From positions 450,420-514,419 of the forward strand of contig NZ_CANSMR010000003.1 of the NCBI RefSeq assembly GCF_947648125.1: 64,000 bases of DNA. Direction: 5' to 3'. A program made the position numbers and the translations under genes. Positions 1-64,000 of the stretch are shown here, piece by piece. This stretch comes from an uncultured Bradyrhizobium sp. Lineage in GTDB: Bacteria > Pseudomonadota > Alphaproteobacteria > Rhizobiales > Xanthobacteraceae. The notes beneath the pieces were generated by a model. The model made no database searches and was not told where the DNA came from. It saw nothing but the letters and a program-made list of their open reading frames with translations. Within the stretch, counting starts at the first letter, position 1, and each line of letters starts with the position of its first letter.

Positions 1-124
1 GCCACCCGTCAGCGGCGCCATCTGATCCCGAGGGTTTTGATAAACGGCGGCGGCGATGGAGGCAACCGGGGCGGATGGGTCCACGGTGCAAAGTCAAATC
101 CAAGTGTCGTGCCCCGTGAAGGCG

Positions 125-188
125 GGGCATCCAGTACGCCGCGGCGGCTGAGCTTACGCACAACTGTCTCTGGAATACTGGATCGCCC
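125..188. repeat. Imperfect inverted repeat, REP-like
   Basis: The arms GGGCATCCAGTA (125-136) and TACTGGATCGCCC (176-188) are complementary apart from one bulged base, around a 39-base GC-rich centre. It lies downstream of rnhB at the window edge, in a stretch (1-290) where I see no gene. It resembles the dispersed palindromic units elsewhere in the window but is a different family. Confidence 0.5.
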
Positions 189-290
189 GGTCCCGTCTCC
201 GCCGAGGCTGCGATCCCAGGCGCGCCGAAGCTTTAGCGGAGGTGGCGAACCGGGCGATGACAGCGTTGGGTGAGCTGGCGCCGTCGCGCG

Positions 291-1067
291 CTATGCCGCC
301 GCCGATGCTGCGGCTTCGGTTTCCGTGTCCACCGTGAACAGGTCGGGCTCGGCCGGCACCGGGAAATGCTTCAGCCGCGCGGCGACGACCGGCGCGAAGA
401 AGCTGCGGTGATGGGTGCTGGGGCCGAGCCGGTCCAGCGCCTCGAGGTGCTCGGGGACACCATAGCCCTTGTGCTGCTCGAAGCCGTAGCCGGGGCAATC
501 CAGCGCCAGCGCGCACATCAGGCGATCGCGCGTCACCTTGGCGATGATCGAGGCCGCCGCGATCGAGGCCACGATGCCGTCGCCGCCGATCACGGCGTCG
601 CAGTCGCAGGGCGTGGCGAGCTTGTCGCGGCCGTCGACGAAGACGTGCTTTGGCATTTCCGGCAACGCATGCACCGCGCGCGCCAGCGCCCACAGCGAGG
701 CGCGCAGGATATTGTCGCGGTCGATTCGCGCCGGCGAGGCCACCGCGACCGAGAACGCGGCAGTGGCGCAGATTTCCTCGAACAGTTCCTCGCGGCGCTC
801 GGCGGTCAGCCGCTTGGAATCATCGAGGCCCTTGGGAACTCGGTTGGGGTCGAGCACCACCGCGGCGGCGACCACCGGACCTGCCAGCGGACCGCGCCCG
901 GCCTCGTCACAGCCGGCGACCGGCCAGATGCCGCGCTTGATCAGCGCGCGCTCGCGCCGAAAGCTCGGCCGCGTCACGGCGATCACGCGCTTGCCCGGCT
1001 TGGCTGATTTGGCCGGCGCCTTCTTCGACGTGCTCTTTGACGCGCTTTTGGACTTGTCCCGAATCAT
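291..1067 (-). CDS. rnhB: Ribonuclease HII
   Basis: This enzyme cleaves the RNA strand of RNA-DNA hybrids and starts removal of misincorporated ribonucleotides. The RNase HII signature is clear: [20 protein letters not shown] near residue 50 carries the catalytic Asp-Glu pair. DDSKRLT and later [10 protein letters not shown] hold further conserved active-site positions. A Lys/Ser/Ala-rich basic N-terminal extension of about 35 residues precedes the catalytic domain, so the protein (258 aa) is longer than the roughly 200-aa norm. I chose ATG at 1067; a TTG 36 bases further upstream is also in frame but lacks a ribosome site. In Caulobacter rnhB lies beside ccrM; here several genes separate them (ccrM starts at 6904). 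Confidence 0.93.
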
Positions 1068-1139
1068 GCGGGGGATGGTGGTCAAGCCGGCTCCGCGGCG
1101 CAACCGGGAACCCGGCGCCCTTCCCCGTTATTCAATCGG

Positions 1140-1586
1140 CTAATCCGGGATGGACACCCGCCTGATGTCGAGAACCTCAAAACCCGGCGCGCGCACGACT
1201 TCCCAGGCGTGGCCGTCGGGATCGCCGAAATAGCCGCAATAGCCGCCATAGCTCGTCGGCTGCGCGGCCTTGAGCAGTTTGGCGCCTTTCGACAGCGCGA
1301 ACGCCATCACGCGATCGACCTCGGCATCGTCGTTGCAATTCCAGGCGATCGACACACCGTGGAATGCTGAAGGCCGCGGCTGATCGGGCAATCCGGCGTC
1401 GACGGCGAGCAGATGCCACGGGAATAGCCCGAGCACGCTGCCGCCGGTGTCGAAGAAGGCAACCTCCTCGCCGGTCGCGCGCATCTTTCTGGTGAACCCG
1501 AGGGACTCATAGAAGGCGATGCTGGCGCGCATGTCGCTGACGCCGAGCGTGAGGACGGTAAAGCGGGCGGTCGGGGCGTTACTCAT
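1140..1586 (-). CDS. VOC-superfamily (glyoxalase-like) protein
   Basis: This is a small (148 aa) single-chain member of the vicinal oxygen chelate fold. The start resembles FTVLTLGVSDMRASIAFYESLGF, the typical first beta-alpha unit, and the C-terminal YFGDPDGHAWEVV is the usual metal-site strand ending in Glu. The substrate cannot be told; such proteins include glyoxalases, antibiotic-binding proteins and many of unknown role. It starts at ATG 1586 and sits 73 bases upstream of rnhB in the same direction, so co-transcription is possible but unproven. Confidence 0.85.
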   Translation of the reverse strand: MSNAPTARFTVLTLGVSDMRASIAFYESLGFTRKMRATGEEVAFFDTGGSVLGLFPWHLLAVDAGLPDQPRPSAFHGVSIAWNCNDDAEVDRVMAFALSKGAKLLKAAQPTSYGGYCGYFGDPDGHAWEVVRAPGFEVLDIRRVSIPD

Positions 1587-1599
1587 GTTTTACCTTTCC

Positions 1600-1685
1600 C
1601 GTCATTGCGAGCGAAGCGAAGCAATCCATCGTACCTCATATGCCGAAGCGTGGATTGCTTCGTCGCTTCGCTCCTCGCAATGACG
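1600..1685. repeat. Palindromic repeat, family A (CGTCATTGCGAG)
   Basis: Starts CGTCATTGCGAGCGAAGCG and ends in the reverse complement CTCCTCGCAATGACG, with the internal inverted motif GCAATCCA/TGGATTGC. Two more copies lie at 20465-20549 and 29651-29734. The whole unit could fold as a long hairpin in the gap between the VOC gene and the radical SAM gene. Confidence 0.8.
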
Positions 1686-1694
1686 CCTGTGGCA

Positions 1695-2873
1695 TCAGAA
1701 TAAACTGAGCTGCTGCCCGCTGCGCTTCGGCTTGGCGAAGTGATCCGTGGTCAGCTTGGTACGGCGCTTGTTGAGGCCGAGCTTCTCGCAGGCGATCTCG
1801 AAGCGGCGGCCGATCATCCAGGCCATCGGGCCGGTGCCCTTCATTCTTGTGCCCCATTGCGAGTCGTAGTCGCGGCCTCCGCGCATGTCGCGGATCAGCG
1901 TGAAGACGTGGCGGTAGCGGTCGGGATAGTTCGCCATCAGCCATTCGCGGAACAGATCGCGGACCTCGAGCGGCAGCCGCAGCAGCACGTAGCTTGCCTC
2001 CCTCGCGCCGGCATGCGCGGCGGCATCAAGGATGCGCTCGATCTCGGAATCATTCAGGGCCGGGATCACGGGCGCGACCATCACCGTGGTCGGGATGCCG
2101 GCATCAGCCAGCCGCTTGATCGCCTCGAGCCGTTTCGACGGGGTCGAGGCGCGCGGCTCCATGGTGCGGGCGAGTTTCGGGTCGAGCGTCGTCACCGAGA
2201 GCGCGACCTTGGCGAGATTGCGCTTGGCCATCCGCGCCAGGATGTCGATGTCGCGGGTCACCAGCGCCGACTTGGTGACGATGCCGACCGGATGGCCGGC
2301 GCGCTCCAGCACCTCGAGGATGCCGCGCATGATCTGCCGTTCGCGCTCGATCGGCTGATACGGATCGGTGTTGGTGCCGATCGCGATCATCCGCGCCTCG
2401 TAATCGGGCGCCGCCAGCTCCTTCTCGAGCAGCGCCGGCGCGTCCGGCTTGGCGAACAGCTTCGACTCGAAGTCGAGCCCCGGCGACAGGCCGAGATAGG
2501 CGTGGGTCGGCCGCGCGAAGCAATAGACGCAGCCATGCTCGCAGCCGCGATAGGGATTGATCGAGCGGTCGAACCCGATGTCGGGCGAGTCGTTGCGGGT
2601 GATCACCTTGCGCGAGGTGTCGAGCGCCACGCTGGTCGAAAACGGCGGAAGGTCTTCGAGGCTCTGCCAGCCGTCGTCGAAGGCGACCCGCGCCTCGGCC
2701 TCGTAACGGCCGCTGGCGTTGGACTGCGCGCCGCGGCCGCGCCGCCGCTCACGCTCGATCGCGACTGCAAGCTCGGGAAAAGGGGCAGGAACAGGTGAAG
2801 GTGCACCCGCCGGGTTATCGGAGGGCGCCGTTACCGGCGGGTGCTTGAGGGCATGAGAGGATGCTCGGCTCAT
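1695..2873 (-). CDS. PA0069-family radical SAM protein
   Basis: A 392-aa radical S-adenosylmethionine enzyme of the SplB-like PA0069 group. The cluster-binding motif is CEHGCVYC (Cys-x3-Cys-x2-Cys), within INPYRGCEHGCVYCFARP near residue 110. It is followed by FESKLFAK, GTNTDPYQPIER and the late TIM-barrel strands. The group's substrate is not established; it is related to spore photoproduct lyase, but these bacteria do not make spores. The first 80 residues are Pro/Ala/Arg-rich and poorly conserved. ATG at 2873 was taken as the start. The upstream 164 bases before the divergent 3038 gene hold both promoters. Confidence 0.9.
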   Translation of the reverse strand: MSRASSHALKHPPVTAPSDNPAGAPSPVPAPFPELAVAIERERRRGRGAQSNASGRYEAEARVAFDDGWQSLEDLPPFSTSVALDTSRKVITRNDSPDIGFDRSINPYRGCEHGCVYCFARPTHAYLGLSPGLDFESKLFAKPDAPALLEKELAAPDYEARMIAIGTNTDPYQPIERERQIMRGILEVLERAGHPVGIVTKSALVTRDIDILARMAKRNLAKVALSVTTLDPKLARTMEPRASTPSKRLEAIKRLADAGIPTTVMVAPVIPALNDSEIERILDAAAHAGAREASYVLLRLPLEVRDLFREWLMANYPDRYRHVFTLIRDMRGGRDYDSQWGTRMKGTGPMAWMIGRRFEIACEKLGLNKRRTKLTTDHFAKPKRSGQQLSLF

Positions 2874-3037
2874 GCATTGAAGCTAACACAGCCCTAGAAC
2901 AAATCAAGAACATGAACTGAGAAAATCCACAAAGTGATGGCGTAAAAATCTGCAGGCGAACAGGCTGCTTTGAATATGACAAGGTGATAACACGGCCGGA
3001 GTTTCTCCATTGTTTGAGCCACCGAAGCCTCAAAATC

Positions 3038-3607
3038 ATGCTGAGCGTGATCATCCCCACCGATGGCGTAGAGCGCACTGCGGTCGCAACATTGGCCGCG
3101 CTGGTGCCGGGTGCGGCCGCTGGTGTCATCCGCGAGGTGCTGCTGGTCGACCGCACCAACAGCGATGTGATGGAGCGCGTTGCCGACATCGCCGGCTGTC
3201 ACTTCCTGCGTTTCGAGGGCACCCGCGCCGCAGCGCTCGCGGCAGGCGCCAGGCAGGCGCGGTCGCCCTGGCTGATGTTCCTGCATCCGGGCGCGGTTCT
3301 CGACGCCGGCTGGATCGAGGAGACCACCCAGTTCATCCAGATGGTGGCGGCAAGCGGCAAGGATCGCGCCGGCATCTTCCGCTACGCCCGCGCGCCGTAT
3401 AGCGACCCCGGTCTGCGCGACGGCCTCAAATTCGTCGCCCGGATGATCGCCGGGCCCTCGGCCGAACAGGGCCTGCTGATCGCGCGCGAGCATTACGAGC
3501 GGATCGGCGGCTACCGGCCGGATGCCCGCCGCTCCGAGGCGCGTCTGCTGCGCCGGCTCGGCCGCTCCTCCCGCACCATGCTGCGCAGCCGGATCATGGT
3601 GGCGTAA
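3038..3607 (+). CDS. Short glycosyltransferase family 2-like protein
   Basis: The 189-aa product starts MLSVIIPTDGVERTAVATLA and then EVLLVDRTNSD, the first two strands of the GT-A nucleotide-sugar fold. After GTRAAALAAGARQARSPWLMFLHPGAVLD, the position where family 2 enzymes carry Asp-x-Asp reads HPG. It is also shorter than typical family 2 enzymes (230-300 aa) and ends soon after the ERIGGYRP motif. I therefore call the fold with fair confidence but not catalytic activity. The start at 3038 fits the fold; an in-frame upstream start at 2984 would add residues of no recognisable character. Confidence 0.7.
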   Translation: MLSVIIPTDGVERTAVATLAALVPGAAAGVIREVLLVDRTNSDVMERVADIAGCHFLRFEGTRAAALAAGARQARSPWLMFLHPGAVLDAGWIEETTQFIQMVAASGKDRAGIFRYARAPYSDPGLRDGLKFVARMIAGPSAEQGLLIAREHYERIGGYRPDARRSEARLLRRLGRSSRTMLRSRIMVA

Positions 3608-3656
3608 GGCCTGACGTCAGAAACCATTAGAGAAGTTAGGCCCTTTCGCCTGCCGC

Positions 3657-3746
3657 CGTCATGCCCGGCCTTGGGCCGGGCATCCACGTCTTTGCTTCGG
3701 TCACGCAAGAAAGACGTGGATGGCCGGGACGAGCCCGGCCATGACG
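3657..3746. repeat. Palindromic repeat, family B (CGTCATGCCCGG)
   Basis: Begins CGTCATGCCCGGCC and ends GGCCATGACG, with ATCCACGTCTTT mirrored by AAGACGTGGAT. A second copy is at 15203-15291. It follows the glycosyltransferase-like gene and may form a stem-loop in its transcript. Confidence 0.8.
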
Positions 3747-3811
3747 AAGATAGTCGTTTCAGTCGGTCAGAAAGATGTGAGATCGGTTATGCGAAGACCC
3801 ACTTGCCATTT

Positions 3812-3850
3812 ATTTGATTTCATCAAATAATATATTTGATGAAATCAAAT
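3812..3850. promoter_or_regulatory. Perfect 39-bp palindrome over the MarR-GNAT start (probable operator pair)
   Basis: Arms ATTTGATTTCATCAAAT (3812-3828) and ATTTGATGAAATCAAAT (3834-3850) are exact reverse complements around the spacer AATAT. Each arm is itself a half-palindrome of form TTTGAT-n3-ATCAAA, the size of a MarR-family operator, so this may be two adjacent dimer sites. The start codon of the regulator (ATG 3839) is inside the right arm. Direct observation; the operator role is inferred. Confidence 0.7.
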
Positions 3851-4780
3851 TCCTATGACGCCTCCCTCGAGAGCCAGGTTGCCGCGGTCCGCGGCTTCAG
3901 CCGGTTCTACACCCGCAAGCTCGGCATCATCGAGCCGAAGCTCTTGCACTCGACATTCACGCTGCAGGAAGCGCGGATCATCTACGAGCTCGCGCATCGG
4001 GAGAACTGCACCGCGACCGACCTGGTGCGCGATCTCGACCTCGATGCCGGCTTCGTCAGCCGCACGCTGGCGGCGCTGCAACGCCGCCAGATCGTGACCC
4101 GCAAGCCGTCAAGGGCTGACAAGCGCGTCAACGAGGTGGCGCTCACCGCCAAGGGCCGCACTGCTGCCGCCGATCTCGACCGCCGCTCGCGCAGCGAGGT
4201 CGGGGCGCTCTTGAAGCAGATGGATGGCGACCGCCGCGCCGCGGTGGTGCGCGCGATGGGCACGATCGAGCAGTCGCTGGAGCCCCCGGCCGAGAAGCCG
4301 GCGGCCTTCCTGCTGCGCAGTCACCGCGTCGGCGACATCGGCTGGGTGATCTCGCAACAAGGTCGCGCCTATGCGGAGGAGTATGGCTGGGACATCAGCT
4401 ACGAGGCATTGGTCGCCGAGATCTGCGCGCAATTCCTGCGATCGTTCGATCCGGCCTGTGAGCATTGCTGGATCGCGGAGGTCGACGGCGAGCCGGTCGG
4501 CTCGATCTTTCTGGTCAACGGCGGCGATGGGATCGCCAAGCTGCGGCTGCTGGCAGTGGAGGAAAAGGCGCGCGGGCTCGGCGTCGGCCGTGCCCTGGTC
4601 GACCAGTGCATCCGCTCCGCACGCGAGATGGGCTACAGGAAGATGACGCTGTGGACCCAGAGCATTTTGGTCGCCGCGCGCGGCATCTACGCCCGTGCCG
4701 GCTTTCAACGGGTGAAGGAAGAGAAGCATCACAGCTTTGGCGTCGACCTGGTAGGCGAGACCTGGGAGTTGGATTTGTAG
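3839..4780 (+). CDS. MarR-family regulator fused to a GNAT acetyltransferase
   Basis: A two-domain protein of 313 aa. Residues about 10-145 form a MarR winged helix: HSTFTLQEARIIYELAH, then the recognition region TATDLVRDLDLDAGFVSRTLAALQRR, and the wing with DKRVNEVALTAKGR. Residues about 155-310 form a GNAT domain, with the acetyl-CoA loop RGLGVGRALVDQCI and a C-terminal ARGIYARAGFQRV segment. This fusion is widespread in bacteria, but the acetylated substrate is generally unknown. The ATG at 3839 lies in a long perfect palindrome (3812-3850), so the gene is probably autoregulated and its message nearly leaderless. A TTG one codon upstream (3836) is a weaker alternative. Confidence 0.9.
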   Translation: MKSNSYDASLESQVAAVRGFSRFYTRKLGIIEPKLLHSTFTLQEARIIYELAHRENCTATDLVRDLDLDAGFVSRTLAALQRRQIVTRKPSRADKRVNEVALTAKGRTAAADLDRRSRSEVGALLKQMDGDRRAAVVRAMGTIEQSLEPPAEKPAAFLLRSHRVGDIGWVISQQGRAYAEEYGWDISYEALVAEICAQFLRSFDPACEHCWIAEVDGEPVGSIFLVNGGDGIAKLRLLAVEEKARGLGVGRALVDQCIRSAREMGYRKMTLWTQSILVAARGIYARAGFQRVKEEKHHSFGVDLVGETWELDL

Positions 4781-4793
4781 GGCCCCTCCTCGT

Positions 4794-4857
4794 CGTCATT
4801 CCCCGATGCGCAATTGCGCATCTGAGGGCATCGCGCAGCGATGAGCCCGGAATGACA
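4794..4857. repeat. Repeat, family C (CGTCATTCCCCGATGCGC)
   Basis: CGTCATTCCCCGATGCGCAA followed by TTGCGCATCTGAGGGC and ending GAGCCCGGAATGAC. The inner TGCGCAATTGCGCA is a perfect 14-base palindrome. A longer relative is at 8058-8184 and a diverged one within 57080-57240. Confidence 0.75.
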
Positions 4858-4869
4858 GGGGGGTGGTGG

Positions 4870-5433
4870 CTACGCGCTCGCGCCCTTCGCCTTCGGCCGA
4901 CGCAGATGCTCGTCGAGCCGCGGCATGATCTCGACGAAATTGCAGGGGCGCGTGCGGTAGTCGAGCTGCGCGGCGAGGATGCCGTCCCAGCCGTCGCGGC
5001 AGGCGCCGGGCGAACCGGGCAGGCAGAAGATGAAGGTGGCGCCCGCCACACCCGCGGTGGCCCGGCTCTGGATCGTCGATGCCCCGATCTTGGCGTGGCT
5101 CAGCATGTGGAAGGCGATCGAAAAGCCGTCCATCCGCTTCTCGAACAGCGGCTCGACCGCCTCCGGCGTCACGTCGCGGCCGGTGAAGCCGGTGCCGCCG
5201 GTGGTGATGACGGCATCGACGCCGGGATCGGCGATCCAGCGCCTGATCACGGCTCTGATAGCCTCGACATCGTCGGTGACGATCTCGCGCGCCGCCAGCT
5301 TGTGGCCGGCTGCGGTGAGACGGTCGGCCAGCGTGGTGCCCGATTTGTCATCCGCCAGCGAGCGGGTGTCGGAAATCGTCAGCACCGCGATGTTGAGCGG
5401 GATGAATGATTTGGATTCGTCGATCGAGGACAT
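4870..5433 (-). CDS. moaB: Molybdenum cofactor biosynthesis protein MoaB
   Basis: A MoaB/MogA-fold protein of 187 aa that in this family adenylylates or binds molybdopterin. The diagnostic motif TTGGTGFTGRDVTPEAVEPLFEK is present around residues 80-100. It is preceded by LTISDTRSLADDKSG and followed by the late PGSPGACRDGWDGIL loop that contacts the pterin. Length is typical of alphaproteobacterial MoaB. The start ATG is at 5433. No other molybdopterin gene is nearby. Confidence 0.92.
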   Translation of the reverse strand: MSSIDESKSFIPLNIAVLTISDTRSLADDKSGTTLADRLTAAGHKLAAREIVTDDVEAIRAVIRRWIADPGVDAVITTGGTGFTGRDVTPEAVEPLFEKRMDGFSIAFHMLSHAKIGASTIQSRATAGVAGATFIFCLPGSPGACRDGWDGILAAQLDYRTRPCNFVEIMPRLDEHLRRPKAKGASA

Positions 5434-5445
5434 TCTATCTACCTC

Positions 5446-5580
5446 ATGTCCCGGACGCGGTGCAGCGCGCTAGCGCTGCTCCGCAGAGCCGGGACCCATC
5501 AACCTGCGATCTCACTCCACGAAAGGCCCCGGACCAGCAGCGCATCACTTGGTGCTGCGCTGCATCCGGGGCACGAGAGC
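5446..5580. repeat. Intergenic repeat between moaB and ypfJ-like gene
   Basis: A 135-base GC-rich unit starting GTCCCGGACGCGGTGCAGCG and ending GCTGCATCCGGGGCACGAGAG. It holds internal inverted segments such as GCGCTAGCGC and GGTGCTGCGCTGCATCC. It has the look of a dispersed repeat, but I see only one copy here. Confidence 0.5.
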
Positions 5581-5584
5581 GTCG

Positions 5585-6523
5585 CTACCCACCCCCGCCG
5601 AACGTGTTGCAGGCCTGCACGGTGCCCTGTTGGTAGCCGGTCATGAACCACTGCTTGCGCTGCGCGGCGGAGCCGTGGGTAAAGGAATCAGGCACCACCC
5701 TGCCCGTCGCCTGCCGTTGCAGCGTGTCGTCGCCGATCGCATTCGCCGTGGTGAGCGCGGCGTCAATGTCGCCGGCCTCGAGGAAGCCCGGCCGCTTCTT
5801 CTCCTCGCGGTTGACCCAGACGCCGGAGAGACAATCGGCCTGCAACTCGACCTTGACCTGCAGCGCGTTGGCCTCGGCCTTGCTGCCCGCCTGCTGCTGC
5901 AACCGGTTCACCCGCGGGATGATGCCGAGCAGGTTCTGGATGTGATGGCCAGCCTCATGCGCGATGATATAGGCCGCGGTGAACTTGCAGGCGTTGCCCG
6001 AGCAGCCGCGGAAGCGCGTCTCGACTTCACGGAAGAAACCGGTGTCGAGGAAGATGGTCTTGTCCGGCGGGCAGTAGAACGGTCCCATCGCCGACTGCGC
6101 CATGCCGCAGCGGCCGCCATTGGTAGCGTTGCGGAACAGCACGATCTTCGGACCGGTGTAGGACTGCCCCGAGGCCTGGAAGATTTCGCTCCAGCGATCG
6201 TCGATCTCGCCGAGGATGCCGGCGATCATGCTGCCCATCTCGTCGGTCGGCGCGCCGCGCTTGGCCTGCCCGCCCGACGACTGCCGATCGGTCTGGTAGG
6301 TCGGCGCCTGGCCGCCGCCGGTGAGAATCTCGGCGCCGCCGATCAGGATGCGCGGATCGATGCCGAAGGCGTAGCCGAGCAAGCCGAGCACGATGACCGT
6401 GCCGATGCCGAGCCCGCCACCGCCGCCCATCGGGATCCCGAAGCCGCCACCACCGCCGCCGCCTCCGCTGTCGTCGCGACGGTCTTCGATGTCGTCGCTG
6501 CGGCGGAAATCATCATAGCGCAT
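5585..6523 (-). CDS. YpfJ-family neutral zinc metallopeptidase
   Basis: A 312-aa membrane-linked putative zinc peptidase. The N-terminus MRYDDFRRSDDIEDRR leads into a Gly-rich linker and one hydrophobic segment (GIGTVIVLGLLGYAFGI). The periplasmic or exposed domain carries the zinc motif HEAGHH near residue 190. Other family marks are FYCPPDKTIFLDTGFF, ELQADCLSGVW with the third zinc ligand, and the C-terminal HGSAAQRKQWFMTGYQQG. The substrate is unknown in the family. It is transcribed away from ccrM across a 380-base divergent region. Confidence 0.9.
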   Translation of the reverse strand: MRYDDFRRSDDIEDRRDDSGGGGGGGGFGIPMGGGGGLGIGTVIVLGLLGYAFGIDPRILIGGAEILTGGGQAPTYQTDRQSSGGQAKRGAPTDEMGSMIAGILGEIDDRWSEIFQASGQSYTGPKIVLFRNATNGGRCGMAQSAMGPFYCPPDKTIFLDTGFFREVETRFRGCSGNACKFTAAYIIAHEAGHHIQNLLGIIPRVNRLQQQAGSKAEANALQVKVELQADCLSGVWVNREEKKRPGFLEAGDIDAALTTANAIGDDTLQRQATGRVVPDSFTHGSAAQRKQWFMTGYQQGTVQACNTFGGGG

Positions 6524-8037
<1,514 letters not shown>

Positions 8038-8057
8038 GCAAGCCGACTAATCTTCCT

Positions 8058-8184
8058 CGTCATTCCCCGATGCGCAATTGCGCATCTGAGGGCTCGCGAA
8101 GCGAGAGCCCGGAATCCATCGGGCCGCTGAGCACGTGGCGAAATGGATTCCGGGCTCGCCGCTTTGCGGCGCCCCGGAATGACG
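8058..8184. repeat. Repeat, family C (long form)
   Basis: Shares CGTCATTCCCCGATGCGCAA and the following TTGCGCATCTGAGGGC with 4794-4857, then extends through GAGCCCGGAATCCAT, an inverted ATGGATTCCGGGCTC and a closing CCCCGGAATGACGG. It lies between ccrM and the next small gene. Confidence 0.75.
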
Positions 8185-8278
8185 GAAATGACGCCGTCTT
8201 GAACATGGGCCGCCTTGTTGCGCCACCGCGGCGGGCATACATTCACCCCCGTCACTTGCCGTTTCGATTGGTCGCCCG

Positions 8279-8605
8279 ATGCGAAGACAATCCGAGACCT
8301 TGCTGCTGGTGCCGCTGTTGCCGGTCTTCCTGCTCGGCATGTTTCCGATGCTGCTGATCGGCCTGCTCGGATTCTTCGGCCTGATCATCTTCGGCATCCT
8401 GCTGGTCTGCGTCGGCTTGACGCTCGCCCTCGAAGCGCATGGCGAGTTCAATGAAGAGATCATCGTCCACGGCTATGCCCGCGGCTCTGAGCGCGCGACG
8501 CAGCTTTCCAACCTGCATGCTGCGACCCGCTCCGCCGCCGCGCTGGACGTCGCGGGCGTTGCGCTGGTCGTCGCGGGTATCCTGGGCTTCTTCTGGGCCG
8601 GTTGA
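8279..8605 (+). CDS. Small membrane protein of unknown function
   Basis: The 108-aa product has two very hydrophobic N-terminal segments (about residues 8-24 and 26-50: LLLVPLLPVFLLGMFPMLLIG, LLGFFGLIIFGILLVCVGLTL). A polar loop with HGEFNEEIIVHGYARGSERATQ follows, then a final hydrophobic segment DVAGVALVVAGILGFFWAG. No family is recognised and no catalytic motif is visible. Reading frame and codon use look like its neighbours. It ends 135 bases before the glutathione transferase gene. Confidence 0.65.
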   Translation: MRRQSETLLLVPLLPVFLLGMFPMLLIGLLGFFGLIIFGILLVCVGLTLALEAHGEFNEEIIVHGYARGSERATQLSNLHAATRSAAALDVAGVALVVAGILGFFWAG

Positions 8606-8740
8606 CCGGCGCGGCACGCGACCCTGATTCACAAACTCGTCGCTTGCGCATTGCAGCGAATTTTGCGCATGAGGGGCCAAGCGGCCGTTCCCCGCCGCGT
8701 CCCGATTTCGCCGGTCACAAGAACCAAGGGAGTCCCTTCA

Positions 8741-9426
8741 TGATCAAATTCTATTTCAATGGCGCGCCGAATCCGAACAAGGTCGCCCTGTTCCTGGAAG
8801 AATCTGGCCTGCCGTTCGAGGCGATCCCGGTCGACACCCGCAAGGGCGAGCAGTTCGCGCCGGAATTCCTCAAGGTCAACCCGAACGGCAAGGTGCCGGC
8901 GATCGACGACGACGGGGTGCTGGTGTTCGACTCCAACGCCATCCTGCTTTACCTCGCCGAGGAGAACGGCAAGTTCCTGCCCGCCAACACGCCGGCCAAC
9001 CGCGCCGCGACGCTGTCCTGGCTGATGTTCATCGCAACCGGCCTCGGCCCGTATTCCGGCCAGGCGGTGCATTTCAAGCATTTCGCGCCAAAGGATCTCG
9101 ACTACGCCAACAACCGTTACCAGTATGAGGCGCATCGCCACTACAAGATCCTCGACGATCATTTGGCGAAGTCGCGCTACATGGTCGGCGACAGCTACAC
9201 GATCGTCGACATGGCGTTCTGGGGCTGGGCGCGGATGGCGCCGTTCATCCTCGGCGAGGAAGGCTATGCGAAATATCCGAACGTGAAGCGGCTGGTCGAC
9301 GAGATCTCGGCCCGGCCGGCGGCGGCGCGCGCGATCGCGCTGAAAGACAAGCACACCTTCAAGACCGAGATGGACGACGCGGCGCGCGACATCATGTTCG
9401 GCCACCTCAAGTCCAAGGTGGCGTAA
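8741..9426 (+). CDS. Glutathione S-transferase family protein
   Basis: A 228-aa protein with an N-terminal thioredoxin-like domain (MIKFYFNGAPNPNKVALFLEE, cis-Pro in NPNGKVPAI, DSNAILLYLAE) and an alpha-helical C-terminal domain ending in VDMAFWGWARMAPF and a conserved RPAAARA stretch. The Asn-Pro-Asn-Lys at the active-site helix suits the Ure2p-like or beta-like classes rather than a Tyr-based one. The start ATG at 8741 follows AAGGGAG at good spacing. Longer in-frame upstream starts lack one. Substrate is not predictable. Confidence 0.88.
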
Positions 9427-9496
9427 GCCATCCATCAAAGCTGCGCAGGGTGGGCGCGCTTGCGCGTTGCCCACCCTGCGCATTTCGCATCGCATC

Positions 9497-9690
9497 TTAC
9501 GGCGGCCAGTAATTGCCGTTGTCGTACCGGCCTTGATGGACGATGTCGGCGCGGCAGACGCCGACGTCCTGCAGCTCACGTTCACTCATGGCAGCAAGCT
9601 GTCGCCACGCGCGCCGGTTCTCACGCCACTGCCGGATCCAGGCCAGCGCTGCCGCGGCTGCGGCCGTCAGTGCTTCAACCCGCCGCGCGA
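9497..9690 (-). pseudogene. DUF1127 C-terminal remnant without a visible start codon
   Basis: Read on the minus strand, this stretch encodes FARRVEALTAAAAAALAW, then IRQWRENRRAWRQLAAMSER, then ELQDVGVCRADIVHQGRYDN, ending in GNYWPP and TAA at 9497. RRAWRQLAAMSERELQDVGV is the DUF1127 core. The open frame runs back to a TGA near 9734, inside the NTF2-like gene, without an ATG, GTG or TTG before the core. The only ATG (9589) would leave 30 residues. It is therefore likely a truncated or start-less gene; use of CTG is the alternative. The 3' end of the NTF2-like gene overlaps it. Confidence 0.5.
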
Positions 9691-10118
9691 ACCGCGGCCG
9701 CCGGAAACGGACCGAGTGCCTTCTCGGTCAGCACCGAGTCGCAATATTCCCGGACTTCCTTGATCCGGCCGCCGTCGAAGCGAAACACCAGGCAGTAGTC
9801 GTTGTCATAGCGCTGACCTTGCTTGGTGAGGTTGCTGCCCTTGGCCTCGACCGCGACGATGTCGCCGTCGGCGATGAAGCGATGGGCGATGGTGCGGCCG
9901 CGCTCCACCAGTCTGGAGCGGACGTGGCCGTGCAGGTCGTTCATGATCGACGGCTTGCCGGTGAAGGTGCGTGACCAGGAATATTGCCCGGTCACGGTCC
10001 AGATCGCGTCGTCGGCGAGATTGGCCACCAGCAGCGATTTCTCGCGCACCGCGGGATCGGGATCGCCTGCGATCGCGAATATCTCCTGCACCAGTTTCTT
10101 GTTGTCGGCTGCGCTCAT
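9675..10118 (-). CDS. NTF2-like / SnoaL-type protein
   Basis: A 147-aa single-domain cone-fold protein. The pattern is an N-terminal helix (NKKLVQEIFAIAGDPDPAVREKSLLVANLADDAIWTVTG) followed by strands with GKPSIMNDLHGHVRSRL, IVAVEAKGSNLTKQGQRYDNDYCLVFRFDGGRIKEVREYCDS. That last block is typical of ketosteroid-isomerase-like and SnoaL-like proteins; the substrate is unknown. It is transcribed divergently from the LysR regulator at 10270 across about 150 bases, so it is the likeliest target of that regulator. Start ATG 10118. Confidence 0.85.
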   Translation of the reverse strand: MSAADNKKLVQEIFAIAGDPDPAVREKSLLVANLADDAIWTVTGQYSWSRTFTGKPSIMNDLHGHVRSRLVERGRTIAHRFIADGDIVAVEAKGSNLTKQGQRYDNDYCLVFRFDGGRIKEVREYCDSVLTEKALGPFPAAAVRAAG

Positions 10119-10269
10119 GGCGGGTCTCCTTGCGATGGATTGGCTCTGATTTCAGGCATTTCCTCATGCGAAGCGCTATTCGCTGCGCGTGAAAACGCCT
10201 TGCCTCCCGATCATGCGGCGCCGGTGCACATTCTTCCAATCGATAGGTGGTATGATATATATTCGCCCG

Positions 10270-11184
10270 ATGAATTTGAATTCGCTTGACCTCAATCTGC
10301 TGGTCGCGCTCGACGCCCTGCTGCGCGATGCCAATGTCAGCCGCGCCGCGATGCGGCTCAATCTGTCGCAGCCGGCGACCAGCCACGCGCTGCAGCGGCT
10401 GCGCGACCTGATCGGCGATCCGTTGCTGGTGCGCAACGGCGCACGGATGGAGCTGACGCCGCGGGCGCAGGCGCTGCGTTCACCGCTGGCACAGGCGCTC
10501 GACCAGGTGCGCACGCTGTTCGTCTCCGATGATTTCGACCCCGCGCGCAGCGAGCGACATTTCCGCTTGATGATGCCCGACCTCGCGGTCGAGTTGCTGA
10601 TGCCGCGGCTGATGGAGAAGGTGACGCAGCTGGCGCCGAACGTCACGATCGACGTGGTGCCGTGGCGGAGCTCCACGATCTTCACGCCCGACTTCGCCCG
10701 CACCATCGACCTCGTGATCTCGATCGGCAATTCCTTCAAGGGATTTCACCGCCAGCGGCTCTACACCGACATCGATGCGCTCGCGGTGCGGCGCGGCCAT
10801 CCCGCCGGCGCCAAGCTCAGGAAGCGCGAGGCGTTCCTCGCGGCACGGCACGTCGCGGTGATCATCCGCGGCCATAACGAGGATCTGATCGATACCTGGC
10901 TGCACGCCAAGGGCATCCAGCGCCGGATCGCGCTGGTGGTGCCGGGTTATATCGAGGCGCTGCACGTCACCGCGCGCACCGACCTCGTCGCCTTCGTGCC
11001 GCGCCGGCTGATCTCCGCTCTGTCGAAACAATTATCGCTGGTGACGGTGACGCCGCCGCTCGATCCCGGCATCGATGAGCAGCACATGTTCTATCCGACA
11101 CGGGCCCAGATGGATCCCGGTTCGATCTGGCTGCGCCGGCTGATGCTGGAGACCGGAAGGGAGTTGGAGACGCGGAAGGTGTGA
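10270..11184 (+). CDS. LysR-family transcriptional regulator
   Basis: A 304-aa regulator with the N-terminal LysR helix-turn-helix (LNSLDLNLLVALDALLRDANVSRAAMRLNLSQPATSHALQRLRDLIGDPLLVR) and a two-lobed effector domain. That domain carries FRLMMPDLAVELLMPRLMEKV and a ligand-pocket stretch IDTWLHAKGIQRRIALVVPGY, in the group often called NodD/PNR-like. ATG 10270 gives the canonical LysR N-terminus; an ATG at 10252 is in frame and close. The divergent NTF2-like gene is the natural candidate target. The co-inducer is unknown. Confidence 0.9.
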   Translation: MNLNSLDLNLLVALDALLRDANVSRAAMRLNLSQPATSHALQRLRDLIGDPLLVRNGARMELTPRAQALRSPLAQALDQVRTLFVSDDFDPARSERHFRLMMPDLAVELLMPRLMEKVTQLAPNVTIDVVPWRSSTIFTPDFARTIDLVISIGNSFKGFHRQRLYTDIDALAVRRGHPAGAKLRKREAFLAARHVAVIIRGHNEDLIDTWLHAKGIQRRIALVVPGYIEALHVTARTDLVAFVPRRLISALSKQLSLVTVTPPLDPGIDEQHMFYPTRAQMDPGSIWLRRLMLETGRELETRKV

Positions 11185-11202
11185 CGCGACGCTCCATCCG
11201 CG

Positions 11203-11325
11203 CGTCGTCCCGGCGAAGGCCGGGACCCATTACCACCATTCTGGATCGTGGATGAAGGCTGCGGCCCCAGCGTCGTACCACAAGCGAGATTTGTGGTTAT
11301 GGGTCCCGGCCTTCGCCGGGACGAC
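11203..11325. repeat. Palindromic repeat, family D (CGTCGTCCCGGCGAAGGC)
   Basis: Begins CGTCGTCCCGGCGAAGGCCG and ends with the reverse complement CGGCCTTCGCCGGGACGAC, with GGGACCCAT mirrored by ATGGGTCCC and a variable centre. Related units are at 21539-21660, 25315-25478 and 56927-57050. Confidence 0.8.
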
Positions 11326-11358
11326 AGCGAGTTCTTGGCTTCCGCGTCGCTCTCTGCC

Positions 11359-11979
11359 TTACACCCTCTGCTCGGCCAGCACCTTCTGCACCGCAGGCCG
11401 TTGCTCCATCGCCGCGCGATGCGCCTTCACCTTGGGCAGGGTCGCGATGTCGACGCCGTCGCCATCGAGCCAGAGGGTGAGCGTGTAGAGATAGGCGTCG
11501 CCGACCGTGTAGCTGTCGCCCATCACCCAGGGGCCCTTCAACATGTCGCGCTCGATCAGATTGAAGCAGGCGCCCATGGTCTTCGGGACCATCGTCTTCA
11601 TGTCGGCGAACGACGTCTCCTGCGTCGCCCAGCGCGCGCCGCGCATCTTGTGGGCGTGGCAGACATGCACCGTCGAGCAGAGGTAGGAATTGAAGGCCTG
11701 CAGCTTCGCGAATGCAAAGGCGTCGTCGAGCGGCGCGAGCTTTGCCTGCGGATAGGTCTGTGCGATGTAGGCCAGCATCGCGGGCGTCTCGGTCAGCACG
11801 CCGTGGTCGGTCACCAGCGACGGCACCCGGCCCTTCGGATTGATCTTCAGATACTCCGGGCTGTTCTGCTGGTTGATCTTGAAATCGAGCCGCTCGACCG
11901 AATAGGGCGCGCCGGCCTCGGCCAGTGCAATGTGGGACGCGAGGGCACAGGTGCCGGGGGCGGTGTAGAGCTTGAGCAT
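11359..11979 (-). CDS. Glutathione S-transferase (beta-like)
   Basis: A 206-aa GST. It begins MLKLYTAPGTCALASHIALAEAG, where the Cys in the TCALASH segment matches the active-site position of beta-class bacterial enzymes. Other marks are NPKGRVPSLVTDHGVLTETPAMLAYIAQ (cis-Pro and glutathione-binding loop) and the C-terminal MGDSYTVGDAYLYTLTLWL. The correct start is ATG 11979; a longer open frame upstream reads into the divergent gene's leader. The next gene starts at 12152 on the other strand, so the intervening 170 bases hold both promoters. Confidence 0.9.
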   Translation of the reverse strand: MLKLYTAPGTCALASHIALAEAGAPYSVERLDFKINQQNSPEYLKINPKGRVPSLVTDHGVLTETPAMLAYIAQTYPQAKLAPLDDAFAFAKLQAFNSYLCSTVHVCHAHKMRGARWATQETSFADMKTMVPKTMGACFNLIERDMLKGPWVMGDSYTVGDAYLYTLTLWLDGDGVDIATLPKVKAHRAAMEQRPAVQKVLAEQRV

Positions 11980-12151
11980 GTCGTTGTCCTCTGCGGGCCT
12001 TGTCGGTTCGTTGCGAACCCGGCCTGGCTTGTTATGAGATGCGGCGGACGTTAGCGGCAGCACCCCTTGCCGTCCACCCCGCGCGGTGCCGCGGACCTTG
12101 CCCGCAGCCGGGCCGTCATGCGATGACGATGGCCCATCGAGAGGGCTTTTC

Positions 12152-13417
12152 ATGACTGTGCTGATTGCAGGTGGCGGAATTGGCGGGCTGACGTTGGCGC
12201 TCAGCCTGCACCAGATCGGCGTGCCCTGCCGCGTTTTCGAGAGCGTGCCCGAGCTGAGGCCGCTCGGCGTCGGCATCAACGTGCTGCCGCATGCGGTGCG
12301 CGAACTGATCGAGCTCGGGCTGCACGATGTGCTCGACGCATCGGCGGTGCGCACCCGCGAGCTCGCCTATTTCTCCAAGCACGGCAAGCCGATCTGGAGC
12401 GAGCCGCGCGGGCTCGAGGCCGGCTATAAGTGGCCGCAGTTCTCGATCCATCGCGGCCGGTTGCAGCAGCTGCTGCTCGATGCCGCGACCGAACGGCTGG
12501 GAGCCACGAACATCCTGACCAGCCATCACCTCACCGGCTGGACCGAGACCGCCGACGGCGTCCGCGCCGACTTCATCGACAAGGCGACCGGCAAGCCCGC
12601 CGGCAGCTACGACGGCGCGGTGCTGATCGCCGCCGACGGCATTCATTCGGCGGTGCGCGAAAAACTCTATCCGCAGGAAGGGCCGCCGATCTGGAACGGC
12701 CGCATCCTGTGGCGCGGCATCACCCGCGGCAATGCCTTCCTGACCGGCCGCACCATGATCATGGCCGGCCACGAGACCCTGAAATTCGTCTGCTATCCGA
12801 TCTCGAAGGAGGCCGGCGCCGACGGCAAGTTCGACATCAACTGGGTCGCCGAGCGCCACATGCCGCCAACCTATCAGTGGCGCCGCGAGGACTATAACCG
12901 CACCGCAAAGCTCGACGAGTTCCTGCCGTGGTTCGAGAGCTGGAATTTCGACTGGCTCGACGTGCCCGGTTTGATCCGGAACTGCCCGCATGCCTACGAA
13001 TATCCGCTGGTCGATCGCGACCCGATCCCGCAATGGACCTTCGGCCGCGTCACGCTGATGGGCGACGCCGCGCACCCGATGTACCCGATCGGCTCCAACG
13101 GAGCCTCGCAAGCGATTCTCGATGCACGCACACTGACGCGCGAGATTTTGGCGCATGGCGCAACGCAGGCGGCGCTATTGGCCTATGAGGCCGAACGACG
13201 GCCCGCGACCACCGATCTCGTGATGCTCAACCGCCGCAACGGCCCGGAACAGGTGATGCAGCTGGTCGAGGAGCGCGCCCCCAACGGCTTTGGCGTCGTC
13301 ACCGAGGTGCTGTCGCAGCAGGAGCTGGAAGACATCGCCGCCAACTACAAGCGCGTCGCCGGCTTCCAGGTCGAGGGGCTGAACGCCAAGCCGCCGATCG
13401 TGCAGCGGACTGGCTGA
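12152..13417 (+). CDS. Flavin-dependent monooxygenase (salicylate hydroxylase-like)
   Basis: A 421-aa class A FAD monooxygenase. The Rossmann dinucleotide motif is VLIAGGGIGGLTLALSL at the N-terminus. GAVLIAADGIHSAVRE carries the DG motif for FAD and NAD(P)H. LMGDAAHPMYPIGSNGASQAI is the GD motif closing the flavin site. The late helices (YEAERRPATTDLVMLNRRNGPEQVM) are typical of the flavin-dependent oxidoreductases that hydroxylate aromatic or quinone-like substrates. The start ATG 12152 gives a full N-terminus. Substrate is unknown; the neighbouring divergent GST may belong to the same pathway, which is inference only. Confidence 0.9.
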   Translation: MTVLIAGGGIGGLTLALSLHQIGVPCRVFESVPELRPLGVGINVLPHAVRELIELGLHDVLDASAVRTRELAYFSKHGKPIWSEPRGLEAGYKWPQFSIHRGRLQQLLLDAATERLGATNILTSHHLTGWTETADGVRADFIDKATGKPAGSYDGAVLIAADGIHSAVREKLYPQEGPPIWNGRILWRGITRGNAFLTGRTMIMAGHETLKFVCYPISKEAGADGKFDINWVAERHMPPTYQWRREDYNRTAKLDEFLPWFESWNFDWLDVPGLIRNCPHAYEYPLVDRDPIPQWTFGRVTLMGDAAHPMYPIGSNGASQAILDARTLTREILAHGATQAALLAYEAERRPATTDLVMLNRRNGPEQVMQLVEERAPNGFGVVTEVLSQQELEDIAANYKRVAGFQVEGLNAKPPIVQRTG

Positions 13418-13429
13418 CGCAGTTTTACC

Positions 13430-13562
13430 CGTCATCCTCAGCAGCGCGGAACGCGCGTCTCGAAGGATGCAGGGCCCGGCCGGTGGCCGTCGACCCTTCA
13501 AGACGCGCGCGACATGCGCGCTCCTCCAGCGACAAAGGCAAAGCCTTTGCGCGGGGGTGACG
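13430..13562. repeat. Intergenic repeat, family E (GTCATCCTC ... GGGGGTGACGG)
   Basis: A 133-base unit holding GGCCGTCGACCCTTC, CGCGCGCGACATGCGCGC and the inner palindrome GGCAAAGCCTTTGC, ending GCGGGGGTGACGG. A rearranged relative occurs at 57080-57240, where the same pieces (CGTCACCCCCGCGCAA, GGTCGACGGCC) appear in reverse order. Confidence 0.65.
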
Positions 13563-13585
13563 GAACAGGTTGGGCGCAAGCGGCC

Positions 13586-14005
13586 CTACCGCAACGCCCG
13601 CGCCGCTTCCACCAGGCGGATGCTGCTGCTCGCCGTCGCAAGCAATGTGCCATCCGCGGCGGTCAGCCGGCCCTCGACGAAGGCGATGGTCTTGCCGAGT
13701 TGGGTCACGGTCGCCTCGCCGGTGATCGGTCCCGGCTTCGCCGGTGCGAGAAAATTGACGTTCATCGTGATCGTCGTGGTGAACAGCCTGCCCTCGGTCA
13801 TGATGAACACCGCCGGCCCCATCGTGTCGTCGAGCATAGCCGAGAGCATGCCGCCCTGGACGAAGCCGGCTGGATTGCAGAAGTCCGGCTTGCCGTCGAA
13901 TACGATCCTGATCCAGCCGTCCTGCGGACGTGCGTCAGCCACGCGCCAACCCAGCAGCTTTGCGACGGGCGGCATCGGGATGCGGTCGAGTGCGGTTGCG
14001 ATCAT
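13586..14005 (-). CDS. PaaI-family hotdog thioesterase
   Basis: A 139-aa acyl-CoA thioesterase-like hotdog protein. The signature GGMLSAMLDDTMGPAV sits on the central helix, with the Asp of the active site. The strands after it (TTTITMNVNFLAPAKPGPITGEATVTQLGKTIAFVEGRLT) match the PaaI/YbaW-type fold. It hydrolyses acyl-CoA esters in this family; the natural acyl group cannot be told. Start ATG 14005. It lies 73 bases downstream of mutY in the same direction. Confidence 0.88.
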   Translation of the reverse strand: MIATALDRIPMPPVAKLLGWRVADARPQDGWIRIVFDGKPDFCNPAGFVQGGMLSAMLDDTMGPAVFIMTEGRLFTTTITMNVNFLAPAKPGPITGEATVTQLGKTIAFVEGRLTAADGTLLATASSSIRLVEAARALR

Positions 14006-14078
14006 GGCGGCCTCCGTTGTCCCTGCGGTCGTAGCTGAGCGCTGCTGCCAGCATGGTGTCAGCAGAATGACCCCCGCG

Positions 14079-15167
14079 TCAGAGATCCAGCCCGTGCGCG
14101 ATGGCCTTGCGCATCACGTTCGGAAACGCCTCGCCGTCCAGCGTCGCTACCGGCACCCAGCGCATCCCCTCCGGCGCGCGGGTTCGCGGCGGCACGCTGG
14201 CCGTATAGACCACGAGCTCGAGCGGAAAGTGCGTGAACACATGGGTGACGACGCCGGTCTTGCGGTGCCAGCGCGTGACGCACTTGAGCTCCGGCGCCTG
14301 CGCCAGCGCGGCCGCATCCGCCTGCCCGGCAAGCCATTGCGATCCCGGCACTTCGGTCATGCCGCCGAGCAGGCCTTTTTCCGGGCGCGAGCGCACCAAA
14401 AGCTCGCCGCCGCGCGTTACCACGAAGGCGGCGCCGCGGCGCAACGTGCCGCTCTTCTTCGGCGCCTTGCGCGGGAACGTCTCCTGGTCGCCGCGGGCAC
14501 GGGCCGCGCAATCGTCATTCAGCGGACACAATGCACAGGCCGGCTTCTTCGGCGTGCAGATGGTGGCGCCGAGATCCATCAGGGCCTGGGCGCTATCTCC
14601 GGCGCGAGAGGGACCAAGCAATGTTGCCGCCATCTCCTTGATCAGCGGCTTGGCCTGCGGCAGCGCCTCCTCGATAGCGTAGAGCCGACTGACCACGCGC
14701 TCGATATTGCCGTCGACCGGCATGGTGCGGCGGTCGAAGGCGATCGCGGCGATCGCCGCCGCGGTGTAGGGCCCGATGCCGGGCAGCGCGCGCAGGCCCT
14801 CCTCGGTGTCCGGAAAGGCCCCGCCATGGTCGCTCAGCACCGCAACCGCGCAGGCATGCAGGTTGCGCGCCCGCGAATAATAGCCGAGCCCTGCCCACAT
14901 CCTTAAGACGTCGTCGAGCGAGGCGCGGCCGAGCGCCGTCACGTCGGGCCAGCGCGACAGGAATTTCTCGAAATAAGGTCCGACCGCCCTGACCGTGGTC
15001 TGCTGCAGCATAATCTCGGACAGCCACACGCGGTACGGATCGGCCCGCTCCCCTGCCTCCGCACGCCACGGCAGCCGCCGGCGATGCCGGTCATACCAGG
15101 CAAGCAGCCGCGCCGGGCGGTTGGTTTGGTCGGACAACTTCGCTTTGGCGGCGGCGCGAGAGCTCAT
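14079..15167 (-). CDS. mutY: A/G-specific adenine DNA glycosylase
   Basis: MutY removes adenine opposite 8-oxoguanine. The 362-aa product has the helix-hairpin-helix LPGIGPYTAAAIAAIAFD with the catalytic Asp downstream (PVDGNIERVVSRL). The iron-sulfur loop is CTPKKPACALCPLNDDC (Cys-x6-Cys-x2-Cys-x5-Cys). The C-terminal part is a NUDIX-like 8-oxoG-recognition domain (GMTEVPGSQWL, HVFTHFPLELVVY). The N-terminal WYDRHRRRLPWR is standard. It faces the DUF721 gene across a 170-base gap, a conserved order in these bacteria. Confidence 0.95.
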   Translation of the reverse strand: MSSRAAAKAKLSDQTNRPARLLAWYDRHRRRLPWRAEAGERADPYRVWLSEIMLQQTTVRAVGPYFEKFLSRWPDVTALGRASLDDVLRMWAGLGYYSRARNLHACAVAVLSDHGGAFPDTEEGLRALPGIGPYTAAAIAAIAFDRRTMPVDGNIERVVSRLYAIEEALPQAKPLIKEMAATLLGPSRAGDSAQALMDLGATICTPKKPACALCPLNDDCAARARGDQETFPRKAPKKSGTLRRGAAFVVTRGGELLVRSRPEKGLLGGMTEVPGSQWLAGQADAAALAQAPELKCVTRWHRKTGVVTHVFTHFPLELVVYTASVPPRTRAPEGMRWVPVATLDGEAFPNVMRKAIAHGLDL

Positions 15168-15202
15168 GGGCCTACTTTAAGGTCACCGGACCAATCTCTC
15201 CA

Positions 15203-15291
15203 CGTCATGCCCGGACTTGACCCGGGCATCCACGTCTTTCTTTGTGCTGTCAGTCCAGACGTAGATGGCCGGGACAAGCCCGGCCATGACG
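15203..15291. repeat. Palindromic repeat, family B (second copy)
   Basis: CGTCATGCCCGGACTTGACC and a following ATCCACGTCTTT are mirrored by a GTAGATGGCCGGG arm and the closing CCGGCCATGACG. It matches the unit at 3657-3746 with some substitutions. It occupies the mutY/DUF721 divergent gap. Confidence 0.8.
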
Positions 15292-15336
15292 GCTGGAGCG
15301 TTCCTCACGCGAACTGCACCATGCTATAACCCTCCC

Positions 15337-15816
15337 ATGCCCAGACCCGGCCCAATCAGCGCAAAGCCCCTATCGATCCTGCTCAGCGACGTCTTCACCG
15401 ACGCCTATGCCAAGCAGGGCTTTGCCGCACGCGAACTGGTGACGCGCTGGACCGAGATCGCCGGGGAGCGGATCGCGGCCTATTGCGAGCCGCTGAAGAT
15501 CCAGTGGCCTCGGCCGGTCGAGGGGCAACCGCAGGAGCCGGCGACGCTGGTGCTGCGGGTCGAGGGGCCGATGGCGCTGGAGATCCAGCACTCCTCCGAC
15601 GTTATCCTGGAACGGGTGAACCGCTTCTTCGGCTGGCACGCGGTTGGTCGCCTGACGATCCGGCAAGCGCCGCTGTCGCGCCGCGGCCGTCCCGCCCGGC
15701 CGCGCCCGCCCGACGCCCAAACCGTGGCCCGGGAGGCCGCAAACCTCGGCGCCGTCGAGGACGACGATCTGCGCGCCGCGCTGGCCCGGCTGGGTGCCTC
15801 GATCAAGCGAAATTGA
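15337..15816 (+). CDS. DUF721 (DciA-like) protein
   Basis: A 159-aa DUF721 protein; DciA members load the replicative helicase DnaB in bacteria that lack DnaC. The DUF721 core runs from PLSILLSDVFTDAYAKQGFAARELVTRWTEIAGERIAAYCEP to the LVLRVEGPMALEIQHSSDVILERVNRFFGWHAVGRLTIRQAP segment. The C-terminal 45 residues are Arg/Pro/Ala-rich. Start ATG 15337 follows the repeat; in-frame starts upstream lie in repeat sequence. The mutY-DUF721-dsbA-like-smc order is conserved in alphaproteobacteria. Whether it acts as DciA here is inference. Confidence 0.85.
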   Translation: MPRPGPISAKPLSILLSDVFTDAYAKQGFAARELVTRWTEIAGERIAAYCEPLKIQWPRPVEGQPQEPATLVLRVEGPMALEIQHSSDVILERVNRFFGWHAVGRLTIRQAPLSRRGRPARPRPPDAQTVAREAANLGAVEDDDLRAALARLGASIKRN

Positions 15817-15940
15817 CGCTTTTCGCAGGCTGCGCCGCGAGACCCCGGCATTGCCACAATGGTCGTTTCAAGCTAGCGAAGGCTTCTTTTTCGGGACCCC
15901 TCTTCATTCTGGCGTGAATGCGCCAATCCGGGAGCTGACC

Positions 15941-16597
15941 TTGATCATCACGCGCCGCGCTTTCACCACCGCTCTCTCGCTGACCGGGCTTGCCGCCCTC
16001 GCCGGACTGTCGCCGCTGCGCCTGATCACGGACGCGTTCGCGCAGACCGCCGCCGAGGTCGCCAAGCCGCAGTCGCTGCCGGACATGGGGCTCGGCCCGC
16101 AGGACGCCAAGGTGACCATCATCGAATACGCCTCGATGACCTGCCCGCACTGCGCCAATTTCAACGAGACCGTGTTCCCGAAGATCAAGTCGACCTACAT
16201 CGACAGCGGCAAGGTCCGCTACGTGTTCCGCGAATTCCCGCTCGACATCAAGGCCGCCGCAGGCTCGATGCTGGCGCGCTGCATCGCCAAGGACGACGCG
16301 CCGAAATTCTTCGCCGTGATCGACCTGCTGTTCCGCCAGCAGAACGACTGGGTGGTCAAGAACACCACCGAGACGCTGGCGCGGATCGGCAAGCAGGCCG
16401 GCCTCAGCCAGCAGCAGGTCGAGGACTGCCTGAAGGATCAGACGCTGCTCGACAAGATCGCCGCCGACCAGAAATACGCCAACGAAGTGCTGAAGGTGAA
16501 CTCGACGCCGACCTTCTTCGTCAATGGCGAGATGCTGAAGGGCGAGACCTCGTTCGAGGAGTTCAGCAAGCACATCGACCCACTGCTGAAGAGCTGA
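15941..16597 (+). CDS. DsbA-family periplasmic thiol:disulfide oxidoreductase
   Basis: A 218-aa thioredoxin-fold protein. An export signal with twin Arg (TRRAFTTALSLTGLAALAGL) ends near DAFAQ. The active site TCPHC is at residues 67-71, in a stretch VTIIEYASMTCPHCANFNE. The cis-Pro loop is KVNSTPTFFVNGEML. I prefer the TTG at 15941, which is preceded by GGAG at good spacing, over an in-frame GTG at 15914; no ATG fits. The gene lies between the DUF721 gene and smc. Confidence 0.9.
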   Translation: MIITRRAFTTALSLTGLAALAGLSPLRLITDAFAQTAAEVAKPQSLPDMGLGPQDAKVTIIEYASMTCPHCANFNETVFPKIKSTYIDSGKVRYVFREFPLDIKAAAGSMLARCIAKDDAPKFFAVIDLLFRQQNDWVVKNTTETLARIGKQAGLSQQQVEDCLKDQTLLDKIAADQKYANEVLKVNSTPTFFVNGEMLKGETSFEEFSKHIDPLLKS

Positions 16598-16948
16598 TCA
16601 GGCCCCTGCGAATCTGACGTCGTCGTGCCCGCGTTCGAGTCGCGGCACGATAATTGTGGATGATTTGCGATCACGGCATGCCGCCGTCGCATTATTTGGT
16701 TGTTGAAAACTTGATTCGCGCGATGCGAATCTTCGAGGACATGCAGAGGCCACAAAACCCCTGTAAATCCCTTGCAAATCCCTTGCAAATCCCTTGGGAA
16801 AAGCTTGGTCAAGCGGTTGCCCTGACGCACTCGCACCGCCATTGTCGCCGCTCATGAGAGCTGCACGCAGCTATTCACCCCAGACACCGACATTGCCATC
16901 CATGGTATTGTCACGGCAGGGAGATTCGCGCCCGGCCAAACGAGATTT
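16598..16948. other. 350-base gap before smc: hairpin and 11-base triple repeat
   Basis: A strong hairpin CGTGCCCGCG-TTCGAGT-CGCGGCACG (16624-16649, one bulged base) follows the oxidoreductase stop and could act as a terminator. At 16765-16797 the unit AAATCCCTTGC occurs three times in tandem, the third lacking its last base. No gene is visible, and the hairpin loop is not part of a tRNA. Confidence 0.6.
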
Positions 16949-19900
16949 GTGTACATGAAGCTCACGCGCCTCCGCCTGCACGGTTTCAAGTCGTTCGTTG
17001 AACCCACCGATTTCATGATCGAGCCGGGCCTGACCGGCGTCGTCGGACCGAATGGCTGCGGCAAATCCAATCTCGTCGAAGCGCTGCGCTGGGCGATGGG
17101 CGAGACCTCGCACAAGTCGCTGCGCGCCGCCGACATGGATGCGGTGATCTTCGCCGGTTCCGGCAACCGCCCGGCGCGCAACCACGCCGAAGTCGTGATG
17201 ACGATCGACAATTCCGATCGCTCGGCACCGGCCGCGATGAACGACAGCCAGCTGCTCGAAATCTCCCGCCGCATCGAGCGCGAGGCTGGCTCGGTCTACC
17301 GCATCAACGGCCGCGATGTGCGCGCTCGCGACGTGCAGATCCTGTTCGCCGACGCCGCCACCGGCGCGCGTTCGCCGGCACTGGTTCACCAGGGCAAGAT
17401 CGGCGAGATCATTCAGGCCAAGCCGGAGCAGCGCCGCCGCGTGCTGGAAGACGCCGCCGGCGTTGCCGGCCTGCATGCCCGCCGCCACGAGGCGGAACTG
17501 CGGCTGAAGGCGGCCGAAACCAACCTCACCCGCGTCGAGGACGTGATCGGCCAGCTCACCGGCCAGATGGAAGGCCTCAAGAAGCAGGCGCGCCAGGCGA
17601 TTCGCTACCGCGAGGTCGCCGCCAAGGTGCGCAAGTCCGAAGCCATGCTGTTCCATCTGCGCTGGATCGGGGCCAATGCCGACGTCAACGATGCCGCGCA
17701 GACCCATGATCTTGCCGTGCGCGAGATGGCGGAGCGCACCCAGCATCAAGCGGAGGCCGCGCGTATCCAGGCGATCCGCGCCACCGAACTGCCGGCGCTG
17801 CGCGATGCCGAGGCGCGCGCCGCCGCGGGCCTGCAGCGCCTGACCAACGCCCGCGAGATGCTCGATCGCGAGGAGCAGCGCGCCAAGGAACGCGTCGGTG
17901 AGCTCGATCGGCGTCTGACCCAGTTCGCCCAGGACATCGCGCGCGAGCAGCAGCAGACCTCCGATGCCGACATCGCGCTGCAGCGGCTCGACACCGAAGA
18001 CGCCGAGTTGAAGGAAGAGATCAAGTCACGCGTCGAGAAGCGCTCCGGCGTCGACGAGCGTGTCTCCGAGGCCGAGGAGATCCTGGCCGCGACCGAGCGC
18101 CAGTTCTCCGAGCTGACCACGCAGCTCGCCGACCTCACCGCCAAGCGCAACCAGCTCGAAGCCGGCGTGCGCACGCATCGCGACCGCTTGGCGCGGCTCG
18201 ATCAGGAGATCGCCAACGTCCAGGCCGAGGAAACCAAGCTCGCGCAGGAGACCGGCAATCTCGGCGACATCGACGCGCTCGCCGCCGCCATGGAGATGGC
18301 GCAGCAGACGCTCGCCGAATCCGAGGCGGCCGTGCAATCCAGCGAGGCGCATCACGCCGCCGCGCGGCAGACGCTGGAAGCCTCTCGCAATCCGCTCGCT
18401 GAGGCCGAGAAGCGCGTGCAGCGGCTCGAGACCGAAGCGCGCACCATCTCCAAGCTCGTCACCAGCGAGACCAAGAATCTGTGGCCGCCGATCATCGACG
18501 GCATCACGGTCGCCAAGGGCTATGAAAAGGCGATCGGCGCGGTGCTCGGCGACGACCTCGACGCGCCGGTGGATTCCTCCGCGCCGATGCGCTGGACCAA
18601 TGTCGGCGAAGCCGCGGGCGATCCGTCGCTGCCGGATGGCGTCGAACGGCTGGCCGATCACGTCCAGGCGCCGCCGGAACTGGCGCGCCGTCTGGCCCAG
18701 ATCGGCGTGGTGGCCAAGGAGCGCGGCGCGGCGCTGGCGTTGCAGCTGAAGACCGGCCAGCGGCTGGTATCGCTCGAAGGCGATGTCTGGCGCTGGGACG
18801 GCTTTGTCGCCGACGCTCATGCTCCGACCGGTGCGGCCCGCCGCCTCGCCGAGCGCGCCCGCCTGGTCGACATCGAGCATGAGCTGGAACAGGCCCGCAT
18901 CGATGCCGCCGCCAAGCGCCAGGCGCTGGAGACGGCTGAAGAAGAATTGCGCTCGGCATCCGCCGCCGAGGGCGCCTCCCGCGAAGCCGTGCGCGCCGCC
19001 CGTCGCGAGACCGACGCCGCGCGTGAGCGCCATGCCGCGACCGAACGCGAGATCAACCGCCACTCTGCGCGCAAATCGGCGCTGACCGAGGCGCACAGCC
19101 GTGTCGCCGCCGACCGCGACGAAGCCGAAGCCGCCCATGAGAACGCGGTTGCCGCGCTGTCCGAATTGCCGCCGGGCGTGGAGACCGAAGCCCAGCTCGC
19201 CGCGGTTCGCGCCGAGATCGACAACCAGCGCCGTGCCGCCGCGCAGGTCCGCGCCGAGGCGCAAGCGCTCGCCCGCGAGGCCGAGCTCGCCGACCGCCGC
19301 GTGCAAGCGATCGTTGCCGAGCGTAACGAGTGGCAGAACCGCAAGACCAGCGCCGCCTCACAGGTCGAGACAGTCGAGGCACGCATCGCCGAGGTGTCGG
19401 CCGAGCGCGAGGAACTGGCCAATGCGCCGGAGGTGTTCGCCGAGAAGCGCAGCGCGCTGATCACGGAAATCGAGCACGCCGAGGGCGATCGCCGGATCGC
19501 CGCCGATGCGCTGGCGATGGCGGAAGCCGCGATGGCGGAAACCGATCGTGTCGCCAAGGCCACGCTCGAAGCGCTGTCGTCCTCCCGCGAAGCTACCGCG
19601 CGCGCCGAGGAGCGCATGGAAGGCACCCGCCGCCGCCTCGCCGACATCGAGCGCGAGATCCACGACATGCTCGAGGTCGAGCCGAGCGCGGTCGTCGGCA
19701 TGGCCGAGATCGAGCCCGGCGCGGAGCTGCCGCCGGTCGCGCAGGTCGAGGAAGAACTCGAAAAGCTGCGCCGCGACCGCGAGCGGCTCGGCGCGGTCAA
19801 TCTGCGCGCCGAGGAAGAGTTGAAGGAAGTCGAGACCCAGCACACCGGGCTGACCACCGAACGCGACGACCTCGTCGAGGCGATCAAGCGGCTGCGGCAG

Positions 19901-20419
19901 GGCATCCAGAGCCTCAACCGCGAAGCGCGCGAACGTCTGCTGACCTCGTTCGAGACCGTCAACAACCACTTCAAACGGCTGTTCACCGAGCTGTTCGGCG
20001 GCGGCGAAGCCGCGCTGCATCTGATCGAGAGCGACGATCCGCTCGAGGCCGGCCTCGAGATCATCGCCAAGCCGCCCGGCAAGAAGCCGCAGACCCTGTC
20101 GCTGCTATCAGGCGGTGAGCAGGCGCTGACGGCGCTCGCGCTGATCTTCGCGGTGTTCCTGACCAACCCGTCACCGATCTGCGTGCTGGACGAAGTCGAC
20201 GCGCCGCTCGACGACCACAACGTCGAACGGTTCTGCACCCTGCTGAACGAGATGACCGGCTCGACCGAGACGCGCTTCATCATCATCACGCACAATCCGA
20301 TCACGATGGCGCGGATGAACCGGCTGTTCGGCGTCACCATGGCCGAGCGCGGCGTGTCCCAGTTGGTGTCGGTCGACCTGCAGGGCGCGGTCGATATCCT
20401 CGACCAGAACGTGGCGTAG
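16949..20419 (+). CDS. smc: Chromosome segregation protein SMC
   Basis: A 1156-aa condensin subunit ATPase that organises and segregates chromosomes with ScpA and ScpB. The N-terminal ATPase half has Walker A GPNGCGKSN near residues 33-41. A long coiled coil follows (about 170-510), then a hinge near residues 505-680 (KGYEKAIGAVLGDDLDAP, GAARRLAERARLVD) and a returning coiled coil. The C-terminal half has the signature LSLLSGGEQALTALALIFAVF near residue 1050 and Walker B CVLDEVDAPLDDHNVERF. Length is normal. GTG 16949 is shown; an ATG two codons later (16955) is equally plausible. No scpAB genes are in the window. Confidence 0.96.
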   Translation: MYMKLTRLRLHGFKSFVEPTDFMIEPGLTGVVGPNGCGKSNLVEALRWAMGETSHKSLRAADMDAVIFAGSGNRPARNHAEVVMTIDNSDRSAPAAMNDSQLLEISRRIEREAGSVYRINGRDVRARDVQILFADAATGARSPALVHQGKIGEIIQAKPEQRRRVLEDAAGVAGLHARRHEAELRLKAAETNLTRVEDVIGQLTGQMEGLKKQARQAIRYREVAAKVRKSEAMLFHLRWIGANADVNDAAQTHDLAVREMAERTQHQAEAARIQAIRATELPALRDAEARAAAGLQRLTNAREMLDREEQRAKERVGELDRRLTQFAQDIAREQQQTSDADIALQRLDTEDAELKEEIKSRVEKRSGVDERVSEAEEILAATERQFSELTTQLADLTAKRNQLEAGVRTHRDRLARLDQEIANVQAEETKLAQETGNLGDIDALAAAMEMAQQTLAESEAAVQSSEAHHAAARQTLEASRNPLAEAEKRVQRLETEARTISKLVTSETKNLWPPIIDGITVAKGYEKAIGAVLGDDLDAPVDSSAPMRWTNVGEAAGDPSLPDGVERLADHVQAPPELARRLAQIGVVAKERGAALALQLKTGQRLVSLEGDVWRWDGFVADAHAPTGAARRLAERARLVDIEHELEQARIDAAAKRQALETAEEELRSASAAEGASREAVRAARRETDAARERHAATEREINRHSARKSALTEAHSRVAADRDEAEAAHENAVAALSELPPGVETEAQLAAVRAEIDNQRRAAAQVRAEAQALAREAELADRRVQAIVAERNEWQNRKTSAASQVETVEARIAEVSAEREELANAPEVFAEKRSALITEIEHAEGDRRIAADALAMAEAAMAETDRVAKATLEALSSSREATARAEERMEGTRRRLADIEREIHDMLEVEPSAVVGMAEIEPGAELPPVAQVEEELEKLRRDRERLGAVNLRAEEELKEVETQHTGLTTERDDLVEAIKRLRQGIQSLNREARERLLTSFETVNNHFKRLFTELFGGGEAALHLIESDDPLEAGLEIIAKPPGKKPQTLSLLSGGEQALTALALIFAVFLTNPSPICVLDEVDAPLDDHNVERFCTLLNEMTGSTETRFIIITHNPITMARMNRLFGVTMAERGVSQLVSVDLQGAVDILDQNVA

Positions 20420-20464
20420 GCTTACGTCGAAGCACCTCGGAGTTGAGGCGAGGCCTCTCGGCCC

Positions 20465-20549
20465 CGTCATTGCGAGGCGCGACAGCGACGAAGCAATCCA
20501 CGCCTCCACAAGCGGCGCCATGGATTGCTTCGCTCCGCTCGCAATGACG
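20465..20549. repeat. Palindromic repeat, family A (second copy)
   Basis: CGTCATTGCGAGGCGCGACA at one end and CGCTCGCAATGACG at the other, with GAAGCAATCCA mirrored by TGGATTGCTTC. It follows smc and ends 17 bases before the Rsm22-like start. Confidence 0.8.
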
Positions 20550-20565
20550 TGCGATAGTGCAGCGG

Positions 20566-21531
20566 ATGACCTCACCCGATCTTCCCGCCGAACTGCGCGC
20601 GGCCCTCAATGCCAGGCTCGAAGGCCTGTCGCGCAATGACGCGGCGGGCCGCGCGGCGGTCATCTCACAGACCTATCGGGAGGGCGGCGGCTCCGGGACG
20701 ATCCGGACCGAGACCGATGCGCTGGCTTACGCGCTGGCGCGGATGCCCGCGACCTATGCCGCCGTAGTGGCGAGCCTCAATGCGCTGACGGAAATCAGGC
20801 CGGACTTCGCACCGGCAAGCCTGCTCGATGTCGGTGCCGGCCCCGGGACCGCGACCTGGGCTGCCGCGGAGGCGTTCACATCGCTAAAGAGCTTCACCCT
20901 GCTCGACGCCAATGGCGCGCTGCGAACGCTGGCCGAGGGGCTGTTTCACGGTAGCATTCGCCTGCACGACACCAGCTATCGACTCGGCCAGGCCCGCGCC
21001 CTGCTCGACAAGGCCGAACCCGCCGACCTCGTCGTCGCCAGCTACATGATCGGCGAACTCGGCGAAGCCGAGCGCGCGGCACTCACCGATGCGCTGTGGT
21101 CCAAAACCGGCGATACGCTATTGGTCGTCGAACCCGGCACGCCCGCGGGCTATGCACGGATCATCGCACTCCGCGCACGCTTGATCGCCGCCGGCGCGCA
21201 TGTCACAGCCCCCTGCCCGCATGACGGCGGCTGCCCGCTGGTTGCACCCGACTGGTGCCATTTCTCGCAGCGCCTGCAACGCTCGCGCGCGCACAAGCAG
21301 GTCAAGGGCGCCGACGCCCCGTTCGAGGACGAGCGCTTCGCCTATGTCGCGCTGAGCCGCGCGCGCGTTGAGAACCGGCCATCGCGCGTGCTGGCGCAGC
21401 CGGATGTCGGCAAGGTCGAGATTGCGGCCAAGCTCTGCACGCCCGGGGGCGTCGTCCTCGCCAGGGTGCCCCGCCGCGCCAAAGCCGATTACGCCAGCGC
21501 CCGGCGCTGGCGCTGGGGCGACGCGGTTTAG
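20566..21531 (+). CDS. Rsm22-like rRNA methyltransferase
   Basis: A 321-aa class I SAM methyltransferase of the small-ribosomal-subunit Rsm22 family, associated with ribosome assembly in mitochondria and alphaproteobacteria. The SAM loop DVGAGPGTATWAA lies near residue 90. The downstream ASYMIGELGE and VVEPGTPAGYARI segments fit the family. A Cys-rich block CPHDGGCPL...DWCHFSQRLQRSR is the usual metal- or cluster-binding part of Rsm22 proteins. The bacterial substrate is not firmly established. ATG 20566 is preferred; another ATG sits three codons upstream. Confidence 0.85.
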   Translation: MTSPDLPAELRAALNARLEGLSRNDAAGRAAVISQTYREGGGSGTIRTETDALAYALARMPATYAAVVASLNALTEIRPDFAPASLLDVGAGPGTATWAAAEAFTSLKSFTLLDANGALRTLAEGLFHGSIRLHDTSYRLGQARALLDKAEPADLVVASYMIGELGEAERAALTDALWSKTGDTLLVVEPGTPAGYARIIALRARLIAAGAHVTAPCPHDGGCPLVAPDWCHFSQRLQRSRAHKQVKGADAPFEDERFAYVALSRARVENRPSRVLAQPDVGKVEIAAKLCTPGGVVLARVPRRAKADYASARRWRWGDAV

Positions 21532-21538
21532 CTACTTG

Positions 21539-21660
21539 CGTCGTCCCGGGCGAAGGCCGGGACCCATAACCACCGATCCCGGTTGTGAAGCGAAGCCGAC
21601 GCCACTTGTGCCTTTTCCAGGGGCCGCGGCGTATGGGTCCCGGCCTGCGCCGGGACGACG
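21539..21660. repeat. Palindromic repeat, family D (second copy)
   Basis: Begins CGTCGTCCCGGGCGAAGGCC and ends GGCCTGCGCCGGGACGACG, with GGGACCCATAACC mirrored by GTATGGGTCCC. It follows the Rsm22-like gene. Confidence 0.8.
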
Positions 21661-21819
21661 TAGAACTAGCGGGACGACGACATCGACCTCACCGGACGGT
21701 GTTGAACCAATTCGTATCCATCCCCGACCAACGCTTGCCCACCTTTCCGCGGCGGGCTGCCCTGCGCCCCAATCTTGGGCTACGGTGCCGCCGTCTCGTC
21801 CATCAGGAGCTGCCCTGTC

Positions 21820-22380
21820 ATGTCGACCAGCTGGATCGTTATCGGCGTCATCGTCCTTCTCGTGCTGTTTGCGTTCGGCGCCTACAACCGCCTCGTCGCG
21901 CTCGGCCAGCGGGTCAGCCAGGCCTTTGCCGACATCGATGTGCAGCTCAAGCAGCGCCACGACCTGATCCCGAACCTGGTCGAGACGGTGAAAGGCTATG
22001 CCGCGCATGAGCGCGGCACGCTCGACGACGTCATCAAGGCACGCAACTCGGCGATCTCGGCACAGGGGCCAGCCCAGGTCTCGGCGGCGGAGAACCAGCT
22101 CTCCGGCGCGCTCGGCCGGCTGATCGCGCTGTCGGAGGCCTATCCGGACCTCAAGGCCAACGCCAATTTCCAGCAGCTCGCATCGGAGCTTTCCGATCTC
22201 GAGAACAAGATCGCCGCTAGCCGCCGCTTCTTCAACAACGCGGTCCAGGAATACAACACCGGCATCCAGCAGATGCCGGCCGCCCTGTTCGCCGGCATGT
22301 TCGGCTTCACCCGCAAGGATTTCTTCGACCTCGGCGCCAGCCGCACGGAGGTCGAGGCGGCACCGAGCGTGAAGTTCTGA
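21820..22380 (+). CDS. lemA: LemA-family protein
   Basis: A 186-aa LemA protein: one N-terminal transmembrane helix (SWIVIGVIVLLVLFAFGAYN) followed by the alpha-helical domain with RVSQAFADIDVQLKQRHDLIPNLVETVKGYAAHERGTLDDVIKARN and the late FNNAVQEYNTGIQQMPAALFAGMFGF motif. Its job is unknown; LemA genes often sit beside M48 peptidase or TPM genes, as here. ATG 21820 follows an AGGAG ribosome site. It ends 23 bases before the M48 gene, so they are likely one operon. Confidence 0.92.
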   Translation: MSTSWIVIGVIVLLVLFAFGAYNRLVALGQRVSQAFADIDVQLKQRHDLIPNLVETVKGYAAHERGTLDDVIKARNSAISAQGPAQVSAAENQLSGALGRLIALSEAYPDLKANANFQQLASELSDLENKIAASRRFFNNAVQEYNTGIQQMPAALFAGMFGFTRKDFFDLGASRTEVEAAPSVKF

Positions 22381-22403
22381 GGCGCAACGCGCGCCGCTCC
22401 GTC

Positions 22404-23630
22404 ATGGCCGCCTATGGTCTCTACACGCATATCGCATCGAACAAGTTTCGTTCGATGCTGCTGCTCGCCGGCCTGTTCCTGCTGATCTACGTGCTGGTCT
22501 ATGCCGGCGCGCTGGTCGCGGAGGTGATGATCGATAGCGGCCGCACCGCCGATTACTATCTGGCCCATGCCTCGCGCGATCTGGTCTCGGCCTTCCCATG
22601 GGCGACGATCGCAGCGGTGGCCTGGATCGTGATCGCCTATTTCTTCCACCAGAAGATGATCGACGCCGTCACCGGCGGCGAAAGCGTGACGCGGCAGCAG
22701 CAGCCGCGGCTCTACAATCTCTTGGAAAACCTCTGCATCTCGCGCGGCATTCCGATGCCGAAGCTGAAGGTGATGGACAGCCCGGCGCTGAACGCGTTCG
22801 CGACCGGACTGAACCCGCGGCAATACGCCATCACGGTCACTACGGGCCTTCTGAAAGCGCTTGATGACCAGGAGGTCGAGGCCGTGCTCGGCCACGAGCT
22901 CACCCATATCAAGAACGGCGACGTGCAGCTGATGGTGGTCGCCGTGATCATCGCCGGCGTCGTCGGCTTCTTCGGCGAGCTGTTCTTCCGCCTGTTCACA
23001 AATCTGTCGTGGAGCGGAGGCAGCCGCAGCGGAGGCGGCTGGTCGTCCTCGTCATCATCATCATCCTCGTCGGACCGCGAAAGCAAGAGCTCGGGCGGCG
23101 GCGCGATCATTGTCATCATCATCGCGGTCGCGCTGATCATGCTGGCCTGGCTGCTGTCGCAGGTGGTCAAGCTCGCATTGTCGCGGTCGCGCGAATTTCT
23201 CGCCGATGCCGGATCGGTCGAGCTGACCAAGAATCCCGATGCGATGATCTCGGCGCTACGCAAGATCGAGAACCGCGGCGAGTTGCCGGGCGCCACCTCG
23301 GCGGTGATGGAACTCTGCGTCGACAATCCGCGCGAGGGTTTCGCCGACCTGTTTGCCACCCATCCGTCGGTCAAGTCCCGGGTCGATGCCCTGGTGAAAT
23401 TTGCCGGCGGCCACGATCCCGGACCGCTGGCGCTGCCGGACGAGACGGAGCCGCAGGACCAGCCGTCCACGGCAGGCGACCAGCCCCCGCCGGTGACCCA
23501 TGGCCCGTGGGGTGACACGCCGCCGGCGAAACCGAACAATCCGCCGCCGCTGCCGGGCACCACCCCTAGGCAGGGACCGTTTGGTCCGCTTCAAGGTCCG
23601 CTCCAGGGCCCTTGGGGCCCGCGCCGCTGA
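22404..23630 (+). CDS. M48-family (HtpX-like) membrane metallopeptidase
   Basis: A 408-aa zinc peptidase. Two N-terminal transmembrane helices (about residues 18-42 and 63-82) precede the catalytic block, with zinc motif HELTH at 164-168 (VLGHELTHIKNGDV). The downstream ligand Glu is in SREFLADAGSVELTKNPDAMI. Between the motif and that ligand lies a Ser/Gly tract (residues about 204-235) with ten consecutive Ser, then a hydrophobic segment. The last 70 residues are Pro-rich (PPPLPGTTPRQGPFGPLQG), a low-complexity tail. The family handles membrane protein quality control; pairing with lemA is common. Start ATG 22404. Confidence 0.9.
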   Translation: MAAYGLYTHIASNKFRSMLLLAGLFLLIYVLVYAGALVAEVMIDSGRTADYYLAHASRDLVSAFPWATIAAVAWIVIAYFFHQKMIDAVTGGESVTRQQQPRLYNLLENLCISRGIPMPKLKVMDSPALNAFATGLNPRQYAITVTTGLLKALDDQEVEAVLGHELTHIKNGDVQLMVVAVIIAGVVGFFGELFFRLFTNLSWSGGSRSGGGWSSSSSSSSSSDRESKSSGGGAIIVIIIAVALIMLAWLLSQVVKLALSRSREFLADAGSVELTKNPDAMISALRKIENRGELPGATSAVMELCVDNPREGFADLFATHPSVKSRVDALVKFAGGHDPGPLALPDETEPQDQPSTAGDQPPPVTHGPWGDTPPAKPNNPPPLPGTTPRQGPFGPLQGPLQGPWGPRR

Positions 23631-23793
23631 TCGTGCCCTAGGTTACTCAGTCCATTAAGGAAATCCCCACCAAACCGATCGTGGACACCTTAAGGAATTG
23701 AATTCTCCCTCGTTTCTGCCATGTTCGCGCCCAAAGCAGTGTGGGGACTTGCCGATCGCCATCGCGGTCGGGAGCGCGCTTTAAGGGACTTCC

Positions 23794-24537
23794 ATGGCAA
23801 AGCCGGTTGTGATCGTGGTGGGCGCTGACAAGGGCGGGGTCGGCAAGACCACCGTCTCGCGGACGCTCCTGGACTATTTCAGTGCCAACAATGTGCAGAC
23901 CCGGGCGTTCGACACCGAGTCGCCGCGCGGCACGCTGAAGCGCTTCCATCCCGACATCACCGAGATCGTCGACATGACGACGACCGCGGACCAGATGAAG
24001 ATCTTCGATACGCTGAACGCCGGTTCCTCGGTCACCGTGATCGACGTCCGCGCCGGCCTGTTGTCGCCCGCGCTGGCCTCGCTGCGCGACATCGGCTTCC
24101 TCGACGCGGCGCGTTCCGGCCAGATCACCTTCGCCGTATTCCACATCCTCGGCCCCTCGATCGCTTCGCTCGACGAGATCGCCGAGACCGCCAACTTCAT
24201 GAGCGGCGCGAAGTATTTCCTGGTGAAGAACTTCATCAACGACACCCAGTTCTTCCAGTGGGACCAGGCGACCTACAATTCCTACTTCCACCGCATCAAG
24301 GACGCCGTGGACCTCACCATCCCGAAGCTCAACGAAATGGCCTACGAGCAGGTCGAGGTCTCCTCGGTTCCGTTCCTGAAATTCGTGGCCAACAAGGGCA
24401 TCAACGACGACGCCGCGAACTACTCCTTCGTGCTGCGCGGCTATGTCCGGCACTGGCTCGCCAATGTCTGGAGCGAGTTCGACCGGATCAAGCTGACCGA
24501 CCTGGTCGGCGCCAAGGCGGCCAAGGGCGAAAAATAG
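23794..24537 (+). CDS. ParA-like P-loop ATPase
   Basis: The 247-aa product has a deviant Walker A ADKGGVGKTTVSRTLLDYF of the MinD/ParA type near residue 10. It also has FDTESPRGTLKRF, a Walker B-like strand TVIDVRAGL and a long C-terminal helical region without a recognised DNA-binding domain. The substrate or cargo is not known. A ribosome site AGGGA precedes ATG 23794. The next gene (24644) encodes a related protein: both have the pattern D-x6-L-x4-P-x-ITE-x2-D, followed by T-x2/3-M-x3-D and a VID strand, which indicates a duplicated pair. Confidence 0.8.
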   Translation: MAKPVVIVVGADKGGVGKTTVSRTLLDYFSANNVQTRAFDTESPRGTLKRFHPDITEIVDMTTTADQMKIFDTLNAGSSVTVIDVRAGLLSPALASLRDIGFLDAARSGQITFAVFHILGPSIASLDEIAETANFMSGAKYFLVKNFINDTQFFQWDQATYNSYFHRIKDAVDLTIPKLNEMAYEQVEVSSVPFLKFVANKGINDDAANYSFVLRGYVRHWLANVWSEFDRIKLTDLVGAKAAKGEK

Positions 24538-24552
24538 CCGCTCGCAAGGGCG

Positions 24553-24594
24553 GCGAAAAAGTCGCGCCCGGCAGCGAAAAAATCGCGCCCGGGA
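24553..24594. repeat. Two tandem 21-base repeats between the ATPase pair
   Basis: GCGAAAAAGTCGCGCCCGGC plus A (24553-24573) is followed directly by GCGAAAAAATCGCGCCCGGG plus A (24574-24594), differing at two positions. It starts 15 bases after the stop of the first ATPase. The unit length is a multiple of three, so read-through in one frame would give EKVAPGS/EKIAPGS-type peptides, but a stop codon precedes it. Confidence 0.7.
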
Positions 24595-24643
24595 GCGGCG
24601 ATGGGGCTGGATTAGGCGAAAATTTGCCCTGATATAGCGGGCG

Positions 24644-25312
24644 ATGTCGTCCACGCCCGTTTACATCATCTGCTCGCCCCGCCCGCAGGTCGGCAAGACG
24701 CTGATCGCGCGGCTGCTCGGCGAATTCCTGCTGCTCAAGAACGGCGACGTCGTCTGCTACGACATCAATCTGAAGGAGCCGTCGCTGCTCGACTATCTGC
24801 CGCGGATCACGGAAACCGCCGACGTGATCGACACCTACGGCAAGATGCAGCTGATGGACCGCGTCATCGTCAATGACGGCATCGCCAAGGTAATCGACCT
24901 CGGCTACCACGCCTTCGACGAATTCTTCAGAATGTGCGACCAGATCGGGCTGATGAAGGAGGCGCTGCGCCGCCGCGTCTCGCCGGTCATCCTGTATGTC
25001 GCCGATACCGACCGCGCCTCGGTGCACGGCTACCAGACGCTGCAGGGCATGATCCCGCCGAACGCGCTCGTCGTCATCGACAATGAATTCGTGGTGCGCG
25101 GCGAGCTGCCGCCCGTCATGACCGGCAGCCGGGTGCTGCGCTTCCGCGCGCTGCCGGTGTTCCTGAAGACCTATATCGACCGGCTGACCTTCTCCTTCAC
25201 CGGCTATCTGCGCCAGGAGAGGGACTCATCGACCGAGCTGCATCAGTGGATCCGGCGGAATTACACCACCTTCCGCGATCTCGAGCTGAGCATGCTGCTG
25301 CAAAGGGGCTAA
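24644..25312 (+). CDS. ParA-related P-loop protein with degenerate Walker A
   Basis: A 222-aa partner of the preceding ATPase. Its P-loop reads CSPRPQVGKTLIARLLGEF: the GKT is kept, but the KGG of ParA-type motifs is replaced by RPQ and the leading Gly/Ala by Pro. A conserved Lys earlier in the motif, needed for the deviant Walker fold, is absent. The paired pattern with the 23794 product includes YDINLKEPSLLDYLPRITET, followed by a VID-strand segment AKVIDLGYHAFDEFF. Nucleotide binding is uncertain. No family name is recognised. The start ATG at 24644 lies 106 bases downstream of the first ATPase. Confidence 0.75.
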   Translation: MSSTPVYIICSPRPQVGKTLIARLLGEFLLLKNGDVVCYDINLKEPSLLDYLPRITETADVIDTYGKMQLMDRVIVNDGIAKVIDLGYHAFDEFFRMCDQIGLMKEALRRRVSPVILYVADTDRASVHGYQTLQGMIPPNALVVIDNEFVVRGELPPVMTGSRVLRFRALPVFLKTYIDRLTFSFTGYLRQERDSSTELHQWIRRNYTTFRDLELSMLLQRG

Positions 25313-25314
25313 CT

Positions 25315-25478
25315 GTCGTCCCGGCCAAGCCAACGGGTCGCGCAAACGCGCGCCCGATGACAGGCTCCGCGCGAGCCGGGATCCATAACCACAGCTATAT
25401 GTTTGGCAAAGGCTGGGGCCACAGCCTGTCCACAACTGACATTCGTGGTTATGGGTCCCTGCTTTCGCAGGGACGACG
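25315..25478. repeat. Palindromic repeat, family D (long, diverged copy)
   Basis: Begins GTCGTCCCGGCCAAGCC and closes CTTTCGCAGGGACGAC, with GGGATCCATAACCAC mirrored by GTGGTTATGGGTCCC around a 60-base centre. It sits between the ATPase pair and apt. Confidence 0.7.
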
Positions 25479-25491
25479 TGGAGAGAGGGAG

Positions 25492-26031
25492 CTAATGCCC
25501 CTCGAACGCCATCAGGGTGCGCACCGGGACGTCCATCGCGCGCAGCTTGGCGGCGCCGCCGAGATCGGGCAGGTCGATAATGAAGCAGGCCGCGACCACA
25601 TTGGCGCCGATCTGGCGCAGCAGCTTCACCGCGCCCTCCGCGGTGCCGCCGGTCGCGATCAGATCGTCGACCAGGATCACGCGCTCGCCGGGCTGCACGG
25701 CGTCGGCGTGCATCTCCATCTCGTCGATGCCGTATTCCAGCGAGTAGGCGATCCGCACCGTGGTATGCGGCAGCTTGCCCTTCTTGCGGATCGGCACGAA
25801 GCCGGCGGAGAGCTGATGCGCAACCGCGCCGCCGAGAATGAAGCCGCGGGCCTCGATGCCCGCGACCTTGTCGACCTTCGCGCCCGCCCAGGGATGCACC
25901 AGCTCATCGACCGCGCGGCGGAAGGCGCGGGCATCGGCAAGCAGCGTCGTGATGTCGCGGAACAGGATGCCCTTCTTCGGGTAGTCCGGGATGGTGCGAA
26001 CGGTCGCCTTGATGTCGTGGTCGAAGGTCAT
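25492..26031 (-). CDS. apt: Adenine phosphoribosyltransferase
   Basis: Apt converts adenine and PRPP to AMP (purine salvage). The 179-aa product starts [30 protein letters not shown], a standard Apt N-terminus. It contains [17 protein letters not shown] and the PRPP loop [21 protein letters not shown] near residues 120-140. ATG 26031 is chosen; a TTG at 26049 overlaps the trpE(G) stop but lacks a ribosome site. It lies 14 bases downstream of trpE(G), so it is probably co-transcribed with it. Confidence 0.95.
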
Positions 26032-26045
26032 TGGTCTCGCAATCC

Positions 26046-28211
26046 TCAATTGGCCGGCGGATTAAGCCGGAATGCATTCTCGACAATGCGCAGGCCCACC
26101 TCGTTGCCGAGCGACATCAGCGATTCCGGATGGAATTGCACGCCGCCGACCGGCAGGGTCTTGTGCTCGATCACCATCGCGACGCCGTCTTCGGTGGTCG
26201 CGGTCACCGCCAGCACCTCGGGCACGCTGTCGCGCTCGACATAGAGCGAGTGATAGCGGCCGATCACGATCTCATTCGGCAGGTTGTGCATCAGCCTACC
26301 GCCACGGACCTGGACGCGCGACGGACGGCCATGCGCGGGCTGGCCGAGCTGGCCGAGCTGGCCGCCGAAATATTCGCCGATCGCCTGCACGCCGAGACAG
26401 ACGCCGAAGATCGGCAGCTTTTTCTCGAGCGCGGTGTCGATGGTTTTCGCGATGCCGAAATCCTCCGGGCGACCCGGCCCGGGCGACAGCACCAGCAGGT
26501 CCCAGCCGCGCTGCTTCAGCATGTCCTGCGCATGGACGTGCCGGACCACGGTGACATTGGCGCCGACCTGGCGGAAGTAATCGGCCAGCATGTGCACGAA
26601 GCTGTCGTCGTGATCGATCAAGAGCACGTTCTTGCCCGAGCCGGTGGCGTCAGGCGCGAAATCCGACAGCGGCTTCGGCGGATCGCCGCGCAGCGCCTGG
26701 AACAGCGCCGCCGCCTTGACCTGGCACTCGCGGTCCTCGGCGGCGGGATCCGAGTCGAACAGACAGGTTGCACCGACGCGCACCTCGGCGAGGCCATCCT
26801 TCATGCGGATGGTGCGGATGGTGAGGCCAGTGTTGATGCTGCCGTCAAAGTTCACGCAGCCGATCGCGCCGGCGTACCAGCGCCGCGGCGAGCGCTCGTG
26901 GTCTTCGACGAACTGCATCGCCCACAATTTCGGCGCGCCGGTCACCGTCACGGCCCAGGCATGGGTCAGGAAGGCGTCGAGCGAATCGAAGCCCGGCCGC
27001 AGCATGCCCTCGACGTGGTCGACGGTATGAAACAGCTTCGAGTAGGTCTCGATCTGCCGCCGCGCCAGCACCTTGATGGTCCCGGGCACGCAGACGCGCG
27101 CCTTGTCGTTGCGGTCGACGTCGGTGCACATGTTGAGCTCGAACTCGTCCTTTTCCGAGTTCAACAGCTTGCGGATCTGTTCGGCATCGCCGATCGAATC
27201 CGAGCCGCGCGCGATGGTGCCCGAGATCGGGCAGGTCTCGACCCGGCGGCCGTCGGAGCGCACGAACATCTCCGGCGAGGCGGAAACCAGGAATTCGCCG
27301 TCGCCGAGATTCATCAGCGCGCCATAGGGCGACGGGTTGATGCGACAGAGCCGCTGGAACACTTCCGCCGGCGAGCGCTCGCAGGGCTCGGCAAACAGCT
27401 GCCCTGGCACCGCCTCGAACAGATCGCCGCGGGCAAACGCCGCGCGGGCGACTTCGACCGTCGCCTGATATTCGCCCGGGGCGTGATCGGCAAAACCCTG
27501 CCGCCCGGTCTTGGCGTAGAGGCTCGGCGCGGTCTCGTGCGACTGGCCGGCGGTGGACTTGCCCTTCCACGCAAACTCGTAATTCAGCGCCACGCCGCGG
27601 CCGGTGGCGCGGTCATAGGCCAGCAGCCGGTCCGGCACGTAGAGCACGATGTCGCGCTGGTCGGCCTCGCGGGCGCGCTTCTGCACGATATCCTCGATCT
27701 GGAACACGAGGTCGTAGGCGAAGGCGCCGAACAGCCCAAGCAGCGGATCGGCGTTGGAGGCGAACGCCGCCACCATGTCGCGCACCAGCGACATCACGCT
27801 GGCGCGGCGGGTGCGCTGGTCTTCCTCGACCGGCGCGGCGCCGCGGATGATATGCCCGGCCAGCCGCGTTGGGCTCCGCTCCGAGATTACGACGCAGGGT
27901 TCGCGCAGCACGTCGCCGAGGAAGGCGATCAGGACCTCGCCGCGCGGGTTCAGCGCCTGCAAGGAGAAATCGGTGCCCGAGGTTTCCAGCACCAGCGGCG
28001 GATCGGCAAAGCCGAGGTCAAAGCTCTCGTAACGGCCCGGCACCGTCGTGCCCGAGGACAGCACCACACCGCGGCGGCGATCCAGCAGTGCGATCAAATC
28101 GTCGAGGCGGTTGGCGCCGCCGGTGAACTGCTCGACCACGCGCGCGACCGCGAGGCCGCCATTGGTCAGGTATTCGCTTCGAGCCGGCAGGGAGAAGACT
28201 GTCCTGTTCAT
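26046..28211 (-). CDS. trpE(G): Anthranilate synthase, fused TrpE-TrpG
   Basis: A 721-aa fusion of both anthranilate synthase subunits, catalysing chorismate plus glutamine to anthranilate, first committed step of tryptophan synthesis. The N-terminal TrpE part (to about residue 510) has [38 protein letters not shown], the [10 protein letters not shown] motif and [31 protein letters not shown]. The C-terminal glutamine amidotransferase (about 530-721) has [14 protein letters not shown], the nucleophile in [16 protein letters not shown] and late His-Glu in [11 protein letters not shown]. The fused form is typical of rhizobia. The SD-like AAGAGGA precedes ATG 28211, and a trpL attenuator lies upstream. 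Confidence 0.95.
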
Positions 28212-28257
28212 GTGATCCTCTTACGAAACTTGGGAAGAGAGCGCCACACAGGACAAA

Positions 28258-28293
28258 CGAAGGGAGACCGTCGCACTGCGATGGCGACCTTCG
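28258..28293 (-). terminator. trp attenuator hairpin (terminator stem)
   Basis: On the minus strand, CGAAGG starts the stem and CCTTCG ends it, with an inner GTCGC/GCGAC pairing and a short bulge on the 3' side. The T-run after it is weak (TTTGTCC). The 5' arm GAAGGT can instead pair with ACCTTC inside the trpL coding region, and the Trp-codon segment GGTGG can pair with CCACC, which gives the classical 1:2, 2:3, 3:4 logic. Confidence 0.65.
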
Positions 28294-28325
28294 ACGTTTT
28301 TGGGAAATGAAAACGCACCGGCCAC

Positions 28326-28376
28326 CTATGAGAAGGTGGGCCACCAACGACGGGATGGACTGGCAACGGTGCTCAT
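28326..28376 (-). CDS. trpL: trp leader peptide TrpL
   Basis: A 16-codon reading frame encoding MSTVASPSRRWWPTFS, ended by TAG. The adjacent Trp codons TGGTGG are the sensor of charged tRNA-Trp in attenuation. It lies 114 bases upstream of the trpE(G) start. Its predicted start coincides with the predicted transcription start, seven bases below the -10 region, so the mRNA is likely leaderless, as described for rhizobial trpL. The leader transcript may also act in trans, as reported for the rnTrpL RNA of Sinorhizobium; that is transferred knowledge, not seen here. Confidence 0.85.
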   Translation of the reverse strand: MSTVASPSRRWWPTFS

Positions 28377-28382
28377 GGGCGC

Positions 28383-28411
28383 TACTCACCACCGGGCGCG
28401 GGCCGTGTCAA
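28383..28411 (-). promoter_or_regulatory. trp promoter
   Basis: A perfect -35 TTGACA (28411-28406 on the minus strand) and TGAGTA as -10 (28388-28383), spaced by 17 bases. The expected start falls at 28376, the A of the trpL ATG. Confidence 0.75.
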
Positions 28412-28554
28412 GGGATGGCCCGACACCCCTGCCCAATCCTGGACGCCCTCTCGGACGGCATTTTCGAGGTTTGAAGGGGCCGGAATCCGCGTAGGATTTG
28501 CTGAAATGGCGGCGGATCAGCCGCCCAAAAAACAGACAGATGGCGGAGGCGCAG

Positions 28555-29553
28555 ATGGCGATTTTGGGTCTCGGATATGCCGGCTTCGGCTCCGACGCGC
28601 TCGACGACTGGCGGCAATTCGGCACCGGCCTGGTCGGATTGCAGGCGATCGAGCGCGGCAACTCGCTGCTCGCCTTCCGGATGGACGATCGCAAGCAGCG
28701 CATCGTGATCGACCGCGCCCAGGGCGAAGGGACGAGATTCTTCGGCTGGGAAGTGGCGGATGCCACAGCGCTGGACGCACTAGCGGCGCGGCTGGAGCAT
28801 GCCGGCGTTGCCGTGACCGCCGAACCGGCGGCGCTCGCCGACGCGCGGCGGGTGCGCGGCCTGATCTCGTTCCAGGACCCGGCCGGCAACCGTCTGGAGG
28901 CGTTTCATGGCCCCGAGATCGACGACACGCCGTTCCGGCCGGGGCGCTCGATCTCCGGCTTCCGGACCGGCGCGCTCGGGCTCGGCCATGCGGTGCTGAC
29001 CGTCGAGAACATCGCGCTGGTCATGAGCTTCTATGTCGACGTGCTCGGTTTCGGCCTCAGCGACTACATCGAAAAGCCGTTCCGTGCCTATTTCTTCCAC
29101 GTCAATGCCCGCCACCATTCGCTCGCGCTGATCGAGACCGGGACGAACGGCATGCATCATCTGATGGTGGAATTGTTCTCGCTGGATGATGTCGGCCAAG
29201 CCTACGACATCGCGATGAAGGAAGACCGGGTCAACGTCACGCTCGGCCGTCACACCAACGACCTGATGACCTCGTTCTACGCCAGGTCACCGTCAGCCTT
29301 CATGGTCGAATGCGGCTGGGGCGGCCGCGAGATCGATCCCGCGAGCTGGACGCCATTCGAAATGTATGACGGCCCGAGCCTGTGGGGCCACGAACGGGTC
29401 TGGCTATCGCCGGAGGACCGCGCCGTCGCGCGCGAGATGCGGATGCGCGCCGCCGCAGAGGGCAAGCGCGCACCGGTGCAGGTGCTGGAGGGCAATTTCA
29501 AGCTGATGTCGGGCACCTGCCCGTGGTGGGACGGGGTGAAGGCGGAGAGCTAA
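28555..29553 (+). CDS. Two-domain VOC protein (extradiol dioxygenase-like)
   Basis: A 332-aa protein with two tandem VOC repeats like type I extradiol dioxygenases such as 2,3-dihydroxybiphenyl dioxygenase. The N-terminal half starts AILGLGYAGFGSDALDDW. The C-terminal half holds the metal-site segments LGLGHAVLTVENIALVMSFYVDVLGF (His), HHLMVELFSLDDVGQAYD (His) and AFMVECGWGGREID (Glu). That is the 2-His-1-carboxylate triad of iron-dependent members. The ring-cleavage substrate cannot be named. The ATG at 28555 is preceded by GGAGG; the in-frame ATG at 28540 is not. Confidence 0.85.
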   Translation: MAILGLGYAGFGSDALDDWRQFGTGLVGLQAIERGNSLLAFRMDDRKQRIVIDRAQGEGTRFFGWEVADATALDALAARLEHAGVAVTAEPAALADARRVRGLISFQDPAGNRLEAFHGPEIDDTPFRPGRSISGFRTGALGLGHAVLTVENIALVMSFYVDVLGFGLSDYIEKPFRAYFFHVNARHHSLALIETGTNGMHHLMVELFSLDDVGQAYDIAMKEDRVNVTLGRHTNDLMTSFYARSPSAFMVECGWGGREIDPASWTPFEMYDGPSLWGHERVWLSPEDRAVAREMRMRAAAEGKRAPVQVLEGNFKLMSGTCPWWDGVKAES

Positions 29554-29557
29554 GACA

Positions 29558-29645
29558 GTAGCCCGGATGGAGCGAAGCGCAATCCGGGACCGCCCTCTCC
29601 ACGGAGCAACTTCCCCGGATTACGCTTCGCTCCATCCGGGCTACG
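29558..29645. repeat. Inverted repeat, family F (GTAGCCCGGATGGAGCGAAG)
   Basis: GTAGCCCGGATGGAGCGAAG (29558-29577) is mirrored by CTTCGCTCCATCCGGGCTAC at the end, with CGCAATCCGG/CCGGATTACG inside: a long near-perfect hairpin. A family A copy follows at once. Confidence 0.8.
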
Positions 29646-29650
29646 GGTTT

Positions 29651-29734
29651 CGTCATTGCGAGCGCAGCGAAGCAATCCATCTCGCAGCTTGCGGATGCAT
29701 GGATTGCTTCGTCGCTTCGCTCCTCGCAATGACG
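29651..29734. repeat. Palindromic repeat, family A (third copy)
   Basis: CGTCATTGCGAGCGCAGCG at the left end and CTCCTCGCAATGACG at the right; GAAGCAATCCAT mirrored by ATGGATTGCTTC. It lies between convergent genes. Confidence 0.8.
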
Positions 29735-29757
29735 GGAGGCGATGACCGGGCTACGAA

Positions 29758-30432
29758 TTAACCCAGATGCTTCTTGAAGAAGTCCGTCGCCCGGTCCCAG
29801 GCCAGTTCGGCACACTGGCGGTCGTGCACCGACAGGCGCTGCTCGTTGCCGAAACCATGCTCGGCGTCATAGCGGTACAGCTCCAGCGATTTGCCGGCGG
29901 CCTTCATCGCTTTCTCGAAGCCATCGACCAGCGCCGGCGTGCACCAGTCATCCTTGGTGGCAAAATGGCCCTGCAGCGGAATTCTCACGTCCGCCGGCTT
30001 GGCCGCCTGCTCCGGCGGAATGCCGTAGAACACCACACCGGCGGTCAGCTCCGGGATCTTGGTGGCGCCGATGATGGTCACCGCGCCGCCGAGGCAGAAG
30101 CCGGTCAGGCCGACCTTGGCGCCGTTCTTGCCGAGATATTGCGCGGCGCCGCGCACCGTCTGCGTGGTGGCATCCATGAAGTCGAGCGAGTTCATCTCTT
30201 TGCCGGCGGCGTCGGTGTCGTGATACGGCACCACCTTGCCCTTGTAGAGATCGGGCGCCAGGGCATCGAAACCGGCCCGCGCGAAGCGGTCGCACATTCC
30301 CTTGATCTGGTCCTGCAGCCCCCACCACTCCTGGATCACGACGACCCCAGGCGCGTTGCCGCGCGCGGCGTTGGCGAGATAACCCGACGCTTCCTTGCCG
30401 TCCGGACGCTTGAAGTTGATGCTGGTACCCAT
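29758..30432 (-). CDS. Dienelactone hydrolase family protein
   Basis: A 224-aa alpha/beta hydrolase of the dienelactone hydrolase group. GVVVIQEWWGLQDQIK is the oxyanion region. GLTGFCLGGAVTI carries the nucleophile Cys in the G-x-C-x-G elbow. The late GHFATKDDWCTP and YDAEHGFGNEQR supply the Asp and His of the triad. Length is typical. ATG 30432 has a GGAGGA ribosome site; the longer frame upstream is not supported. The physiological ester is unknown; these enzymes act in chloroaromatic degradation, but many housekeeping members exist. Confidence 0.92.
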   Translation of the reverse strand: MGTSINFKRPDGKEASGYLANAARGNAPGVVVIQEWWGLQDQIKGMCDRFARAGFDALAPDLYKGKVVPYHDTDAAGKEMNSLDFMDATTQTVRGAAQYLGKNGAKVGLTGFCLGGAVTIIGATKIPELTAGVVFYGIPPEQAAKPADVRIPLQGHFATKDDWCTPALVDGFEKAMKAAGKSLELYRYDAEHGFGNEQRLSVHDRQCAELAWDRATDFFKKHLG

Positions 30433-30583
30433 GAGTTCCTCCGCGAGGTTTGCCGGCTGATTGGCCGGCATTTTGTCCGTACTCGGTGGCGGACGCAATC
30501 GCCCTGCGGCGCCCTCGCGCACTCGTCATGACTGCAGGAGCACCAACGCGCTTCTCGCGACCAAGCCTTGACCTTCACAAAAC

Positions 30584-30608
30584 AAAAAAGCCCCCGAAGG
30601 GGCTTTTT
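30584..30608 (-). terminator. Intrinsic terminator of the fbc operon
   Basis: On the minus strand GCCCC-UUCG-GGGGC, with an A-run before it and a U-run after it. It ends 24 bases below the fbcH stop. The flanking A/T runs make it bidirectional in form. It is the strongest intrinsic terminator in the window. Confidence 0.9.
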
Positions 30609-30631
30609 CAAACTCGCTATGACGCCCGCGG

Positions 30632-32704
30632 TCAGTGAGCGTCGGCCCAGACCTTGCGCTTGGTGAAGTACATCAGGATGGCGAAGATCACGAGGAAGAA
30701 GAACACCTGCATCCCGATCCGCTTGCGCTCTTCCATGCGCGGCTCGGCCGCCCACATCAGGAACGTGGTGACGTCGTGCGCGTATTGCTTGACCGTCGCC
30801 GGCGAACCGTCGTCGAAGGTCACCTGACCGTCGGACAGCGGCTTCGGCATCTTGATGGCGTGGCCGGGGAAGTACTTGTTGTAGTACGAGCCTTCCGGGA
30901 TCGTCACGCCGGCCGGGACCTTGTCCTCGAAGCCCTGCAGAACGGCGTCGACATAGTCCGGGCCCTGCTCTTGGTACTGGGTGAAGAAGTCGAACACGAA
31001 CTGCGGGAAGCCGCGCTTGTAGGACCGCGCCTTGGTGATCAGCGAAAGGTCCGGCGGCGCCGCGCCGCCATTAGCCGCGCGCGCGGCCTGCTCGTTCGGG
31101 AACGGCGCCGGGAAGTAATCCGCCGGGCGGCCCGGACGCTCGAACATCTCGCCCTGGTCGTTCGGGCCGTCCTTGATCTTGTACTCGGACGCCAACGCCG
31201 CCGCCTGCGCCTCCGAATAGCCGGGGCCGCCGGCATCAGCGAGGTTGCGGAATGCGATATAGTTCAAGCCGTGGCAGGCCGAGCAGACTTCCTTGTAGAC
31301 CTTCAGGCCACGCTGCAGCGAGCCGCGGTCATACTTGCCGAGCGGACCGGAGAACGACCATTCCTGGGCCGGCGGCGCGTTGCCACCTTCCTCGGCCTTG
31401 GCGTTCTGGGTGCTGCCGGCGAACAGGCCGCCAGCTACCACCAGCGCGAGCACCACGGAGGCAACGGTCGCGACCCTGCCCTTGCTCTTCGCCAGTACAT
31501 CGTCGGCGATCGAGTTCGGCACCGGGCGCGGCGTCTCGATGCGGGCGAGCAGCGGCAGCACGATCAGGAAGTAGGCGAAGTAGCACACCGTCAGGATGCG
31601 GCCGGCGATCACATAGATGCCTTCCGGCGGCTGCGAGCCGAGATAGCCGAGCAGGATGCAGACCACCACGAAGATCCAGAAGAACTGCTTGGCCAGCGGA
31701 CGATACTTCGACGAACGGGTCCGTGCGCTGTCGAGCCAGGGCAGGAAGCACAGGATGATGATCGCCGAGAACATCGCCACGACGCCCGCGAGCTTGTTCG
31801 GGATCGAGCGCAGGATCGCGTAGAACGGCAGATAGTACCATTCAGGCACGATGTGCGCCGGGGTCACGCCGGGGTTCGCCGGGATGTAGTTGTCGGCGTC
31901 GCCGAGATAGTTCGGCATGTAGAAGATGAACCAGGCGAAGAAGATCAGGAAGCACGACACGCCGAACGCGTCCTTGATCGTCGCATACGGGGTGAACGGA
32001 ACGGTGTCCTTCTCGGTCTTGGCCTCGACGCCGGCCGGATTGTTCTGACCCGCGACATGCAGCGCCCAGACGTGCAGCACGACCACGCCGGCGATCACGA
32101 ACGGCAGCAGATAGTGCAGCGAGAAGAAGCGGTTCAAGGTCGGGTTGCCGACCGAATAGCCGCCCCACAGCAAGGTCACGATGCTCTCGCCGAAATACGG
32201 CACGGCGGAGAACAGGTTGGTGATGACGGTGGCGCCCCAGAAGCTCATCTGGCCCCACGGCAGCACGTAGCCCATGAAGCCGGTCGCCATCATCAGCAGG
32301 TAGATGATGACGCCGAGGATCCACAGCACCTCGCGCGGCTCCTTGTACGACCCGTAATAGAGACCGCGGAACATGTGGATGTAGACGGCGAAGAAGAACA
32401 TCGACGCGCCGCAGGCATGCATGTTGCGCAGCAGCCAGCCGTAGTTGACGTCGCGCACGATCAGTTCGACCGACTTGAAGGCGAGATCGGCGTGCGGCGT
32501 GTAATGCATCGCCAGGATCACGCCGGTCAGGATCTGCAGCGCCAGCATCATCGAAAGGATGGCGCCGAAGGTCCACCAGTAGTTCAGGTTGCGCGGCGTC
32601 GGATAGGCCACGAACGAGGAGTGGATCAGGCCGAAGATCGGAAGACGCCGTTCGATCCACTTCAAGGCGGGGTTGCTCGGTTGAAAATCAGATGGTCCGC
32701 TCAT
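30632..32704 (-). CDS. fbcH: Cytochrome bc1 complex, fused cytochrome b and c1 precursor
   Basis: A 690-aa polyprotein known from Bradyrhizobium, split after membrane insertion into cytochrome b and cytochrome c1. The first about 420 residues are cytochrome b: membrane helices with heme His pairs ([10 protein letters not shown] and the [28 protein letters not shown] region; [21 protein letters not shown]), and the Qo motif with PEWY in [15 protein letters not shown] cleavable linker near [21 protein letters not shown] precedes cytochrome c1, with heme motif CSACHG, the Met-region and a C-terminal anchor ([20 protein letters not shown]). It oxidises ubiquinol and reduces cytochrome c. fbcF lies 72 bases upstream. 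Confidence 0.96.
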
Positions 32705-32776
32705 TGATGCGATCCTGAAGAAGAAAAACGACGCGATGGGTCCAAGGGGAAGCCGAAGTCCCGGAGGGTCCGGGAC

Positions 32777-33307
32777 TTAGCCGATCTGGATTTTGGTGTC
32801 GGTAAGGAAGGCGTAGGGCGGCACCGCCAGGTTGGCGGGCGCCGGCCCCTGGCGGATACGACCGGAGGAGTCGTACTGCGAGCCGTGGCAGGGGCAGAAG
32901 AAGCCGTCGTAATTGCCCTCATGGGCGATCGGGATGCAGCCGAGATGGGTGCAGATGCCGATCACGACCAGCCACTGGTCGTGGCCGGCCTTGACGCGGG
33001 CCGAGTCGGGCTGCGGATCGGGCAGGCTCGAGAGCGCCACGCCCTGGGCCTCCTGGATCTGCTTCTTGGTGCGATGGCTGATGTAGATCGGCTTGCCGCG
33101 CCAGAAAACCTTGATGTCCTGGCCCTCGGCGATCGGGGTCAGATCGACCTGGATCGGCGCGCCGGCCGCGATCGTCGCGGCATCCGGGTTCATCTGGGCA
33201 ACCAGCGGCCAGACGGTCGCGGCTGCGCCGACTGCGGCGGCAGCTCCGGTTGCAACAAAAAGAAAATCACGGCGTGTCGGATGGTCCGCCGAAGACGCTG
33301 TCGTCAC
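32777..33307 (-). CDS. fbcF: Rieske iron-sulfur subunit of cytochrome bc1
   Basis: A 176-aa protein with a twin-arginine-like N-terminal anchor ([27 protein letters not shown]). The Rieske domain has the two cluster motifs CTHLGC and CPCHGS (Cys-x-His ... Cys-x-x-His). The tail [10 protein letters not shown] is typical. It hands electrons from ubiquinol to cytochrome c1. The GTG at 33307 is used as start. Next to fbcH in one operon and divergent from trmL across about 280 bases. Confidence 0.95.
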
Positions 33308-33584
33308 GATTCCTAGCCCTTTCTTTTCTGCAGCCGGTGGAACCGCCCCGGAGACGCAGAACGCGCCCCAAGAAAGGCTGCCGGCGCCCGCGGCCCCCGC
33401 GGCGGCAGAAAACCGCTATTCCCCACCCCAAATGGCGGAACAGCAGTCCAGAATCGTTCTATTGGCACCCTTGCCGGACGAGCGCAAGCCCGCTATCGGC
33501 TCGCACACGTGCAATGCACGAAATCCGCGCCGAGCGATGTTTTATTGAGACAATTTCATCCGGATTTCACAGGTCGCCCACACC

Positions 33585-34070
33585 ATGCAGATCGCGCTGT
33601 TCCAGCCCGACATCCCCCAGAATACAGGGACGATTCTGCGCCTCTGCGCCTGCCTGAACGTGTCAGCCCATATCATCGAACCGGCGGGATTCGACACCTC
33701 GGACCGGAATTTCCGCCGGGCGGGTATGGACTATCTCGACCATGTGCGGTTGAAGCGTCACGACTCATGGTCGAAATTCGAGGAATGGCGGGCCGAGGCC
33801 GGATGCCGGCTGGTCCTATTCACGACCAAGGCGGCGAAATCCTACCTTGATTTCGCGTATACGGCCTCCGATGTCCTGCTGTTCGGGCGCGAAACGGCAG
33901 GGGTGACCGAGGCGGTTGTGGCCGCCGCGGACGCGCGGCTGCTGATTCCGATCAAGCCGTCCTTGCGTTCGCTCAATGTGGCGGTCACCGCGGCCATGGC
34001 AGTCGGAGAGGCGCTGCGGCAAACCGGCTCAGGACTTGCCGGTTCAGGAATTGCCGGTTCGGCAACTTAA
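33585..34070 (+). CDS. trmL: tRNA (cytidine(34)-2'-O)-methyltransferase
   Basis: A 161-aa SPOUT methyltransferase that 2'-O-methylates the wobble nucleotide of tRNA-Leu isoacceptors. It starts MQIALFQPDIPQNTGTILRLCACLN, as in TrmL. The knot region FGRETAGVTEAVV and the SLRSLNVAVTAAMAVGEALRQ end are typical. It ends 10 bases before queE, so the run trmL-queE-queD-hemF-HAD may share one transcript. Confidence 0.93.
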   Translation: MQIALFQPDIPQNTGTILRLCACLNVSAHIIEPAGFDTSDRNFRRAGMDYLDHVRLKRHDSWSKFEEWRAEAGCRLVLFTTKAAKSYLDFAYTASDVLLFGRETAGVTEAVVAAADARLLIPIKPSLRSLNVAVTAAMAVGEALRQTGSGLAGSGIAGSAT

Positions 34071-34080
34071 GGGATTTTTG

Positions 34081-34713
34081 GTGAGCTACGCGGTCAAGGA
34101 GATCTTTCTCACCCTGCAGGGCGAAGGCGCCCATGCGGGCCGGGCCTCCGTGTTCTGCCGCTTCGCCGGCTGCAACCTCTGGAGCGGCCGCGAGCAGGAC
34201 CGCACTGCGGCAGTCTGCCGGTTCTGCGACACCGATTTCGTCGGCACCGACGGCACGCTCGGCGGCCGCTATGCGACCGCCGACGAGCTGGCCGGCACCA
34301 TTGCCGCGCAATGGACCGGGGGCGAAGCCGACCGCTACGTGGTGCTGACCGGCGGCGAGCCGCTGCTGCAGGTCGATACCGTGCTGATCGAGGCCCTGCA
34401 CGGCCACGGCTTTGCGATCGCGATCGAGACCAACGGCACCATCGCGCCGCCCGATGGGCTCGACTGGATCTGCGTCAGCCCCAAGGCCGCCTCCGAGCTC
34501 GTGGTGCGCAAGGGGCACGAACTCAAGCTGGTCTATCCGCAGCCGGAGAACGCGCCGGAGGATTTCGCCGGCCTCGCCTTCGAGCGCTTCTCGCTGCAGC
34601 CGATGGACGGCCCCGACGTGATCGAGAATACCGAGCGGGCGATCGCATACTGCCTGAAGCACCCGCAATGGCGCCTCAGCGTGCAGACGCACAAGACGCT
34701 CGGCATTAGATGA
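34081..34713 (+). CDS. queE: 7-carboxy-7-deazaguanine synthase
   Basis: A 210-aa radical SAM enzyme that converts 6-carboxytetrahydropterin to 7-carboxy-7-deazaguanine on the way to queuosine. The cluster motif is the unusual Cys-x14-Cys-x2-Cys (GCNLWSGREQDRTAAVCRFC), as in the characterised Burkholderia enzyme. TGGEPLLQ and AIETNGTIAPP follow, as expected. GTG 34081 gives the family N-terminus. It is followed after 27 bases by queD. Confidence 0.93.
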   Translation: MSYAVKEIFLTLQGEGAHAGRASVFCRFAGCNLWSGREQDRTAAVCRFCDTDFVGTDGTLGGRYATADELAGTIAAQWTGGEADRYVVLTGGEPLLQVDTVLIEALHGHGFAIAIETNGTIAPPDGLDWICVSPKAASELVVRKGHELKLVYPQPENAPEDFAGLAFERFSLQPMDGPDVIENTERAIAYCLKHPQWRLSVQTHKTLGIR

Positions 34714-34740
34714 GCTAACAGAATTGGATTGTTGAGAGAG

Positions 34741-35106
34741 ATGTGGGAATTGACGAAAGCGTTTCGGTTCGAGGCTGCGCATGCGCTATCCGGAACGACC
34801 TTTGGCACTGCCAGCGAGGAGATCCACGGTCACTCGTTTCGAGCCGAGGTTACCGTCCGTGGCACGCCCGACCCCAAAACCGGGATGGTGATCGATCTCG
34901 GCCTGCTCGAACGCGCCATGGCCGAGGTGCAGAAGACGCTCGACCACAAGTTCCTGAACAAGATCGAGGCGATCGGTGTCCCGACGCTGGAGAATCTCTC
35001 ACGCTTCATCTGGGAGCGGCTGCAGCACGCGGGCAAGCTGACCCGCGTCAGCGTCCATCGCGACAGCTGCAACGAGAGCTGCACCTATTTCGGCCCGCAA
35101 GGTTAG
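34741..35106 (+). CDS. queD: 6-carboxytetrahydropterin synthase-like protein (QueD), catalytic Cys position is Ser
   Basis: A 121-aa T-fold enzyme that in queuosine synthesis makes 6-carboxytetrahydropterin from dihydroneopterin triphosphate. The zinc ligands are present in FRFEAAHAL and EEIHGHSF, followed by the [12 protein letters not shown] segment. The position four residues before HGH, where E. coli QueD has its catalytic Cys, is Ser (ASEEIHGH), with two Glu after it. That resembles the Glu-bearing variant reported for some PTPS paralogs. The C-terminal [10 protein letters not shown] carries two late Cys. The gene directly follows queE. ATG 34741 follows GAGAG; an in-frame TTG at 34729 is weaker. 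Confidence 0.85.
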
Positions 35107-35108
35107 CC

Positions 35109-36005
35109 ATGCTGCCAACAGACCCCGCCATCATCGAAAACCGCAAGGCGCGTGCGCGCAGCTGGTTCGAGACGCTGCGCAACGACATCTGCACGGCCTT
35201 CGAGAAGCTCGAGGACGACGCCCCCTCCGCGCTCTATCCCGGCAATGCCGGCCGGTTCGTGCGCACCCCCTGGGATCGCACCGACCATACCGGCAAGCCC
35301 GGCGGCGGTGGCGTGATGTCGATCATGAAGGGCCGGCTGTTCGAGAAGGTCGGCGTGCACTGCTCGACCGTGCATGGCGAGTTCGCTCCCGAATTCCGCG
35401 CGCAGATTCCGGGTGCCGCCGACGATCCACGATTTTGGGCCTCGGGCATTTCGCTGATCGCACATTTGCGCAATCCGAACGTGCCCGCCGTGCACATGAA
35501 CACCCGCTTCGTCGTCACCACCAAGGCCTGGTTCGGCGGCGGAGCCGATTTGACCCCGGTGCTGAACCGGCGGCGCACCCAGGAAGACCCCGATACGGTC
35601 GCCTTCCATGGCGCGATGAAAGAGGCCTGCAGCGGGCCGAACGGCGTCGCGGACTACGACAAGTACAAGAAATGGTGCGACGACTATTTCTATCTGCCAC
35701 ACCGCAAGGAAGCCCGCGGCGTCGGCGGCATCTTCTATGACTGGCACGACAGCGGCGACTGGGAGGCCGATCTCGCCTTCACCCAGGACGTCGGGCGCAG
35801 CTTCCTGAAGATCTATCCCGACCTGGTGCGGCGCAATTTCGAGACCGACTGGAGCACGGAAGATCGCGACGAGCAGCTGATCCGCCGCGGCCGCTATGTC
35901 GAGTTCAACCTGCTCTATGATCGCGGCACCATCTTCGGCCTGAAGACCGGCGGCAATGTCGATTCGATCCTGTCGTCGCTGCCGCCGGAGGTGAAATGGC
36001 CGTAA
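35109..36005 (+). CDS. hemF: Oxygen-dependent coproporphyrinogen III oxidase
   Basis: A 298-aa homodimeric enzyme converting coproporphyrinogen III to protoporphyrinogen IX in haem synthesis. Family motifs are [77 protein letters not shown], and the C-terminal [30 protein letters not shown]. Length is standard. The ATG at 35109 follows AAGG and lies two bases after the queD stop, so the genes are coupled. Confidence 0.96.
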
Positions 36006-36736
36006 TGAACCTGCCGCGCGCGATGCTGATCGACATGGATGACACCATCCTGTCGGCCTACGGACGTCCCGAGATCGCGTGGAACACGATCACCACCGAA
36101 TTCGCCGCGGAGCTCGCCCCCCTGCCCCCGGACATGGTCGCGACGGCGCTGTTGGCCTATGCACGGCAATTCTGGTCGACCGCCGAGCCGATCTGGCGGA
36201 TCAAGCTCGGCGAGGCACGCCGGCTGACCGTGAAGGGCGGCTTCGCTCAGCTGGCGGCGGCCGGCCACCGTGCGCTGCCGGACGATCTCGCGGACCGCAT
36301 CGCCGATCGCTTCACCGCCTATCGCGAAGAGGAGATGTTCATCTTCCCCGGCGCGCATGAAGCGATCGATACGTTCAAGGCGCTTGGCATCAAGCTCGCG
36401 CTGGTCACCAACGGCGCCGCCGACATGCAGCGCGCCAAGGTCGAGCGTTTCGCGCTCGGCCATCGCTTCGATCACATCCAGATCGAGGGCGAGCACGGTT
36501 TCGGCAAGCCGGAGGAGCGTGCCTATCTGCACGCGATGCAAGCACTCGGCGTCACCGCAGCCGATACCTGGATGATCGGCGACAATCTGGAATGGGAAGT
36601 CGTGGCGCCGCAGCGGCTCGGTATCTACGCGATCTGGATGGACGTGCACGGTGTTGGGCTGCCGCCGGGATCGACGATCAAGCCCGACCGCATCATCCGC
36701 TCGCTGACCGAACTGGTTCCGGCCGCGCGCAAATAA
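35996..36736 (+). CDS. HAD-family hydrolase
   Basis: A 246-aa HAD-superfamily phosphatase with the nucleophile motif [13 protein letters not shown], a C1-type cap and the late lobe with [16 protein letters not shown] (motif II), [11 protein letters not shown] (motif III Lys) and [10 protein letters not shown] (motif IV). The substrate is unknown; such proteins include phosphoglycolate phosphatases. ATG 35996 follows GGAGG directly and overlaps the hemF end by 10 bases, indicating translational coupling in the trmL-queE-queD-hemF run. Confidence 0.9.
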
Positions 36737-36847
36737 CGCAGCTTCTGTTTTCACAGCAAATCCAGCGCGCCAGGCGCCGGCCGTGATCGCACTGTCATCA
36801 CCGGTCGCTAGCTTGCCGTCCGCGTCATCCAGCGCGGAGGGAAAATC

Positions 36848-37126
36848 ATGGAACTGAAACCAGGCGATGTCGTCATGCTGAAATCCGGCGGCCATCCGAT
36901 CACGGTGGTCGAAGTCGACGAAGACAAGGTCGAGTGCCTGTGGATGGGCACGGACGGCGACCTGTTTCGCGAAACCCTGCCGCTCGTCGCACTCGAGTCG
37001 GCCGAAATCGATCCGAAAGATGATGAAGAGGAAGACGACGAGGACGAAGACGACGACGAGGAAGAAGAGGACGACGAAGACGAGGACGACGACGGCGACC
37101 GCAAGAAGAAGCGCAAGGCGGCTTGA
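36848..37126 (+). CDS. DUF2158 (YodC-like) protein with long acidic tail
   Basis: A 92-aa protein. Residues 1-50 (ELKPGDVVMLKSGGHPITVVEVDEDKVECLWM) match the small SH3-like DUF2158 family of unknown function. Residues about 57-86 are nearly all Asp and Glu in mixed runs, followed by a basic end (RKKKRKAA). The tail is a low-complexity stretch of GAN repeats in the DNA (37018-37110). A GGAGGGAAAAT ribosome site precedes the ATG. No adjacent gene suggests a role. Confidence 0.85.
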   Translation: MELKPGDVVMLKSGGHPITVVEVDEDKVECLWMGTDGDLFRETLPLVALESAEIDPKDDEEEDDEDEDDDEEEEDDEDEDDDGDRKKKRKAA

Positions 37127-37280
37127 GATCTGTTGGCGCGATGCTGCCTGGCACATGCCGGCGGCATCGTCTCCACACGAAATTCAATCGTCGTTCAGCC
37201 AATCGTCACCATGCCGCCGATGATCACGGCGGCATCGAGATGCCGGCAAGAAAATCCGGCGAGAAACCCGGCAAGAAAAT

Positions 37281-38537
37281 CTAGAGCCGATGGTCGCGGG
37301 TGAAGCGGGAAACGGTCTGGTCGGCGATGCCAGACAACACCTGCGGATCCAGCGGGAAATCCGCAGCTAGCCAGGCATCCTCAGCCAGAGTCAGGACATG
37401 CCCGAGCGCCGGTCCCTCGGCAATCCCGCGCGCGATGAAATCCGACGCCCGCAACGGAAAGTGAGGCGCGCGCCAGCGCTGCGGCAGCGTGGCGAGCGCA
37501 CGCCATTGGTCGACATCGCCCCGCGCGCCGGTTCGCGCCCAGGCGAGCAGCAGCCGGTCGCGATAGGGCTCCTCGTCGAGCCGGTAGAGCCTGCGCTTGG
37601 CATGCGCCTCGTCCATGCCGGGCAGGCGCCACCAGCGATGGCCCATCGAATCGAGCGCCTTGGCCTCGGCGTTGGAGAGCCGCAGCCGGCTCGCGATGCG
37701 CCGCGCGTCCTCGGTCACGGCGACCGCCAACGCGGCGAGCCGGCGCGTCGCGCTCGGCTTGAGCGCCATCAGCTGCTCGATCTCGATCATCGCCGCGAAC
37801 GGCCCGGTATAGGCGACGCCGCCGAACAGCGGCAGCAGCAACCCGCCATCACCCATCGCGACCACCGCGCCGGCGGCGCCGTTCGCGACCACGAGCTTGA
37901 GCATCTCCATGCGGATGCGCTCGGCCGAGAGGCCGGCAAGTCCGGCGCGTCCGCTGACACAGGCGAGATAGCCGGCGCGATCGACCTCGCCTGCACCATA
38001 GGCGGCGTGGAAACGGAAGAAGCGCAGGATGCGCAGATAATCCTCGGCAATCCGCTGCGCAGGATCGCCGATGAAGCGCACGCGCCTCGCTGCGATGTCG
38101 GCGAGACCGCCGACGTGATCATGCACGACGCCCGAAGCGTCGACCGACAGGCCGTTGATGGTGAAGTCGCGCCGCTCGGCGTCGCGCACCCAGTCGCGCC
38201 CGAATGCCACCTTGGCCTTGCGGCCATAGGTCTCGGTGTCCTCGCGCAGCGTCGTCACCTCGAAGGGCTGGCCGTCGACAACCAGGGTCACCGTGCCGTG
38301 CTCGATGCCGGTCGGCACGCTCTTGATGGCCGCCCGCTTGGCACGGCGGATCACCTCCTCCGGCAGCGCCGTGGTGGCGATGTCGATGTCAGCGAGAGGA
38401 ATTTGCATCAGCGCGTTGCGCACGGCACCGCCGATCACCCGCGCTTCCTCGCCGTCGGCATTGAGCAGGCCGAGCACGCGCGCCGCGGGCCCCGAAGCGA
38501 GCCATGGCGCGTCGGACAACAAGCGCACCTCGCTCAT
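37281..38537 (-). CDS. cca: CCA tRNA nucleotidyltransferase
   Basis: A 418-aa class II tRNA-CCA adding enzyme or polyA polymerase-type protein. The catalytic core has VIGGAVRNALMQ, the DxD in LADIDIATTALPEEV, and GRDWVRDAERRDFTINGLSVD, plus the RIAEDYLRILRFFRFHA motif. This is followed by the all-helical C-terminal part. The gene ends a run of four with 4-base overlaps (DUF1285, CoA pyrophosphatase, DUF6111, cca). It adds or repairs the CCA end of tRNAs. Confidence 0.94.
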   Translation of the reverse strand: MSEVRLLSDAPWLASGPAARVLGLLNADGEEARVIGGAVRNALMQIPLADIDIATTALPEEVIRRAKRAAIKSVPTGIEHGTVTLVVDGQPFEVTTLREDTETYGRKAKVAFGRDWVRDAERRDFTINGLSVDASGVVHDHVGGLADIAARRVRFIGDPAQRIAEDYLRILRFFRFHAAYGAGEVDRAGYLACVSGRAGLAGLSAERIRMEMLKLVVANGAAGAVVAMGDGGLLLPLFGGVAYTGPFAAMIEIEQLMALKPSATRRLAALAVAVTEDARRIASRLRLSNAEAKALDSMGHRWWRLPGMDEAHAKRRLYRLDEEPYRDRLLLAWARTGARGDVDQWRALATLPQRWRAPHFPLRASDFIARGIAEGPALGHVLTLAEDAWLAADFPLDPQVLSGIADQTVSRFTRDHRL

Positions 38538-38797
38538 TTCTCAGCTCCCGGCACCAGCCTGCCGTTCTCGATATGGGCGGGAACGTAGGTCGAGTTCGGC
38601 GGCGCGCCGGTCAATTCGGCGAGCAGCACGAAGCTCACGATGACCAGCACCAGCGCCGCCAGCGTCAGCTTCGCGATCATGTCGAGCGGCCAGGATGCCG
38701 GCAGCGTCACGCCGGACCGCGTCGCGATGAGGAAGATGGCATAGACCGCGAAAGGGACCAGAAAGATTCCGACCTCGGTCAACACCGTGCGGATCAT
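38534..38797 (-). CDS. DUF6111-family small membrane protein
   Basis: An 87-aa protein with an N-terminal membrane helix (VGIFLVPFAVYAIFLIATR) and a second one (KLTLAALVLVIVSFVLLAELTG), ending PPNSTYVPAHIENGRLVPGAEK, a tail characteristic of this small family. No function is known. It overlaps the CoA pyrophosphatase and cca genes by four bases each, so it is translated with them. Confidence 0.85.
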   Translation of the reverse strand: MIRTVLTEVGIFLVPFAVYAIFLIATRSGVTLPASWPLDMIAKLTLAALVLVIVSFVLLAELTGAPPNSTYVPAHIENGRLVPGAEK

Positions 38798-39465
38798 GAC
38801 AAATAGATCCGTTCATACAGCACCCGCAGGATGCCGGCGGTCGCGCCCCAGATGTAGCGCTCGGCGAACGGCATCGCGTAGTAGGACCGGTCCATGCCGC
38901 GGAATTCCTTGGTGTGGATCTGATGATTCTCGGGGTTCATCAGGAAAGCGAGCGGCACCTCGAACGCATCGACGACCTCGGCCTCATTGATCTCCAGGGC
39001 AAATCCCGGCTTCACCCTGGCGACCGTCGGCAGGATGCGGAAGCCGAATGCGGTGCCATAGAGGTCGAGATAGCCGACAGGGTCGATGAATTCCCGCTTC
39101 AGCCCGACTTCTTCACAGGCTTCGCGCAGCGCCGCATCGAGCGGCGAGGCGTCGGTCGCGTCGATCTTGCCGCCGGGAAACGAGATCTGGCCAGCATGAC
39201 TCGACAGATTGGGCGAACGCTGCGTCAACAGCACGGTCGGCTCGGGATGATCGACCACCGGGATCAGCACCGCGGCCGGCCGCACCGGCTGCTCCTGCGC
39301 GACAATCTCCAACATGCGATCGTTGCCGGAATCTCCGGTGCGCGGAATGATATGCGGATCGACCAGGCCCGGCGGCACTTCGAAATCGAGCCGCGTGCGG
39401 GCTCGCGCGAAGAATTCCGTCGAGCTGATCGTCGCCGGCTTCACCTTCAGCAACGGCTCGTTCAA
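38794..39465 (-). CDS. CoA pyrophosphatase (NUDIX)
   Basis: A 223-aa NUDIX hydrolase of the CoA diphosphatase type (NudL-like). The Nudix box reads GGKIDATDASPLDAALREACEEVGL near residues 97-121, with REACEEVGL intact; Asp stands at the first acidic position of the box. Upstream QRSPNLSSHAGQISFPGG matches the CoAse-specific motif. TTG 39465 is the only close in-frame start and overlaps the DUF1285 stop, so the assignment of the start is moderately safe. It likely cleaves CoA or acyl-CoA to phosphopantetheine and 3',5'-ADP. Confidence 0.88.
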   Translation of the reverse strand: MNEPLLKVKPATISSTEFFARARTRLDFEVPPGLVDPHIIPRTGDSGNDRMLEIVAQEQPVRPAAVLIPVVDHPEPTVLLTQRSPNLSSHAGQISFPGGKIDATDASPLDAALREACEEVGLKREFIDPVGYLDLYGTAFGFRILPTVARVKPGFALEINEAEVVDAFEVPLAFLMNPENHQIHTKEFRGMDRSYYAMPFAERYIWGATAGILRVLYERIYLS

Positions 39466-40118
39466 AGTACACCCCTCACCTGGCTGGCATCGGCCATCGC
39501 GAAAAATTCGCCGCCGGACTCGATGCCGAACATCTCCTGACCATCGACCATCCGCTCCTCGCCCATGTCAACCAGATCGTAGTAGAGCGCGCGGGTGACC
39601 TTCGCCCACAGGTCGGCACGGACATGCAGATAGGGCGTCAATCCGCCATCCTCCGCGGCCTCGAATCTGAGGCCGTGGCCCTGCTCGCAATCGACCCAGT
39701 CATCGACATTGGTCCGGAACCGGAGCAAACGGCCGCGCGCGTCTGCTTCCGTCTGCATTTCCACGGCAAGGAACGGCGCGTCGTCGACGCGGATGCCGAC
39801 CTTCTCGACCGGTGTCACGAGAAAGTGCTTGCCGTCCTCGCGCTTCAGGATCGTGGAGAACAGCCGCACCAGCGCGGGGCGTCCGATCGGCGTTCCCATG
39901 TAGAACCAGGTGCCGTCGGGCGCGATTCGCATGTCGAGATCGCCGCAGAACGGCGGATTCCATAGATGAACCGGCGGCAGGCCCTTGCGTCCGGCTGGAC
40001 CCGATGTCGCAGCTTGATTGGCGGCAGTGGTCAGCCCTTCGAGGCCCTTGCCTCCGAGGGCCTTCGTTTCGAGCCCCGTAGTTTCACTGCCGGAATCGCT
40101 CTGCCCTTGCTTCGCCAT
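39462..40118 (-). CDS. DUF1285 domain-containing protein
   Basis: A 218-aa protein. The DUF1285 core (VHLWNPPFCGDLDMRIAPDGTWFYMGTPIGRPALVRLFSTILKREDGKHFLVTPVEKVGIRVDDAPFLAVEM) starts near residue 48 and is well conserved; the first 45 residues are low-complexity. Function is unknown; a two-lobed beta fold is reported for the family. ATG 40118 starts the operon with the NUDIX, DUF6111 and cca genes. It is divergent from the MoxR operon across about 230 bases. Confidence 0.88.
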   Translation of the reverse strand: MAKQGQSDSGSETTGLETKALGGKGLEGLTTAANQAATSGPAGRKGLPPVHLWNPPFCGDLDMRIAPDGTWFYMGTPIGRPALVRLFSTILKREDGKHFLVTPVEKVGIRVDDAPFLAVEMQTEADARGRLLRFRTNVDDWVDCEQGHGLRFEAAEDGGLTPYLHVRADLWAKVTRALYYDLVDMGEERMVDGQEMFGIESGGEFFAMADASQVRGVL

Positions 40119-40347
40119 TGTTTGCCCTGAAGTTTCCTATCCTCAATCTGGCACATTTGGTGCACGTATTCTGAGATGTGGTCGGGATGTCATTCTCGCC
40201 ACATCGTGATGCCGTTCATACCCTGAAATACCGATAAGGTGGGGATAGTTTAATTCAACGAATACATGGCCTTCGCATAGGTTTAGCATGCAAGCCATGT
40301 GGTGACGACGCGAGAATCGAGCGCATCGTCAAGAAGGAGCGGATCGA

Positions 40348-41352
40348 ATGGCCGGTGCAGACAGCGTCGAGAAACTGGAGGATGTGATCGTCCGTTCGGC
40401 CGAACAGGTCGCGGGCCAGATCAAGGCCGCCAAGGAAGCGGTCTCCACGGTCATTTTCGGCCAGGACCAGGTGATCGAAAACACCCTGGTGACGATCCTG
40501 TCCGGCGGCCACGCGCTGTTGATCGGCGTGCCCGGCCTTGCGAAGACCAAGCTGGTCGAGACGCTCGGCGTCACGCTCGGGCTCGACGCCAAGCGCATCC
40601 AGTTCACGCCCGACCTGATGCCGTCGGACATTCTCGGCGCAGAAGTGCTCGACGAGAATTCGGCCGGCAAGCGCTCGTTCCGCTTCATCTCGGGTCCGGT
40701 GTTCGCGCAGCTCCTGATGGCCGACGAGATCAACCGCGCCAGCCCGCGCACCCAGTCGGCGCTGCTGCAAGCCATGCAGGAGCAGCACATCACCATTGCC
40801 GGCGCGCGTCACGATTTGCCGAAGCCGTTCCACGTGCTCGCGACGCAGAATCCGCTCGAGCAGGAAGGCACCTATCCGCTGCCCGAAGCACAGCTCGACC
40901 GCTTCCTGATGGAAATCGACGTCGACTATCCCGATCGCGACGCCGAGCGGCGCATCCTGTTCGAAACCACCGGCGCCGAGGAGACGCTCGCCAAGGCGTC
41001 GATGGACGCCGAGACGCTGATCACGGCGCAACGCCTGGTGCGTCGCCTGCCGGTCGGCGATTCCGTGGTCGAGGCGATCCTGACGCTGGTGCGCGCCGCG
41101 CGCCCCGGCACCGAGGGCGGCGAAGCCGGCAAGCTGATCGCCTGGGGACCCGGTCCCCGCGCCAGCCAGTCCTTGATGCTCGCGGTGCGCGCCCGCGCGC
41201 TGCTTGATGGAAGGCTCGCGCCGTCGATCGACGACGTGCTCGATCTCGCCGAGCCCGTCCTCAAGCATCGCATGGCGCTGACCTTCTCGGCGCGCGCCGA
41301 GGGCCACACCATTCCTGACGTGATCAGGCAGTTGAAGACGCGGATCGGTTGA
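40348..41352 (+). CDS. MoxR-family AAA+ ATPase
   Basis: A 334-aa AAA+ protein thought to act as a chaperone for partner proteins with VWA domains. Walker A is in HALLIGVPGLAKTKLVETL; Walker B is LLMADEINRASPRTQSALLQAMQE, then the sensor region FHVLATQNPLEQEGTYPLPEAQLDRFLMEI. The C-terminal lid (FSARAEGHTIPDVIRQLKTRIG) is normal. AGAAGGAG precedes the ATG. It opens a cluster with DUF58, DUF4159 and a membrane protein, a conserved arrangement. Confidence 0.93.
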   Translation: MAGADSVEKLEDVIVRSAEQVAGQIKAAKEAVSTVIFGQDQVIENTLVTILSGGHALLIGVPGLAKTKLVETLGVTLGLDAKRIQFTPDLMPSDILGAEVLDENSAGKRSFRFISGPVFAQLLMADEINRASPRTQSALLQAMQEQHITIAGARHDLPKPFHVLATQNPLEQEGTYPLPEAQLDRFLMEIDVDYPDRDAERRILFETTGAEETLAKASMDAETLITAQRLVRRLPVGDSVVEAILTLVRAARPGTEGGEAGKLIAWGPGPRASQSLMLAVRARALLDGRLAPSIDDVLDLAEPVLKHRMALTFSARAEGHTIPDVIRQLKTRIG

Positions 41353-42293
41353 TGGCGGCAGACAACAGGCACCAGAACGAGGAGATCCTGGCGGTTCGAC
41401 GTGCCGATGGCGAAAGCCGAACGCTCGCCGCATCGCTGCCGCGTCTTGTGCTTGAGGCCCGCCGTGTCGCCGCAAACGTCATCCATGGCCTGCACGGCCG
41501 CCGCCGCGCCGGCTCGGGCGAGAATTTTTGGCAATATCGCCGCTTCGTATCCGGCGAGCCGTCGCAGCGCGTCGACTGGCGCCGCTCGGCGCGCGATGAC
41601 CATCTCTATGTCCGCGAGCAGGAGTGGGAGGCCGCACACACCGTGTGGATCTGGCCCGACCGCTCGCCTTCGATGGCCTTTGCCTCGCGCGACGCCCGCG
41701 ACAGCAAGTTGGAGCGCGGACTGATCGTCGCCTTCGCGCTTGCCGAGCTGCTCGTTGCGGGCGGAGAACGCGTCGGCATTCCCGGCCTGCTGAACCCGAC
41801 CGCAAGCCTCAACGTGATCGACAAGATGGCGGAAGCGATGTTGCACGACGAGACGACGCGCGCGAGCCTGCCGCCGTCCTTCGTGCCGTCGTCGCTGGCC
41901 GAGATCGTCGTGCTGTCGGATTTCTGGTCGCCGATCGCCGAGATCACGGCGATGCTGGCCGGGCTCTCCTCCTCCGGCGCGCACGGCACCCTGATCCAGG
42001 TCGTCGATCCCGCCGAAGAGACCTTCCCCTATTCTGGCCGCGTCGAATTCGTCGAGCCGGAGGCCGGCAGCGTCATCACCGCGGGCCGCGCCGAGAGCTG
42101 GGCCAGCGACTATGTCGCGCGCGTCGCGCTGCATCGCGACCAGATCCGCAGCGAGACCAACCGGCTCGACTGGCTGTTCTCGACCCATACCACCAGCCGC
42201 TCCGCGGCCGAACTGCTGCTGTTCCTGCACGCGGGCATGATGGTGAGCAAGGGCGGCGGCCGCTCAACCGTCAAGGCGGGACGCAGCGCATGA
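41352..42293 (+). CDS. DUF58 domain-containing protein
   Basis: A 313-aa DUF58 protein. The family core includes GSGENFWQYRRFVSGEPSQRVDWRRSARDDHLYVREQEWE near residues 57-95 and the later VWIWPDRSPSMAF, with a degenerate metal-ion-dependent adhesion motif (DRSPSM). Its ATG overlaps the moxR stop by one base. It is usually a partner of MoxR proteins. Biological role is not established. It overlaps the next gene by four bases. Confidence 0.9.
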   Translation: MAADNRHQNEEILAVRRADGESRTLAASLPRLVLEARRVAANVIHGLHGRRRAGSGENFWQYRRFVSGEPSQRVDWRRSARDDHLYVREQEWEAAHTVWIWPDRSPSMAFASRDARDSKLERGLIVAFALAELLVAGGERVGIPGLLNPTASLNVIDKMAEAMLHDETTRASLPPSFVPSSLAEIVVLSDFWSPIAEITAMLAGLSSSGAHGTLIQVVDPAEETFPYSGRVEFVEPEAGSVITAGRAESWASDYVARVALHRDQIRSETNRLDWLFSTHTTSRSAAELLLFLHAGMMVSKGGGRSTVKAGRSA

Positions 42294-45103
42294 TCGCAGG
42301 CCTCCCGCTCTCCTTCGCCGAACCGTTGCTGCTATTGGGGCTGGTCAGTCTGCCGGTGCTGTGGTGGCTGCTGCGCGTGATGCCGCCGCGGCCGCGCCGG
42401 GTCGAGTTTCCGCCGACACGGCTATTGTTCGACATCGCGCCCAAGGAGGAGACGCCGTCGCGCACGCCGTGGTGGCTGACGCTGCTGCGGCTCGCCGCCG
42501 CCGCGCTGGTCATTTTCGCCGCCGCCGGACCGATCTGGAATCCGCAGACCGGCGTTGCCGCCGGCAAGCAGCCGCTGGTGATCCTGCTCGACGACGGCTG
42601 GAGCGCGGCCTCGAGTTGGGATGCGCGGATCAAGGCCGCGGACGAGTTGGTTACCAATGCCGACAGCGACCGCCGCGGCGTCGCGCTGGTGCCGCTGTCC
42701 GAGCCCGCGCGCGACATCACACTGATGCCGGCCGGCGCCGCGCGCGTCGCGCTGCGCCAGCTTGCGCCAAAGCCCTACTCGATCGATCGCGTTGAAACCC
42801 TGGCGACGCTGGAACGTTTCCTCAAATCGACCGGCGACTGCGACATCGCCTGGCTGTCCGACGGCGTCGACACCGGCCGCGGCAGCGAATTCACCGAAGG
42901 TCTCGGCAAGGTGATCGAGAGCCGCAATCTGACGATCTATGCCGGCGGCGCGCAATCGGCGCAGGCGCTGGTCGCGGCCGAGAACGCCGCCGCCAAGATG
43001 ACCGTCAAGGTGTTGCGCACCGAGAGCGGTATCGCGGCGGGAACGGTGCGCGCGGTCGACGCCAAGGGCTCGCCGATCGGCGAGGCCCGCTACAGCTTTG
43101 GCCCGCAGGAGCGCGAGACCGAAGCCGCCTTCGATCTTCCGGTCGAACTGCGCAACGACATCGCGCGGCTCGAAATTTCCGGCGAGCATTCGGCCGGCGC
43201 CGTGCAGCTGCTCGACCGGCGCTGGCGCCGCCGCGCCATCGGCGTGGTCTCGGGTGCGAGCAACGACACCGCCCAGCCGCTGCTGGCTTCGACCTTTTAT
43301 CTCTCGCGCGCGCTGTCGCCGTTCGCCGACGTCAGGCTCGGCGATCGCGGAGCGCCGCAGCAGGTGATCGGGCAATTCCTCGACCAGCGGCTGCCGATGA
43401 TCGTGATGGCCGATGTCGGCACGCTGTCGCCGGAAATCCGCGACCGGCTCAACGCCTGGATCGAGCAAGGCGGCGTGCTGGTGCGCTTCGCAGGTCCCCG
43501 CCTCGCCCAGGCCGATGACGACCTCGTTCCGGTCAAGCTGCGCCGCGGCGGACGCACCCTCGGCGGCAGCCTGACCTGGGAGAAGCCGCAACACATGGCC
43601 TCGTTCGCCGCCGACGGCCCGTTCACAGGCCTCATTGTGCCGAAGGACATCACCGTCAGCCGCCAGGTGCTGGCCGAGCCCGACGCCGTGCTCGCGACCA
43701 AGAGCTGGGCCTCGCTCGAGGACGGCACGCCGCTCGTCACCGGCGAGCGTCGCGGCAAGGGCGTGGTCAGCCTGTTCCATGTCGGCGCCGACATGCGCTG
43801 GTCTGATCTGCCGATGTCCGGCACCTTCGTCGAGATGCTGCGCCGGCTGATCGACATGTCCGGCTACACCTCGAAGCCCGGCCCCGGCGTCGCCGGCGAT
43901 CCCAATGCCGAAACGGTGGCGCCGCTGCGTACGCTCGACGGCTTCGGCGCGTTCGGTCCGCCACCCTCGACCGCCAAGCCGATGTCGGCGGACTACCGCG
44001 ACCGCGGCACCGCGGACCATCCGCCCGGCTTCTACGGCACCGCCGAGAGCCCGATCGCGGTCAACACGCTGGCCTCCGCCGACCGCATTGCGCCGCTCGA
44101 TACCTCCGGCCTGCGCGCGAAGCATGCGACCTACACCAACACCGAGCCGCGTGACCTGCGCGGCATCATGCTGTCGACGGCGCTGGCGCTGTTCCTGCTC
44201 GATGCGATCGTGGTGGCGATGCTCGGCGGCGGACTCGCCGCGCTGATCCGGCGGCGCGCGGCGCCTGCGGCGCTTGCCTTGGCTTTCATCCTTACGACCA
44301 CGATGGTGCCGTCGCCGACCCGCGCGCAGAACGCCAGCAGTGATGACTTCGCCATCAAGGCGGTGTCGCAGACGCGGCTCGCCTATGTCGTGACGGGCAA
44401 TGCCGACGTCGATTCCATCGTCAAGGCCGGGATGTCCGGACTGACGCTGTTCCTCGGCCAGCGCACGGCGCTGGAGGCCGGCGATCCCGTCGGCATCGAT
44501 CCCGCACGCGACGAGCTGGCATTCTTCCCGCTGATCTACTGGCCGATCGTGCCCGGCGCGCCGAAGCCGGCGCAGGACGCCATCAACAAGATCGACGCCT
44601 ACATGAAGCAGGGCGGCACCGTGATCTTCGACACCCGCGACGCCGTCGAGGCGCCGCCGGGCGACAATGGCGCGTCGCAGACGCCGGGTATGCAGACGCT
44701 GCGCGAATTGCTGTCGACCCTCGACGTGCCCGAGCTCGAGCCGGTGCCGCGCGAGCACGTGCTGACCAAGACGTTCTATCTGTTGCGCGACTTCCCCGGC
44801 CGCTTCAACACCGGCCAGACCTGGGTCGAGGCGCTGCCGCGCGAGGACGATGAGGAGGCCGCGCAGCGCCCGGCACGCGGCGGCGACGGTGTCTCGCCGA
44901 TCATCATCACGTCGAACGACCTCGCCGGCGCCTGGGCGATCCGTCCCGACGGGCAGCCGATGCTGCCGTTGACCCCGGGCGAGCCGCGCCAGCGTGAATT
45001 CGCGTTCCGCGCCGGCGTCAACATCGTGATGTACACGCTGACCGGCAACTACAAGGCCGACCAAGTGCACGCGCCTGCTTTGATCGAGCGGCTGGGACAA
45101 TGA
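42290..45103 (+). CDS. DUF4159 domain-containing membrane protein
   Basis: A 937-aa protein. It starts with two membrane helices (EPLLLLGLVSLPVLWWLLRV and a second near residue 65, LRLAAAALVIFAAAGPIWN), an arrangement like BatA. A long extracytoplasmic part with VWA-like and glutamine-amidotransferase-like folds follows (LVILLDDGWSAASSWDARI, MIVMADVGTLSPEIRDRLNAWIEQGGVLVRFAGPRL), a helix around residue 630, and then the C-terminal DUF4159 region from about residue 690 (TRLAYVVTGNADVDSIVKAGMSGLTLFLGQRTA, GGTVIFDTRD, GEPRQREFAFRAGVNIVMYTLTGNYKADQVHAP). Part of the MoxR cluster. A palindromic repeat starts at its stop codon. Confidence 0.88.
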   Translation: MIAGLPLSFAEPLLLLGLVSLPVLWWLLRVMPPRPRRVEFPPTRLLFDIAPKEETPSRTPWWLTLLRLAAAALVIFAAAGPIWNPQTGVAAGKQPLVILLDDGWSAASSWDARIKAADELVTNADSDRRGVALVPLSEPARDITLMPAGAARVALRQLAPKPYSIDRVETLATLERFLKSTGDCDIAWLSDGVDTGRGSEFTEGLGKVIESRNLTIYAGGAQSAQALVAAENAAAKMTVKVLRTESGIAAGTVRAVDAKGSPIGEARYSFGPQERETEAAFDLPVELRNDIARLEISGEHSAGAVQLLDRRWRRRAIGVVSGASNDTAQPLLASTFYLSRALSPFADVRLGDRGAPQQVIGQFLDQRLPMIVMADVGTLSPEIRDRLNAWIEQGGVLVRFAGPRLAQADDDLVPVKLRRGGRTLGGSLTWEKPQHMASFAADGPFTGLIVPKDITVSRQVLAEPDAVLATKSWASLEDGTPLVTGERRGKGVVSLFHVGADMRWSDLPMSGTFVEMLRRLIDMSGYTSKPGPGVAGDPNAETVAPLRTLDGFGAFGPPPSTAKPMSADYRDRGTADHPPGFYGTAESPIAVNTLASADRIAPLDTSGLRAKHATYTNTEPRDLRGIMLSTALALFLLDAIVVAMLGGGLAALIRRRAAPAALALAFILTTTMVPSPTRAQNASSDDFAIKAVSQTRLAYVVTGNADVDSIVKAGMSGLTLFLGQRTALEAGDPVGIDPARDELAFFPLIYWPIVPGAPKPAQDAINKIDAYMKQGGTVIFDTRDAVEAPPGDNGASQTPGMQTLRELLSTLDVPELEPVPREHVLTKTFYLLRDFPGRFNTGQTWVEALPREDDEEAAQRPARGGDGVSPIIITSNDLAGAWAIRPDGQPMLPLTPGEPRQREFAFRAGVNIVMYTLTGNYKADQVHAPALIERLGQ

Positions 45104-45174
45104 GCATGATCCGGAAAAGTGGGAACCGGTTTTCCCTCGCGACAAACGCAAGCGTTTGCGCGGAGATCATGCTC
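45102..45174. repeat. Palindromic repeat, family G (GAGCATGATCCGGAAAAGTG) in the MoxR operon
   Basis: GAGCATGATCCGGAAAAGTG begins it and GGAGATCATGCTC ends it; CGCAAACGCTTGCG-type inverted bases lie inside. It begins within the DUF4159 stop codon and ends 20 bases before the next gene. A relative on the opposite strand is at 53697-53785. Such elements are scattered through rhizobial genomes. Confidence 0.75.
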
Positions 45175-45194
45175 ACAACGAATAGAAACAAGCC

Positions 45195-47258
45195 ATGAAC
45201 TACGGTATCGCGTTCACACCGCTGGTTCCTTCGATCGTGCTGTGGATCGCGCTCGGCGCGATCGTCGTCATCGCGGTGCTGCTGTTGCTGTCGCGTGCGC
45301 GCGGTGCCGCGGTGCGTGTCGCCGCGCTGGCGCTGATCCTGCTTGCGCTGGCCAATCCGTCCTTTACCCGCGAGGACCGCGAGCCGTTGACCTCGGTCGC
45401 CGCCGTCGTGGTCGACAAGAGCCCGAGCCAGAATTTCGGCACGCGCAATCAGGAGACCGACAAGGCGCGGCAGGCGCTGGTCGACAGCCTGAAGCAGATC
45501 AAGGGCCTCGAGGTCCGCGTCGTCGAGGCCGGCCAGGCCGACGGCGAAACCGACGGCACCAAGCTGTTCGGCGCGCTGACGTCGGCACTGTCAGACGTTC
45601 CGGTCGAGCGCGTCGCCGGCGCGTTCATGATCACCGACGGCCGCGTGCACGACATTCCCGCCAACGCCCAGGCGCTCGGCTTCCAGGCGCCGGTGCACGC
45701 CTTGATCACCGGCCGCAAGGACGAGCGCGATCGCCGCATCGCGATCACGGCCGCGCCCCGCTTCGGCATCGTCGGCCAGACCCAGACCATCACCTACCGG
45801 CTCGACGATCAGGGCGTCACCGGCGAGCGCGCCAAGGTCACGATCCGCCGCGACGGCGAGGTGATCAACGAGCGCACGCTGACCAGCGGCCAGACCTCCA
45901 GCGTCGATATCGACATCAAGCATGCCGGGCCCAACATCGTCGAGATCGAGGCCTCACCGCTCGAGAACGAGCTGACGCCGGTCAACAACCGCGCCGTGGT
46001 GGCGATCGACGGCGTGCGCGACAAGCTGCGCGTGCTGCTGGTGTCCGGTGAGCCGCATGCCGGCGAGCGCACCTGGCGCAATCTCTTGAAGTCCGACCCC
46101 AGCGTCGATCTCGTCCACTTCACCATCCTGCGTCCGCCGGAGAAGCAGGACGGCACGCCGATCAACGAGCTGTCGCTGATCGCGTTTCCGACCCGTGAGC
46201 TGTTCCAGCAGAAGATCAACGAATTCCAGTTGATCATCTTCGATCGCTACGCCCGCCAGGGCGTGCTGCCGATCGCCTATTTCGACAACATCGCGCGCTA
46301 TGTCCGCTCCGGCGGCGCGGTGCTGGTCTCGGCCGGCCCCGATTACGCCTCGACCACCAGCATCTGGCGCACGCCGCTGGATTCGGTGCTGCCGGCCGAG
46401 CCGGTCGGCGTCACCGAGAAGCCGTTCTACGCGCATTTGAGCGATGCCGGGAAACGCCACCCGGTGACGCGCGGGCTGGAAGGCTCGAATGCCGAGCCGC
46501 CGCATTGGAGCCGGTTCTTCCGCACCGTCGACACCCGCAACGCGATCAATCCGCCGGTCATGACCGGCGCTGACGGCAAGCCGCTGCTGCTGCTGTCCCG
46601 CTTCGGCGAAGGCCGCGTCGCGCTGCTGCTCTCCGACCAGATCTGGCTGTGGGCGCGCGGCTATGAGGGCGGCGGACCGCATCTCGATCTGTTGCGGCGG
46701 GTGTCGCACTGGCTGATGAAGCAGCCCGACCTCGACGAAGAGGCGCTGCGGATGCAGGTGCAGGGCAAGGATCTCATAGTGGTGCGCCAGACCATGGCCG
46801 ACACCGTCGCACCGGTCACCGTGACGTCGCCGAGCGGCGCCACGCATGAGCTGACCTTGACCGCCGGCGATCCCGGCGAGTGGCGCGCCACGTTGCCGGC
46901 GAGCGAGCTCGGCCTGTGGCAGGCCACCGACGGCACGCTGAAGGCGCTGATCAATGTCGGCCCGACCAACCCGAAGGAATTCTCGGAAGTCACTTCGACC
47001 ACCGACATGCTGAAGCCGCTGGCGCAGGCGACCGGCGGCGACGCACGGCGCATCGTCGACGGCTCGAGCCTCGACATGCCCCGCGTCGTCCCGGTGCGCG
47101 CGTCAACGATCTTCCGCGGCGACGGCTGGCTCGGCGTCAAGATGCGCGACGCCAGCGTGGTCAAGGGCGTCGGCGTGCTGCCGATGTTCGCCGGCCTGGT
47201 CGGCCTGCTGCTGTTGCTCGGCGCGTTCGCGGCAACTTGGCTGCGCGAGGGACGCTGA
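45195..47258 (+). CDS. Large membrane protein of the MoxR cluster (glutamine amidotransferase-like)
   Basis: A 687-aa protein with two N-terminal membrane helices (LVPSIVLWIALGAIVVIAVLLLLS; VAALALILLALANPSF) and one C-terminal helix (GVLPMFAGLVGLLLLLGAFAATWL). The central part has VWA-like strands (VAAVVVDKSPSQNFGTR, ERVAGAFMITDGRVHDI). It also has a glutamine-amidotransferase-like region with KLRVLLVSGEPHAGERTWRNLLKSDP and LIIFDRYARQGVLPIAYFDNIARYVRSGGAVLVSAGPDYA. It closes the MoxR-DUF58-DUF4159 set; function unknown. The 91-base gap before it holds a repeat. Confidence 0.85.
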   Translation: MNYGIAFTPLVPSIVLWIALGAIVVIAVLLLLSRARGAAVRVAALALILLALANPSFTREDREPLTSVAAVVVDKSPSQNFGTRNQETDKARQALVDSLKQIKGLEVRVVEAGQADGETDGTKLFGALTSALSDVPVERVAGAFMITDGRVHDIPANAQALGFQAPVHALITGRKDERDRRIAITAAPRFGIVGQTQTITYRLDDQGVTGERAKVTIRRDGEVINERTLTSGQTSSVDIDIKHAGPNIVEIEASPLENELTPVNNRAVVAIDGVRDKLRVLLVSGEPHAGERTWRNLLKSDPSVDLVHFTILRPPEKQDGTPINELSLIAFPTRELFQQKINEFQLIIFDRYARQGVLPIAYFDNIARYVRSGGAVLVSAGPDYASTTSIWRTPLDSVLPAEPVGVTEKPFYAHLSDAGKRHPVTRGLEGSNAEPPHWSRFFRTVDTRNAINPPVMTGADGKPLLLLSRFGEGRVALLLSDQIWLWARGYEGGGPHLDLLRRVSHWLMKQPDLDEEALRMQVQGKDLIVVRQTMADTVAPVTVTSPSGATHELTLTAGDPGEWRATLPASELGLWQATDGTLKALINVGPTNPKEFSEVTSTTDMLKPLAQATGGDARRIVDGSSLDMPRVVPVRASTIFRGDGWLGVKMRDASVVKGVGVLPMFAGLVGLLLLLGAFAATWLREGR

Positions 47259-47361
47259 GACCAACAGCGCTCAATGTCCAATCGGCCCCGTTGCCTCAAT
47301 CACACACCGGCAACGGATCGACATAGTGTGTCTGAACCACCGTTGACATCGCGGCCACCCT

Positions 47362-47384
47362 CCGATGTTATAATGTAACATCGG
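47362..47384. promoter_or_regulatory. Candidate Zur box
   Basis: CCGATGTTA-TAATG-TAACATCGG: 9-base perfect arms around a 5-base centre. The core TGTTATAATGTAACA matches the form of alphaproteobacterial Zur operators (TGTTATAATATAACA type). It lies 46 bases upstream of the DUF2946 GTG and ahead of a ZnuD-like receptor. Zur is zinc-responsive. The assignment rests on the motif plus the gene context. Confidence 0.7.
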
Positions 47385-47430
47385 GCGGCTGGGGAATGAG
47401 CGCCGTCCCGATGGGTGGGGTTCAATCGGC

Positions 47431-47853
47431 GTGAAGTGGTTCCGGAGACATATCAAGACTGGTTCGCGGCTGGCGCTGTTCGCGCTCGCCGTCCAGTTCG
47501 TGCTGTCGTTCGGGCACTTCCACCCGATCGCGCCCGCGCAAGCGGCACCCGCGGTCCAGACCGGCCTATCGCTGCTCGACCTCGCCTATATCGGGACCTC
47601 GGCGACGCCGGACCTCGCGGTCCAGGTGACCAGGACCGAGCCGCCCACGAGGCACGACAACGACCGGCACCCGGCCGATAATTGCGCGATCTGCGCCGTC
47701 ATCTCGCTCGCGAGCAGCGTGCTGTTCACGGCGCCGCCGCTGCTGTTGCTGCCGGAAGCCGTCGAGCTTCTGTTCCGCACCACCAATGCCGAATTCGTCC
47801 ATCTAAAGTCGGCGCCGGCAGCCTTCCACTCCCGCGCACCTCCTTTGTCCTGA
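47431..47853 (+). CDS. DUF2946-like protein
   Basis: A 140-aa protein with an N-terminal membrane helix (SRLALFALAVQFVLSFGHFHP), a His/Asp-rich segment (RHDNDRHPADNCAICAVISLASS) and a second hydrophobic stretch (SSVLFTAPPLLLLPEAVELLF). The Cys-x-x-Cys next to His residues could bind a metal. The DUF2946 family is of unknown role and often sits next to TonB receptors. The GTG at 47431 fits the frame. It ends 112 bases before the receptor gene, both below the putative Zur box. Confidence 0.75.
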   Translation: MKWFRRHIKTGSRLALFALAVQFVLSFGHFHPIAPAQAAPAVQTGLSLLDLAYIGTSATPDLAVQVTRTEPPTRHDNDRHPADNCAICAVISLASSVLFTAPPLLLLPEAVELLFRTTNAEFVHLKSAPAAFHSRAPPLS

Positions 47854-47965
47854 CATCGACTGATTGCTGCACGCCCTGAGCGGACGGCCGCGTCACAGTT
47901 GCGGCCTGCTCCAGTAGGGCAAATCGGGATCGATCCGTCATTTCGACGGCACCTGGATCGGGACA

Positions 47966-50332
47966 ATGACACTTCAGAAGAAACGAGCACTCCACATCGG
48001 AGGCGCGAGCTGGCTGCTGCTCGGCGCAATGCATAGCGGCGCGCTGGCCGATGACACGCCGACGCAACTCCCTGACATCACGGTGACGGCGCCAAGCCCG
48101 ATCCAGCGGCATCGGACTGTGCCCACGCGTACGCCGGTTCACGTCGTCCGGGCTGCACCTAGCCGCAACCGCGAACGCGCCGCAGCGGTGCAACCCGCGC
48201 AAGCGGCACCGGCACCGACGCCACAACAGGGCGTGCTGCCCGTCGTCACCGACCAGTTCGCCACCGTCACCGTGGTGCCCAATGAGGAACTGCGGCGCGC
48301 CGGCGGCGCCACGCTGGGCGACCTCCTGTTCTCGAAGCCCGGCATCACCGGTTCGAGCTTCGCGCCCGGCGCATCGAGCCGGCCGATCATCCGCGGCCTC
48401 GACGTCAACCGCGTCGGCATTGTCGAGAATGGTCTCGGTGGCGGCGGCGTCTCGGATCTCGGCGAGGATCATTTCGTGCCGATCGATCCGTTCTCGACCG
48501 ACCAGCTGGAGGTGGTGCGGGGACCTGCCGCGCTACGCTACGGCTCGACCTCGATCGGCGGTGTGGTGAGCGCCACCAACAACCGGATTCCCGACGCGAT
48601 GCCGGCTTGCGCGGCGGCACCGTTCCAGAGCTACGGACTGCCGATGAAAGCGCCGCTGGCCGACACAGGCGCGCCCGGCTGCCTCAATGTCGAGACCCGC
48701 ACGTCGGTGAGCTCGGTCAATCGCGGCGTCGAGGGCGGCATGCTGCTGGACGCCGGCGGCAACAATGTCGCCGTGCACGCAGATGTCTATGGCCGCACCA
48801 GCAGCGACTACAGCATCCCGAGCTATCCGTATCTGTTCGATCAGACCCGGCCGGTGAACGGCCGCCAGCCGAACTCCGCGACGCAGTCGGACGGTGCTTC
48901 CGTCGGCGCGTCCTATTTCTTCCAGGGCGGCTATATCGGTGCGTCGATCACCCAGAACGACTCGCTCTATCACATTCCGGGAATCGACGGCGCCGATCAC
49001 CAGACCCGGATCGACGCGCACCAGACCAAGATCGCTGTGAAGGGCGAGTACCGGCCCGATGCGGCTGCAATCGACGCCGTGCGGTTCTGGGTCGGCGCGA
49101 CCGACTATCGGCACAACGAGCTCGGCCTCGCCGATCCGACCGACCTGTTCAGCGATGGCGTGCGCCAGACCTTCACCAGCAAGGAGCAGGAGGCCCGCGT
49201 CGAGGTGCAGATGATGCCGTTCAACGCGCGCTTCGCCACGGTGACCACGGCGTTCGGCCTGCAGGGCGGGCATCAGGAGTTGACGGCGCCGAGCCCGGAC
49301 AACCCCGGCGCACTGTTCAATGGCCTGTGGAGCCCGAACAACAACAACCGCATCGCGGGTTACGTGTTCAACGAGTTCAAGTTCACGGATTCGACCAAGG
49401 CGCAGGTCGCCGGCCGCATCGAGCATGTCGACCTGCACGGAGCGACGCCGGATTTCCCGGCGGACTTCCTGCCGGACGGTGCGCCGCAAAGCTCGGTTTC
49501 GCGCAATCCGTCCTACACGCCGGTCAGCGGCAGTGTCGGGCTGATCCAGAACCTTCCGGGCGATCTCGTCGGCAGCATCACGGCGCAATATGTCGAGCGC
49601 GCGCCGAAGCCCGCGGAGCTGTTCTCGCGCGGCGCGCATGATGCGACTGCGACCTTCGACATCGGCAATCCGAACCTGACCATCGAGACCGCGAAATCGG
49701 TCGAGGTCGGCCTGCGCAAGGCGACCGGACCGTTCCGCTTCGAGGCCACCGCCTATTACACCCGCTTCAGCAATTTCATCTATCGCCGCCTGACCGGCGT
49801 GATGTGCGGCAGCGATTTCGACTCCTGCGGCAACGGCGATCCCGGCAACGAGGGCCGCCAGGCGGTCTATTCGCAGCGCGATGCGACCTTCCGCGGCGCC
49901 GAGTTCCAGAGCCAGCTCGACATCGGCCCGCTGAACGGCGGCATCTGGGGCATCGAGAACCAGTTCGACGTGGTGCGCGCCACCTTCACCGACGGCAGCA
50001 ACGTGCCGCGGATTCCGCCGGTGCGGCTCGGCGGCGGTGTGTACTGGCGCGACAGCAACTGGTTCACCCGCATCAACCTGGTACACGCCTTCGCGCAGAA
50101 CAACATCGCGGTCATCGGTGAGACCCCGACCGCGGGTTACAATCTGCTGAACGCGGAGATCACCTACAACACCAAGCTCAATCAATCGTGGATCGGTGCG
50201 CGCGAGATGACGCTTGGCCTGGTCGGCAACAATCTGCTCAACCAGAATATCCGCAACTCGGTGTCCTACACCAAGGACGAGGTGCTGATGCCGGGCCTCG
50301 GCGTGCGGGCTTTCGCCAATCTGAAGTTCTGA
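47966..50332 (+). CDS. TonB-dependent outer membrane receptor (ZnuD-like)
   Basis: A 788-aa receptor. After a signal region (to about GALA, residue 28) and a variable segment, the plug domain begins (TVVPNEELRRAGGATLGDLLFSKPGITGSSFAPGASSRPIIRGLDVNRVGIVENG). It includes the FSTDQLEVVRGPAALRYGSTSIGGVVSATNNRIPD stretch, close to that of ZnuD zinc receptors. The C-terminal part is a 22-strand-type barrel ending in GLGVRAFANLKF with a terminal Phe. Several Cys and acidic loops are in the plug. The Zur-box upstream supports zinc uptake, though copper or another metal remains possible. Confidence 0.88.
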   Translation: MTLQKKRALHIGGASWLLLGAMHSGALADDTPTQLPDITVTAPSPIQRHRTVPTRTPVHVVRAAPSRNRERAAAVQPAQAAPAPTPQQGVLPVVTDQFATVTVVPNEELRRAGGATLGDLLFSKPGITGSSFAPGASSRPIIRGLDVNRVGIVENGLGGGGVSDLGEDHFVPIDPFSTDQLEVVRGPAALRYGSTSIGGVVSATNNRIPDAMPACAAAPFQSYGLPMKAPLADTGAPGCLNVETRTSVSSVNRGVEGGMLLDAGGNNVAVHADVYGRTSSDYSIPSYPYLFDQTRPVNGRQPNSATQSDGASVGASYFFQGGYIGASITQNDSLYHIPGIDGADHQTRIDAHQTKIAVKGEYRPDAAAIDAVRFWVGATDYRHNELGLADPTDLFSDGVRQTFTSKEQEARVEVQMMPFNARFATVTTAFGLQGGHQELTAPSPDNPGALFNGLWSPNNNNRIAGYVFNEFKFTDSTKAQVAGRIEHVDLHGATPDFPADFLPDGAPQSSVSRNPSYTPVSGSVGLIQNLPGDLVGSITAQYVERAPKPAELFSRGAHDATATFDIGNPNLTIETAKSVEVGLRKATGPFRFEATAYYTRFSNFIYRRLTGVMCGSDFDSCGNGDPGNEGRQAVYSQRDATFRGAEFQSQLDIGPLNGGIWGIENQFDVVRATFTDGSNVPRIPPVRLGGGVYWRDSNWFTRINLVHAFAQNNIAVIGETPTAGYNLLNAEITYNTKLNQSWIGAREMTLGLVGNNLLNQNIRNSVSYTKDEVLMPGLGVRAFANLKF

Positions 50333-50341
50333 GACGAGCGA

Positions 50342-50369
50342 ATCCCTCTGCCATCAGCGGCAGAGGGAT
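50342..50369. terminator. Hairpin terminator between convergent genes
   Basis: ATCCCTCTGCC-ATCAGC-GGCAGAGGGAT: perfect 11-base stem, 6-base loop, 9 bases after the TonB receptor stop and 22 bases before the stop of the EthD-like gene. No T-run follows, so it may be a bidirectional or Rho-assisted terminator. Confidence 0.7.
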
Positions 50370-50391
50370 CATGCTCTGATGTCCGCGCCGT

Positions 50392-50709
50392 TCAGTAGCC
50401 GACGACGACTTCGCTGATCTGAATCACCGGCTGCAGATCGGTGTAATTCGGAATGTCGCCCATGATCTCCTGGGCGTGCTTGCCCATGCCGGCCGCGAAG
50501 GCCTCAACCGAGTCGCAGAAGATGTGGCACATCCCGACATAGGTTGCGGGCGTCCCCGGTGCGCCGCCGGCGAGACCCTTGTCGACGGTGTAGTATTTGC
50601 AGGCGTCGCCGAGGCGCGCCTTCACCAGCGGCATGTGCTTGTCGCGGTAATACTCGTGATCAAAGCGTGCGCCTGGATTGTTCGGATACATCACACTGAC
50701 CTTGATCAT
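50392..50709 (-). CDS. EthD-family protein
   Basis: A 105-aa ferredoxin-like-fold protein of the EthD group: MIKVSVMYPNNPGARFDHEYYRDKHMPLVKARLGD, then AGGAPGTPATYVGMCHIFCDSVEAFAAGMGKHAQEIMGDIPNYTDLQPVIQISEVV. The YRDKHMPLV segment with the conserved His is diagnostic. Members help degrade ethers in some Rhodococcus, but most are of unknown role. ATG 50709 preferred to the in-frame start three codons upstream. Confidence 0.88.
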   Translation of the reverse strand: MIKVSVMYPNNPGARFDHEYYRDKHMPLVKARLGDACKYYTVDKGLAGGAPGTPATYVGMCHIFCDSVEAFAAGMGKHAQEIMGDIPNYTDLQPVIQISEVVVGY

Positions 50710-50823
50710 GGCGCGCACTCTCCCTGTTGATATGACATGCGCCGGTCTTGTCCCGGCGCTTGCCTCAACTGTGCTTCAGTTTCCGAGAGCGCGCAACCGT
50801 TCCGGGCGACGCTCGCGGGAACG

Positions 50824-51336
50824 TCAGATCGCCTTGCTCCAGTCCGGCTGGATCGGCCCGGATACGCCCTCGGCAGCGCCGTCGACCAGTTCCATGACAA
50901 GCAGGCGACTGTAGTCGACGGGGCCGGGCATCGTCATCCGTCCCTTCGGGACCGGCTTGAAGCCGACCCGCGAATAGTACGGCTCGTCACCGACCAGTAC
51001 GATCAACCGATGGCCCTTGGCGCGGGCGTCGTTGATCGCGCGTTCGAGCAGCGCGCGGCCGACGCCGCGGCTGCGGAACGGCGGCTCGACCGTCAACGGC
51101 CCGAGCATCAAAGCCGGCGTATCGCCGATGCACACCGGCAGCTGACGCACCGAACCGACCAGCAGCGTGCCGATCCGCGCCGTGAAGGAGACATCGAGCA
51201 GATGATCGACATGCTCGCGCAACCGGTAGGCGCTGAGTGCGAAGCGGCCGGGCCCGAAGGTACGCTCATGCAGGCGCTCGATCGCCTGGGCGTCTTTCGG
51301 GGTCTCGGGCAGGATGGTCAGGGACAATTCAGTCAT
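50824..51336 (-). CDS. GNAT N-acetyltransferase
   Basis: A 170-aa single-domain acetyltransferase. The acetyl-CoA pyrophosphate loop is RSRGVGRALLERAINDARA, preceded by MLGPLTVEPPFRSRG. The late GDEPYYSRVGFKPVPKGRM is the usual beta-6 segment. It resembles the YhbS-like subgroup; the substrate is unknown. Start ATG 51336. It lies 40 bases downstream of the NUDIX gene on the same strand. Confidence 0.9.
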   Translation of the reverse strand: MTELSLTILPETPKDAQAIERLHERTFGPGRFALSAYRLREHVDHLLDVSFTARIGTLLVGSVRQLPVCIGDTPALMLGPLTVEPPFRSRGVGRALLERAINDARAKGHRLIVLVGDEPYYSRVGFKPVPKGRMTMPGPVDYSRLLVMELVDGAAEGVSGPIQPDWSKAI

Positions 51337-51375
51337 TGTGGGGCGCGGGATAGCATCTGGCGCGGGCGCGGTCCA

Positions 51376-51864
51376 TCACCGCCATTTCGCCGTCGGCGGC
51401 TTGCCCTCGAGCACCTCCGCGATCCGCAGCCGCGTACCGGGGGTGGTGTCATCAGGCAGATCAGCCGGATCGAAGAAGCCGCAGGCCACGATCTCGCGAT
51501 TCGGCTCCGGCAGGCGGTCCTGCCGGTAGTTCCTGACGACATAGACCGCGACATGATCGCGCGGCGAGACGTGGCTGTTGTGGAAGATGCCATGCAGCAC
51601 CGGCGTGCCGTCGAACTCGATCCGCCCCTCCTCCTCGAGCTCCCGTCGCAGTGCTTCAAGAAAGCTCTCGCCGACCTCGACCCCGCCGCCGGGCAGATAC
51701 CAGCCATGGACATAGCTGTGCTTGACCAGGAATACCTTGTTGTCGGCGTCGAGCACGACGGCGCGGACCCCGAGCGTCATGCCGCGGGCCAGGCGCCAGT
51801 AGAAATGAAACACCCACCTGATCTGCGGCTCGCAGCGCCTGCGAAAATCCTCAAGGACCGTCAC
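51376..51864 (-). CDS. NUDIX hydrolase
   Basis: A 162-aa NUDIX protein. The Nudix box is GGVEVGESFLEALRRELEEEGRI near residue 60-82, close to the consensus G-x5-E-x7-REUxEExGU with the core RELEEEG. Before it stand LGVRAVVLDADNKVFLVKHSYVHGWYLPG, as in nucleotide or sugar-nucleotide cleaving members. The open frame reaches far upstream, but GTG 51864, preceded by GAGGG, gives the normal length; ATG 51780 would cut into the fold. Divergent from the metallophosphoesterase at 52012. Confidence 0.85.
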   Translation of the reverse strand: MTVLEDFRRRCEPQIRWVFHFYWRLARGMTLGVRAVVLDADNKVFLVKHSYVHGWYLPGGGVEVGESFLEALRRELEEEGRIEFDGTPVLHGIFHNSHVSPRDHVAVYVVRNYRQDRLPEPNREIVACGFFDPADLPDDTTPGTRLRIAEVLEGKPPTAKWR

Positions 51865-52011
51865 TGAACCCTCGACATCATGGTGTTTGATCCATGCTTT
51901 GATCCTTGCGCGGCTGCGCAGCTCTTGCCAATACAGGGCAGGACGTTCGGGATAGCACGACATGACTGGTGGCCGGCCACTTTTCACCGACAATCCGAAG
52001 GGAATCGCGTG

Positions 52012-52899
52012 ATGGCGGCGTTCCGCCTCGCGCATCTGTCGGATCCGCATCTGCCGCCGCTGCCGGCGGCGCGGCTGCGCGATCTCGCCGGCAAGCGCGC
52101 CTTCGGCTACCTGAACTGGACGCGCAACCGTCACAAATATCATCGCCGCGACGTGCTCGACACGCTGGTGTCGGACATGCAGGCACAGCAGCCGGACCAT
52201 GTCGCCGTGACCGGCGATCTCGTCAATCTGGCGCTGGATGCCGAATTCAATCCGGCCCGGCAATGGCTCGAGGGTGTCGGCGGCGCGGCCGACGTCACCG
52301 TGGTCCCCGGCAATCACGACGCCTATGTGCGCGCGACCCGGCATCGCTTCGTCAGTCACTTCGGCGATTATCTGCGCGGCGACGCCGATGGCGCGGCGAC
52401 GCATTTTCCGTTCGTGCGCCGCCGCGGCCCGGTGGCGCTGATCGGCGTCTCCTCGGCGGTGCCGACGCCGCCGCTGATGGCGACCGGCTGGCTCGGCCAT
52501 GCCCAGCTCGGCGCGCTGGATACGATCCTCGGGCGGCTGTCGCGGGAGGATGCTTTCCGCGTCCTCTTGGTGCATCACCCGCTGCACTCCGACGGGCGCG
52601 CCAAGCGGCTGACCGATTCGCATCAGTTGCTGGCGCTGCTCAAGCGGCACGGGGTCGAGCTGGTGCTGCATGGCCATGACCACATCCATTCGACGATGTG
52701 GTTCGACGGCCCCGAGCGGAAGATCCCGGCGATCGGCGTGCCGTCGGCATCGGCGCTGGCGCGCAAGCACTATCCGGCGGCGGCGTACAATCTGTTCTCG
52801 ATCGAGCGTGACGGCAATGGCTGGCGCTGCGAGCAGACCGTGCGCGGCCTCGGCGCTCACGACGGCATTCGCGAACTGAAGCAAGTGCGGCTGTCCTAA
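52012..52899 (+). CDS. Calcineurin-like metallophosphoesterase
   Basis: A 295-aa two-metal phosphoesterase: LAHLSDPHLPP (D-x-H), VTGDLVNLALDAEF (GD), VPGNHDAYV (GNHD), LVHHPLHS and the late VLHGHDHIHSTMW (GHDH). Motif order and spacing are those of the family. The extra segment around KRAFGYLNWTRNRHKYHRRDVLDTLV is common in cAMP phosphodiesterase-like and lipid-processing members. Substrate unknown. ATG 52012 follows AAGGGA. Convergent with the next gene, their stops overlapping by four bases. Confidence 0.9.
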   Translation: MAAFRLAHLSDPHLPPLPAARLRDLAGKRAFGYLNWTRNRHKYHRRDVLDTLVSDMQAQQPDHVAVTGDLVNLALDAEFNPARQWLEGVGGAADVTVVPGNHDAYVRATRHRFVSHFGDYLRGDADGAATHFPFVRRRGPVALIGVSSAVPTPPLMATGWLGHAQLGALDTILGRLSREDAFRVLLVHHPLHSDGRAKRLTDSHQLLALLKRHGVELVLHGHDHIHSTMWFDGPERKIPAIGVPSASALARKHYPAAAYNLFSIERDGNGWRCEQTVRGLGAHDGIRELKQVRLS

Positions 52900-53672
52900 T
52901 CGCCGCCCCCGCCGCCGCCACACCCACCGCCGCAGCCGCCTCCGCTATCTCCGCCGCCGCCTCCATCACCGCCGCCGTGGCCACCTCCGTCGCCACCATG
53001 GCCGCCATCGCCGCCATGGCTTCCGTCGCTGCCGGCATCGCCAAACCCCGCCGACGATCCATCGATCGACGAGTCGGAGAAATCGCCGCCGCAATAGGGA
53101 CTGTCGCCGGCAATGCCGCTGCGGCGCAGCGCCTCGCAGTCCGTGTGATAGATGAAGCCGCCCGCAATGCTCAGCTTGGCGTCGAGTGCGAACAACAGCG
53201 GCAGCCGCGTCGGCCTGACCGGATCGATGTTCTCGTATTTGCAGCAATACCACCAGACCCGCCGGAGCCCTTCGTTGCTCCGGCGCCGCTCCTTCACCAG
53301 CACGACCGCGGGCGTGTGATGCAGGAAGCTGCCGAAGGCGCGGCGGCAGAACGCGTCGTATTCGCGGGTGTAGAGAATGAATTCGTGCCAGAGGTCGTCG
53401 GCCGCTTGCGACGGCATCGAGACGTAACGCTTGCCGCTCATCAGATAGGCGAGGAAGAACTGCCGCAGGCCGCGCGACACCAGCGCGCTGTCCTTGCGGG
53501 CGAAGCCGGGGTGATGCCTCTCGAGCCGGGCCAGCAGGCCCGCCGGCCACTTGAAGGTGCGGATATATTCGGCGCGCCGCAGCGTCTGCCATTTGCCGAA
53601 CAGCACGGCGCTGCCGACCACCGCTGCCGCCGCCAGGATGCCGAAAAATGCCGAGGCGGGAGTTACGACCAC
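52896..53672 (-). CDS. GRDP-like protein with Gly/Cys-rich tail
   Basis: A 258-aa protein with an N-terminal membrane helix (FFGILAAAAVVGSAVLFGKW). A helical domain with AADDLWHEFILYTREYDAFCRRAFGSFLHH follows, like the glycine-rich-domain protein (GRDP) fold. After RVWWYCCKYENIDP, the last 75 residues are Gly, Ser, Asp and His rich, ending in CGGGCGGGGGGD. Function unknown. The tail resembles those of TIGR04222-type proteins. GTG 53672 follows a GGGGGA ribosome site. Confidence 0.7.
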   Translation of the reverse strand: MVVTPASAFFGILAAAAVVGSAVLFGKWQTLRRAEYIRTFKWPAGLLARLERHHPGFARKDSALVSRGLRQFFLAYLMSGKRYVSMPSQAADDLWHEFILYTREYDAFCRRAFGSFLHHTPAVVLVKERRRSNEGLRRVWWYCCKYENIDPVRPTRLPLLFALDAKLSIAGGFIYHTDCEALRRSGIAGDSPYCGGDFSDSSIDGSSAGFGDAGSDGSHGGDGGHGGDGGGHGGGDGGGGGDSGGGCGGGCGGGGGGD

Positions 53673-53696
53673 GATGTCCCCCGCCGGTCAGCGGCT

Positions 53697-53785
53697 AAAG
53701 CGCGATTGAATCGTCATCGCGCTTTCGCTCCTTGTTTGCACATGGTCTGATCGGAAAATCGCTTGGCACTTTTGCGGATCATGCT
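53697..53785. repeat. Palindromic repeat, family G (opposite orientation)
   Basis: Reading the minus strand, AGCATGATCCGCAAAAGTGC starts a unit that ends GATTCAATCGCGCTTT, with AGCGCGAT/ATCGCGCT inside. It is a longer relative of 45102-45174 and sits between two minus-strand genes. Confidence 0.7.
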
Positions 53786-54361
53786 TCAGAAATTCTGCAA
53801 GCTCGCCAGCAGCGCGAAGCCGAACAGCGCCAGCGCGCCGAGGACGAAGCCGAGCACGAACATGCCGATCCCGCCGCGGCGCTTCGGCGGCACCACCGGC
53901 ACCGGCGGAGGTGCCGGCGGCTCGGCAACCGGAAGCGGCGTTGCCACCATCGCATGCTCGCGCTCGATCATGCGCCGCGCCACATAGTCGGTGACCGCAT
54001 CGACAATCACGGGCACGTCGTGCGATTCGGCGAGCACGATGCGGCCGAATCTCGTGTCCTGCACGAAGCGGTAGATGCGCTTGTCGCGGCCCATCAGCAC
54101 ATGCGCGACGACATCGATCCACAGCCGCGGCGTCTCGCCCTGGCTGATGCCGCGGTCGAACAGATCGACCTTCTCCGGCACCTGCGCAAACAGCGGATCG
54201 AGCGCGTCGTTGAGGATCTCGAGCCGCGCCACCTCGGCATCGCGCAACTCGACCACGACCCCGGTGCGATCGGCCGCCTCGATCCGCGCCCGCCGCAGCG
54301 CCTCTCGCAGCGTCGGCCGCATCTCGCGCGCCTCGCTGCCGGTGTTCTGCGGATCGGACAT
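53786..54361 (-). CDS. Tail-anchored protein of unknown function
   Basis: A 191-aa protein. The first 140 residues form a soluble part (RPTLREALRRARIEAADRTGVVVELRDAEVARLEILNDALDPLFAQVPEKVDLFDRGISQGETPRLWIDVVAHVLMGRDKRIYRFVQDTRFGRIVLAES), then a Pro-rich linker and one C-terminal transmembrane helix (GIGMFVLGFVLGALALFGFALLASL). No family recognised. It has the look of a cytosolic domain anchored by its C-terminus. Start ATG 54361. Confidence 0.75.
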   Translation of the reverse strand: MSDPQNTGSEAREMRPTLREALRRARIEAADRTGVVVELRDAEVARLEILNDALDPLFAQVPEKVDLFDRGISQGETPRLWIDVVAHVLMGRDKRIYRFVQDTRFGRIVLAESHDVPVIVDAVTDYVARRMIEREHAMVATPLPVAEPPAPPPVPVVPPKRRGGIGMFVLGFVLGALALFGFALLASLQNF

Positions 54362-54502
54362 GCCTTACGGCCTCGTGGTGACGGGTTGCCTTACCCATTA
54401 ACCTATCAGCAACCATGACGTCCGCAAAGGACGTTGGTTCCCAAGCACTTAGGTGGCCACTTATCCCCAGCTGAAAGATCCCGGCGCTGTCCCAAAAACG
54501 GT

Positions 54503-54533
54503 CGACCCCACCCGGATGAACCGGATGGGGTCG
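54503..54533 (-). terminator. Terminator of the DUF4170 gene
   Basis: On the minus strand CGACCCCA-T-CCGG-TTCAT-CCGG-G-TGGGGTCG, a 12-base-pair stem with one mismatch, then ACCGTTTTTGG. It lies 38 bases below the DUF4170 stop. Confidence 0.85.
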
Positions 54534-54571
54534 CCGTCCTTGGACGTTTCTTAGCTCAGATAATTTTGGCG

Positions 54572-54781
54572 TCAGGCCGAAACCCGGGACGGCTCCTCGA
54601 CGATCGAGAAGCGCACGCCGGCCTTGTGGCGGCTCTCTTCCGAGACTTCCTTCCAGCACTCTTCGGCTTCCTTGCGGGTCTTGAACGGACCGCGGACCTG
54701 GGCGGAGCCTTCGACGAGCTTGTGGAAGTTCATCGAGCCGAACTCGCCGCCGATCACCCAGAAATTGCTGCCGTTGCTCAT
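54572..54781 (-). CDS. DUF4170 protein
   Basis: A 69-aa protein of the small DUF4170 family: SNFWVIGGEFGSMNFHKLVEGSAQVRGPFKTRKEAEECWKEVSEESRHKAGVRFSIVEE. It is widespread in alphaproteobacteria and its function is not known. A terminator follows. The gap to the divergent regulator at 55022 is 240 bases and holds AT-rich control sequence. Confidence 0.9.
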   Translation of the reverse strand: MSNGSNFWVIGGEFGSMNFHKLVEGSAQVRGPFKTRKEAEECWKEVSEESRHKAGVRFSIVEEPSRVSA

Positions 54782-54989
54782 CGTCAGTCTCCTCTAAAAA
54801 ATCCTGCTGCCTGCTCAGCCGCCTGAATTCTGACCCCCGCGACCTGTTCGCCGTACCGACATTCTTGACAGAGCATCGCGAAGTGCGTGTCAGGAGATAA
54901 ACGCGAAAACGCGAAGTTCGTACAGATGCCTTGTTTTTTATTGGTGATGTCATGTAACATCTGAACTTGTAATAAATGTCGATTTGTAA

Positions 54990-55004
54990 ATTTTGTCACA
55001 AAAT
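54990..55004. promoter_or_regulatory. 15-base palindrome before the acyl-CoA regulator gene
   Basis: ATTTTGTCACAAAAT is a perfect 7+1+7 palindrome ending 17 bases before the ATG at 55022. The sequence TTTGTAAA precedes and overlaps it. A role as autoregulatory operator is inferred from position only. Confidence 0.5.
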
Positions 55005-55021
55005 GGGTCAGGAAGGCTGCC

Positions 55022-56464
55022 ATGCCTGGCGAGTCCGGAAAGAAGCTGTTCGTCGGTCCACGCTTCCGGCGGATCCGCCAGCAATTGGGGCTGTCGCAGA
55101 CCCAGATCGCCGAGGGGCTCGGCATCTCGCCCTCCTACATCAACCTGATCGAGCGCAACCAGCGCCCGGTGACGGCGCAGATCCTGCTGCGGCTGGCCGA
55201 GACCTACGACCTCGATCTGCGCGACCTCGCCACTGCCGACGAGGACCGCTTCTTCGCGGAACTCAACGAGATCTTCTCCGATCCGCTGTTCCGCCAGATC
55301 GATCTGCCCAAGCAGGAACTGCGCGATCTCGCCGAGCTGTGCCCCGGCGTGACGCATGCGTTGCAGCGGCTCTACGCCGCCTATACCGAGGCACGCCGCG
55401 GCGAGACGCTGGTGGCGGCGCAGATGGCCGATCGCGAAGGCTCGCAGTTCGACGCCAACCCGATCGAGCGGGTGCGCGACCTGATCGAGGCCAACCGCAA
55501 CTATTTTCCGGAGCTCGAGACCGCTGCGGAAAATCTGCGCGACGAGCTCAACGTGCCGACCGAGGGCCTGTTCACGGCACTCGCCACGCGCTTGCGCGAA
55601 AAACATTCGATCGTCGCCCGCGTCATGCCGGTCGACGTGATGCGCGAGACGCTGCGCCGTTTCGACCGCCATCGCCGGCAGTTGCTGATCTCCGAACTGG
55701 TCGACAGTGCCGGCCGCAGCTTCCAGCTCGCGCTGCAGATCGGCTTCGTCGAATCCGGCGCTGCGATCGACGCGATCGTCAGCCGCGCCGGCCCGCTCGA
55801 CGACACCGCGCGCAGGCTGTACCGCATCACGCTCGCCAATTATTTCGCGGCGGCCGCGATGATGCCCTATCAGGCATTTCATTCCGCGGCCGAGGCCTTG
55901 AGCTACGACGTCCACGTGCTGGCGCAGCGCTTCAATGCCGGCTTCGAGCAGGTCTGCCACCGTCTCACCACGCTGCAACGGCCGAACGCGCGCGGCGTGC
56001 CGTTCTTCCTGCTGCGCGTCGACAATGCCGGCAACGTGTCGAAGCGGTTCTCCTCGGGCACCTTCCCGTTCTCCAAATTCGGCGGCACCTGCCCGCTCTG
56101 GAACGTGCATTCGACCTTCGACATGCCGGACCGCCTGCTCAGCCAGGTGATCGAGCTGCCGGACGGCACGCGCTACTTCTCGATCGCGCAGACGGTGCGG
56201 CGGCCGGTCGCGCCCTATCCGCAGCCGCAGCCGCGTTTTGCGATCGGGCTTGGCTGCGAGATCCGTCACGCGGCCAAGCTCGTCTATGCGACCGGCATGG
56301 ATCTGGAGAAGGTCGAGGGCACGCCGATCGGCGTCAACTGCCGCCTCTGCGAGCGCGAGAACTGCAGCCAGCGCGCCGAACCGCCGATCACGCGCAGCCT
56401 GATCCTGGACGAGACCACGCGGCGGGTGTCGTCGTTCGCGTTCTCGAATGCGCGGGAGTTGTAG
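55022..56464 (+). CDS. Short-chain fatty acyl-CoA regulator family protein (XRE + ImmA/IrrE-like)
   Basis: A 480-aa regulator. The N-terminal helix-turn-helix (FRRIRQQLGLSQTQIAEGLGISPSYINLIERNQRPVTAQILLRLAE) is XRE type. An ImmA/IrrE-like domain follows (residues about 155-330: RVMPVDVMRETLRRFDRHRRQLLISE, NYFAAAAMMPYQAFHSAAEALSYDVHVLAQRF), in which the usual HExxH is not apparent. The C-terminal acyl-CoA-sensing part has CRLCERENCSQRAEPP with three Cys. Relatives such as RamB and PccR control propionyl- or acetyl-CoA metabolism. Start ATG 55022. Confidence 0.88.
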   Translation: MPGESGKKLFVGPRFRRIRQQLGLSQTQIAEGLGISPSYINLIERNQRPVTAQILLRLAETYDLDLRDLATADEDRFFAELNEIFSDPLFRQIDLPKQELRDLAELCPGVTHALQRLYAAYTEARRGETLVAAQMADREGSQFDANPIERVRDLIEANRNYFPELETAAENLRDELNVPTEGLFTALATRLREKHSIVARVMPVDVMRETLRRFDRHRRQLLISELVDSAGRSFQLALQIGFVESGAAIDAIVSRAGPLDDTARRLYRITLANYFAAAAMMPYQAFHSAAEALSYDVHVLAQRFNAGFEQVCHRLTTLQRPNARGVPFFLLRVDNAGNVSKRFSSGTFPFSKFGGTCPLWNVHSTFDMPDRLLSQVIELPDGTRYFSIAQTVRRPVAPYPQPQPRFAIGLGCEIRHAAKLVYATGMDLEKVEGTPIGVNCRLCERENCSQRAEPPITRSLILDETTRRVSSFAFSNAREL

Positions 56465-56467
56465 CTT

Positions 56468-56653
56468 CACCCTCCCCTGGAGGGGTCGAGACGAGCGAAG
56501 CTCGCTCTTGGGTCGACGCGAATGAAATGAGCGGCGGGGTGGGGTGAAGGTCTCTCGTATCGGCTGCCGCCCGTGTTGCGAGATCACCCCACCCCGTCTC
56601 ACGTTTCGCTGCGCTCAGCGTGAGCCGACCCTCCCCCTCCAGGGGAGGGTGAC
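56468..56653. repeat. Intergenic repeat, family H (CACCCTCCCCTGGAGGGG)
   Basis: CACCCTCCCCTGGAGGGGTC begins it, and the end reads CCCTCCAGGGGAGGGTGA, so the outer arms are inverted. The inner GCGGGGTGGGGTGAAGG is mirrored by CACCCCACCCCGT. A partial relative is at the window end (63940-63990). Confidence 0.75.
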
Positions 56654-56911
56654 TCAATCGACCGCGGCAAAGGCCTTGCACCAGGCGTCCTTGCTGATGG
56701 AGCCGTCCACCACCTTGCAGCCGTCGGGCGCGACGAACAGCGTGCACAGGCCGCAGGAGTAGATGCCGTTCGGCGTGTCCCGGTATTCGGCTTGCGGTTT
56801 TGTCATTTTGTCGGAGGCCACAGCAGGTCGCGGCAGAAGCGAGGCGGGAATTCCTGCGATGGCGACGGCGATGAACGCGCGTCGCGAACGTTCAGACTGT
56901 TGTTTGGCCAT
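56654..56911 (-). CDS. HiPIP-like high-potential iron-sulfur protein
   Basis: An 85-aa protein with a twin-Arg signal (SERSRRAFIAVAIAGIPASLLP) and a short mature domain ending in the HiPIP pattern: YRDTPNGIYSCGLCTLFVAPDGCKVVDGSISKDAWCKAF. The four Cys (Cys-x2-Cys ... Cys ... Trp-Cys) match the [4Fe-4S] ligands of high-potential iron-sulfur proteins, which carry electrons in the periplasm. The C-terminal end is short. ATG 56911; sequence further upstream in the frame is repeat-derived. Confidence 0.8.
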   Translation of the reverse strand: MAKQQSERSRRAFIAVAIAGIPASLLPRPAVASDKMTKPQAEYRDTPNGIYSCGLCTLFVAPDGCKVVDGSISKDAWCKAFAAVD

Positions 56912-56926
56912 GGTGTTCACCCCATG

Positions 56927-57050
56927 CGTCGCCCCGGCGAAAGCCGGGACCCATACTCCGCGGCAGGCATTGTAAGCGGGACTCGTCGTTCCGGCATCGC
57001 GCAACAATGATCGTTTGTGGTTATGGATCCCTGCTTTCGCAGGGACGACG
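56927..57050. repeat. Palindromic repeat, family D (fourth copy)
   Basis: CGTCGCCCCGGCGAAAGCCG and the following GGGACCCATAC are mirrored by GTTATGGATCCC, ending GCTTTCGCAGGGACGACG. It lies within the 354-base gene-free stretch 56912-57265, which otherwise contains only repeat material. Confidence 0.75.
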
Positions 57051-57079
57051 CTGAAATTCTCACCCAACGCGTGCCGCCA

Positions 57080-57240
57080 TTGGCTCCGTCACCCCCGCGC
57101 AACGGCTTCGCCATTGTCGCTAGAGGAGCGCGTAGCGCGTCTCGAAGGGTCGACGGCCACCAGCTGGGCCGTTCATCCTTCGAGGTTCTCGCTTCGCGAG
57201 CCCTCAGGTGCGCAATTGCGCACCGGGGAATGACCCCAGG
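57080..57240. repeat. Composite repeat (families E and C)
   Basis: Holds CGTCACCCCCGCGCAACGGC and GGTCGACGGCC from family E, then CCTCAGGTGCGCAATTGCGCACCGGGGAATGA from family C in reverse orientation. It appears to be a fusion of two different repeat units upstream of the TonB-C-like gene. Confidence 0.6.
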
Positions 57241-57265
57241 AATACGAACGCGCGATCGAAGCCGC

Positions 57266-57697
57266 TCAGGGTTTGCGCAGATTGAGCGAGAAGCGCAGGT
57301 TCAGCGGCTGCAACATTTCCGGCGGCGGCGCCTCGCCGACATTGCCGCGCTTCAGGATGGTGCGCAGGTCCTCGGTCGCGCCGGTATCATTGAGCGCCGG
57401 AAACGTGACGCGCTCGACGGTGCCATCCGGGTTGAGCCAGGCGCGCACCACGAGCGTCGGCGGCGGCCCGTTCTCCTTGCCGGAATGTTCGATGACCCAG
57501 TTGCGGAAGCGATTGGCAACCGTCTCGTCGGCCGCGATCCATTCCTCGAACCGGTATTTGACCAGCTTGGCAAACTGCGCCCATGACGGTGGCGCCTGTT
57601 CGGGATTGCGAAAGTTGGCGTCCTGGGCATGGCCGGACGCCGGGGCGAGGATCAGCAGGCCGAACGAGAGCACGAGCGTGCCCCGCAAGATGAGCAT
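57266..57697 (-). CDS. Secreted TonB C-terminal-like protein
   Basis: A 143-aa exported protein. The signal peptide is MLILRGTLVLSFGLLILAPASGHAQ. The mature part contains VKYRFEEWIAADETVANRFRNWVIEHSGKENGPPPTLVVRAWLNPDGTVERVTFPALNDTGATEDLRTILKRG and QPLNLRFSLNLRKP, like the TonB C-terminal fold (V-x-V-x-L-NPDGTV-x-x-V). It has no membrane-spanning Pro-rich arm, so it is not a complete TonB. ATG 57697 is used; an in-frame start at 57742 would add a non-signal sequence. Confidence 0.75.
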   Translation of the reverse strand: MLILRGTLVLSFGLLILAPASGHAQDANFRNPEQAPPSWAQFAKLVKYRFEEWIAADETVANRFRNWVIEHSGKENGPPPTLVVRAWLNPDGTVERVTFPALNDTGATEDLRTILKRGNVGEAPPPEMLQPLNLRFSLNLRKP

Positions 57698-57764
57698 GGT
57701 TCTGGACAAGGGTTGACCGCGGACAGCAGGCTGACAAGGCAACGCGAGAGTATTAGCGCTTGCA

Positions 57765-57815
57765 GCAACTAGTCGTTCATTGTTGCAGGCATGTGACGCG
57801 CGCCGGGATGCTGGC
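57765..57815. repeat. Shared 51-base tail with stem GCAAC/GTTGC (copy 1)
   Basis: GCAACTAGTCGTTCATTGTT and the following GCAGGCATGTGACGCGCGCC, then GGGATGCTGGC, match 60454-60504 with only a few substitutions. On the minus strand it would encode a protease-like C-terminus (AASIPARVTCLQQ then TGA) like that of the gene at 60466. GCAAC and GTTGC form a hairpin. Confidence 0.7.
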
Positions 57816-57915
57816 CGCCTCCTCGGTGTTTTGGCCGATCACCATGGGGCCTGCCTGCGCAAGGCGATGAAGTGCTGGACGCCGCTCTCGCCGCAACCCG
57901 CCGACCTCGCAGCCG

Positions 57916-59565
57916 TCAATCGGGTAGCCCAGCCCGTCGTAGCGCGTCCGCATACTTCGCCACGTCTTCGAGGTTCCGATACGGACCCAACACAGTGTTC
58001 AGCGTCGCTGGTCGTAGCGCCGGATCGACCTCGTGCAATCGCGTCGCAAGCCTCCTGGCCTCGTCGCAGTGCCCGGCAAGCGCACCGCTCGCGGCGCCGA
58101 TGCGCAGCGCGGCGTGGCTGTCCGGCCGGCTGCACAACGCCATCCTCGCCCATGACAGTGCTTCGTCGTAGCGGCCCGCGAAGAAATGAGCATGAGCTGT
58201 TCCTTCCTGCGGCCAGAACCTGCCCGGATCGACGGGGCTCAGTCGCATGGCGCGTCCAAAGTGCTGGATGGCCAAGTCTGCCTCCCCAAGCCACAGCCGC
58301 GACCAGCCGCTGTGTGTCCACGAGGCCCCGAGGTTCGGGTTCAGGGCCAGCGCGCGATCAATCAAGGCGACGCCCTCAACGAGGTCTTTGGCGACATAGG
58401 CCAACGAATGCCCGACATGCACGAAGGCGATCGGGTCGTTCTTGCCTAGTTGCATCACCCGGCGGGCCAGTCTCCTGACTTCAGCGACCTCCTGATCGGG
58501 ATCGACGATCCAGCCGAACCCCTTGCGCACGCTGAAACGCATCGCGGCAGCGCCGTAAGGCGTCGGGAATTCGGGATCAAGTTCGATGGCCCTGTAGAAC
58601 AGGCGGAGCGCTGCTTCGTTCCCCTCTCTGGTCCACTTGTAGGTTTCCGCCATTCCTCGAAGATAGAGATCATAGGCGCCCAGATTCTCCGTCGGCTTGC
58701 ATTTGGCATGCTCGAGCTCCGCCACATACACATGGTCGGCCAGGACAGCGACAATGGTGCGCGCCACGTCCTCCTGGACCGCGAAGATGTCCTTCAGCTC
58801 GCGGTCGTAACGCTCGGCCCAATGATGCGCCCCGGTCAGGGCATCGATCAGCTGTGCCGTGATCCGAACCCGCTCTCCGTCACGCCGAATGCTGCCTTCG
58901 AGCAGGTAGCGCACATCAAGCTCCCGACCGATCTGACGGACGTCGACAGCCTTGTCCTTGTACGTGAAGGACGAGTTGCGGGCGATGACGAACAGCTGCG
59001 AGAACCGTGACAGTTCGGTGATGATGTCTTCGGTGATGCCGTCGCTGAAATAGTCCTGCTCCCTGTCCCCCGACAGATTAGCGAAGGGCAGCACCGCGAC
59101 GGACGGCATGTCGCTTGAAGCGCCGGGCGGTGCGTCCACCTCGAGCCGGATCTCGCGCCGGGGCGACCATTCCGGGTGCGCGAGCCGGTTTGCGTCCTTC
59201 CCGTCCAGAGCCATGGCCGGCAATCCAGTCGGCGGTTCCTGTACCACTCGCACCACGCCCACGAAGCGAAAGCCTTGTCGAGGCAGTGTCTTGATCAGGC
59301 GTTGCTCTTGACCGGAATCGCCGATTGCGTGTCGGGCAGCATTCAGGCGCGTCGTCACCGCGCCATCGGAAACCACCCGTCCATCCCAGATCGTGGCGAC
59401 AAGGTCGTCCTTGCTGACGACGCGATCCCTGTTGCGGATCAGGTAATCGAGCAGCGCGAAAACCTGTCGCGTCGTCGGAACAATCTCTGGCCCGCGTTGC
59501 AGTTCGCACCGCTCGGTGTCCAATACGTAATCCTCGAAGGAATAGCGCAAGGGACCATTCTCCAA
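57916..59565 (-). CDS. Winged-helix regulator with TPR repeats (CadC/adenylate cyclase-like)
   Basis: A 549-aa regulator. The N-terminal OmpR/PhoB-type winged helix has LRYSFEDYVLDTERCELQRGPEIVPTTRQVFALLDYLIRNRDRVVSKDDLVATIWDG and ends VVSDGAVTTRLNAARHAIGDSG. A TolB/FlgO-like alpha-beta domain follows (SVAVLPFANLSGDREQDYFSDGITEDIITELSRF, LFVIARNSSFTYKD, YLLEGSIRRDGERVRITAQLIDALTGAHHWAERYD). The last half contains tetratricopeptide-like helices. The TTG at 59565, preceded by GGAGGG, is preferred; a second TTG at 59550 is possible. The signal and target are unknown. Confidence 0.85.
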   Translation of the reverse strand: MENGPLRYSFEDYVLDTERCELQRGPEIVPTTRQVFALLDYLIRNRDRVVSKDDLVATIWDGRVVSDGAVTTRLNAARHAIGDSGQEQRLIKTLPRQGFRFVGVVRVVQEPPTGLPAMALDGKDANRLAHPEWSPRREIRLEVDAPPGASSDMPSVAVLPFANLSGDREQDYFSDGITEDIITELSRFSQLFVIARNSSFTYKDKAVDVRQIGRELDVRYLLEGSIRRDGERVRITAQLIDALTGAHHWAERYDRELKDIFAVQEDVARTIVAVLADHVYVAELEHAKCKPTENLGAYDLYLRGMAETYKWTREGNEAALRLFYRAIELDPEFPTPYGAAAMRFSVRKGFGWIVDPDQEVAEVRRLARRVMQLGKNDPIAFVHVGHSLAYVAKDLVEGVALIDRALALNPNLGASWTHSGWSRLWLGEADLAIQHFGRAMRLSPVDPGRFWPQEGTAHAHFFAGRYDEALSWARMALCSRPDSHAALRIGAASGALAGHCDEARRLATRLHEVDPALRPATLNTVLGPYRNLEDVAKYADALRRAGLPD

Positions 59566-59714
59566 ATGGCCCTCCGGTCGCCAGAAGGCGCTCCCGCGCG
59601 GGCTAGCGTCGAAAAGAATAAGCCGCCGGTAAGGAAAATGTAAGCGATATGTCAAGCAGGCCTCCCGCCGTCCTGCCACCTTCATGCAGAGGACGAGACG
59701 TCGGGAGATGTCCA

Positions 59715-59957
59715 ATGGATACGCCCTACAATGTGGTTGGATCGCCGCATGCGATTGCATCAGCACATCCGCGCCTTGCCATTGTCAGCCGGTGCTGGGC
59801 CGCGTTGCTGGATTGGCAGGAACGCGCGCGGCTACGGCAGCGTCTGAGCAATCTGAACGATCACGAGCTACGGGATATCGGTATTGCGCGCGGTGAGATC
59901 GACTATGTCGCCTCGCATCGCGCGGTCGACCCGCGGGGCGCCATCTATCCTCCATGA
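59715..59957 (+). CDS. DUF1127 protein
   Basis: An 80-aa protein with a C-terminal DUF1127 core (RARLRQRLSNLNDHELRDIGIARGEIDYVAS) after a variable N-terminus. DUF1127 proteins are small Arg-rich factors; some Agrobacterium members influence RNA turnover and phosphate/carbon metabolism. A GGGAG ribosome site precedes ATG 59715. It is divergent from the winged-helix regulator, which may control it. Confidence 0.85.
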   Translation: MDTPYNVVGSPHAIASAHPRLAIVSRCWAALLDWQERARLRQRLSNLNDHELRDIGIARGEIDYVASHRAVDPRGAIYPP

Positions 59958-60042
59958 GCAGAGGTGCCCGACGACAGGAACGCCGGCGATAGCATCGCTT
60001 TGGGAAGAGGCTGCGTCACGTCAGCACAAAAAGGCTCCTCTC

Positions 60043-60306
60043 ATGAGATCCGAACGGACAGTGCGCGCATTCCGGGTCCAGCCCGACTGGTATGAGGAAT
60101 ACTGGCTACGGCCGGAGCCGGCTGCCCCGTCCGGTAGCGCGAGATGGTGGCGTCGGGCGTCTTGGCTTCTTATTCGATCTTGTCTGCATACAATGGCGGT
60201 AACGGTGACGACCTTCGTCAGCGCGGGCCGGTCGGGTTTCAGCACAAGGCTTGGCTTCAAACACAGTGAACCATCGGATCGCCCTTGCGACCTCAGTTCA
60301 GGCTAG
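60043..60306 (+). CDS. Small protein of unknown function
   Basis: An 87-aa protein starting MRSERTVRAFRVQPDWYEEYWLRPEPAAPSGSARWWRRASWLLIRSCLHTM, with a mildly amphipathic middle segment and a polar tail. The Trp/Tyr-rich start (PDWYEEYWLRPE) is distinctive, but no family is recognised by sight. It follows the DUF1127 gene by 85 bases in the same direction. Start ATG 60043; the upstream in-frame codons are low-complexity. Confidence 0.55.
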   Translation: MRSERTVRAFRVQPDWYEEYWLRPEPAAPSGSARWWRRASWLLIRSCLHTMAVTVTTFVSAGRSGFSTRLGFKHSEPSDRPCDLSSG

Positions 60307-60453
60307 TCTGCGCCCGCAATTCTGCCTTAACGGAAGCCTGCTTGCAGTCTGCCGCGCTGTCGGGATTGTCGTCGATCGACAGGTCCAACCCGGAACGACG
60401 CAAGCAACCGCAGGCGCGACTGACAGGACCGCGCAAGAGCATCAGCCATCGCC

Positions 60454-60504
60454 GCAACTAATCACTCATTGTTGCAGGCATGTGACGCGTGCCGAAATGC
60501 TGGC
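60454..60504. repeat. Shared 51-base tail with stem GCAAC/GTTGC (copy 2)
   Basis: GCAACTAATCACTCATTGTT and the following GCAGGCATGTGACGCGTGCC overlap the 3' end of the protease gene; the GCAACTAA/ATTGTTGC arms form a hairpin around its stop codon. It closely matches 57765-57815. Confidence 0.7.
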
Positions 60505-61278
60505 GGCGCGATGCGCGCGGGACGCGGTGCCGCTCATCTGCGGCCGGTCGTCCTCCTGGAAGCGCACGCCGTGCGCGGCGAGAAAGGATTTGGCGTGCAC
60601 GGCATCGACCGCCAGCACGCGATCGATTGTGGTCCTGCGGCTCACCACGCCTTCGACGAGGCCGCGGGAATCCAGCACCGGCGCTCCGCTGGTGCCGAAG
60701 GTGACATTCGAGCGCAGCACGAGGTGCTCGGGATCGCGCAGCGTGGTATCGACGAACGCATTGCCGAGCGATCCGCCATGCGCGAGCATAGGCTTCAGCC
60801 GGTCATAGGCCTCGGCAAACACCATGTCGTTGGCGACGGACGTGTTGGCGCGCGGGAAGACCGCCGCGAGACCCAGCGTGCGCGGCACCTTGATCAATGC
60901 AATGTCGCTCGCGGCCAGCGCCACCACGCGGGCCGCGACGGCCCGGCCCTCCTTGCTGACCACAATCCGGGCGCAGTCCGCGACCGCATGCCGCGCGGTC
61001 AGCATATGTCCGAGATCGTCGACAAAGAACGCGGTGCCGTCGAGCCGCTGGCTGATGGCCGGCGGGCCGGTGACGTCACGCGCCAGCGGCTTCGCAGCCT
61101 CGATCTGTCGCGCCGGTTGAAACGGAGAGAATGGCACCTGTGCTGCCACCCGCTGCGGCGTGAAGCCAATGAGGGCGCAGCCGATCGCAATACCGCCGGC
61201 CAGCCGGACAATGCGGACAGGCAATTTCGCGCGCGCCGTCGACGCCACACGGCCCAAACTCGAAACCAAGTGATGCAC
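60466..61278 (-). CDS. Trypsin-like serine peptidase
   Basis: A 270-aa secreted or membrane-anchored serine protease. An N-terminal hydrophobic stretch (VRIVRLAGGIAIGCALIGF) is followed by a chymotrypsin-fold domain. The triad is seen as His in LTARHAVADC, Asp in ALAASDIALIKV and Ser in GTSGAPVLDSRG. That looks like HtrA-type enzymes without a PDZ domain. Its last codons lie in the 51-base repeat. GTG 61278 is the start shown. It may cleave periplasmic substrates. Confidence 0.82.
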   Translation of the reverse strand: MHHLVSSLGRVASTARAKLPVRIVRLAGGIAIGCALIGFTPQRVAAQVPFSPFQPARQIEAAKPLARDVTGPPAISQRLDGTAFFVDDLGHMLTARHAVADCARIVVSKEGRAVAARVVALAASDIALIKVPRTLGLAAVFPRANTSVANDMVFAEAYDRLKPMLAHGGSLGNAFVDTTLRDPEHLVLRSNVTFGTSGAPVLDSRGLVEGVVSRRTTIDRVLAVDAVHAKSFLAAHGVRFQEDDRPQMSGTASRAHRAASISARVTCLQQ

Positions 61279-61517
61279 TTTCAGAACCCAACCCGCCCTT
61301 CAACGTCGCCGCGCAAATCGTTGGCCGGCAATGTTTGTACATACACCGCACTTAAGGGCGGCTGAAGACCCCGCGGACGATGCGGCGCGCCAGAACGCTT
61401 TCGAGCGAAAGGCCGTCACGTCGATGTATCAAAATGTGAAACGATGACTTTCCATCATTGCCGTTTCATGACGGCGGCTGCGACCACATCATCTCAGAAG
61501 TCACATGGAGGTCTCAG

Positions 61518-61931
61518 ATGAACGAGCATGCTAGCAAGACCAGCGTCGCCCCCTCCGAGGGCGCAGATGTGCGCGTGATCGAAACGCTGCTGACCCGCAA
61601 TCTTCCGGAGGTTTTTGGTGAAGGCGATCCGGTGCGCCGAAGGGCCGCAATTGAAGAACTCTACACCGCGGACTGCGCGCTCTACGCGCCGCCGGGCGTT
61701 CTCGTCGGCCGCGACGCACTCGACAAGTTCGCCGGCGATCTCCGCGCGACACACCCGCACTTTGTTTACACGCCGCAGGGCGCGCCGCAGGCGCTGCACA
61801 ATTCGGGACGCCTGGCGTGGGGCTCCGGACCGAGAGGCGAAACGCCTGTCTATACCGGCGTGGATTTCATCATCGCGCGGGACGGCAAGATCGCGGCGCT
61901 TTACGTGTATCTGGACTCTCCGCCCTCGTGA
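61518..61931 (+). CDS. NTF2-like / SnoaL-type protein
   Basis: A 137-aa cone-fold protein: VRVIETLLTRNLPEVFGEGDPVRRRAAIEELYTADCALYAPPGVLVGRDALDKFAGDLRATHPHFVYTPQG, then VDFIIARDGKIAALYVYLD. It resembles small ketosteroid-isomerase-like proteins that are often stress-linked. ATG 61518 has a good GGAGG site. The function is unknown. Confidence 0.85.
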   Translation: MNEHASKTSVAPSEGADVRVIETLLTRNLPEVFGEGDPVRRRAAIEELYTADCALYAPPGVLVGRDALDKFAGDLRATHPHFVYTPQGAPQALHNSGRLAWGSGPRGETPVYTGVDFIIARDGKIAALYVYLDSPPS

Positions 61932-62199
61932 GCGGCGGTGGCACGGTTGCCGCAATCCCCGCGTCGAAGACAGATAGAACGAGGCGGCGGACGTCATGCG
62001 ACGGCACAACCGGCCGGGGCTATGCAAGCCAGCATGCGCGCGCGACGTCCGCCCGAGCGACTGCCCATCCGTTAAACGCGCCCCGGATCAGCGGCGCGCA
62101 ACGGTCCTCGCCTCCGCGCGGGACGCTGCGAAGCGCCGCCGCGCGCGAGTGGCAGCGGTCATCAGATCGATCTGCGCCGCGTTTCGTCGTCCGTGCCTG

Positions 62200-62535
62200 C
62201 TAACTTCCCGGAGGCGAGTAGGCGGCCTTGAGCTTGCTCGCGTGCTGACGCACCACCTTGATCTCGTCCTGCGTGAAGAGCCGGACCAGCTTCACATTCT
62301 GAATGGCGCCGGCCGCCACGACCACGCCGGTGATGGCGGGTGCGACGGTCGGATCCGGCACGTCGAAGATCACCATCACGCCGGGGCCATCGGCCGCCGT
62401 GCTGTACATCGAAATCAATTTGCCGCCGCCTGCCTCGATCAACTTCTTGGCCGCCTCATACCGATTGGTTGTCGGGTTCTCCATGATGCTGTTGATGGAT
62501 CGCGGCGTGTATTCCCCTGAGAGACAGAAATGCAT
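62200..62535 (-). CDS. GYD-domain protein
   Basis: A 111-aa small protein with MHFCLSGEYTPRSINSIMENPTTNRYEAAKKLIEAGGGKLISMYSTAADGPGVMVIFDVPDPTVAPAITGVVVAAGAIQNVKLVRLFT, matching the GYD (ferredoxin-like) family of unknown role. ATG 62535 has a GGAG site; an in-frame ATG upstream at 62571 does not. The region 62536-62927 carries no gene that I can support. Confidence 0.85.
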   Translation of the reverse strand: MHFCLSGEYTPRSINSIMENPTTNRYEAAKKLIEAGGGKLISMYSTAADGPGVMVIFDVPDPTVAPAITGVVVAAGAIQNVKLVRLFTQDEIKVVRQHASKLKAAYSPPGS

Positions 62536-62927
62536 GGCAATCGCTCCATTTGGCTGGAAATGAAAAGCCATTCACCCAGGCGTCGCCCGGGCAGAAGAAG
62601 ATTTCGTACTGAAATGAGGAAGAAGCGGCCTGCCGATAGCCAGTTGCGCTGCCGCTCATTCTCCGGAATTCGGCGTGACCGGTGGCAGCTCGCGCGACAA
62701 TCTATATCAAACGTCCTGCGAATGAAATCCTGCGCTGCGACGAAATCGCCCGAGGACGCAGACTGAGGGGCAGCGAGGCTGACCTGACACACGACCTGCA
62801 TCATGCCTTCCGATCGGTCCCTTCCGGATTCGCCTCTGGTCGTTGCGGCCGGCACGGTGCCTTGCAAACAAGGGCAATCTGCCCCAGTGTCCCGCGCCTC
62901 CCGTCAAGAACAAGAGAAAGAACACGC
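62536..62927. other. Gene-free stretch before the aldo/keto reductase
   Basis: About 390 bases without a coding region, terminator or operator that I can recognise. The open frame leading into the reductase is GTG-initiated and of low character. The divergent promoters of the GYD gene and the reductase should lie here. Confidence 0.5.
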
Positions 62928-63878
62928 ATGAAGCATCGCGCGCTCGGCCGCTCCGGCCTCACCGTCCCTCCCCTCTGCTTCGGCTGCAACGTGTTCGGCT
63001 GGACCGTGGACGAGGCGGCATCTTTCCGGCTGCTCGACACCGTGCTGGAGCACGGACTGACGTTCCTCGATACGGCCGACGTCTATTCGCGCTGGGTGCC
63101 GGGCCACAGTGGCGGCGAGTCCGAGACGATCATCGGCAAATGGATGAAGGCGCGCGGCAACCGCAACCGCATCATCCTCGCCACCAAGGTCGGCATGGAC
63201 ATGGGAGGCGGCAATGTCGGGCTGAAGCCGGACTACATCGCGCGCGCGGTCGAGGATTCGCTGCGCCGGCTGCAGACCGACCACATCGACCTCTACCAGT
63301 CCCACAAGGACGATGAGGCGACACCGCAGGAAGAGACGCTCGCGGCCTATGACAAACTGATCAAGGCCGGCAAGGTCAGGGCGATCGGCGCCTCGAATTT
63401 CTCGGCGGAGCGACTCAAGAGCGCGCTGGATATTTCCAAAGCGAATGGGCTGCCGCGCTATGAGAGCATGCAGCCCGAATACAGCTTGGCGGAGCGGTCG
63501 AGCTACGAAGGCGAACTGCAACGCGTCTGTGTGGAGAACGACGTCGGCGTGATCACGTTCTTCTCGCTGGCGGCCGGCTTCCTGACGGGCAAGTATCGCT
63601 CTGAGAGCGACTTCGCCAAGAGCCCACGCGGCACGCGCAGCATTCCGAAATACATGAACCCTCGCGGCATGCGCATCCTGGCCGGCCTCGACGAGGTCGC
63701 CGCGGAGACCCGCACCGAGCCGGCCGCGGTCGCGCTCGCCTGGCTGATGGCGAAACCCGGCATCACCGCGCCGATTGCCAGCGCGACCAAGCCCGAACAG
63801 GTCGCAACGCTGGTCGCGGCGGCGAGGCTCGAGCTGAGCAAGGGTCAGGTCGAGCGGCTGGACGCAGCTAGCGCGTAG
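62928..63878 (+). CDS. Aldo/keto reductase
   Basis: A 316-aa NADPH-dependent TIM-barrel reductase. Start MKHRALGRSGLTVPPLCFGCNVFGW, then the Asp-Tyr catalytic region TFLDTADVYSRWVPGHSGGESE, catalytic Lys in IILATKVGMDM, and the His in IDLYQSHKDDEATP. The late GIT-x-P-x-x-SATKPEQV is the cofactor site. It is in the YajO/AKR group. ATG 62928 lies downstream of a poor AGAGAAAG site. Substrate is not predictable; flanking small proteins of stress-type families suggest no clear pathway. Confidence 0.92.
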   Translation: MKHRALGRSGLTVPPLCFGCNVFGWTVDEAASFRLLDTVLEHGLTFLDTADVYSRWVPGHSGGESETIIGKWMKARGNRNRIILATKVGMDMGGGNVGLKPDYIARAVEDSLRRLQTDHIDLYQSHKDDEATPQEETLAAYDKLIKAGKVRAIGASNFSAERLKSALDISKANGLPRYESMQPEYSLAERSSYEGELQRVCVENDVGVITFFSLAAGFLTGKYRSESDFAKSPRGTRSIPKYMNPRGMRILAGLDEVAAETRTEPAAVALAWLMAKPGITAPIASATKPEQVATLVAAARLELSKGQVERLDAASA

Positions 63879-64000
63879 CGGGGCGGGCCACGCTCTGAAG
63901 CAAGATTAGATTTGTTGAATGGCAGCCGCAAAGGCGGTGCGCTCCCTCTCCCGCTTGCGGGGGTGGGCTGGGGTGGGGGCTCTCTCCACGAGTCGTATCG

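Follow-up and report, generated by a model that had tools for sequence, protein, structure and literature searches.

The locus and its MarR-GNAT gene

The stretch of DNA we analysed, 64,000 nucleotides of a contig from an uncultured Bradyrhizobium sp. and hereafter the window, carries a gene for a protein in which a MarR winged helix (approximately aa 40–97) is fused to a GNAT acetyltransferase (approximately aa 202–289); the features around its start are collected in Table 1. A program-made list of open reading frames begins this frame one codon earlier, at TTG. Pfam matched MarR_2 (5.9e-11), MarR (3.3e-9) and Acetyltransf_1 (3.9e-16), with MarR_2 and MarR above cut-off. A profile of 37 homologues matched MarR chains in the PDB (best 3.1e-12) as well as GNAT chains, and by sequence the N-terminal half is a MarR-type winged helix-turn-helix. 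In the predicted model (mean pLDDT 83.9, pTM 0.53) this half runs H42-53 H59-66 H70-82 E86-90 E98-102, a winged-helix-like order. When the whole model was compared with known structures, the best 50 of 999 aligned chains were GNAT only, matching residues 152–313; MarR structures were absent among those best 50, an absence that proves nothing for this tool. Among the matches listed, the best folds were tied between protein- and small-molecule acetyltransferases. The motif of the GNAT acetyl-CoA loop is R/Q-x-x-G-x-G/A, and the protein has this loop together with a GNAT domain and fold.

Table 1. Features at the start of the MarR-GNAT gene, in window positions.
Feature	Position	Strand	Remark
Predicted -35, TTGCCA	3803..3808	+	10 of 12 matches together with the -10; shuffle mean 0.2
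Operator 1 (putative), ATTTGATTTCATCAAAT	3812..3828	.	Between -35 and -10
Predicted -10, AATAAT	3826..3831	+	17-bp spacer; overlaps the edge of operator 1 and the inter-operator gap
Operator 2 (putative), ATTTGATGAAATCAAAT	3834..3850	.	Over predicted transcription start, start codon and codons 2–4
Start codon ATG, predicted also transcription start	3839..3841	+	Geometry and absent Shine-Dalgarno
Codon 3, TCA (Ser)	3845..3847	+	Invariant though rare in these genes
MarR-GNAT gene, 313 aa	3839..4780	+	Pfam, PDB profile matches, predicted model

A palindrome made of two operator-like dyads

The initial annotation described positions 3812–3850 as a perfect 39-bp palindrome that contains the start codon of a MarR-GNAT gene, with 17-base arms that are exact reverse complements around a 5-base spacer. 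Direct reading bears this out: the sequence is ATTTGATTTCATCAAAT AATAT ATTTGATGAAATCAAAT, and the ATG within the right arm opens the 313-aa frame. If the loop is narrowed to 3 nt, the arms grow to 18 nt each (3812–3829 and 3833–3850, 100% match). Each arm is individually TTTGATnnnATCAAA, and the two centres lie 22 bp, or two helical turns, apart.

The window contains exact TTTGATnnnATCAAA twice, and no more often with up to 2 mismatches allowed, where the chance mean is 0.58 and 11 of 100 shuffles give two or more. The annotation had proposed searching the genome for this motif; across all 8,572,917 bases the exact form was found at the same two places only, and the looser consensus ANTTGAYNNNRTCAANT likewise has just these two matches. 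By sequence, each arm conforms to the 16–20 bp palindromic operator expected at the promoter of a MarR-family gene, and the proposal that the arms have the form of MarR operators gains support from the same motif at the promoters of homologues across phyla, described below. All 17 Watson-Crick pairs between the arms are present in one of 37 distinct sequences of the same architecture, namely the window's own; the other 36 have 11–15 of 17 (G-U pairs uncounted). As judged from this comparison, the 39-bp perfection is local, and the conserved part is the two dyads and their spacing.

A predicted leaderless message

In a simple consensus scan, TTGCCA-N17-AATAAT was the only sigma-70-like site between positions 3600 and 4900. 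We call the window's architecture type A: TTG (-35)-N17-AATAAT, followed after 6–7 nt by an ATG that belongs to operator 2. A protein search gave 32 distinct type-A sequences, the window included; all 32 have TTG at the -35 place, and their operator centres lie 17 and 38–39 bp from where the -35 begins; this set omits loci fetched by pattern, and its selection rules still contain operator 1 and AATAAT. Counted from the -35's first base, the ATG comes at 35–36 bp in 32/32 of the same set, with selection for this -35/ATG geometry additionally containing TTGATG. No Shine-Dalgarno match of at least 3 nt was found within 18 nt upstream of the ATG in any of 37 type-A sequences, a larger set in which some loci were retrieved through a pattern with AATAAT and ATG in it.

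The predicted promoter would thus place the start codon at +1 with no Shine-Dalgarno sequence. Since this sequence is absent and the distance from -35 to ATG is fixed, a start at the AUG is the simplest prediction, and the mRNA of the MarR-GNAT gene is probably leaderless. The earlier suggestion of a message with almost no leader is therefore backed by constant promoter geometry and the absent Shine-Dalgarno sequence, with the start itself predicted. Leaderless starts do occur in the genus Bradyrhizobium: in excerpts from the transcription start mapping of B. japonicum USDA 110, 320 gTSSs lie 0–10 nt from a start codon and 192 exactly at one (PMC4842269).

Codons apparently dictated by a putative operator

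If operator 2 is read as DNA, it should constrain the first codons of the gene, and the codon counts agree. Codon 3 is TCA in all 32 distinct type-A sequences selected without operator 2, while 28 of these genes use TCA for 12 of their 439 serines at other places. (A broader count, 37/37 TCA, is partly circular, as 30 of the loci were fetched with a pattern that holds TCA.) Codon 4 is AAT, AAC or AGT among the 32 sequences. Codon 2, which lies mostly over the unconstrained dyad centre, varies (AAA 28, GAA 2, AGA 1, AAG 1), sometimes with an altered amino acid. As controls for rare codons near a start, TCA accounts for 10 of 53 serines in codons 2–10 of leadered orthologues and for 1 of 53 in codons 5–12 of type A; 43 invariant residues of six-codon amino acids in 35 type-A genes include three that keep a single codon throughout, and the other two use the common AGC. 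Both comparisons include pattern-fetched loci. On this codon evidence, operator 2 appears to be read as DNA within the gene and to set a DNA-level constraint on its first codons.

Predicted leaderless and leadered forms within Bradyrhizobium

All 195 sampled Bradyrhizobium genomes have some match to the protein at E <= 0.001, a few of them weak only. We read upstream regions in 80 of the 195, chosen mostly among the better matches, and found 28 of type A, 51 of a second form, type B, and one (L090) outside both patterns that by eye is a type-B variant. In type A one operator sits within the promoter and the other on the start codon. Type B is ATACTTGCCAAAGTCAAATAATTATTTGACAATGGCAAGTATCGAGGTGnnnnATG: operator 1 contains the -35, operator 2 contains the -10 GACAAT, and a short Shine-Dalgarno leader comes next. 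GACAAT is the -10 in 57 of 62 distinct type-B regions; a start was found 13–29 nt past it in 60 of the 62, with none in reach in L067 and L068, and 57 of these 60 leadered orthologues have a Shine-Dalgarno-like match of at least 4 nt. Relative to the -35, the operator pair is 11–12 bp further downstream in type A (17, 38–39) than in type B (6, 27), where the 17-mers were placed by hand on the type-B sequences.

A search with the type-A pattern gave 37 places in 36 of 265 genus genomes, a count that genomes with a type-A promoter lacking AATAAT escape, as the pattern requires it. At all 30 fetched type-A loci the embedded ATG opens an in-frame MarR-GNAT protein. Two of these frames are short: that of L211 (122 aa) is cut by the end of the locus, and that of L206 (genome G168) stops at 242 aa and is apparently broken. 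A short repeat like ATCGCGAAAACAACCCCATGCAAAGTAGA lies upstream of the promoter in many Bradyrhizobium loci (L046–L048, L066–L068, L100, L103 and others).

The two forms appear to have replaced one another. Our tree used 68 of 100 proteins of 290–345 aa with the N-terminus removed, L206 omitted and rows without the type-A pattern labelled B. Type A is restricted to one clade of 44 rows (support 100/100), which also contains 9 type-B rows, and the tree requires at least 4 changes between A and B. Type-A B. retamae Ro19 pairs with type-B Bradyrhizobium sp. sGM-13 as its sister (98/89). From codon 21 to the bin at +840 the two genes share 93–100% identity per 60-nt bin, with a final partial bin at 72% and a single D/E exchange in the MarR region, whereas the stretch from -240 to codon 20 is only 45–56% identical. 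Such gene identity below a divergent upstream region means that nearly the same protein stands behind both forms. These comparisons suggest that promoter, operators, leader and N-terminus were exchanged as a block, and we infer that one MarR-GNAT protein reads both the leadered and the leaderless form.

The motif in other phyla

Among 39 homologues from outside Bradyrhizobium (Alphaproteobacteria, Cyanobacteria, Bacillota, Chloroflexota, Acidobacteriota and others, by record title), the best site scores at least 10/12 in 34, compared with 2.0% of dinucleotide shuffles, the scoring consensus having been derived from these same loci. A second site scoring at least 8 is present in 20 of those 34, exactly 21 bp away in 19 of the 20. 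For comparison, all 95 distinct regions of the Bradyrhizobium set (L018 and L026–L144, all Bradyrhizobium except one MAG) have a best site of at least 10/12 and a second site at 21–22 bp. Identical regions were removed for the 39 and 95 counts, while a 190-locus count kept duplicate genomes, and related rows in these comparisons are non-independent. The motif was absent in 4 Rhizobium homologues (L173, L174, L182 and L184), and the best site of L170 scores 9. Three of the four Rhizobium homologues have an inverted repeat around CTCGGCACAAGGCCGAG upstream, at the scan threshold. The wide presence of the motif outside Bradyrhizobium makes it likely that a self-site, often double, is ancestral in the MarR-GNAT family.

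Targets and neighbours

In its own genome ATTTGATnnnATCAAAT has no further place at 0 or 1 mismatch. There are three places at 2 mismatches, two within long open frames and one at convergent frame ends (mechanical frames), and 73 in all at up to 3. Genomes of 30 relatives, out of 35 other genomes with the type-A pattern, hold 16 extra consensus places versus 8 for the reversed pattern by our own tally. The 6 of these 16 that we inspected all lie within long open frames, and a sequence that recurs in three genomes falls in a ParA-like frame (two copies inspected, by eye, P-loop). We saw no recurrent second target in the 30 genomes, with 6 of the 16 extra places inspected. A small extra regulon in relatives of type A is possible. 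One of the six, the consensus site ATTTGATGTTATCAATT near position 1501 of L217 (genome G015), also lies a short way before an ATG that opens the frame MNQHAKIEIRHSTCPHDCPSACALDIEVID... and is a possible extra target in that genome.

The flanks of 14 distant homologues hold varied frames, and no partner gene common to the set was seen in them. By Pfam, four flanking frames are EamA, BacA, inositol phosphatase and AraC-like, and in both Microvirga loci the frame after the gene looks EamA-like by eye. The lack of a recurrent target together with varied neighbours suggests that the MarR-GNAT protein mainly controls itself. On that view the acetyltransferase would act as the output, with its substrate or its product as the likely signal.

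A probable self-repressing circuit and its rivals

Taken together, we consider it probable (roughly 0.82) that the gene encodes a dedicated MarR-GNAT autorepressor with two self-operators and a leaderless mRNA; binding, repression, start and ligand we infer from the patterns above. With the operators spaced two helical turns apart, two repressor dimers would bind next to each other; the first would occupy the space between the -35 and the -10, the second the transcription start together with the start codon, so that RNA polymerase is blocked. Release presumably comes through a ligand or the state of the acetyltransferase domain, after which TTGCCA-N17-AATAAT would give a leaderless mRNA from the AUG or within 1–2 nt of it. 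A leaderless message implies that translation would be independent of a Shine-Dalgarno sequence and probably weak, as would fit an autoregulator. At the protein's beginning, operator 2 would impose ATG-AAA-TCA-AAT. Of the mechanism first proposed, the tandem MarR-type operators at the gene's own promoter and the ATG in the right one are supported by comparison, and the hairpin as an equal alternative is not.

That hairpin would make the long palindrome an mRNA switch hiding the start codon, which we regard as very improbable. The 101-nt stretch with both arms does fold well below its shuffles (-35.9 kcal/mol, z -5.75, 0/200 as low), and in relatives the stop of an upstream glycosyltransferase gene lies as near as 42 nt to the ATG, which makes read-through RNA plausible. 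However, with the predicted -10 situated between the arms, transcription of the gene itself would start near the ATG and leave out the left arm, and a start-hiding hairpin in this transcript is unlikely for this reason. As a leaderless 5' end, the window's first 45 nt fold weakly (-4.0 kcal/mol), and full arm pairing is confined to one of the 37 sequences. In leadered orthologues, moreover, both operators lie ahead of the predicted transcript or at its very beginning. The placement of the -10 and the unconserved pairing thus speak against a start-hiding hairpin as the main mechanism. There is a small chance that a hairpin acts on read-through RNA only and that protein comes solely from the leaderless, repressible mRNA. 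In 28 type-A loci the distance from the end of the upstream gene to the ATG is 42–340 nt (100 nt or less in 21), a gap short enough to make this role possible; the Shine-Dalgarno sequence is absent, and the mean 5' folding energy of the 37 sequences is -18.7 kcal/mol with the operators, in a longer stretch, and -5.8 without. Two palindromic operators would nonetheless give such a fold automatically, the 37 sequences show no sign that pairing is selected beyond the dyads, and the two genes in the window are kept apart by a repeat element that has an inverted repeat of its own.

The mRNA could also be leadered, coming from an unseen upstream promoter or start, with the overlap of operator and ATG incidental. 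The transcription start does rest on prediction, but the Shine-Dalgarno absence in 37/37, the 35–36 bp from -35 to ATG in 32/32 and the lack of a second promoter-like site in the simple consensus scan of 3600–4900 leave this rather unlikely. We give very little credence to a different MarR-type protein binding the sites: the genome has weaker matches to the query's MarR half, but the motif tracks the MarR-GNAT family across phyla, even beside unrelated neighbours. The palindrome, striking though it is, makes most sense as a pair of protein sites, not an RNA hairpin.

Relation to known repressors

A full-text literature search, with subscription papers mostly outside its coverage, gave no study of a MarR-GNAT autoregulator or its operator among the matches listed. 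Lambda cI and Tn1721 tetR are repressors with operators at their own promoters; they belong to other protein families and a mobile-element context, and we know of no operator pair mirrored over the start codon in either. Both are described as leaderless in PMC3017554 and PMC9938897. Repressors that are leaderless and have operators at the promoter of their own gene are already known, as AcuR and CrtR illustrate. AcuR of Rhodobacter sphaeroides is an autorepressor whose leaderless mRNA was shown experimentally (PMC3017554). As far as excerpts of that source go, it resembles our case in being alphaproteobacterial, in having an inverted-repeat operator over the promoter, in a leaderless message (here predicted) and in low translation (here expected to be weak). 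It differs in belonging to the TetR family, in its single inverted repeat TAATAGAC-n6-GTCTATTA and in its operon with acuI and dddL, whereas here there are two MarR-type operators, the second in coding sequence, and a fused GNAT. CrtR of Corynebacterium glutamicum is of the MarR family, reported leaderless, with its own gene in its regulon; it is divergent from the crt operon it controls, its binding needs a TTAA motif, and a fused enzyme is not mentioned in the excerpted text (PMC5401885). According to the same excerpts, typical MarR autoregulators use 16–20 bp palindromes, often over -10/-35 (PMC5401885). The 17-bp dyads over the promoter, with steric repression expected, are like these; unlike them, the pair extends into codons 1–4, and sister lineages are leadered.

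More tentatively, and at somewhat less than even odds, MarR-GNAT may be a one-gene circuit in many phyla, released by its substrate, with a Bradyrhizobium cassette that swaps leadered for leaderless starts and puts an operator into codons 1–4. If so, one repressor would serve two very different modes of translation initiation, and the DNA-binding half of an acetyltransferase would repress essentially its own promoter alone. The locus offers a testable self-operator for a fused repressor-enzyme family, an example of a coding sequence whose first codons would be dictated by an operator and, in the near-identical repressors behind leadered and leaderless versions of one gene, a natural experiment.

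Sequence upstream of the promoter

The upstream gene in the window (2984–3607) resembles TIGR04283 glycosyltransferases at 69.8 bits, under the cut-off of 182, and in many Bradyrhizobium the end of this gene can be made out ahead of the MarR-GNAT gene. In the window, an inverted repeat with 37-nt arms (84%; 3657–3746) separates the glycosyltransferase gene from the promoter; it is part of an element of about 90 bp with at least 40 places in the genome (80 both-strand matches; 40 of 116 candidates scored).
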